A stretch of DNA of 27,090 nt from a virus: IMG/VR virus record IMGVR_UViG_3300042314_000744, positions 1 through 27,090 of that record; one strand, written 5' to 3'. Numbering within the stretch: position 1 is the stretch's first letter; the number at the start of each line of letters is the position of its first letter. Shown here one piece after another: positions 1 to 27,090 of the stretch. Both the position numbers and the translations under genes were made by a program. Under the pieces are notes generated by a model. It was given only the letters and a program-made list of their open reading frames with translations. It ran no database searches and was not told the origin of the DNA.

Positions 1-46
1 AATACAAAACGATTGTTATTTATATCGATTATAAATTGCATTTTAG

Positions 47-80
47 TTGTAGTTTAATTAAAATATTATTTATATATTTG
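47..80 (+). promoter_or_regulatory. Bacteroidetes-type promoter for the first operon
   Basis: A -7 element TATATTTG lies at 73-80 (consensus TAnnTTTG) with a TTG at 47-49, 23 nt upstream, at the outer edge of the usual Bacteroidetes spacing. It lies about 30 nt before the first small ORF at 112 and would drive the early small-gene cluster. Called from the motif only. Confidence 0.55.
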
Positions 81-111
81 TCCAATATTTAACAACTTAA
101 ATTTTAACAAA

Positions 112-180
112 ATGAAAACACTATTTAAATTAATCCAAAATTACCTTTACGGAAATCAACCTTTAAACTTTACAATCTAA
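112..180 (+). CDS. Tiny leader ORF, 22 aa, coupled to the next gene
   Basis: A 22-codon ORF starts with ATG 31 nt after the TATATTTG promoter element. Its TAA overlaps the ATG of the next gene (TAATG at 178-182), an arrangement that favours translational coupling. The peptide begins MKTLFKLIQNYLYG and has no recognisable domain. It may be a real small protein or a leader whose translation feeds ribosomes into the downstream gene. Nothing beyond position and overlap supports it. Confidence 0.4.
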   Translation: MKTLFKLIQNYLYGNQPLNFTI

Positions 181-482
181 TGAGCAACTACGACTACGAT
201 GTTATCGGAACAGGAAACTCCGAGCATCCCTACAACAGACCTCCAATGGAAGATGAAATATTTGAATCTGATAATTTATCAGAATGTTTAAACTACTCAA
301 AATTAGCCAGCGATTACGAACCACTAGAAGCTGCTATCTACAACAACGACATCATAATTGAAAACGCTATCAGTGAAATTCAGTTTTGTATAGATTGCCT
401 TCAAAATAACAATCTAGTAAAAAATAGATTATTAGCAGTTAAACGAAAATTAATTAATACTCAAATAAAACGTTATGAATAA
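180..482 (+). CDS. Hypothetical acidic protein, 100 aa
   Basis: I do not recognise this protein. It is 100 aa, with an acidic N-terminal half (many Asp and Glu residues around 24-50) and a more basic, Lys/Arg-rich C-terminus after residue 80. No signal peptide or membrane segment is visible. It is the first sizeable gene behind the promoter at 73-80, its start overlaps the stop of the tiny ORF before it, and the following membrane-peptide gene starts inside its end. The position suggests an early accessory gene. Confidence 0.7.
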   Translation: MSNYDYDVIGTGNSEHPYNRPPMEDEIFESDNLSECLNYSKLASDYEPLEAAIYNNDIIIENAISEIQFCIDCLQNNNLVKNRLLAVKRKLINTQIKRYE

Positions 483-570
483 TTGGCAAGAAAAAATCGG
501 AATCGTTATCATCATAGTACTATGTATTAGTGCTATGGTAATTTTAGAAAATTTAATATCAAATATATGA
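475..570 (+). CDS. Small single-pass membrane peptide, 31 aa
   Basis: This 31-codon ORF starts 8 nt inside the end of the preceding gene. It begins MNNWQEKIG and then has about 17 mostly hydrophobic residues (roughly 8-24), enough for one membrane-spanning helix, followed by a short tail. Overlap with the upstream stop and a clear transmembrane pattern make it more likely than chance, but there is no homology I can name. It ends at TGA 568-570, just before the first leader RNA. Confidence 0.5.
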   Translation: MNNWQEKIGIVIIIVLCISAMVILENLISNI

Positions 571-581
571 AATAAATTTTG

Positions 582-589
582 TATCTTTA
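582..589 (+). promoter_or_regulatory. Weak -7 element ahead of the HNH leader
   Basis: TATCTTTA differs from the TAnnTTTG consensus only at the last base. It lies 9 nt before the 5' arm of the leader structure, so a transcript would begin at about 594-597. No good -33 TTG is visible, so the call depends on the parallel with the promoters at 2412 and 12704, which precede the same RNA fold. Confidence 0.4.
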
Positions 590-598
590 CTGTATCGA

Positions 599-671
599 GG
601 ACTAGCGATAATAACAACTTAATAAATTGCCAATCGTTTAAAGACTAGTCCCTTTTTTCGGTTGGCTTTTT
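599..671 (+). ncRNA. Leader RNA A: pseudoknot/terminator-like fold before the HNH gene
   Basis: Arm a, GGACTAG (599-605), pairs with a', CTAGTCC (645-651). Arm b, GCCAATCG (629-636), pairs with b', CGGTTGGC (659-666, one G-T pair). Because b lies between a and a' while b' lies after a', the two helices interlock as a pseudoknot. Inside b/b', AAAG (640-643) can pair with CTTT (652-655), placing a' in an 8-nt terminal loop with a symmetric TTT/TTT internal loop. Five T residues (667-671) follow b', and the HNH start codon is 10 nt after b'. The same layout is seen at 2436 and 12722. Confidence 0.7.
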
Positions 672-676
672 GTATT

Positions 677-1189
677 ATGGAAAATGAAATTTGGAAAACA
701 ATTGAAGATTATCCTAATTATCAAGTATCTAATTTAGGTAGGGTTAAAAGTTTAAGTAGAACTGTTTTTTTAAAAGGAAAACATCCTTTTATATCAAAAG
801 AAAAAATATTGAAAACAAGCATTGACAATTCTAATTATTATAACGTTAATTTATATGAAAAAGGAAAAATAAAAACTAGAACAGTACATCAACTTGTTGC
901 AATTGCTTTTCTTAATCATAAACCTTGTGGATTTAAATTAGTAGTTAATCACAAAGATTTTAATAAATTAAATAATTGTGTTGAAAATCTTGAAATTGTT
1001 ACGCAAAGAGAAAATTCTAATAAAAAACATTTAAAAAGAAGTTCACAATATACTGGAGTTTATTGGTATAAAGAAAGAAAAAAATGGAGATCTATGATTT
1101 GTATTAATAATAAAAATAAACATTTAGGCTATTTTGAAACAGAATTAGAAGCACAACAAGCATATCAAAATAAATTAAAACTAATATAA
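677..1189 (+). CDS. HNH homing endonuclease with NUMOD4 and AP2 domains
   Basis: This is a free-standing homing endonuclease that would cut DNA and promote its own spread between phages. Residues 1-55 resemble NUMOD4 (IWKTIEDYPNYQVSNLGRVK). Residues 69-112 are an HNH_3 domain with H71, N91-H92, D94 and N99-N100, followed by NLEIVT. Residues 123-167 look like an AP2 DNA-binding domain (YTGVYWYKERKKW, then LGYFETELEAQ). The start is taken as ATG 677, 10 nt after the leader hairpin, because the NUMOD4 core begins there; an in-frame TTG at 662 lies inside the hairpin arm. It is visibly more AT-rich than its neighbours, consistent with recent insertion. Confidence 0.9.
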   Translation: MENEIWKTIEDYPNYQVSNLGRVKSLSRTVFLKGKHPFISKEKILKTSIDNSNYYNVNLYEKGKIKTRTVHQLVAIAFLNHKPCGFKLVVNHKDFNKLNNCVENLEIVTQRENSNKKHLKRSSQYTGVYWYKERKKWRSMICINNKNKHLGYFETELEAQQAYQNKLKLI

Positions 1190-1191
1190 CT

Positions 1192-1371
1192 ATGTCAGAA
1201 ACTGTAAACTTTCTAATACTTCAAGTCGAAGCATTGAAAAAAGAAAACCAACGTCTTAATGACGAACTAGGCAAACTGAAAACAGCAGCCTTTGAAACTA
1301 GATTGTCGGATTCTACTTTTTGTAATCCTGAACAAATTGAAGTGAATTATCAACTTGTAACACCTAACTAA
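1192..1371 (+). CDS. Small coiled-coil hypothetical protein, 59 aa
   Basis: A 59-aa ORF starts 2 nt after the HNH stop codon and ends 2 nt before the next ATG. Residues 6-32 form a likely short coiled coil (LILQVEALKKENQRLNDEL) with leucine heptads. The rest has no recognisable motif. Tight spacing on both sides and sensible composition support a real gene. The next ORF also has a coiled coil, so the two may interact, but that is inference. Confidence 0.65.
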   Translation: MSETVNFLILQVEALKKENQRLNDELGKLKTAAFETRLSDSTFCNPEQIEVNYQLVTPN

Positions 1372-1373
1372 TA

Positions 1374-1607
1374 ATGTACGAAATTTTAACACTAGGCATT
1401 ATCGCCTACGGAATTTTAATCGGGTGCTTTGCTATCCTAAGCCGAGAACACGACAAACTGCAAAAGGGGTATAACGGCCTATTGAAAGAGAATAAAGAAC
1501 TAAGGGCATCGAATATCGAGCTTATTGATGCGAATATATCGCTAATTAGTAAACGAAATAGCTTAAATGTAAATGAGTTTGGAATGAAGAAAAACAAAAC
1601 AATATGA
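1374..1607 (+). CDS. Membrane-anchored coiled-coil protein, 77 aa
   Basis: The first 23 residues (MYEILTLGIIAYGILIGCFA) form one hydrophobic membrane segment or an uncleaved signal anchor. Residues 24-60 are charged and leucine-rich, with a coiled-coil look (HDKLQKGYNGLLKENKEL). The ATG follows the preceding stop by 2 nt, and its own TGA overlaps the next ATG (ATGA at 1604-1607), so the three genes are probably translated from one mRNA. The function is unknown. Confidence 0.65.
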   Translation: MYEILTLGIIAYGILIGCFAILSREHDKLQKGYNGLLKENKELRASNIELIDANISLISKRNSLNVNEFGMKKNKTI

Positions 1608-2092
1608 ATAACATTTATCAAATCCAACAGGATTATTTATCAATCACTAATGAGTTGATTGAAAACGGTGGGGAGTTATCTACAGAAATTGAAACTGCAC
1701 TTGCAATAAACAAGTCAGAACTGCAACAAAAGGCAGTAGCTTATATCTACGTAACGAAATCACTTGAAGCCGATGTAAGTACTATCGATGATGAAATAAA
1801 GCGATTGCAAGCCTTAAAAGCTAGTAGAGTAAAGACTATCGACAAACTCAAAGAAACGGTTAAACAAGCGATGGAACTGTACGAAATTGAGGAAATCAAA
1901 ACAGCGACTTTGAAAATTAATTTTAGAAAAAGTGAAAGTGTTGAAGTTGATGAGAATATTATATCGGATGATTATTGCAAGTTTAAAACAGTACGCACAC
2001 CTGATAAAGCAATGATCAAAGATGCAATCAAATCCGGAGCAGAAATTTATGGAGCTTCTTTAAAAATTAACCGTAACATTCAAATAAAATGA
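1604..2092 (+). CDS. Siphovirus Gp157-like protein
   Basis: The 162-aa product fits the siphovirus Gp157 family, small proteins near phage recombination and ssDNA-binding genes; a role in phage resistance has been suggested for the Streptococcus phage member. Residues 8-100 are a long helical, coiled-coil stretch (INKSELQQKAVAYIYVTKSL, then IDDEIKRLQALKASRVKTID). The C-terminal part has the small beta pattern TLKINFRKSESVEV and a final ASLKINRNIQIK strand, as expected for the family. It starts by ATGA overlap and lies shortly before recT, the usual place for this gene. Confidence 0.75.
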   Translation: MNNIYQIQQDYLSITNELIENGGELSTEIETALAINKSELQQKAVAYIYVTKSLEADVSTIDDEIKRLQALKASRVKTIDKLKETVKQAMELYEIEEIKTATLKINFRKSESVEVDENIISDDYCKFKTVRTPDKAMIKDAIKSGAEIYGASLKINRNIQIK

Positions 2093-2107
2093 GTAAAAAG
2101 AAGTCAA

Positions 2108-2158
2108 ATGAATGCGCATATTAAAATAATAAGACAAGAAATATATAAAATATTATGA
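2108..2158 (+). CDS. Possible coupling micro-ORF, 16 aa
   Basis: Between the Gp157-like gene and the next sizeable gene there is a 16-codon ORF (starts MNAHIKIIRQ) whose TGA overlaps the ATG at 2155 (ATGA). A second micro-ORF in another frame (2089-2124, 11 codons) begins at the ATGA overlap with the Gp157-like stop. Either could carry ribosomes across the gap. Such short ORFs occur by chance in AT-rich DNA, so this is tentative. Confidence 0.25.
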   Translation: MNAHIKIIRQEIYKIL

Positions 2159-2406
2159 ATCCTAAAAAAAAGAGCGTAAACATGCATAAACTATACGCAT
2201 TAATGGTAATTCTACAATGGAATTTAGACGATTTAAAAGTTACAACACCTAGAATGCAAAAGCTAAAAGATACGTTGGATGAGTTTTGTACACTTCTAAA
2301 CGATGAATGCGCTGGAACTAACACCCTACAAAATACAACGTACTTTCAGGAAATCACGCATAAAATAGATACTTTAATGCGGAAAAGTTTTGATAGTAAT
2401 ATGTAA
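2155..2406 (+). CDS. Hypothetical protein, 83 aa
   Basis: I do not recognise this protein. It is probably mostly helical (residues 10-40 HKLYALMVILQWNLDDL, then a second helix about 34-50), soluble and without a signal peptide. It is the last gene before the promoter and leader RNA that precede recT. The -33 TTG of that promoter (2390-2392) lies inside its coding end, so transcription restarts within this gene. Confidence 0.65.
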   Translation: MNPKKKSVNMHKLYALMVILQWNLDDLKVTTPRMQKLKDTLDEFCTLLNDECAGTNTLQNTTYFQEITHKIDTLMRKSFDSNM

Positions 2407-2419
2407 TTTATTATATTTG
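2390..2419 (+). promoter_or_regulatory. Bacteroidetes-type promoter before recT
   Basis: TTG at 2390-2392 (within TTTTG) and TATATTTG at 2412-2419 are separated by 19 nt, a close match to the Bacteroidetes -33/-7 arrangement and the best promoter in the window. Transcription would begin about 2424-2427, just ahead of the 5' arm of leader RNA B. Confidence 0.7.
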
Positions 2420-2435
2420 CTTAACTAAAAAGTTC

Positions 2436-2513
2436 GGCTAGGGACTTTCACAAATTTATAACACCCCTTTTAATGCTTAATTCTAGCCAATTAAGATTTT
2501 TAAAAGGGGTTTT
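2436..2513 (+). ncRNA. Leader RNA B: pseudoknot/terminator-like fold before recT
   Basis: Arm a, GGCTAG (2436-2441, two more possible G-T pairs), is complementary to CTAGCC (2483-2488). That segment is exactly the 6-nt loop of a 7-bp hairpin CTTAATT/AATTAAG (2476-2482 with 2489-2495). This hairpin sits inside a longer stem, ACCCCTTTTAA (2463-2473) with TTAAAAGGGGT (2500-2510), followed by TTT. The order a, b, c, a', c', b', T tract is the same as in the leaders at 599 and 12722, although the sequences differ. The recT ATG lies 17 nt after the stem. Confidence 0.7.
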
Positions 2514-2527
2514 AATTTAAAATCATT

Positions 2528-3205
2528 ATGAAAAATGAAATTCAAATAATGCCAGTTAATGACATTATGGTAATGGCAAAAACTTTTGCCGAAAGTGGAA
2601 TGTTTACCGATGCGAAAGCAATGGGTCAAGCGTTTGTTAAAATTCAAGCAGGGCAGGAAATAGGAATACCTCCTTTCGCTGCAATGAGTGGTATTCATAT
2701 CATTCAAGGTAAACCAACTTTAGGAGCTGGACTTATTGCAAGCGCCATCAAGGGGAGTGGTAAGTACGATTACAAAGTTAAAGAACTTACTGAAAAAAAT
2801 TGTTCCATTGAGTTTTTTCAAGGAAATGAATCAATAGGGGTTTCTAACTTTTCTATTGAAGATGCAAAAAAAGCACTTACAAAAAACATTGATAAATTTC
2901 CAAAAAATATGCTTTTTGCCCGTGCTATTTCAAACGGTGTTAAATGGTATTGTCCTGATGTATTTTCTGGTCCTGTTTATGTTCCTGAAGAAATGCCAGA
3001 GGTTACAGTAGACGTTCAACACGTGGAAGTTGTAGATCCTAAAATTATCAAACTAAATCAAAAACAGTTTGATAAACTATTGACTGCCGATATTGCCACA
3101 GTTGAATTATATCTTGATAATTTAGAACAAGGTAAACTTGATCTTACCGATGCACAATTAGCACAATTAAATATTTATTATGAAACTCTTAAACCAATAG
3201 TATAA
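2528..3205 (+). CDS. recT: RecT family single-strand annealing protein
   Basis: The 225-aa product matches the RecT annealase pattern: QAFVKIQAGQEIGIPPFAAM followed by IHIIQGKPTLGAGLIAS in the first third, CSIEFF in the middle, and NMLFARAISNGVKWYCPDVF with GPVYVPEEMPE at about 125-160. RecT proteins bind ssDNA and anneal complementary strands during phage recombination and replication. Its stop overlaps the ATG of the SSB-like gene (TAATG), so the two are probably made together. No RecE-type exonuclease was identified beside it; the VRR-NUC protein downstream is the nearest nuclease. Expression begins at the promoter and structured leader just upstream. Confidence 0.9.
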   Translation: MKNEIQIMPVNDIMVMAKTFAESGMFTDAKAMGQAFVKIQAGQEIGIPPFAAMSGIHIIQGKPTLGAGLIASAIKGSGKYDYKVKELTEKNCSIEFFQGNESIGVSNFSIEDAKKALTKNIDKFPKNMLFARAISNGVKWYCPDVFSGPVYVPEEMPEVTVDVQHVEVVDPKIIKLNQKQFDKLLTADIATVELYLDNLEQGKLDLTDAQLAQLNIYYETLKPIV

Positions 3206-3585
3206 TGGAAATTCAAGGCAAAATTAAAATGATTGGAACAACTACAGAAGTAGGTAGTTCGGGATTCAAAAAACGTGACATCGTAGTTACAACCGACGAA
3301 CAATATCCACAGGACATTCTAGTTCAATTCGTGCAGGATAAATGCGAAATACTAGACAAGTTCAAAGTTGGCGAAAGCGTGACTATATCTTATAATTTAA
3401 GAGGTCGTATGTGGACTGATCCAACAGGAAAAGAAGTATATTTTAACACTATTCAAGGGTGGTTAATCAAACACGACACCACAACTCCTGCGCCCGAAGC
3501 AGTACCAGTAGCACAATTTGCACCGACAACAAAACAACCTGCAGGGCAAGTTCCTGATGCAGTAGATTCAGATTTACCTTTTTAA
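3205..3585 (+). CDS. DUF3127 SSB-like protein
   Basis: The 126-aa product resembles DUF3127, an OB-fold-like family common in Bacteroidetes and their phages. Residues 1-88 carry the beta-rich core (EIQGKIKMIGTTTEVGSSGF, then KVGESVTISYNLRGR and FNTIQGWLI). A low-complexity Pro/Ala linker follows (about 92-117). The protein ends in DSDLPF, like the acidic tip (DDDIPF) by which bacterial SSB recruits partners. The role is inferred as ssDNA binding together with the RecT gene whose stop overlaps its start. Confidence 0.85.
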   Translation: MEIQGKIKMIGTTTEVGSSGFKKRDIVVTTDEQYPQDILVQFVQDKCEILDKFKVGESVTISYNLRGRMWTDPTGKEVYFNTIQGWLIKHDTTTPAPEAVPVAQFAPTTKQPAGQVPDAVDSDLPF

Positions 3586-3590
3586 TAATA

Positions 3591-3629
3591 ATGGGGTGCT
3601 TAATTGCACCCCTAATATTTAACTTATGA
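3591..3629 (+). other. Hairpin with possible 12-aa micro-ORF between genes
   Basis: GGGGTGC (3593-3599) and GCACCCC (3606-3612) form a 7-bp stem with a TTAATT loop. No T run follows, so it is a poor terminator. The hairpin is also inside a micro-ORF (ATG 3591, MGCLIAPLIFNL) whose TGA overlaps the ATG at 3626. It may slow or couple translation between the SSB-like gene and the next one. Confidence 0.3.
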
Positions 3630-3907
3630 ATCCATACGAACCAATATTATCAGAATTAGCAACAAGATTGCTAGACACTGCCGAAGTAAAACAGAATTTT
3701 TCAAATAATGCGTTTTTAGACTCTATAATTATTTTTGAAACTGTATTTATGGATAAATTATATGATTGTCAGAATTACGACAATATGAACCTAGAAGATC
3801 GTTTAAAGATGGTTGATTTTGCTGCTAAAGACTTAGTTAAATTGATTCACACCTATACAGGATTAGACACTATTAAATTAGTTAATGACTATGAACTCAA
3901 CAAATAA
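3626..3907 (+). CDS. Hypothetical protein, 93 aa
   Basis: This acidic, mainly helical protein has no motif that I recognise. It has no signal peptide or membrane segment. It lies between the SSB-like gene and the VRR-NUC gene and overlaps the latter by about 20 nt, so it probably belongs to the same recombination operon. Confidence 0.7.
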   Translation: MNPYEPILSELATRLLDTAEVKQNFSNNAFLDSIIIFETVFMDKLYDCQNYDNMNLEDRLKMVDFAAKDLVKLIHTYTGLDTIKLVNDYELNK

Positions 3908-4364
3908 AAAACGTTTCACAGAGGCATACCTAAAATACACCCTAGAAAAGTATCCTTCATTCGTAGGTCGTGAGGCACATCTACCGCCTCCTAAATTAAA
4001 AGAATCGGGAGCAAACGATTTAACTAGATTAGTGATTGACTTCTTAACTTTCAACGATTGCCAAGCCGAAAGAATATCAAGTCAAGGTCAATATAGAGAT
4101 GGTAAAAAGGTAGTAACAGACTGTATAGGTCGTAAACGTACAATAGGCAGTGGTATATGGACACCAGGAACATCAACAAAAGGAACAGCTGATATAAGCG
4201 CAACTATAAAAGGTCGTTCTGTAAAGATTGAAATCAAATGGGGTGCTGATAGACAATCACAAGCACAAAGAGAATATCAAAACGCAATAGAAAAAGCAAT
4301 GGGAATTTATATTATCGTGAAAACTTTTGACGATTTTGTATTGTGGTTCGATTCTTTTTCTTAA
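3885..4364 (+). CDS. VRR-NUC type nuclease
   Basis: The C-terminal half has the VRR-NUC pattern of the PD-(D/E)XK superfamily: GTAD (residues 100-103), a beta strand, EIK (116-118) as the E-x-K pair, then RQSQAQREY (123-131) and a final strand IYIIVKTFDDF. D103, E116 and K118 are the likely catalytic residues. Such phage proteins act as structure-specific or junction-resolving nucleases. Translation may start at ATG 3885 or 3891; both overlap the preceding gene. Its position by recT and the SSB-like gene fits a role in recombination or concatemer processing. Confidence 0.75.
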   Translation: MTMNSTNKKRFTEAYLKYTLEKYPSFVGREAHLPPPKLKESGANDLTRLVIDFLTFNDCQAERISSQGQYRDGKKVVTDCIGRKRTIGSGIWTPGTSTKGTADISATIKGRSVKIEIKWGADRQSQAQREYQNAIEKAMGIYIIVKTFDDFVLWFDSFS

Positions 4365-4372
4365 ATTTACAC

Positions 4373-4394
4373 AACCGCAATAAGATGCGGTTTT
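4373..4394 (+). terminator. Probable intrinsic terminator
   Basis: AACCGCA (4373-4379) and TGCGGTT (4386-4392) form a 7-bp stem with loop ATAAGA, followed by a short T run broken by an A. It starts 8 nt after the nuclease stop codon, as expected for an operon end, though the T tract is weak. Confidence 0.5.
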
Positions 4395-4424
4395 ATTAGC
4401 TAACAACTTGTAAAAATTTTAACT

Positions 4425-4592
4425 ATGACAAAATATGATTGCACCCGAAAAGTAGAACGATTGCGAATTTACAAAACAGATGATGAGGTTTGTAAAATAA
4501 TTGGTATAAGCCGACCTACTCTATACACTAGACTTAAACAGTCGAACTGGAAAACTGCTGAAATTTATCTAATTGAAAGACACTCATTATGA
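4425..4592 (+). CDS. Small helix-turn-helix protein, 55 aa
   Basis: The 55-aa product has a helix-turn-helix pattern at about 20-43: DDEVCKIIGISRPTLYTRLK, with the usual Gly-Ile-Ser turn. It resembles small MerR/Hin-type DNA-binding domains. It starts about 30 nt after the terminator hairpin and its TGA overlaps the next ATG (ATGA at 4589-4592). It may regulate the replication genes that follow or contact an origin; neither can be shown here. Confidence 0.7.
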   Translation: MTKYDCTRKVERLRIYKTDDEVCKIIGISRPTLYTRLKQSNWKTAEIYLIERHSL

Positions 4593-5095
4593 AACTCAAA
4601 GAAGCGTTTGACCGTTTGAGATTTACTCTCACAAAGCAAAACAAACCGAACCAAACCGACATAGAAGCATTTAATGAAATAGGTAAATACTTTTCTTTGC
4701 ATCAAAAAGACATCATACAAGATAACTTACTATTTGCTAAGCTATACGCATTTACTCTATCGGAGTTACTTACTTACTATTCAGATATAGACTTTGCCAA
4801 CAAAGAACTAAATAAAGTCCTTAGCGAGCCTATTTGTATCGAGAAACTACGTCTTAGTATTAGAACAATGGAACTACGTAACTACTTCGCACAAAAAAAG
4901 ATACTAGATCCATTCTTAAAAACTAAAACAGTTAAAGAGTTGGAAGAAATCCACGAAAGGTATTTAGACAAATTACCACAATTAGACCCTATAGAGTTTG
5001 CTAAAGTTGGTAATAATTGGAGTGAGGCTGAAGTAATTTATAATTTAGAAACGAGTATCAATTTATCAATTCAAAACTTTAAAAACAATGTTTGA
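4589..5095 (+). CDS. Hypothetical helical protein next to the ATPase, 168 aa
   Basis: I do not recognise this protein. It is 168 aa, almost wholly helical by composition, soluble and charged. It begins by ATGA overlap with the small HTH gene and ends 8 nt inside the start of the ATPase gene. Position between a DNA-binding protein and a hexameric-type ATPase makes a replication accessory role, such as helicase loading, a reasonable guess, but no motif supports it. Confidence 0.75.
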   Translation: MKLKEAFDRLRFTLTKQNKPNQTDIEAFNEIGKYFSLHQKDIIQDNLLFAKLYAFTLSELLTYYSDIDFANKELNKVLSEPICIEKLRLSIRTMELRNYFAQKKILDPFLKTKTVKELEEIHERYLDKLPQLDPIEFAKVGNNWSEAEVIYNLETSINLSIQNFKNNV

Positions 5096-6170
5096 GCCTA
5101 TCCAACTAATACCAAACGAAAAACCGATAGTTAACCTTAGCGATAAATTACAGCAATACGAAATAAACGCAGTTGATGTAATACCACCTCCTGAGGTTGC
5201 ACTAAAGATAGGTAATGCAAATGTTGGTACACTCGGAAATATACTTTCTATTATCGGGAAAGCTAAAAGTCGTAAGTCATTCTTTATAGCGATGGCGATA
5301 GCCGTGAGCGCTTCAAAAGACACTGTTTTCAATTTATTCAAGAACGAGCTACCAAAAGACAAAAGCACTATTCTTTACTTCGATACTGAACAAGGCAAAT
5401 ATCACGTCCAATTAGCACTTAAACGTATTTGTAAACTAATAGGAGTTAGAGAACCGCATAATCTAAAAGTATATGGGTTAAGAGCATTAAACCCAATAGA
5501 ACGAGCCGAACTAATAGAATATGCAATATACAATACAAGCGGTTTAGGCATTGTATTTATCGACGGAATAAAAGACCTTATAACATCGATAAACGATGAA
5601 GAACAGGCTACAATGATAGTCAGTAAGCTAATGAAATGGAGTGAAGAAAAGAATATACTTATCACAACCGTATTGCACCAAAACAAAGGCGATAATAATG
5701 CACGTGGACACATAGGTACTGAACTAAACAATAAAGCCGAAACGGTGCTATCTATTAGCAAATCTACCGATAATGAAATGGTATCAATAGTATCACCTGA
5801 GATGTGCCGAAACATCGAACCTGAATCATTTGCATTCGAAATAGACGAAAACGGAATACCTTATATATCTGACTATCAATTTGACAGTAAACCAGTAAAA
5901 AGAATGAGCAAAAAAGAGTTATTTGAAACGTTTAAAAACGATATTGTATTAGATATTTTTGCTACTTCTGCAGAATTAGGTATAGGTTACGGACAACTAC
6001 TAGACCACTTTAAAAGAGCTTACTTAGTTAAATGTGGTGAAAGTATATGCGAAAGAACCTCAAAAGATTACATTAAATATTTAATTGAAGAATCATATAT
6101 ACTTAAAAGTCAAGAAGATAATAAATATTATTTAGGTACTGCAATTCAAACGCAAAATGATATATTTTAA
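5088..6170 (+). CDS. RepA/DnaB-like AAA ATPase (putative replicative helicase)
   Basis: The 360-aa protein has a RecA-fold ATPase core at about 50-225: Walker A GKAKSRKS (57-64), DTEQ (99-102), Walker B IVFIDG (155-160), and HQNK (197-200) followed by RGH (206-208). This is the layout of the AAA_25/RepA group of ring ATPases used for phage and plasmid replication. The Walker A Gly before Lys is replaced by Arg (RKS instead of GKS), a variant I associate with Bacteroidetes proteins. The C-terminal third is probably a small DNA-binding domain. The protein lies directly before the iteron-like cluster. Confidence 0.8.
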   Translation: MFEPIQLIPNEKPIVNLSDKLQQYEINAVDVIPPPEVALKIGNANVGTLGNILSIIGKAKSRKSFFIAMAIAVSASKDTVFNLFKNELPKDKSTILYFDTEQGKYHVQLALKRICKLIGVREPHNLKVYGLRALNPIERAELIEYAIYNTSGLGIVFIDGIKDLITSINDEEQATMIVSKLMKWSEEKNILITTVLHQNKGDNNARGHIGTELNNKAETVLSISKSTDNEMVSIVSPEMCRNIEPESFAFEIDENGIPYISDYQFDSKPVKRMSKKELFETFKNDIVLDIFATSAELGIGYGQLLDHFKRAYLVKCGESICERTSKDYIKYLIEESYILKSQEDNKYYLGTAIQTQNDIF

Positions 6171-6201
6171 TGATAAATGTAATACAAATATTATTAATAA
6201 A

Positions 6202-6300
6202 TGGTGCAAACATTGTTGCACTACTACTTTACACATTGCACTAGTGTAATGGTGCAAACGTGTATATATAGATACACGTTTGCACTACACCACTACACCA
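6202..6300 (+). repeat. Iteron-like cluster; candidate replication origin or operator
   Basis: Five copies of the octamer TRGTGCAA (or its complement TTGCACYA) occur in 86 bp: 6202-6209 (+), 6216-6223 (-), 6236-6243 (-), 6250-6257 (+) and 6280-6287 (-). The last two are the outer parts of a perfect 14-bp inverted repeat, 6252-6265 with 6272-6285 (loop ATATAG). The first two form an 8-bp hairpin. The direct repeat CACTACAC occurs twice at 6283-6298. The cluster is in the 149-bp gap between the ATPase and a small ORF, ahead of a tandem-HTH gene. It may be an origin, an operator array or a structured 5' leader. Confidence 0.6.
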
Positions 6301-6319
6301 AACTAATTTAAACTAAACT

Positions 6320-6472
6320 ATGGCACTTCATCAACTAGCAGCAGACACTAAACTAAAAGTTATAGCAATAAACAAAATCACGTTTGAAGAACACGAAAGC
6401 ATAATGACTTACATCGAATGGATCAACTTAAACAAATCAACTAAATTTTATTATAAAGCAGTAGCAATCTAA
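6320..6472 (+). CDS. Hypothetical small protein, 50 aa
   Basis: A 50-aa ORF starts about 20 nt after the repeat cluster and ends 12 nt before the tandem-HTH gene. It begins MALHQLAADTKLKVIAINK and has no recognised domain, signal peptide or membrane segment. The position immediately after the repeats and sensible amino-acid composition support it. Confidence 0.55.
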   Translation: MALHQLAADTKLKVIAINKITFEEHESIMTYIEWINLNKSTKFYYKAVAI

Positions 6473-6484
6473 AAACTAAATCAA

Positions 6485-6937
6485 ATGTTAAACTCTTTTC
6501 AAATATCTAAAAAAATAAAAGCAAATTACAGCACCGTAAGTCGTGCTATTAAAAGACTAAACTTTATCCCAATGCAAACATTAGGTAAAAATAATTTTTA
6601 TGATGAGTTCCAAATAGAGCTACTAATAGAACACCTAACCAATAAAGGACTTATAAACTATGAAAAATTAATGAGTGTTGCTGAAATAGCAAAAGCAACT
6701 AATTTTCATCCTGATAGAATTTCGAGAATTATACAACGTGAGAAACTAAAACCGATTAAAACAAACCCGTTACGATTCAATGAAAATCAACAAAATATAA
6801 TATTTACTTTTCTATACTACGAAAACAGATTAATGTATCTTACATTCGAATCCAAACTAAACGACTCTAACTTCGACACATCAGAATTATACTCACGTGA
6901 AAATTTTATTAGTTGTGGTTATATTATTAAAAAATAA
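6485..6937 (+). CDS. Tandem helix-turn-helix DNA-binding protein
   Basis: The 150-aa product seems to contain two copies of one DNA-binding unit. Copy one (about 1-50) has the HTH QISKKIKANYSTVSRAIKRL followed by FYDEFQIELLIEHL. Copy two (about 63-118) has MSVAEIAKATNFHPDRISRI followed by LRFNENQQNIIFTFL. Each unit therefore has an HTH and then a wing or helix with the same spacing of hydrophobic residues. The C-terminal 30 residues have no motif. Two HTH units would suit inverted or paired sites such as those at 6202-6287, so it could be a replication initiator or a regulator; this link is inference. Confidence 0.7.
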   Translation: MLNSFQISKKIKANYSTVSRAIKRLNFIPMQTLGKNNFYDEFQIELLIEHLTNKGLINYEKLMSVAEIAKATNFHPDRISRIIQREKLKPIKTNPLRFNENQQNIIFTFLYYENRLMYLTFESKLNDSNFDTSELYSRENFISCGYIIKK

Positions 6938-6942
6938 TTTGT

Positions 6943-6950
6943 AATTTTGA
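6943..6950 (+). promoter_or_regulatory. Possible promoter for the packaging operon
   Basis: TAATTTTG at 6943-6950 matches TAnnTTTG and lies 24 nt before the small terminase ATG. The nearest TTG (6914-6916) is 26 nt upstream, longer than usual, so the -33 element is doubtful. Confidence 0.4.
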
Positions 6951-6974
6951 ATCTGAATAATCACTTTTTTTCAA

Positions 6975-7262
6975 ATGGAAAAGAAAAATGGAGGGGCAAG
7001 ACCCGGAGCAGGACGTAAACCAAAAATAGATGAAATTACATTGATTGAATCAATGGACGCTGTTATGGTTCCTGAATCAGTTTGGAAGTCTTTAAGCGAA
7101 AAAGTAGAGGCAGGTGACACAAACGCTATCAAAACGTGGTTGCAATATCGATACGGAATGCCTAAACAGTTTATCGAAAGTAAAAATATAAACGTAGATG
7201 CTGGAAAACTTACAGATGAAGAAATAAAGAAAATAAATGACAACCTCGAACAACTTTACTAA
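6975..7262 (+). CDS. terS: Terminase small subunit
   Basis: This 95-aa protein begins with GGARPGAGRKPK (residues 6-17), a basic glycine/arginine motif found at the start of many small terminase and related DNA-packaging proteins in Bacteroidetes phages. The rest is helical, with WKSLSEKVEAGDTNAIKTWL and YRYGMPKQFI. It should recognise the packaging site and hand DNA to the large subunit, whose gene overlaps its end by 26 nt. It is shorter than many small terminases, but the position directly before terL makes the call firm. Confidence 0.8.
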   Translation: MEKKNGGARPGAGRKPKIDEITLIESMDAVMVPESVWKSLSEKVEAGDTNAIKTWLQYRYGMPKQFIESKNINVDAGKLTDEEIKKINDNLEQLY

Positions 7263-8637
7263 TGAAGAAAAGGTTTTAAAAGTCAAATGTGAAAAATCCC
7301 TTTTATTCTTCACACGTTATATTTATAAAGAAAATCACAGGCGTAATTTTATAGTTGCGCCTCATTTAGTTAAAATAACCAATGCTTTAGAGCGTGTTGT
7401 AAGTGGTGAAACTAAACGACTTATAATAAACATACCACCTCGTTACGGTAAAACTGAATTAGCCGTTAAATGCTTTATTGCGTGGTCACTTGCTAAAAAT
7501 CCATCCGCAAAATTTATACATTTATCATATTCAGATGATTTGGCACTAGACAATAGCAGCCAAACAAAAGAATACATTGAATCTGAGGCGTTTCAACGTT
7601 TTTGGCAAATGGAGCTAAAAAAGGACGCACAAGGTAAAAAGAAATGGTTTAATAAAGATGGTGGCGGTGTTTATGCAACCGCTTCGGGTGGTGCGATAAC
7701 AGGTTTTGGTGCTGGTGTTGCTGAATCGAAATCTTTTGCAGGTGCAATAATAATAGATGACCCTTTGAAACCAGATGACGCATCAAGTGAGGCAAGGCGT
7801 AATTCCGTAAACGAAAGATACAACAACACAATTAGAAGCCGGGTAAATGACAGGGAAACACCTATAATTCTAATTATGCAACGTTTGCACGAGGACGATC
7901 TATCAGGGTATCTATTATCAGGTGGCAGCGGTGAAGAATGGGAGCATCTTTGTTTGCCTGCTTTAGATGAAAATAACAATCCACTTTGGGAAGAAAAACA
8001 CTCTTTTAAGGAATTGGAACAGATTAGACAAGCAAACCGATACAATTTTTCAGGGCAATATATGCAACAACCATCACCAGAAGAAGGGGGGGAATGGCGT
8101 AAAGAGTGGTTTCAAATAATGGATAAAAGCGAAGTTCCTTTACAGTCTTTAAAGTGGGAATTGATAATTGATGGTGCTTATACTAAGAATACGGCTAATG
8201 ACCCAAGTGGTTTTCAAATTGGGGCGAAATGGAATAATAACTATGTGATTTTATCTAGTATCGATAAATACCTAGAAATGCCAGAACTATTAAAGTTTAT
8301 TCCTGCACATATTGAAGCCTCAGGGGTTACGGTTGCAATGACTTTAGTTGAGCCGAAAGCATCAGGGAAATCAATTAAACAAATGATTTATACTGAAACA
8401 AAACTTAATATTGCAGAAATAAAGACTAATTTCGTAAATGCTAGTAAAATAGAAAACGCTAGGGCGTGTTCGCCTTACATTGAAAGCGGACGTATTATAC
8501 TAATAAAAGGGGCGTGGAATGATGGATTTTTACAGCAGGTCGGTATGTTTCCAAATGCAAAACACGATGAGCATATCGATTTAACGTGTTACGGAATTGA
8601 AAGAAATTTGATGAATGAAACATTTTTTACATTTTAA
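7237..8637 (+). CDS. terL: Terminase large subunit
   Basis: The 466-aa packaging motor has an N-terminal ATPase and a C-terminal RNase H-like nuclease. Walker A is PPRYGKT (67-73) and Walker B is IIIDD (171-175). A likely coupling segment is ILIMQRLHEDDL (211-222). The nuclease has IDGAYT (311-316, D312), VEPKASG (371-377, E372) and KHDEHID (442-448, D448), the usual three acidic positions. All key residues are present and the length is normal. Start ATG 7237 overlaps terS. Confidence 0.95.
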   Translation: MTTSNNFTNEEKVLKVKCEKSLLFFTRYIYKENHRRNFIVAPHLVKITNALERVVSGETKRLIINIPPRYGKTELAVKCFIAWSLAKNPSAKFIHLSYSDDLALDNSSQTKEYIESEAFQRFWQMELKKDAQGKKKWFNKDGGGVYATASGGAITGFGAGVAESKSFAGAIIIDDPLKPDDASSEARRNSVNERYNNTIRSRVNDRETPIILIMQRLHEDDLSGYLLSGGSGEEWEHLCLPALDENNNPLWEEKHSFKELEQIRQANRYNFSGQYMQQPSPEEGGEWRKEWFQIMDKSEVPLQSLKWELIIDGAYTKNTANDPSGFQIGAKWNNNYVILSSIDKYLEMPELLKFIPAHIEASGVTVAMTLVEPKASGKSIKQMIYTETKLNIAEIKTNFVNASKIENARACSPYIESGRIILIKGAWNDGFLQQVGMFPNAKHDEHIDLTCYGIERNLMNETFFTF

Positions 8638-8641
8638 TTTA

Positions 8642-8649
8642 TATCTTTG
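8642..8649 (+). promoter_or_regulatory. Promoter -7 element before the portal gene
   Basis: TATCTTTG at 8642-8649 is 16 nt before the portal ATG, in the short gap after terL. No TTG with normal spacing was found. The same octamer recurs at 13356, 15238 and 19980 before other structural genes. Confidence 0.5.
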
Positions 8650-8665
8650 ATAAAACTTTCATAAA

Positions 8666-10042
8666 ATGGCAATAAATAGAATCAAATTAGCGTGGGATAT
8701 ACTTACAAATCCAAATAAAAACCTATTTAACGAATCGATTTATAAATTAGTTGGGGGTTTAACCTCAACTTATAACGGAACTTTAGAAGTGTTAATTACA
8801 AAAGGATACGGAGAAAACCCGGATGTAAATGCTATCGTAAACCAACAAGCTAGTAAAACTACAGCAGTGCCATACTATATTAAGAAAATCGAAGATAAAG
8901 AAGCTCTTAAACAACTAAAGAAGTACCCAAACAATCCTACACTTCAACAAAAGTTATCTATTAAAAAACTACAAAAGAAAGCTTATAAAACCGATAGCGA
9001 ATTACCAATGCCGTTATTAAGACCAAATGTTAATCAAAGTTGGAATGATATATTTTTCTTATTCAAAGTATATTTAAAAGTTTGTGGTAATGTTTATCTT
9101 TATAAACAAACAGTTAGCGAGGGTATGAATGCTGGGAAACCAGTACAACTTTACATTTTACCTAGCCATTGGATGCAAATTGTGTTGAAACCAAACGCTA
9201 ATTTGTTAAGTGTTGATAATCCTATTGACTATTTCATTATGGAGCAAGGCAACCAGTTTGTTAAATTTCCTGCTGAAAATATTATACACATCAAACGTGC
9301 CAATCCTTTTTATGATAATAGCGGTTCGCACTTATACGGTTATTCAGAATTAATGGCGGCAATACGAAATATAAACAGTTCTAATAACGCAATTGATAAC
9401 AACACTAAAACAATGCTTAATAGTGGGGTCTATGGATTTATTCACGCTGGGGATGGTGCGACACCATTAACAGCCGAGCAAGGGCAATCGTTAAAAGACA
9501 GATTAGTTGAGATGGATAACAATACTAATAGACTTTCAAATATTGCAGGAGCTTCTGCTAAACTAGGTTTTACTAGAATTTCATTAACAACCGATGAACT
9601 TAAACCGTTTGACTATTTGAGTTATGACAGGCGTACACTTGCAAACTGCCTTAATTGGAATGTAGATTTATTGAATGAAGAAAAGAATGGATCAGGCTTT
9701 GGAGTTGATACAATGAATGAGGCGCGTAAACGAGTTATTACCGATAACATAAAACCTGATTTGGATTTGTTGGCAGAATACTTAAATATGGAATTTATAC
9801 AAAAATTCAAAGGTTATGAAAATACTGAAATAGACTTCGATATATCAGAATTGCCAGAAATGCAAACCGATATGAAAACTATGGCAGAATGGGTTAATCA
9901 AGTTCCGCTAACATTAAACGAACGTAGAGAAGTGTTCAATTATGAGGAGATAGAAGATGAAATGATGAATGAGGTTTACATACCAACAGGAATAGTAAAT
10001 ATTAATGATGTAGCTGTTTTAGACAATGATAGTAGTATCTGA
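8666..10042 (+). CDS. Portal protein, HK97-like
   Basis: The 458-aa protein fits the phage portal family that forms the dodecameric ring through which DNA enters and leaves the head. Visible features are NPDVNAIVNQQASKTTAVPY near residue 50, the stem/wing region PAENIIHIKRANPFYDNSG, YGYSELMAAIRNI and the C-terminal NWNVDLLNEEKNGSGFG followed by NEARKRVITDNIKPDLDLL. The gene lies between terL and the minor head gene, and its end overlaps the latter by 17 nt. Confidence 0.9.
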   Translation: MAINRIKLAWDILTNPNKNLFNESIYKLVGGLTSTYNGTLEVLITKGYGENPDVNAIVNQQASKTTAVPYYIKKIEDKEALKQLKKYPNNPTLQQKLSIKKLQKKAYKTDSELPMPLLRPNVNQSWNDIFFLFKVYLKVCGNVYLYKQTVSEGMNAGKPVQLYILPSHWMQIVLKPNANLLSVDNPIDYFIMEQGNQFVKFPAENIIHIKRANPFYDNSGSHLYGYSELMAAIRNINSSNNAIDNNTKTMLNSGVYGFIHAGDGATPLTAEQGQSLKDRLVEMDNNTNRLSNIAGASAKLGFTRISLTTDELKPFDYLSYDRRTLANCLNWNVDLLNEEKNGSGFGVDTMNEARKRVITDNIKPDLDLLAEYLNMEFIQKFKGYENTEIDFDISELPEMQTDMKTMAEWVNQVPLTLNERREVFNYEEIEDEMMNEVYIPTGIVNINDVAVLDNDSSI

Positions 10043-10802
10043 TAAATATCGCACACGTTCAGAGCAAACAGCTAATAGGATAGTCCGTAAACATATCCGT
10101 AAAATTATAAAGGATATTCCTTTCGGCAATATGAGCAAAGCTACTTATGAGGCTTTGATTATTGGCAATCTAACAAAAGAAAAGATTGAAAAAATGTATC
10201 TTGATTTATATACAACCGTCGGAGAACCAATTTATAATTCAATAGATAAAAGGTTAAAACGTGTTAAGTTATTCGGTGACAATTGGTTTAATGAGTTAAT
10301 GAATCTTTGGTTACAGCAGAATGCAGGACAAAATATTACTTCGGTACATTCAACCTTAATTCAATCTATTTTAGATACTATCTCACAAGGTTATGAGCAG
10401 AATTTAAGCACACAAGATATTGCCCGATTACTAGAACAACAAGGATATTATAGATATCAATCGTTACGAATAGCAAGAACTGAAACTACAACGATAACCA
10501 ATGCATCAACTATAATGGCTGGCAATAGTTCTGATTTGGTAATGGATAAAGTTTGGATTAGCGCACAAGATAACCGCACAAGGCGAAAACCACGAAATAA
10601 GTTTGACCATTTACATATGAACGGTGTGACAGTACCGTATGAAAGTGATTTTAATGTAAGTGGAGAAATGTTAGCCTTTCCGGGTGATCCAACAAATGGA
10701 GAAAGTCGCACAAGCGGGGGAAACATTATCCAATGCCGATGTAAAGTAGCTTTATTGCCTAGATTGGGAGATGATGGATTACCAATGAGAAAAAATAATT
10801 AA
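10026..10802 (+). CDS. Mu F-like (SPP1 gp7-like) minor head protein
   Basis: The 258-aa protein has the C-terminal phage Mu F domain: RIARTETTTITNAST (about 150-164), DNRTRRKPRNKFDHLHMNG (183-201), then SGEMLAFPGDPTNGE and a final IIQCRCKVALLPRL with paired cysteines. Members help head assembly and are packaged inside the capsid. The start overlaps the portal end. It has no fused extra domain, unlike some members with toxin or ADP-ribosyltransferase tails. Confidence 0.85.
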   Translation: MIVVSDKYRTRSEQTANRIVRKHIRKIIKDIPFGNMSKATYEALIIGNLTKEKIEKMYLDLYTTVGEPIYNSIDKRLKRVKLFGDNWFNELMNLWLQQNAGQNITSVHSTLIQSILDTISQGYEQNLSTQDIARLLEQQGYYRYQSLRIARTETTTITNASTIMAGNSSDLVMDKVWISAQDNRTRRKPRNKFDHLHMNGVTVPYESDFNVSGEMLAFPGDPTNGESRTSGGNIIQCRCKVALLPRLGDDGLPMRKNN

Positions 10803-10832
10803 ACTATTTAGACTAAATTAAAATAACTTTTA

Positions 10833-10840
10833 TATATTTG
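10833..10840 (+). promoter_or_regulatory. Promoter -7 element 4 nt before the protease ATG
   Basis: TATATTTG at 10833-10840 is followed by only TACT before ATG 10845. With the normal distance from -7 to start point, transcription would begin at or within a few bases of the start codon and give a leaderless or nearly leaderless mRNA for the protease and capsid genes. No clear -33 TTG is seen. Confidence 0.55.
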
Positions 10841-10844
10841 TACT

Positions 10845-11510
10845 ATGGACTTTAAACAATTATCATATTCGCTCAAAGATTTAGACGAAGCTAAAGGAAT
10901 AGTAGTAGCATATGCCAATGCTTACAACTATAAGGACTCAATGGATGATATTTCTGCATACGGTTCTTTTGATAAAACCGTAAAGGAAAACTACAAAAGA
11001 ATTAGAGTTTTGAAAGATCATAATTCTAGTATTATGATAGGAGTGCCTTTGAATATCGATACTAAAGATACATATGGTTTATTGACTACTACTCAATTTA
11101 ATCTACAAAAGGAAGTGTCTAGGGATATGTTTACGGATGTAAAATTGATGCACGAAACTGGATTAAATGCTGAATTGTCAATCGGGTATCAGGTTATGCA
11201 ACGTGACCAAAAGAATAAATCTATTATTACTGAATATAAATTAATGGAATATTCTTTTTTATCTTCTTGGGGAGCAAACCAATTAAGCACAGTACAAGAT
11301 ATAAAATCCATTAAAAACTATTACGGACTAATGGAATTAATACAAAAATCATACGATTTGGATTACTCAGATGAAAGACTAAGACAAATCGAAAATTTAT
11401 TAAAATCACTCGACAAAGAGCCGTTATTGAATAACACTCCAAACTTAGAGCCGATATACGACACGTTAAAATCATTTACAAACTCATTAAATCTAAAACA
11501 CAATGGATGA
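10845..11510 (+). CDS. HK97-type prohead maturation protease (S78)
   Basis: The 221-aa protein matches peptidase family S78, which cleaves the scaffold part of the capsid protein during head maturation. The catalytic His is H59 in VLKDHNSSIMIG and the catalytic Ser is S112 in NAELSIGYQ; the family segment EYSFLSSWGAN follows. An early strand GIVVAYANAYN (18-28) is also typical. It overlaps the capsid gene by 8 nt. A promoter element lies 4 nt before its ATG. Confidence 0.9.
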   Translation: MDFKQLSYSLKDLDEAKGIVVAYANAYNYKDSMDDISAYGSFDKTVKENYKRIRVLKDHNSSIMIGVPLNIDTKDTYGLLTTTQFNLQKEVSRDMFTDVKLMHETGLNAELSIGYQVMQRDQKNKSIITEYKLMEYSFLSSWGANQLSTVQDIKSIKNYYGLMELIQKSYDLDYSDERLRQIENLLKSLDKEPLLNNTPNLEPIYDTLKSFTNSLNLKHNG

Positions 11511-12651
11511 AAAATTAATGGCTGAATTAGCCAACATCAAAGCAGGCTTGGAAACAAAAACAGCCTTAGAAGTAAAAAACGCACTAGAAGCGTTTGAAGT
11601 AAAATTGTCAGCAACTAACAAAAATCAGTTCGAAGCCGAATTGAAAGCTGTTACCGAAGCTATGGAATTGAAATTGAAAGAAGCACAAGATCACATCGAC
11701 AAATTGGATGTTAAATTGCAAGAAAAAGCAGTTGAAACTAAAAATGAAGATGTTTTAGCTAAGTCTATAAAAGAACAATTTGATGGAATTGCAAACGTTA
11801 GAAAAGGCAACGCTATTCAAGTTAAAGTCGTTGGAAATATGACTTTAGGTGCAAACCTAACAGGAGATGAACCAAGAGTTTATAATAACGATGTTGTTAT
11901 GATTCCAGGACAAATGGTTAACGTTTCTGACCTTGTTGGAAGTGTTAATATTGCAGGTGGTACTTATACCTATCCAAGAGAGGGAGCTGGCGAGGGTTCT
12001 ATTTCAGCACAAACTGAGGGATCTTCTAAGTCACAACGTGACTACGACTTCACAATGGTAGATTTAGCAACCAACTTTATTGCTGGTTTCACACGCTATT
12101 CTAAAAAAATGGCTAATAACTTGCCTTTCTTAACTTCTTTTATCCCGAAAGCTTTAAGACGTGACTATGCAATAGCTGAGAATGCTGCATTTAATACTGT
12201 TTTGGCTGCTGCAGCAACTGCATCTGCTCAAATCATTACAGGCAAAAACAAAATTGAAATGCTTTTGAATGAAATAGCAACTCAAGAAGGTTTGAACTAT
12301 CCTGTTAACGGTATCGTTTTACGTCCTGCTGATTATTGGGATATTTTGAAAACTGAAAAATCTGCCGGAGCAGGTTATGGCTTGCCTGGAATCGTTACTT
12401 TAGAAGGCGGTCAATTACGTATCAATGGTATTCCATTATATAAAGCCAATTGGTTAGCTGCTAATAAATATTATGTAGGTGACTGGTCACGTGTGAATAA
12501 AATTGTAACTGAGGGTCTTTCTTTGGAATTTAGCGAAACTGAGGGAACTAACTTTGTGACAAACAATATTACAGCGCGTATCGAAGCGCAAGTAGGTTTG
12601 GCAGTTGAGCAACCTGCTGCAATTATCTATGGTGACTTTACTTCTGTGTAA
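11503..12651 (+). CDS. Major capsid protein, HK97 fold
   Basis: The 382-aa protein has an N-terminal helical, coiled-coil delta domain (about 1-90, Lys/Glu-rich) that the adjacent protease should remove, followed by the HK97 fold. Recognisable parts are YPREGAGEGSISAQTEGS, VDLATNFIAGFTRYSKKMAN (the E-loop/spine region), ALRRDYAIAENAAF, and the C-terminal GIVLRPADYWDILKTEKSAG with YYVGDWSRVNKIV and ITARIEAQVGLAVEQPAA. The gene ends in a strong terminator before the second HNH cassette. Confidence 0.95.
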   Translation: MDEKLMAELANIKAGLETKTALEVKNALEAFEVKLSATNKNQFEAELKAVTEAMELKLKEAQDHIDKLDVKLQEKAVETKNEDVLAKSIKEQFDGIANVRKGNAIQVKVVGNMTLGANLTGDEPRVYNNDVVMIPGQMVNVSDLVGSVNIAGGTYTYPREGAGEGSISAQTEGSSKSQRDYDFTMVDLATNFIAGFTRYSKKMANNLPFLTSFIPKALRRDYAIAENAAFNTVLAAAATASAQIITGKNKIEMLLNEIATQEGLNYPVNGIVLRPADYWDILKTEKSAGAGYGLPGIVTLEGGQLRINGIPLYKANWLAANKYYVGDWSRVNKIVTEGLSLEFSETEGTNFVTNNITARIEAQVGLAVEQPAAIIYGDFTSV

Positions 12652-12674
12652 ATTCTTACAAATAATAATTAATA

Positions 12675-12702
12675 AAAAGCTCTCATTATTGGGAGCTTTT
12701 TT
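12675..12702 (+). terminator. Intrinsic terminator after the capsid gene
   Basis: AAAAGCTCTC (12675-12684) pairs with GGGAGCTTTT (12691-12700), ten pairs with one G-T, with loop ATTATT and six T residues at the 3' side. It begins 23 nt after the capsid stop and separates the capsid transcript from the HNH cassette. Confidence 0.85.
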
Positions 12703-12703
12703 G

Positions 12704-12711
12704 TATATTTG
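12704..12711 (+). promoter_or_regulatory. Promoter -7 element of the HNH cassette
   Basis: TATATTTG starts 1 nt after the T tract of the capsid terminator and 10 nt before arm a of leader RNA C. The expected start point is about 12716-12719. No well-spaced -33 TTG is visible; the terminator hairpin occupies that position. Confidence 0.55.
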
Positions 12712-12721
12712 TATTTGTAGA

Positions 12722-12796
12722 GTCGTCGCTACAACTAAAAACATTATAAAATTCCACCATTGATAAAGACGACGACCTTTTGATATGGTGGTTTTT
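12722..12796 (+). ncRNA. Leader RNA C: pseudoknot/terminator-like fold before the second HNH gene
   Basis: Arm a, GTCGTCG (12722-12728), pairs with a', CGACGAC (12770-12776). Arm b, CCACCAT (12754-12760), pairs with b', ATGGTGG (12785-12791). The helices interlock as in leader A. Between them AAAG (12765-12768) and CTTT (12777-12780) can pair, leaving an 8-nt loop (A plus a') and a symmetric TGAT/TGAT internal loop that could form tandem G-A pairs. Five T residues (12792-12796) follow b', and the ATG is 10 nt after b'. Layout and spacing match leader A almost exactly, with different arm sequences. Confidence 0.75.
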
Positions 12797-12801
12797 ACAT
12801 T

Positions 12802-13296
12802 ATGGAAATTTGGAAAAATATTGAAGATTTAGAAGTAAGTAATTTAGGTAATTTTAGAAGAAATAGAATAATATTAAAACAGTATGAGCATAGGTATTTG
12901 TTTGTAATGTTATTGGGAAGTAAAATAAAATCTTCGCATAGATTAGTAGCTTTAGCGTTTATACCAAACCCTGAAAATAAACCGCAAATTAACCATATTG
13001 ATGGCAATAAATTAAATAATAGGGTTGATAATTTAGAATGGGTAACTGCAAAAGAGAATACAAAACACGCTTTAAAAACAGGGTTACAAATAAGACATAA
13101 AGGAGAAAAATGTTTTCATTATGGGAAAAGAGGAGGAGAAGCAAACCGATCTAAAAAAGTATTAGACACTTCAAATGGTAAAATATACGATAGTTTGAAA
13201 GACGTTGTAAAAGATAGTGTTTATAGTTATAAAAATTTATCACGACAATTAACAGGAGAAAGAAAAAATAAAACTACCTTTGTATATGTTTCATAA
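12802..13296 (+). CDS. HNH homing endonuclease with NUMOD4-like and NUMOD1-like parts
   Basis: The 164-aa protein starts with a shortened NUMOD4-like segment (EIWKNIEDLEVSNLGNFRRN), followed by an HNH_3 domain with H46 in SSHRLVALAF and the core NHIDGNKLNNRVDNLEWVT (64-82). The C-terminal part (about 117-164, with GKIYDSLKDVV and SRQLTGERKNKTTFVYV) looks like NUMOD1-type DNA-binding repeats. It is inserted between capsid and connector genes and bounded by terminators on both sides. It differs from the first HNH protein in its C-terminal domain, so the two are not a simple duplication. Confidence 0.9.
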   Translation: MEIWKNIEDLEVSNLGNFRRNRIILKQYEHRYLFVMLLGSKIKSSHRLVALAFIPNPENKPQINHIDGNKLNNRVDNLEWVTAKENTKHALKTGLQIRHKGEKCFHYGKRGGEANRSKKVLDTSNGKIYDSLKDVVKDSVYSYKNLSRQLTGERKNKTTFVYVS

Positions 13297-13322
13297 TTAA
13301 ATAGATTGAATTAGTTAATTTT

Positions 13323-13354
13323 AAAACCGTTTGTTAATCCAAACGGTTTTTTTT
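13323..13354 (+). terminator. Intrinsic terminator after the second HNH gene
   Basis: AAAACCGTTTG (13323-13333) pairs perfectly over 11 bp with CAAACGGTTTT (13340-13350), loop TTAATC, followed by more T residues to 13354. It closes the HNH transcription unit and overlaps the -33 element of the next promoter. Confidence 0.85.
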
Positions 13355-13363
13355 ATATCTTTG
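13331..13363 (+). promoter_or_regulatory. Promoter for the connector and tail-completion genes
   Basis: TTG at 13331-13333, within the terminator stem, and TATCTTTG at 13356-13363 are 22 nt apart. This restarts transcription 23 nt before the small ORF at 13386, directly after the HNH terminator. Confidence 0.6.
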
Positions 13364-13385
13364 AATAACTTTAAAAATTAACGTT

Positions 13386-13538
13386 ATGAAATATGAAGTA
13401 TTAAAACCGTTTTTTAAACAGTCAGAGCAAAAAAACTATGAAATAGGTGACAGTATCGAACTATCGGAAGAAGATGCTTCCAATATGGTTAAATACGATT
13501 TAGTAAAAGAAATCAAACCCGTAAAAGCTAAAAAATAA
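13386..13538 (+). CDS. Small hypothetical head-tail region protein, 50 aa
   Basis: A 50-aa ORF starts 22 nt after the TATCTTTG element and its TAA overlaps the ATG of the connector gene (TAATG). It begins MKYEVLKPFFKQSEQKNYEI, has a probable small beta fold with a basic C-terminus (KEIKPVKAKK), and resembles the short proteins often found between capsid and connector genes. The precise role is unknown. Confidence 0.65.
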   Translation: MKYEVLKPFFKQSEQKNYEIGDSIELSEEDASNMVKYDLVKEIKPVKAKK

Positions 13539-13999
13539 TGACTACTTACTTAGACGTAATACCATTAGAAACTGCTAAACTCTATTTAAAAGTAGATGCA
13601 GGACAAACCGAAACCGATGCGGAAATTACGCAAATGATAGGTAGTGCTTTATCTTATATCGAAAAGAAAACAAACCATATTTTCAAAACTAGGGATAAAG
13701 TATATTACAAAGATTGCGCTTTAGTGCAACAAGTGAGAGTTTATGATTACCCTATTGATAATAGCGTTACTAATTTAGATATTATTTACCGACAAAATTA
13801 CGCTATTGTACCGACTATTGATGACGTGGCGACTTTAACAATAGGTTATTCCGATGTAGATGATATACCGACAGAGTTAATCGATTGCGCTTTAGGAATT
13901 ATTAATTTTTGGTTTTATAATTCAGAAACAAAAGGAGCGGACAATTCAATTCCTGATTTTATTAATGCAACATTGGATCAAAACAGACGTTTTATATGA
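13538..13999 (+). CDS. Head-tail connector protein (gp6-like)
   Basis: The 153-aa product matches the HK97 gp6-like connector family, which forms the ring below the portal. It starts with the typical IPLETAKLYLKVDAG followed by EITQMIGSALSYIEKKTNHI, then a beta-rich middle and the closing LTIGYSDVDDIPTELIDCAL with a helix to the end. It overlaps the genes on both sides (TAATG at its start, ATGA at its end), as expected for this module. Confidence 0.85.
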   Translation: MTTYLDVIPLETAKLYLKVDAGQTETDAEITQMIGSALSYIEKKTNHIFKTRDKVYYKDCALVQQVRVYDYPIDNSVTNLDIIYRQNYAIVPTIDDVATLTIGYSDVDDIPTELIDCALGIINFWFYNSETKGADNSIPDFINATLDQNRRFI

Positions 14000-14322
14000 A
14001 CCGAGCAAGAAAATACGATAGATTAATACAACTTTGGAAAACTACTGAGGTATCAGATGGGTATGGTGGTTATACTGTAACCGATGCTTTGCAATCTACT
14101 TTTTGGGCAAATGTAAGGACACCAAGCTCACGAAATCAAGCCGATAACGGAAGCGTTCAAAATATTAATCAAATTGTATTTACTATCAGAAATCGTTACG
14201 ATATTGATATAAATATAAAGGATAATTTTATTTTATATCAAAGTAAAAAATATCAAATAAACAATATTGTAAATCAGGATTTGAATAATATTGAAGTCGA
14301 AATAGTTTGCAATGGAAATTAA
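13996..14322 (+). CDS. Head closure / head-tail joining protein
   Basis: The 108-aa protein fits the phage head-tail joining family (SPP1 gp16-like): KYDRLIQLWKTTEVSDGYGG near the N-terminus, TFWANVRTPSSRN in the middle, then a beta pattern ending IVNQDLNNIEVEIVC. It seals the connector and links it to the tail. The order connector, joining protein, gp10-like, tail terminator is the common siphovirus order. Confidence 0.8.
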   Translation: MNRARKYDRLIQLWKTTEVSDGYGGYTVTDALQSTFWANVRTPSSRNQADNGSVQNINQIVFTIRNRYDIDINIKDNFILYQSKKYQINNIVNQDLNNIEVEIVCNGN

Positions 14323-14833
14323 AGGAATAGAGCAGGTCGTGGCACAACTTCGCAAATATGGCAAAGAAGTTGAAACCGATATTGGAGCTATTACGCAAAG
14401 GGTTGCAAGTGAAATCGCTTTAGATGCTAAAAACATAGCTCCGACAAATTTTGGTTCTTTAGGTCAGTCAATAGTGGCAGTTGAACAAAATAAAACCGTT
14501 TGGGATATTTCAGCAGGGGGTATAAAAGCACCTTATGCCGCTTTTGTTGAATTTGGAACTGGAACACTTGTAAAAGTACCGAGTGAATGGACTGAAATTG
14601 CAGCACAATTCAAAGGTAAAAAGATAGGTTTAGAAGGTGGATTTTTGAAGAATATAAAAGAGTGGTGTAAATATAAAGGAATCCCAGAAGAATACGCTTT
14701 TGCAATTATGCTGAAACTTTTGAGAGTTGGACAAAGACCTCAGCCGTATATGTACCCTAGCTATGTAAAAGGTCGAAAAAGTTACCTATCAAAACTAAAA
14801 TTATTACTAAAAAAATATGGCAGCACTAAATAG
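14312..14833 (+). CDS. HK97 gp10-like tail completion protein
   Basis: The 173-aa protein has the HK97 gp10 pattern: GIEQVVAQLRKYGKEVETD at the N-terminus, ALDAKNIAPTNFGSLGQSI, then APYAAFVEFGTGT and the late QRPQPYMYPSYVKGR motif before a basic C-terminal helix. It sits at the head-tail interface. The gene overlaps the preceding one by 11 nt and the next by 17 nt. Confidence 0.85.
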   Translation: MEIKGIEQVVAQLRKYGKEVETDIGAITQRVASEIALDAKNIAPTNFGSLGQSIVAVEQNKTVWDISAGGIKAPYAAFVEFGTGTLVKVPSEWTEIAAQFKGKKIGLEGGFLKNIKEWCKYKGIPEEYAFAIMLKLLRVGQRPQPYMYPSYVKGRKSYLSKLKLLLKKYGSTK

Positions 14834-15233
14834 CACAAACCCAAATAAACATATTAGAAAAGCTGTTTACAATTTAGTAAACGCAACATACCCTTGTTTT
14901 GATATGCAAGTTACAGGAAATAAAAACCCCGATACATACGTTTTAATGACAAGCCAAAGCAAAACAGTTGACAAGGCTAATAAATGTAATTATCGATGGG
15001 AATGCAGCCTATTATTGGATATAATCACTATTTACAAAGGTAGCGGTAATACAGGGTCAAGGGTTAAGGGTGACGATGCAGAAAGTGCTATTTATGAACT
15101 GATAAAAAACATAAATATAACAGGGTATACGGTTGTAAATCGTACATTTTCTTTTCCTGATTCTTTGTCGTTAAAAACACCAACTGAGAACATTTTTAGA
15201 AATTTCATTAGAATTGAATTATTATTAAATTAA
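14817..15233 (+). CDS. Probable tail terminator protein
   Basis: The 138-aa protein is assigned mainly by position: after the gp10-like gene and directly before the tail tube, where siphoviruses carry the tail terminator. Its pattern (N-terminal helix KHIRKAVYNLVNAT, then strands, a helix in SAIYELIKNI and a final strand FRNFIRIELLLN) agrees with a gpU/DUF3168-like fold. No single diagnostic motif was found, so the family name is tentative. Confidence 0.6.
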   Translation: MAALNSTNPNKHIRKAVYNLVNATYPCFDMQVTGNKNPDTYVLMTSQSKTVDKANKCNYRWECSLLLDIITIYKGSGNTGSRVKGDDAESAIYELIKNINITGYTVVNRTFSFPDSLSLKTPTENIFRNFIRIELLLN

Positions 15234-15245
15234 TTTGTATCTTTG
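15214..15245 (+). promoter_or_regulatory. Promoter before the tail tube gene
   Basis: TTG at 15214-15216 and TATCTTTG at 15238-15245 are 21 nt apart. The start point would be about 25 nt before the ATG at 15277, leaving an A-rich leader. An extra promoter suits the high copy number of tail tube protein. Confidence 0.6.
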
Positions 15246-15276
15246 ATAAAAATAAAAACTTAAAAACTAAAATATT

Positions 15277-15717
15277 ATGGCATTAAAAGGAGAAAACGGC
15301 ATACTTTATATTTATGCTACAACTTGGAAACCCGTTGCTTGTTTGACTTCAAACGGGTTAAATTCTGCGGTTTCAGTTATCGAAAGTCAAACTAAATGCT
15401 TTCCAGGTGTTGTGAAAAAACAAGCTGGATCATTTTCTTATACTATCGATGCAGAGGGTGAGTATATCGACACAACAACAGCAGGAGGCGACACAGCTAA
15501 AAAGTCACACGATGCTTTGTTTTTGTTGCAACAAGCTAAAACATTAGTAGAATGGAAATTAGATACTGATGTTACTGATAACGATTCAGTTAAGTATTTC
15601 GGTTTTGGTTTAATTACTGATTTAGCATTAACACAAGGTTCAGGTGATGAAATCTCAACGTTTAGCCTTACTTTAGACGGTGACGGTGCAATAGTACTAA
15701 CTGATCCACACGCATAA
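15277..15717 (+). CDS. Major tail tube protein (TP901-1-like)
   Basis: The 146-aa beta-rich protein resembles TP901-1-family major tail proteins, which stack as rings to form the tail tube. Characteristic parts are ILYIYATTWKPVACLTSNGL, VVKKQAGSFSYTIDAEGEYI, HDALFLLQQAKTLVEWKLDT and GLITDLALTQGSGDEISTFS near the C-terminus. It has its own promoter and its stop overlaps the next gene (ATAATGA). A second protein of the same type is encoded at 19992. Confidence 0.8.
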   Translation: MALKGENGILYIYATTWKPVACLTSNGLNSAVSVIESQTKCFPGVVKKQAGSFSYTIDAEGEYIDTTTAGGDTAKKSHDALFLLQQAKTLVEWKLDTDVTDNDSVKYFGFGLITDLALTQGSGDEISTFSLTLDGDGAIVLTDPHA

Positions 15718-16070
15718 TGAATAAAATCACTTTAAATTTAGGAGGTAAAGATAGAGAGTTTCATTTTGGTATAGGCTTCATTGGTTTATTTTTGGAACAG
15801 TCAGGAATACAAATGTCCGAAATTGACACCAAGATAAAAGAAAACCCTTTTAAATTAATTCCTGAAATGATGTACTATTCTACATTATTTGCAGATAAAA
15901 GAACAGGAAAAGAGGTTGATTATGATGCTTATGATATGGCAGAATGGATAGATGAAGCGGATGGAATAAATGGTAAAGAAGTAATTGAATTTACAACCGC
16001 TTTTTTTCAATCGCTTGTTAAAGACGTTCCAACACAACCAGAAGTTAAAAAAAAAGTGACGAAAAAATAA
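15717..16070 (+). CDS. Tail assembly chaperone (gpG-like)
   Basis: This 117-aa protein, between tail tube and tape measure, is in the place of lambda gpG-type chaperones. It starts with a short beta segment (ITLNLGGKDREFHFGIGF) and then is helical (IGLFLEQSGI, PFKLIPEMMYYS), ending in a Lys-rich tail. Nine A residues at 16047-16055 near the end provide a slippery site (A AAA AAA) for a -1 shift into the open frame of the next ORF. The -1 frame has no stop between the A run and 16402, so a fusion of about 228 aa is predicted. Confidence 0.8.
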   Translation: MNKITLNLGGKDREFHFGIGFIGLFLEQSGIQMSEIDTKIKENPFKLIPEMMYYSTLFADKRTGKEVDYDAYDMAEWIDEADGINGKEVIEFTTAFFQSLVKDVPTQPEVKKKVTKK

Positions 16071-16114
16071 ACTGGAGCGAAGATGTAATATGTTTTGCCA
16101 TTGGTGAACTTAGA

Positions 16115-16402
16115 ATGCCTAATTTGGAAGCCGTTTACGATATGACGTGGGCAGAGTTCCAAATTAGGCTTTTTGCTTATAAAAGAATGGAATTAAACAA
16201 CGCATACAAACTAAGGGAGTTAATGTGGACTTGTTATACAGCCCCACATTTAGACCCTAAAAAGTTAAGCAAAAGAAAAGAACAGTTTATGCCTTTACCT
16301 AGTGACAAAAAGCAAATAAGCGGTGTTTCTGAGGCAATGAAACAAATATTTTTGAACGAATACAAAAAATGGCAAAATGGCACAGGACAAATTAACGGTT
16401 AG
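16115..16402 (+). CDS. Tail assembly chaperone, gpT-like part
   Basis: This frame is open from before the A run at 16047 to 16402 and is most simply the downstream half of a frameshifted chaperone (gpG/gpGT), not an independent gene. Its readable part includes YDMTWAEFQIRLFAYKRMEL, like the tape-measure-binding domain of phage chaperones, and a C-terminal helix EAMKQIFLNEYKKWQNG. An ATG at 16115 exists but has no clear ribosome signal. It overlaps the tape measure gene by 26 nt. Confidence 0.7.
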   Translation: MPNLEAVYDMTWAEFQIRLFAYKRMELNNAYKLRELMWTCYTAPHLDPKKLSKRKEQFMPLPSDKKQISGVSEAMKQIFLNEYKKWQNGTGQING

Positions 16403-18161
16403 CATTGGTGCTGACATATCCGACTTACAAAAAGGAATATCACAAGCCGAAAAGGAAATTCAGGATTTAAAGAAAATCAAATCCGATAATATAAAAATCG
16501 GTGCTGATACTTCACAAATAAACACCGCTATTGACCAAGCAAAAGCAAAACTTGCAACACTGCAAAAGTCAGCAACAGGAGCAGAAAATGCAATGCAAGG
16601 TTTCCAAAAACAAACCGCAAACGGTGGCGTTGCTCTTACTGCATTTTCACGTATAGCACAAGACGCACCTTATGGCATTATAGGTATTGGAAACAACATT
16701 ACTAACACCGCTGAACAATTTGGGTATTTAGCCAAACAAACAGGGTCAGCAGGCGGAGCTGTAAAAGCGATGCTTAGTTCTTTGGCTGGTATTGGTGGTG
16801 TAATGTTAGGGATTTCCTTATTGGTTACAGGATTAACCGTTATGGCTCAAAAAGGAATAACCGTTGGCGATGTTATTGATAAATTGACTGGAAAATACGA
16901 TGCATTCAAAGATTCAATGAATAAATTAGCAATCGACCAAGCTAAAAATTCAGGTCAAGAAATTGCTAATATGAATGCGCTTGTTTCAGTTGCTCAAAAC
17001 GATTTAAAAAGTAAACAAGATAGGTTAACAGCAGTTGAGGAATTACAAAATCAATTTCCGGGTTATTTTGGTAATTTAACCAAAGAACAAATATTAACAG
17101 GGGATTTATCAACTGTTACAAAGGAATTAACTAAGGCAATTATAGCACGTGCAGAAGCATCCGCAATAGCTGATAAAATTGGAGAGTTGGCAGCTAAAAA
17201 ATTAGATGCTCAGATTAAAAAAGAGAAAGCAATATTAAAACTAAAAGAAGCTCAAAAATTTGAAAACTATAATATTTCAAGCGGTGGTACTTTAGGGGCA
17301 AATGCAAACATTAGCAACGAAACAAGATTAGCAAGAGCAACATCAAATGTTAAAGATTTAAACCAAGAAATAGCCGATATTCAAGCAGAACAAAATAAAT
17401 TAGCATCGATGCAAAATTTAAAAACTGCTGAATCAATTAAATTATTAGAAAAAAAGGCAACGGTTACAAAAGCAGTTAAACCAGTTGGAAGTACTCCACA
17501 AGTTACAGGAATACAAAACTTATTAAAACCTGCAGGATTAGTTGATGTAGAAGCACCAAAAATAAAAGGAATAGAAAATATATTCCCAAGCGGTGTTTTT
17601 GTGAAACCAATGTCAGAGGAATTTATGCGAGGCATTGAGTTAATGATGCAATTCAATGAGGATGTAAACGCATTAATTGAAGGGTCGATAATGGGTACAT
17701 TTGACCGTTTAGGAAGCGCAATAGGTGACGCATTAGTAAACGGTGGTAATGTTTTACAAGCTATTGGACAAAGTTTATTACAAAGTTTAGGAGCGTTTTT
17801 ATCAGATTTAGGCGGAATGCTTATTAAATACGGTACTTTAGCAGTATTAAAAGGGAAATTAGATTTAGCAATCCTTACAGGTGGACCAGTATCGATAGCA
17901 GCAGGGATAGCAGCGATTGCGGTTGGTGTTGCATTAAAGGCAGCAGGGGGAGCAATAGGTTCAGCAGCAAGGGGCGGTCAAACTTCTAATAGTGGCGGCT
18001 CATCTTCCAACTATTCAACTTCTAGCGGCGGATTCAGTACTGCAAGTTCAAGCGGTGGTACAGTAGTATTCGAGATAGCAGGACAGAAATTAATAGGGGT
18101 ACTAAGTAATACACTAAATGCAAATAGACGCTTAGGAGGTCAAACAACTTTAGCAATATAA
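16377..18161 (+). CDS. Tape measure protein
   Basis: The 594-aa protein sets tail length and leaves the tail before DNA ejection. It begins LTVSIGADISDLQKGISQAE, a frequent tape measure start, and continues as a long helical rod. Two hydrophobic stretches (around 139-157, ISLLVTGLTVM, and about 505-525, AAGIAAIAVGVALKAAGG) could enter the membrane. The C-terminus is Gly/Ser-rich (540-565) and ends in a folded segment. At about 0.15 nm per residue it predicts a short siphovirus tail near 90 nm, an estimate only. Confidence 0.85.
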   Translation: MAQDKLTVSIGADISDLQKGISQAEKEIQDLKKIKSDNIKIGADTSQINTAIDQAKAKLATLQKSATGAENAMQGFQKQTANGGVALTAFSRIAQDAPYGIIGIGNNITNTAEQFGYLAKQTGSAGGAVKAMLSSLAGIGGVMLGISLLVTGLTVMAQKGITVGDVIDKLTGKYDAFKDSMNKLAIDQAKNSGQEIANMNALVSVAQNDLKSKQDRLTAVEELQNQFPGYFGNLTKEQILTGDLSTVTKELTKAIIARAEASAIADKIGELAAKKLDAQIKKEKAILKLKEAQKFENYNISSGGTLGANANISNETRLARATSNVKDLNQEIADIQAEQNKLASMQNLKTAESIKLLEKKATVTKAVKPVGSTPQVTGIQNLLKPAGLVDVEAPKIKGIENIFPSGVFVKPMSEEFMRGIELMMQFNEDVNALIEGSIMGTFDRLGSAIGDALVNGGNVLQAIGQSLLQSLGAFLSDLGGMLIKYGTLAVLKGKLDLAILTGGPVSIAAGIAAIAVGVALKAAGGAIGSAARGGQTSNSGGSSSNYSTSSGGFSTASSSGGTVVFEIAGQKLIGVLSNTLNANRRLGGQTTLAI

Positions 18162-19960
18162 TGGAAAAATACTATATCATATTTGGTGAATATCGTTTGA
18201 GTATAACTCAAAAAAACTATAGCGGATTTAGTACCGAAATATTCGGAAATATCACATTGACTAAGGGCGAAGTAGATACTATTTTAGAACCGATACGAGG
18301 AACAGGATTAAACCTATCTTTAGAAGCTAATTCCGCATTAACTTTTGATGAGTTTGTACTAGCTGAGGAACAGACTTATTATGTGCAATTGACAAAATCA
18401 GGCAATATCATTTACAACGGATTTATAAAACCCGATGGAATACAACAATCATACGTTAATAACGAATGGATGGTTAACATTGAAGTAATCGACGGATTAG
18501 GGGCAATGAAAGACCTTTCTTTTGTTAAATCCGATGGGTATCACTTTACAGGCAAATTATCATTTTATGAAGTTATAAAAGGGTGTTTAGATCGTACAGG
18601 GATATTAATGCCAATTTATTCTAGTGTTGCTTTGGCGTATGATGGATATGTAGGAACTAATATTCTAAAAGATACTTATGTAAATGCCTCACGTTACTAT
18701 AAAAAAGATGGTGAAACGATAATGGATTGCAACGAGGTTTTAACTTCGATTCTTAATATATTTTCGGCTGTTATTACTCAGGAAAACGGTATTTGGTGGG
18801 TTTATAGACCCACTGATTTAAAACCCAATACAACGTTTATAAACAATACTTTGAATACTGAAATAATAGTTAAAACTAACTATGTTTTGGGTTCTCAAAT
18901 TGACAATTATTATCCGCATCACTGCGACGCTAACCAACAAATCGAAGTCAAAGGCGCAATTAGTGCCTATCGTTTGCGATATGAATATGGCTTTTTGGAT
19001 GGATTCATTCTAAATAAAGACTTAGTACATAGTAGTACTATGGTTTTTGATAATTGGACTGTAAACCCTACGAATGCAGGATTAATAATTAACGACCCTA
19101 ATGACTTAACAGGGGTTAAGATGTATTCAGATTTTAATGCTTTATTAGAAGTAATGACATCACATTCTTTTACAGTAAATGCGGGAGCTTCTTTGAGGGT
19201 TAAAGCTAGTTTATGGGTAAATGCCGGAAGACAGTTTTTTAGATTTAGACTAAAAAGAAGCGACGGAAAATATTGTAATACAGCAGGTGTTTGGACAACA
19301 AACCCAAATGATTATTTTCAAGGCGAATGCGGAAGTGTTAATGGTTTAGCTTCAACTGCTGATTTTAGTTTTATAACAGAATCAATAGATGCAAATTGTA
19401 CTGTTACTTTGACCATTTTAAGACCAGTTTATGCTGCTTTATTTGGGATGGGACAACCAACTGAAATAAATAAAATAGACGTAACCGATGCAAGCCAAAC
19501 AGAAAACGGAATAGTGGGCACTTTCTATACAGTTTCAAGGGTTAACCCTCCAAGTTCAATTACAAAAGAAAATCAAACTGTATTTAATGGGGATAGTACT
19601 TCTTTGTTAATCGGTTCTCTTTACAAAGCCGATAAAACAACACTTACAACTTATTGGAATAGAGCAGGATTTATCGAAAATAAACCGATATTATTAATAA
19701 GTGCTGAGGATGATTTAAGAGTACAAAGAAACGCAATTAAAATATTTAGCGGAGGGATTTTTGGTTTGTTACCTTATTTATCTATAATCAGTATAAATAA
19801 CGTTTTAGGTAAATTTATGTTTACAAATTACAGTTATGACTTGATGACAAATAAAATGAGTGCTAAATTAACTCAGCTTTATCAAGATGAGGTTGGGGAT
19901 ATTGAATTTTTAATTACTCCCGATTACGGAAATACTGTAAAACCAACAATAAAGAATTAA
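18161..19960 (+). CDS. Tail-tip protein (distal tail / tail-associated type)
   Basis: The 599-aa protein follows the tape measure gene with a TAATG overlap, where siphoviruses encode distal-tail and tail-hub proteins. The N-terminal 120 residues are beta-rich (YYIIFGEYRLSITQKNYSGF, then YYVQLTKSGNIIYNGFIKPD), like a baseplate hub of Bacteroidetes phages. The middle (about 330-440) looks like a carbohydrate-binding-module-like beta sandwich (VKASLWVNAGRQFFRFRLKR), and the end is again beta-rich. No peptidase motif was found. The exact role (Dit, Tal or both) is not decided. Confidence 0.65.
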   Translation: MEKYYIIFGEYRLSITQKNYSGFSTEIFGNITLTKGEVDTILEPIRGTGLNLSLEANSALTFDEFVLAEEQTYYVQLTKSGNIIYNGFIKPDGIQQSYVNNEWMVNIEVIDGLGAMKDLSFVKSDGYHFTGKLSFYEVIKGCLDRTGILMPIYSSVALAYDGYVGTNILKDTYVNASRYYKKDGETIMDCNEVLTSILNIFSAVITQENGIWWVYRPTDLKPNTTFINNTLNTEIIVKTNYVLGSQIDNYYPHHCDANQQIEVKGAISAYRLRYEYGFLDGFILNKDLVHSSTMVFDNWTVNPTNAGLIINDPNDLTGVKMYSDFNALLEVMTSHSFTVNAGASLRVKASLWVNAGRQFFRFRLKRSDGKYCNTAGVWTTNPNDYFQGECGSVNGLASTADFSFITESIDANCTVTLTILRPVYAALFGMGQPTEINKIDVTDASQTENGIVGTFYTVSRVNPPSSITKENQTVFNGDSTSLLIGSLYKADKTTLTTYWNRAGFIENKPILLISAEDDLRVQRNAIKIFSGGIFGLLPYLSIISINNVLGKFMFTNYSYDLMTNKMSAKLTQLYQDEVGDIEFLITPDYGNTVKPTIKN

Positions 19961-19979
19961 TATATTCAAAATAATTTTA

Positions 19980-19987
19980 TATCTTTG
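19980..19987 (+). promoter_or_regulatory. Promoter -7 element 4 nt before the second tube-like gene
   Basis: TATCTTTG at 19980-19987 is followed by AAAT and then the ATG at 19992, the same tight arrangement as at 10833-10845, so the mRNA may be leaderless. No clear -33 TTG is seen. Confidence 0.5.
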
Positions 19988-19991
19988 AAAT

Positions 19992-20507
19992 ATGGAATTT
20001 ACAAACGGTGAAGATAGGATATTGTTTTTAAAACTGAATGGGGCGTGGCTTCCAGTTGGATGTTTAACTGGCAACACACTATCTGAAAGTTCTGAAATGT
20101 TACCAACAACGACACGGGACAATGACGGATGGGCAACCTCACGACCTACAATGCAAAACTATTCGATAGGTTTTGAGGGATTGCAAGTAAATTCAACCGT
20201 TGCAATGGGTAATTTTAATCTAGCAAGTTATGACAGATTGAAATTATTGAAACGAAATAAAACGCTTTTAGATTGGAAAATACAAGGCGTAATATTCCCG
20301 ATTGTAGATTATGGAAAATGCTATATTAATGAAATATCGGAAGCGTCAACAGTAGGGGAGTTTTTAAGTTTTTCAGGCTCTTTGGTTGGTTTTGGAATAC
20401 CAAAAGTTACAACTTTAGGAGAAACAATATTAAACAATGGAGACCCTAATATTGTATTAGTTACCGATGTAAACGCAAATTTAGTAATCAAAACAAAAGA
20501 AGTATAA
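19992..20507 (+). CDS. Second tail-tube-like protein
   Basis: The 171-aa protein is a probable paralogue of the tail tube protein at 15277. Both share the order [I-L-(F/Y)-(L/I)] strand, W(L/K)PV(G/A)CLT, an S-(Y/F)-(S/T)-(I/Y) strand with EG, the helix (S/H)-(Y/D)-(D/A)-L-x-L-L-x-x-x-KTL-(L/V)-(D/E)-WK, and a late (E/D)-(F/I)-(L/S)-(S/T)-FS strand. It has its own promoter element. Its place after the tail-tip gene and before the fibres is unusual for a tube protein, so it may be a tail-end or baseplate ring with the same fold. Confidence 0.7.
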   Translation: MEFTNGEDRILFLKLNGAWLPVGCLTGNTLSESSEMLPTTTRDNDGWATSRPTMQNYSIGFEGLQVNSTVAMGNFNLASYDRLKLLKRNKTLLDWKIQGVIFPIVDYGKCYINEISEASTVGEFLSFSGSLVGFGIPKVTTLGETILNNGDPNIVLVTDVNANLVIKTKEV

Positions 20508-20508
20508 A

Positions 20509-21072
20509 ATGGCAATAGTTCCAGCAGATATAACCACAATTAGAGTAGGACAGTTAACCGCTGCTTTACCTACTTTAACCGATAAAATACCTCACGAAAT
20601 AGGAACAGACTTATTTCATTGTACTATTCAGCAATTAATCGATTTACTCAACTTAAACGTTGGAGCGTTTCAATATGAAATTAAGACTTTATATGTAAAT
20701 CAAGAGTATATCGATACTAATTTAGACGCGACTGGCTTAGGAATTAATTTGTTAGAAGGATGGGCAAAAGTAAATGGGAACAATGGAACACCTCCTATGG
20801 CAGGGCTTGTTGAGGTTGCAGAGGGTACAGGTTATGCTATTGGTAGTTTTGGTGGCTCAAAAGAAGTCACTTTAACAACTGACCAAATCCCTGCTCATAC
20901 ACATACAAATAACGGTTCAAATAGTGATAATGGCGATCCAGGTCAATTTGTTTTAACGGCTCCTACAAATGGGGGTTCATCTACGGTTGTTCAATCTTCA
21001 TCAATTGGACAAGGGCAACCGCATAATAATATGCAACCGTATATAGTTGTTTTAAAAATAATGAAATTATGA
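20509..21072 (+). CDS. Tail fibre with collar domain
   Basis: The 187-aa protein has an N-terminal attachment segment (about 8-50, TTIRVGQLTAALPTLTDKIP), a short helix/shaft and a C-terminal tail collar domain: GWAKVNGNNGTPPMAGLVEV, then PAHTHT (128-133) and GQPHNNMQPYIVVLKI at the end. The HxH histidines (130, 132) and H172 resemble the metal-binding tip of short tail fibres. The N-terminal segment is repeated in the next protein. Confidence 0.8.
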   Translation: MAIVPADITTIRVGQLTAALPTLTDKIPHEIGTDLFHCTIQQLIDLLNLNVGAFQYEIKTLYVNQEYIDTNLDATGLGINLLEGWAKVNGNNGTPPMAGLVEVAEGTGYAIGSFGGSKEVTLTTDQIPAHTHTNNGSNSDNGDPGQFVLTAPTNGGSSTVVQSSSIGQGQPHNNMQPYIVVLKIMKL

Positions 21073-22328
21073 TAGATCCAAATGCAATAAGTACGATAAG
21101 AGTTGACCAATTAGCCGCTGCTGATTTTAATTTAACCGATAATATACCACACGAAGTAGGACAAGTTTTGAAACGTGGCACTGTTCAACAATTAGCTGAT
21201 TTAATAGCAGCACAAATAGAAACTTCTGGAGGTGTTGGTTATTTACCTATTTCTGTAACCGATGGGCAACAATTACCAGACGTACCAACAGAAGCGAGTT
21301 TCTTTTTGTGTGGCAAAGGAACGTTTTTGAACATAAACGGTTATCCTAGCATAGTTTGTACTGAGGAATTAAACGCTATAATGAGCGTTACAGACCATTG
21401 GGAAATAGCAGTAGAAATACCTATTGAAGTTAATCCAGAAGCGATAGGAATAGCACAAACTATTAACGAGGGAGTTTTAGATTCAGCACCTTCACAAGAT
21501 GCAGTTTATCAGGCTATACATAGATTTCTTAACGCAGTAGGGTCATTCCACTACGCAGATGAAGCCACACAAACAACACCTATTTCAGTAACTTCGGGTG
21601 TTGAAACATTATTAACAAATGATGCTTTAGGAGAATACACAAGTATCACAAACGCTCCTTATGGAGTGCCTACGGTTTGGGATGCTGTTAATAACGAGTT
21701 TGATTTTAGCAGTTTATCTATTGGGGATTTAGTACATATTAGACCCGATTTGTTGATTGATTTAGTGGGTACTAATACATCGTATGAAATCTATATGAAA
21801 TTAGCTATTGGCACAGCTAGTGAGTGGATTTTAGACTTATCAACTTCTGAAAGAAAATCAACAAGCGAGTTTAAGAAAAACGCATTTATAGGGTTTGATA
21901 TTGAAAATGAAGATACACGTACAGCACCAGCGCAGATTTTTATTAAAACAGATGCAAACGCAACCGTTAAAGTAAACGGATGGTATGTTGAGGTATTGAG
22001 GAAAAACATTAATATAGTTGATATTGTTGCAAATTATATCCCTGATGTTGACGCTTCTTTAAGATTTTACAATGATGGCATTAATAATGTTATAGGTAGC
22101 AATGTCAGTAGTTTTAAGACAAGTGTTATTTGGAATACAGGAGATTCAACAACTTTCATACTTCCATTTATTCCTACTAATTTAATTGGTATATTTATAA
22201 ATGGATTAAAACTGTATAAATCAAGTCAATTTAACTTAATTTTACCAAATCAAATTGAAATATTACAAGATTTAGAAGATGAAGATGTCATTGATTTTAT
22301 TTACGAACATTATAATGAAACCCCTTAA
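21069..22328 (+). CDS. Tail fibre protein with shared attachment module
   Basis: The 419-aa protein begins with a copy of the attachment segment of the preceding collar protein (STIRVDQLAAADFNLTDNIP at about 8-27, then HEVG and VQQLADLIAAQ). Residues about 140-155 contain EGVLDSAPSQDAVYQAIH, a segment common in phage fibres. The rest is beta-rich. It overlaps the collar gene by ATGA. Shared N-termini suggest both fibres bind one site on the tail tip. The receptor is unknown. Confidence 0.65.
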   Translation: MIDPNAISTIRVDQLAAADFNLTDNIPHEVGQVLKRGTVQQLADLIAAQIETSGGVGYLPISVTDGQQLPDVPTEASFFLCGKGTFLNINGYPSIVCTEELNAIMSVTDHWEIAVEIPIEVNPEAIGIAQTINEGVLDSAPSQDAVYQAIHRFLNAVGSFHYADEATQTTPISVTSGVETLLTNDALGEYTSITNAPYGVPTVWDAVNNEFDFSSLSIGDLVHIRPDLLIDLVGTNTSYEIYMKLAIGTASEWILDLSTSERKSTSEFKKNAFIGFDIENEDTRTAPAQIFIKTDANATVKVNGWYVEVLRKNINIVDIVANYIPDVDASLRFYNDGINNVIGSNVSSFKTSVIWNTGDSTTFILPFIPTNLIGIFINGLKLYKSSQFNLILPNQIEILQDLEDEDVIDFIYEHYNETP

Positions 22329-22330
22329 TT

Positions 22331-22765
22331 ATGTCAGGAAAAATAACAGCAAACGGATTTAAAAAAGAAGGAGGAAATGGATTAAATGTACTTTTAGACA
22401 ATGGAAGTACTAAGCCTTTGTCTGAGTTAAGTAGTGGTATTTATAAAAAATATACAGCTTTAGTAAAACAAACAGGGACTTCAATACCCACAGCTACAAT
22501 ACTGGAAAATGATTTGAGTGAAACTCCCACTTATGGGCGAACTGGCGCAGGAGTTTATACAATAAACACAGTTGGTGATGTTTTTATAGAAAATAAAACT
22601 TTTTTTATAATTCACGGGGGATTAAATCGACAATATTGTATTATTGCCAATAGAATTGATGCAAATCAAGTTATTTTATACGTTCAAAATATTTCTACTG
22701 GTTCAGGGGTAGACTCTATATTACCAGTAGATGGAGCGTCAATCGAAATAAGAGTTTATAACTAA
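22331..22765 (+). CDS. Small tail fibre component, 144 aa
   Basis: The 144-aa protein starts ITANGFKKEGGNGLNVLLDN followed by GSTKPLSELS, a start shared by many small Bacteroidetes phage fibre proteins, in which the first segment docks and the rest is a beta-rich distal domain. It lies 2 nt after the large fibre gene and just before the tailspike. A purine-rich segment at 22368-22375 resembles a Shine-Dalgarno sequence but is inside the gene and leads only to ATG-GAT-TAA. Confidence 0.65.
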   Translation: MSGKITANGFKKEGGNGLNVLLDNGSTKPLSELSSGIYKKYTALVKQTGTSIPTATILENDLSETPTYGRTGAGVYTINTVGDVFIENKTFFIIHGGLNRQYCIIANRIDANQVILYVQNISTGSGVDSILPVDGASIEIRVYN

Positions 22766-22779
22766 AAAAAAAGATAAAA

Positions 22780-25206
22780 ATGGCAACACCATATTACAGC
22801 AAGTTTGAAACAGATGCTAAATTAGAAGAACAATTAAAATTCATAAAATCAAACGAATCACTTTCTTTGGCTCAAAGAAAAGGAGATGTATTATACGGAA
22901 TTTTAGACCAATATACAGGCGAAGAAATTACACTTTCAAAAGTTACAGGAACACCAACCGTTGATGGTATTATTTATTTTCAACTAGGTAGTGAGTATTT
23001 TAAAAGAAATTTTAAAGATGGGATAAAAATTAGTTGGTTTGCCCCTGATGAAACAGTAAGTAATATAATTAAGGAAACAAACCAAACTTACATTATAGAT
23101 GCAGATAAAGATTTATTAACCACTACTTTTAATGTGCCAAAAAACGTTGTTTTAGATTTCACAACAGGGTCTATTACTAATGGAACTTTAAATTGTGATA
23201 ATAACCTATTTACCAATAATGTTAAATTAGTAGGTACTATTGTTACTGGTGTAGTTCAAAATATTTCTTGTAATATAGATTGGTTTGTAGACTACAAAAA
23301 TAACGAAACCGATAATACAAATGCTATTAAAAATGCATTTAAAAGTGTTTTTGCGACAATAGAATTATCTAAAGTTTATTCTATTAATAGTCCTATTGAA
23401 TTACCTTATAATAAACTAATTAAAGGGAGAACTTCAAAAAATAATAAATTATCAGGTTTTCAAACACTAGATACTTTTACTTCTCAAACTATTACTTTTC
23501 CTTTAAGAGATGGAATTCCTACTTATTCCAAAGTAGTTTATGGTATGTTTTATCATAGAGATACAACCGCACTTGTCGCTAATGATGTTTTATTTGATGC
23601 TAGATATAAAAGTAAATATTGTATTGAGCATATTGACCTTTACGGAAATATGGCAAGTGAAAAATGTTACTTTACTGGTGCTTATGTTGCTGCGGTTTTA
23701 CAATACGCTGCAGAACAACCTTATTGGAAAGACTGTAATTTTTATGCTAATGGTATAGGTATATATGCTTCTTCAAGAGAAATAAATGAAAGTAATCCAA
23801 TTGTTTTATCTGGGGCTAATAAAGGTGTTTGTAATATTATCGCTGTTGAAGGGTGTTATTTAACTTCAAATAACTATGGAGTCATCTTAGATTCGGGTAC
23901 AGATATAAATTTATTAAAAACAACTTTCGGGTATAATAGTATTTTAGCTGCTCAAACTTCTGCTGTAAATACTTATATAAACGGTTGTTATACGGAAGTA
24001 GACGGAACTTGTAAGTCTTATGTATCTTCATCTGGTTTTGATAACGGAACAGACGGAGTAGCACATCCTACATTAGTTGCTGCAAATAAAGATGGGATAA
24101 GTGTTGTAACTGGTTCTGATTTATATCAATCTTATTATAAAGTTAAAACATATTATAGAGCTCCTTTTGTAAATAAATTTGGTAAGATGGTTTTTGACAC
24201 TAATTTTTTAAGTATAAAAGCGAGAAGTTTTCAGACTATAAATGTATCAACAGTAGAACTACCCACTGAAAGAACTGCCGCAGGAATTGATAGCTGGATA
24301 ATTAATTTATCTACTGAACCTGTTATTATTAAAAATTGCTCTGAATATTCATGGTCAGTAGGAAGCGGTAAATCTTGTATGTATGTTTTGGTACATTTAT
24401 CTGAGTTTTCATATTCAAAACTACCTAAATTCTCTATTGAACTTTTACAGGATAATATCAGTAATGTTAGAAATCAAAATAAAGTTGTTCATATAGGGGT
24501 TGGTTCTAATACTCCTGAAAACCATTTAAACGAGTATAAAAATAATATTCAAGGGGTGAATTTTGCAGACTATAATAATTTTCAAAATAACGCCGCTTAT
24601 TTATTTAATGGAGGAAATGATTTTAATCTTGCTCGTTATTTTCAAAAAGAAACAAAGTTTATTGAAAATTATCAAGGATGGAATTTATATGAATATAAAG
24701 TAGGAACAAGTTATGTAAACGCAACTTTTGATGTGACTAAACTTAAAGACGTTGAATTTGTTGAAATTTACGTAATGATGAAAACTATTGAAAACGGTGG
24801 TTATGGAATTACTACAAGATTGGATGGAGATTCTGGATTATTGATTGGTGGAGTACAAAGCAATGACGGAGGAAGTACGATACCTGATTTTACGGCTAAC
24901 GGATATTTTTTAATGAAAGCTATCTCTCCTATTAAAAGTTTCGGAGATGTTGTAAAATGGTTACAAGTTAAAGTTAGAATGGGAGGAACAAATGCTAACT
25001 TAATTAGTCAACCAAGAGTATATGCTTTAGGTGACCCTAATGGTGGAAAATTATTCTTAAAAGAAGATGAGTATATAATGTTTGGCACTACTGCTGAAAG
25101 ACCTATTACAAGTAAAATCGGAAGTAGATATTTTGATACTACTTTAGGATATGATATAAATTGGAATGGCACTGTGTGGGTAAATAGCGTTGGTTCTACC
25201 GTATAA
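22780..25206 (+). CDS. Large tailspike, probable beta-helix
   Basis: The 808-aa protein has the layout of a phage tailspike: an N-terminal adaptor (residues 1-60, QRKGDVLYGILDQYTGEEIT), a start of a right-handed beta-helix around 165-220 (NIDWFVDYKNNETDNTNAIK, typical of pectate-lyase-like spikes), a helix region with many short repeating strands (IEHIDLYGN, WKDCNFYANGIGIYASS, VEGCYLTSNNYGVILDSGTD), and a C-terminal FGTTAERPITSKIGSRYFDT with GTVWV near the end. Catalytic residues could not be identified. Codon use is visibly more AT-rich than in the head genes, consistent with exchange of host-range genes. Confidence 0.75.
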   Translation: MATPYYSKFETDAKLEEQLKFIKSNESLSLAQRKGDVLYGILDQYTGEEITLSKVTGTPTVDGIIYFQLGSEYFKRNFKDGIKISWFAPDETVSNIIKETNQTYIIDADKDLLTTTFNVPKNVVLDFTTGSITNGTLNCDNNLFTNNVKLVGTIVTGVVQNISCNIDWFVDYKNNETDNTNAIKNAFKSVFATIELSKVYSINSPIELPYNKLIKGRTSKNNKLSGFQTLDTFTSQTITFPLRDGIPTYSKVVYGMFYHRDTTALVANDVLFDARYKSKYCIEHIDLYGNMASEKCYFTGAYVAAVLQYAAEQPYWKDCNFYANGIGIYASSREINESNPIVLSGANKGVCNIIAVEGCYLTSNNYGVILDSGTDINLLKTTFGYNSILAAQTSAVNTYINGCYTEVDGTCKSYVSSSGFDNGTDGVAHPTLVAANKDGISVVTGSDLYQSYYKVKTYYRAPFVNKFGKMVFDTNFLSIKARSFQTINVSTVELPTERTAAGIDSWIINLSTEPVIIKNCSEYSWSVGSGKSCMYVLVHLSEFSYSKLPKFSIELLQDNISNVRNQNKVVHIGVGSNTPENHLNEYKNNIQGVNFADYNNFQNNAAYLFNGGNDFNLARYFQKETKFIENYQGWNLYEYKVGTSYVNATFDVTKLKDVEFVEIYVMMKTIENGGYGITTRLDGDSGLLIGGVQSNDGGSTIPDFTANGYFLMKAISPIKSFGDVVKWLQVKVRMGGTNANLISQPRVYALGDPNGGKLFLKEDEYIMFGTTAERPITSKIGSRYFDTTLGYDINWNGTVWVNSVGSTV

Positions 25207-25210
25207 TAAA

Positions 25211-25612
25211 ATGAAAAACACCTATAACTTCAATGTCGATGTAGTAACTCCCGAAAAAACACCGAGAGAACAAATGCTTTTCGAGAAGTGGATGCCTATT
25301 TTGAAAATGAAAGTTATTTCAGATGAACAGATAAAAGAGTATAACAAAGACTTATTAAGTTTGAAAATGAAAACAGCAATCTTACTATTATTTACAAGTA
25401 TAGCATTCGGTCAAAGCGAAATAGTGGTAGGCTCAGGAAGTTTAGGAAGTGGAAATTTTGTAATAGGTGGAAATATAATTGATACACCTTTGCTTTATGA
25501 AAATAAATTCACAAAACCTAAAGCAACACCAAAACCGAGAGGAAAATATAAAAAGAGTGAAGCGCAAAAACTGAAAGAAGCATTAAGAAAAGTAACCATT
25601 AAAAAGAAATAA
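25211..25612 (+). CDS. Hypothetical protein with internal signal-peptide-like segment
   Basis: From ATG 25211 the protein has 133 aa. Residues 1-52 are a charged soluble segment (KNTYNFNVDVVTPEKTPREQ). Residue 53 is an in-frame Met (ATG 25367) followed by KTAILLLFTSIAFGQSE, which looks exactly like a flavobacterial signal peptide with cleavage near G-QSE. The rest is Gly-rich, then Lys-rich. Two products are possible: a full-length membrane protein and a shorter exported protein from the internal start. An upstream in-frame start (25190) would overlap the tailspike and is less likely. Confidence 0.6.
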   Translation: MKNTYNFNVDVVTPEKTPREQMLFEKWMPILKMKVISDEQIKEYNKDLLSLKMKTAILLLFTSIAFGQSEIVVGSGSLGSGNFVIGGNIIDTPLLYENKFTKPKATPKPRGKYKKSEAQKLKEALRKVTIKKK

Positions 25613-25614
25613 AT

Positions 25615-25824
25615 ATGAAAAATTTTAAAACAAATTTAGTAGGGGTAGTTATATTAGCATTATTAGGATTCTATTTTTTCAACTTAATAACAACTGAACA
25701 GTTTATTACTGCAACAGGGTTTTTAATTGGAATAGGCTTCTTTGCTGCTAAAGATTACAACGTGACAGGGAGCAAAGATACTCAATCGATTTTAGGCACA
25801 GACCGACCAAATGATAGGGGATAA
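25615..25824 (+). CDS. Small membrane protein, 69 aa
   Basis: The 69-aa protein has one or two membrane segments (LVGVVILALLGFYFFNLI at about 8-25 and TATGFLIGIGFFA at 32-44) and a short charged tail. It starts 2 nt after the previous stop and overlaps the next gene by 14 nt. It is probably part of the lysis module; it might be a small holin or pinholin, but nothing decides this. Confidence 0.65.
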   Translation: MKNFKTNLVGVVILALLGFYFFNLITTEQFITATGFLIGIGFFAAKDYNVTGSKDTQSILGTDRPNDRG

Positions 25825-26098
25825 ACTCATATTATACCTTGCTTTAGTAGTTGCCGTTTTGGCTGATGCTATTCACGGCTTATACTATATTGGAACTGGG
25901 TTATTTTTTATGTTAATTTCTTTGTATCTTTTTATAAATGATAAGCTAAGTTTTATTAAATTTGTGTTATTATGGTTATCGATTTGGAATCTAATTAAAG
26001 AAATATTTTTAGACCCGCTTCATTTTTCAATAGTTGAAATGTTAATCGTTTTATCCGTAATAATAGCAAGATTGTTTTACCGACAAAAAACTTATTAA
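25811..26098 (+). CDS. Multi-pass membrane protein, 95 aa
   Basis: The 95-aa protein is almost wholly hydrophobic with three to four membrane segments (about 6-22, 26-43, 49-64 and 71-88) and a basic C-terminus (RLFYRQKTY). It has no named motif. Being next to the lysis genes it is a holin or antiholin candidate, though another membrane role is possible. Confidence 0.65.
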   Translation: MIGDKLILYLALVVAVLADAIHGLYYIGTGLFFMLISLYLFINDKLSFIKFVLLWLSIWNLIKEIFLDPLHFSIVEMLIVLSVIIARLFYRQKTY

Positions 26099-26101
26099 AA
26101 A

Positions 26102-26455
26102 ATGGCGTTACCCCGAACCAAACCTACCGATTGCATCGAGCATACGATTGAAATTAGCAACTTGAAAAAAGATATGGAAACAGTACAAAGGCACGAAAAG
26201 AAATTCAACGAAACAGTCGAAAGAGTTGAAACATCGATTGACAGTTTGAATGGTGCTGTATTAAAGATTAATATAGCTTTGGAACATTGGAAGGACATCC
26301 CTGAAAAGATTAGGAAACTAGAGGACAAATCGATAGTTTACGACCTTATAAAAGTAGGTTTGGCGGTAATATTTACTATAATTGTAAAAGATTATTATGA
26401 CAATACGGTAGCAATAAAAGAGGAAAAAGAATATAAAGTAGAAAGCACAAGATGA
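26102..26455 (+). CDS. Coiled-coil protein with C-terminal membrane anchor
   Basis: Residues 13-75 form a coiled coil (IEISNLKKDMETVQRHEKKF), followed by one membrane helix at 81-95 (LIKVGLAVIFTIIVK) and a charged tail of about 20 residues. The layout resembles XhlA-like proteins of phage and bacteriocin lysis modules. Its TGA overlaps the lysozyme-fragment ATG (ATGA at 26452-26455). The function is inferred from layout and place only. Confidence 0.6.
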   Translation: MALPRTKPTDCIEHTIEISNLKKDMETVQRHEKKFNETVERVETSIDSLNGAVLKINIALEHWKDIPEKIRKLEDKSIVYDLIKVGLAVIFTIIVKDYYDNTVAIKEEKEYKVESTR

Positions 26456-26607
26456 AAACAACTCAAACGGGGATTGAATTAATATTTTTTTTTGAGGGTT
26501 TAAAATTAAAACCTTATTTATGTGCTGTAGGAATACCTACTATTGGCTACGGAAATACCTATATTGAGGACATCGTTATTGATTTTCTAGGATTGACAAA
26601 AGCGTAA
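26452..26607 (+). pseudogene. Truncated GH24 phage lysozyme
   Basis: This 51-codon ORF begins KTTQTGIELIFFFEGLKLKP and has the N-terminal catalytic motif of GH24 lysozymes in full: E15, eight residues, C24 (the Asp/Cys position), five residues, T30, followed by IGYGNT. It then stops after about 15 unrelated residues, where normal enzymes continue to about 150 aa. The missing part contains the C-terminal lobe, so it should not fold as an active lysozyme. The downstream M15 peptidase probably supplies the lytic activity. A conserved short form with a new use is possible but less likely. Confidence 0.75.
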
Positions 26608-26622
26608 ATTATGAAAATATAA

Positions 26623-26928
26623 ATGTTTAGTGTAGCAAACGAATGTATAATGATTTTTGCCGTTATGCTCTCAATGGGGTTTATAACAGCTGCGATTTAT
26701 TATGTAAATAAATTATTTATAAATAACACAAAGGAAATATTGGTTAGGTTTATCCTATTAGTATTTACTGCTTTAGTAGGTGTGTTTGTAGTTGATAAAG
26801 TAATAGCTTTTAGAACTCCTTTATTGAGTGATAACCAAAATGACCAATTATTTGATTTAATAAAAACCCTTACCTTAATGATATTTAGTTATTATTTTGG
26901 TACTAAAAAAGAAAAAGATGCAACTTAG
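26623..26928 (+). CDS. Holin candidate, 101 aa
   Basis: The 101-aa protein has three predicted membrane segments (about 6-27 IFAVMLSMGFITAAIYYV, 41-64 FILLVFTALVGVFVV, and 78-93 LIKTLTLMIFSYYFG) and a charged C-terminus (TKKEKDAT). The pattern and length fit a phage holin, and the SYYFGTK end resembles those of Bacteroidetes phages. The endolysin gene starts inside its last codons, an arrangement common for holin/endolysin pairs. Confidence 0.65.
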   Translation: MFSVANECIMIFAVMLSMGFITAAIYYVNKLFINNTKEILVRFILLVFTALVGVFVVDKVIAFRTPLLSDNQNDQLFDLIKTLTLMIFSYYFGTKKEKDAT

Positions 26929-27090
26929 TAAAAACTTAACATTAGCTGAAGTAACAAGAAGTGAATCAGCAAAAAGAAAAGGAATCAGTAATGAGCCAAC
27001 AGCAGAACATTTAGAAAACTTTAAAAAGTTAGCTATCAATATTTTTCAACCGATAAGAGAACATTTTAACGTGCCTATCCATATCTCATC
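26918..27090 (+). CDS. Peptidase M15 family endolysin, 5' part
   Basis: The reading frame runs off the window. The 57 visible residues (QLSKNLTLAEVTRSESAKRK, GISNEPTAEHLENFKKLA, then FQPIREHFNVPIHIS) match the N-terminal part of M15_3-type peptidoglycan peptidases, which cleave D-Ala-containing peptide bonds. The zinc-binding SxxxxxxD and HxxG residues would lie beyond the end of the window. It overlaps the holin candidate by 11 nt and is likely the active endolysin of this phage. Confidence 0.8.
   Translation, partial: MQLSKNLTLAEVTRSESAKRKGISNEPTAEHLENFKKLAINIFQPIREHFNVPIHIS

Follow-up and report, generated by a model that had tools for sequence, protein, structure and literature searches.

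In the kissing complex of ColE1 RNAI and RNAII, two loops meet in a fully paired contact of about 7 nt. The leaders described here would make the same kind of contact, but intramolecularly, within a leader RNA. Structured leaders at gene starts, for which low expression is likewise expected, are found in T4-like phages at homing endonuclease genes (I-TevI, segB and mobE; Gibb and Edgell), where a single hairpin hides the Shine-Dalgarno (SD) sequence and late promoters inside the hairpin free it. In contrast, the present leaders consist of two kissing hairpins running from the promoter, carry a U-run, involve no SD sequence, and also precede genes for proteins other than endonucleases; an SD sequence sequestered in a helix was not found, these Bacteroidota leaders having none and their stem P2 ending before the AU-rich start region. 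Attenuators based on intrinsic terminators also place a GC-based hairpin and a U-run between promoter and gene, but here a kissing partner hairpin stands at +1, no antiterminator is visible and the gap to the ATG is very short. The HMP-PP (thiS) riboswitch is a compact leader as well, and embeds a pseudoknot in its terminator hairpin (PMC6478431). In that riboswitch a terminator loop of conserved sequence senses a ligand, whereas the loops here change freely if they match each other; no sequence-conserved ligand pocket of that type was found in 59 leaders, whose loops and internal loops vary freely. HK022 put RNA is cis-acting, has about 70-80 nt with two stem-loops 3′ of phage early promoters, and is conserved in sequence and prevents termination (PMC9378689), whereas the present leaders end in a terminator-like hairpin and, with 47 different kissing arms among 59 leaders, do not show the conserved put sequence and stems.

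The leader class belongs to none of the T4-type, put RNA and HMP-PP families. Rfam 15 gave 0 matches at gathering score in the window and 11 leader-bearing loci, the matches at a weak threshold being unrelated, and no description of the leader was found in the open-access literature, a scope that leaves out most subscription papers and preprints. HEARO or IscB omega RNA was rejected as a candidate, with no Rfam match at gathering score and only NUMOD4/HNH_3 proteins. Probably, these leaders represent an RNA device, not described before, by which genes in viruses of Flavobacterium-like bacteria are held down.

Three leaders in the window

The window, that is, the whole stretch of DNA analyzed, is one strand (5′ to 3′) of the IMG/VR virus record IMGVR_UViG_3300042314_000744, positions 1-27,090. 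Its three leaders and their surroundings, all on the + strand, are as follows.

582..589: TATCTTTA, −7-like box of HNH gene A
593..671: whole leader A, with P1 at 593-597/606-610
599-605/645-651: kissing arms GGACTAG/CTAGTCC of leader A
629-636/659-666: P2 of leader A, GCCAATCG/CGGTTGGC
640-643/652-655: P3 of leader A, with the U-run at 667-671
677..1189: HNH gene A (NUMOD4, HNH_3, AP2-like)
2412..2419: TATATTTG, −7 box of the third leader
2429..2513: whole third leader, with P1 at 2429-2435/2442-2448
2436-2441/2483-2488: kissing arms GGCTAG/CTAGCC of the third leader
2463-2473/2500-2510: P2 of the third leader, with P3 at 2476-2482/2489-2495 and the U-run at 2510-2513
2528..3205: RecT-like gene behind the third leader (PHROG 561, E 4e-16)
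12674..12701: ordinary intrinsic terminator of the capsid operon, just 5′ of the gene B promoter
12704..12711: TATATTTG, Bacteroidota −7 promoter box (TAnnTTTG) of HNH gene B, from sequence and the −7 placement in F. johnsoniae (PMC6847099)
12715..12734: hairpin 1 of leader B, P1 TTGTAG/CTACAA with 8-nt loop AGTCGTCG and kissing arm a, GTCGTCG, at 12722-12728 (sequence, descriptor, folding and covariation)
12735..12753: A-rich linker of leader B, CTAAAAACATTATAAAATT
12754..12791: hairpin 2 of leader B, outer stem P2 CCACCAT/ATGGTGG at 12754-12760/12785-12791 (sequence, folding and covariation)
12765-12768/12777-12780: inner stem P3 of hairpin 2, AAAG/CTTT, separated from P2 by internal loop TGAT/TGAT
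12770-12776: kissing arm a′, CGACGAC, in the 8-nt loop of hairpin 2
12792..12796: terminator-like U-run of leader B, directly 3′ of P2 (from the comparison with control genes below)
12802..13296: HNH gene B (HNH_3), behind leader B
13323..13350: intrinsic terminator 3′ of HNH gene B

Each of the three leaders has a TAnnTTTR box on its 5′ side and runs up to an ATTATG start. The order a-b-a′-b′ corresponds to two hairpins with kissing loops, a lying in the loop of hairpin 1 (in leader A, loop AGGACTAG between TATCG and CGATA) and AAAG/CTTT closing the a′ loop inside the P2 hairpin. Gene B is a closed unit, since the capsid terminator, promoter, leader, HNH gene and terminator follow in succession, and its +1 would be near 12716 if the −7 element is placed as in F. 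johnsoniae, where it occupies −12 to −5 (PMC6847099).

The sequence-only reading had placed GTCGTCG/CGACGAC and CCACCAT/ATGGTGG exactly where they lie, and leader A repeats this layout with arms of its own. Its statement that the arms of leader A are replaced base for base in position holds approximately only, since the a-to-a′ spacing is 46 nt in leader B and 48 nt in leader A, and P2 has 7 and 8 bp, respectively. AAAGA, CTTT, TTTTT and ATTATGGAAA, given as conserved in sequence, are indeed common to leaders A and B, but AAAG and CTTT were rejected as conserved motifs: they covary as helix P3, which reads AGTG/CACT, ATAG/CTAT, GAGG/CCTC or ACAG/CTGT in relatives, so that structure rather than sequence is conserved. 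That arm a lies within a hairpin loop and that AAAG/CTTT is a helix had escaped that reading, and a and a′ would therefore pair as a loop-loop kiss. The internal loops that it reported, TGAT/TGAT in leader B and TTT/TTT in leader A, both recur in relatives, beside GGA/AAA(G) and AGTA/GAAA. It was also right that one duplicated gene carrying its leader does not explain the pair, for the fold is shared with compensated arms and the HNH proteins differ, A comprising NUMOD4, HNH_3 and an AP2-like stretch and B only HNH_3.

Minimum free energy (MFE) folding of the whole leader B with flanks gave a z of only −1.6, and trimmed leaders gave −2.5 to −4.3; the weak value of the whole leader is ascribed to MFE folding being blind to the kiss. 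A match of 89.7% to leader B occurs in cultured Flavobacterium phages (34 records), 5′ of a gene annotated as endonuclease, and both bases of the top P2 pair differ in that match (CCACCAA/TTGGTGG versus CCACCAT/ATGGTGG). In locus L007, whose HNH protein is 84% identical to B, the kiss (GTCGCAC), P2 (CCCTATT/AATAGGG) and P3 are all altered yet still paired. The kissing arm GTCGTCG recurs with differing P1 and P2 before three different genes (L152 953-1040, L064 1386-1480 and window 12712-12799), and it looks from these sequences as if leader parts had been swapped among genes. Elsewhere in the window, an intergenic cluster of TTGCAC/GTGCAA repeats in both orientations at 6200-6300 is possibly a replication origin or operator.

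A leader class of Bacteroidota phages

A descriptor was built from hairpin 1, linker, hairpin 2 (inner and outer stem) and loop-loop pairing, with score thresholds set on the present data. Its best three matches in the window, scoring 69.5 (2429-2510), 58.0 and 57.1, are the three leaders, all on the + strand, and the best score in 40 window shuffles was 56.9. In a 1.98 Mb set, mostly Bacteroidota phage DNA with loci of HNH, portal and RecT relatives and named phages, 52 matches scored at least 58, an ORF lying right after 46 and the box being present as well in 44; one shuffle gave 1, 0 and 0. At a score of at least 54, with the box and an ORF directly behind, there were 74 matches in the 1.98 Mb and 0 in shuffles. 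Dropping near-duplicates and doubtful matches left 59 leaders with distinct arms; in this count, as in that of 43 below, different arms make different leaders, though some share ancestry and the metagenomic contigs are partly redundant.

The sequence-only reading had called the element an HNH leader, a label that proved too narrow. Besides free-standing HNH genes and, as in the window, recT, the genes behind the leaders encode SF2 and PIF1 helicases, primase/VapE, replication initiation proteins, C5 methylase and small unknown proteins. An HNH-specific element was thus rejected, recT, helicase, primase, methyltransferase and other genes carrying the leader. Scanning relatives of the helicase added few new loci. 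The leader is also present in cultured phages, namely Flavobacterium hemulen6-1, other LMO6/LMO9 phages, FCV-1 and 11b, and Polaribacter P12002L. No leader match was found in Riemerella RAP44, the first 50 kb of Cellulophaga phi10:1 or Bacteroides B124-14, and no convincing one in Parabacteroides PD491P1, Enterococcus EF3 or Flavobacterium 6H.

In two low-GC bacterial genomes, which may not be flavobacteria (840 kb, 3567 boxes), 0 matches with box and ORF scored at least 52, versus 87 in the phage set. A host gene leader was accordingly not seen in these 840 kb. In Firmicutes-dominated HNH loci, descriptor matches are no commoner than in shuffles. A general HNH leader across phyla was rejected too: H-type pseudoknots are at best slightly overrepresented in such loci, of which 4 of 78 beat all shuffles (1.3 expected), and among viral HNH loci 23 of 96 do so (1.6 expected). 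A covariance model built from alignment A2 (see below) and run on 0.95 Mb of phage, low-GC bacterial and Firmicutes loci gave 14 matches at E<0.1, all in phage loci, and recovered methylase and recT leaders outside the model.

Several loci deserve separate mention. Leader L403 11606-11686 is of the same type, with internal loop AAGTA/GAAA, 5′ of a gene starting MIGIYKITNPKKRVYIAQSVDIERR, a start that looks like that of a GIY-YIG endonuclease. In L191 (8253-8741), a leader lies 5′ of a gene with repeats of type SIGDHASIGYGA, which resemble left-handed beta-helix hexapeptide repeats. An extra small linker hairpin (e.g., GGTTAATTACTTAACC, TTGGCAGAAATGCCAA) follows an A-rich stretch in L064, L036, L076, L034, L043, L217, L182 and L229. 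HNH loci L099 and L106, both at about 1390-1500, apparently have SD starts and pseudoknot-capable leaders. Upstream of 1959 in L297, labeled Candidatus Staskawiczbacteria, an HNH leader has arms GCTATCCAG/CTGGATAGC and CCCAAC/GTTGGG and a U-run; this contig may be a misbinned phage, as similar arms occur in L016, L028 and L069.

Kissing loops, covariation and strand

The predicted kiss rests on complementarity and covariation rather than on an energy model, as the folding tools used cannot score pseudoknots. When leaders were picked by box, hairpin 1, hairpin 2, U-run and ORF, with loop complementarity ignored, 35 of the 43 distinct leaders had at least 6 loop-loop pairs, and permuting the loops in 500 trials gave a mean of 2.6 and a maximum of 8 such leaders. 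Since leaders chosen without the kissing criterion still kiss, the contact is no artefact of selection. Covariation was measured in A2, a MAFFT alignment of 12 leaders in which some rows are misaligned, which disfavors structure; nevertheless, 79.4% of cells are paired, versus 62.9% in shuffled alignments, and the covariation score is 0.438 versus 0.182. Covarying arm pairs, for which the sequence-only reading proposed a test in related phages, do occur here, 17 of the 24 pairs, including 5 of the 7 kissing pairs, being changed on both sides, and shifting the pairing partners lowers every measure.

Sequence itself is almost free. The 59 leaders have 57 different P2 strands, and their linkers are 51% A. 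Among the orthologous RecT leaders of the window, L160, L162 and L180, only the internal loop TG/ATTT is common, while P1, kiss, P2 and P3 differ. This variation bears on a metabolite riboswitch with a terminator-embedded pseudoknot of the HMP-PP class, with which the compact pseudoknot in a terminator-like hairpin 5′ of genes would agree (compare PMC6478431); as loops, helices and internal loops all vary in the 59 leaders, leaving no conserved ligand pocket, as the genes have no common metabolic theme, and as a competing conformer was not found, we consider such a riboswitch very improbable.

In a rescan that allowed G-U and A-C equally, 78 G-U stood against 26 A-C, or 3:1, and this preference indicates that the leader acts as a sense-strand (coding-strand) RNA. 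A DNA-level element, with the inverted repeats serving as protein binding site, cruciform or homing signal, is on this account hardly credible at all: the repeats are palindromic on DNA too, but the 3:1 excess is on the coding strand, the arms share no sequence between loci, the matches point towards the gene, and non-mobile genes carry the leader too.

Promoter linkage and the terminator-like hairpin

P1 begins a median of 4 nt after the TAnnTTTR box in the 59 leaders, or at a median of +1 if the −7 element is placed at −12 to −5 as in F. johnsoniae (PMC6847099). A recT gene that directly abuts an upstream gene has no leader, and one heading its own unit usually has it. Both the position of P1 at +1 and the tracking of the promoter rather than the gene would suit a transcript-end device, in which hairpin 1 and the kiss shield the mRNA, or a freed RNA of about 80 nt, from decay, or in which the leader modifies RNA polymerase in the manner of HK022 put RNA, an element of about 70 nt with two stem-loops 3′ of phage early promoters (PMC9378689). 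However, put RNAs share sequence and these leaders share almost none, and put has no terminator whereas a U-run follows here, so that we regard this device as quite unlikely.

A U-run (at least 4 T in the 6 nt 3′ of P2) is present in 53 of 59 leaders versus 88 of 856 other genes (10.3%) at matched distance. The P2 base adjoining it is 56% GC, versus 17% in the linker, in AT-rich genomes, and hairpin 2 has a median MFE of −17 kcal/mol; that is, the stable hairpin with GC-rich base and subsequent U-run expected of an intrinsic terminator is found. The gap from P2 to the ATG is mostly 8-20 nt, and translation initiates less well in F. johnsoniae when the region around −20 to +20 is structured (PMC6847099). 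From U-run, GC-rich base and short gap, hairpin 2 resembles an intrinsic terminator and also lies within or next to the initiation-sensitive region. The MFE fold retains P1 in 50 and P2 in 53 of the 59 leaders and shows no shared alternative pairing; neither an antiterminator pairing nor a competing conformer was found in the leaders examined, so that the leader may damp expression constantly rather than regulate it.

Some observations count against the terminator reading. Six of the 59 leaders have no U-run. In Polaribacter P12002L (L124), the HNH genes gp22 and gp33 (13033-13190 and 27918-28035) have no full leader, and simpler a-b-a′-b′ pseudoknots are possible there (TCGTAGC/GCTACGA with CTATGTT/AACATAG; GAGGA/TCCTC with GCGTTTA/TAAACGC), in which b′ is near the ATG and no U-run follows it. 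Pure translational control would fit the tight spacing between P2 and the ATG. On this view, the kissing structure would keep ribosomes off the start region, much as the leaders of T4-type homing endonucleases do, and the U-run would be no more than AU-rich sequence around the start. I-TevI, segB and mobE place hairpins over their ribosome binding sites (PMC2988022, PMC3014915), and the HNH loci L099 and L106, which have no hairpin 1, have GGAG in a paired strand of the pseudoknot region. Nonetheless, 90% of leaders, versus 10% of control genes, show a mark of termination in that a U-run immediately follows a GC-rich stem base, and F. johnsoniae favors A rather than U in the start region (PMC6847099). 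We therefore take translational control as the sole function to be unlikely.

Proposed mechanism and significance

The reading that we prefer, and to which we give an even chance, is that the leader is a cis-acting 5′ RNA of about 80 nt that works as a terminator locked by the kiss, encroaches on the start codon as well, and leaves phage genes silent or weakly expressed. Computation shows the RNA fold, the kiss, the covariation, the use of the sense strand, the U-run, the tie to the promoter box and the lack of such leaders in the controls; that transcripts actually end there, that expression is low, how large the effect is and any signal that changes it are what we infer. Transcription would start at the foot of hairpin 1 or a few nt from it, and once a′ emerges, hairpins 1 and 2 would lock by a loop-loop kiss of 6-8 bp, with the A-rich linker spanning both. 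The base of hairpin 2 and the U-run would then act as an intrinsic terminator, whose hairpin the kiss probably causes to form fast and stay closed, so that most transcripts would end as a compact RNA of about 80 nt and a minority would read through. The read-through mRNA would keep a stable rod near the start codon, with hairpin 2 crowding the translation start region. The default would be little expression.

Since leaders head replication, recombination, modification and homing-endonuclease units, one phage or host condition that favors read-through could free several units together. An unlikely extension is a phage-wide regulon in Bacteroidota phages, in which one structure-reading factor sets read-through at all leaders at once; it might be a phage or host protein that recognizes the kissing rod, or a phage antiterminator that acts on RNA polymerase. 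As such a factor would read structure, sequence would be free to drift while the kiss is kept.

The leaders make up a structured RNA class with almost free sequence but a kept loop-loop contact, and sequence-based searches miss such classes. Little has been written on how Bacteroidota phages control transcription, and a leader that recurs, is linked to promoters and has a defined fold gives a concrete way into the subject.
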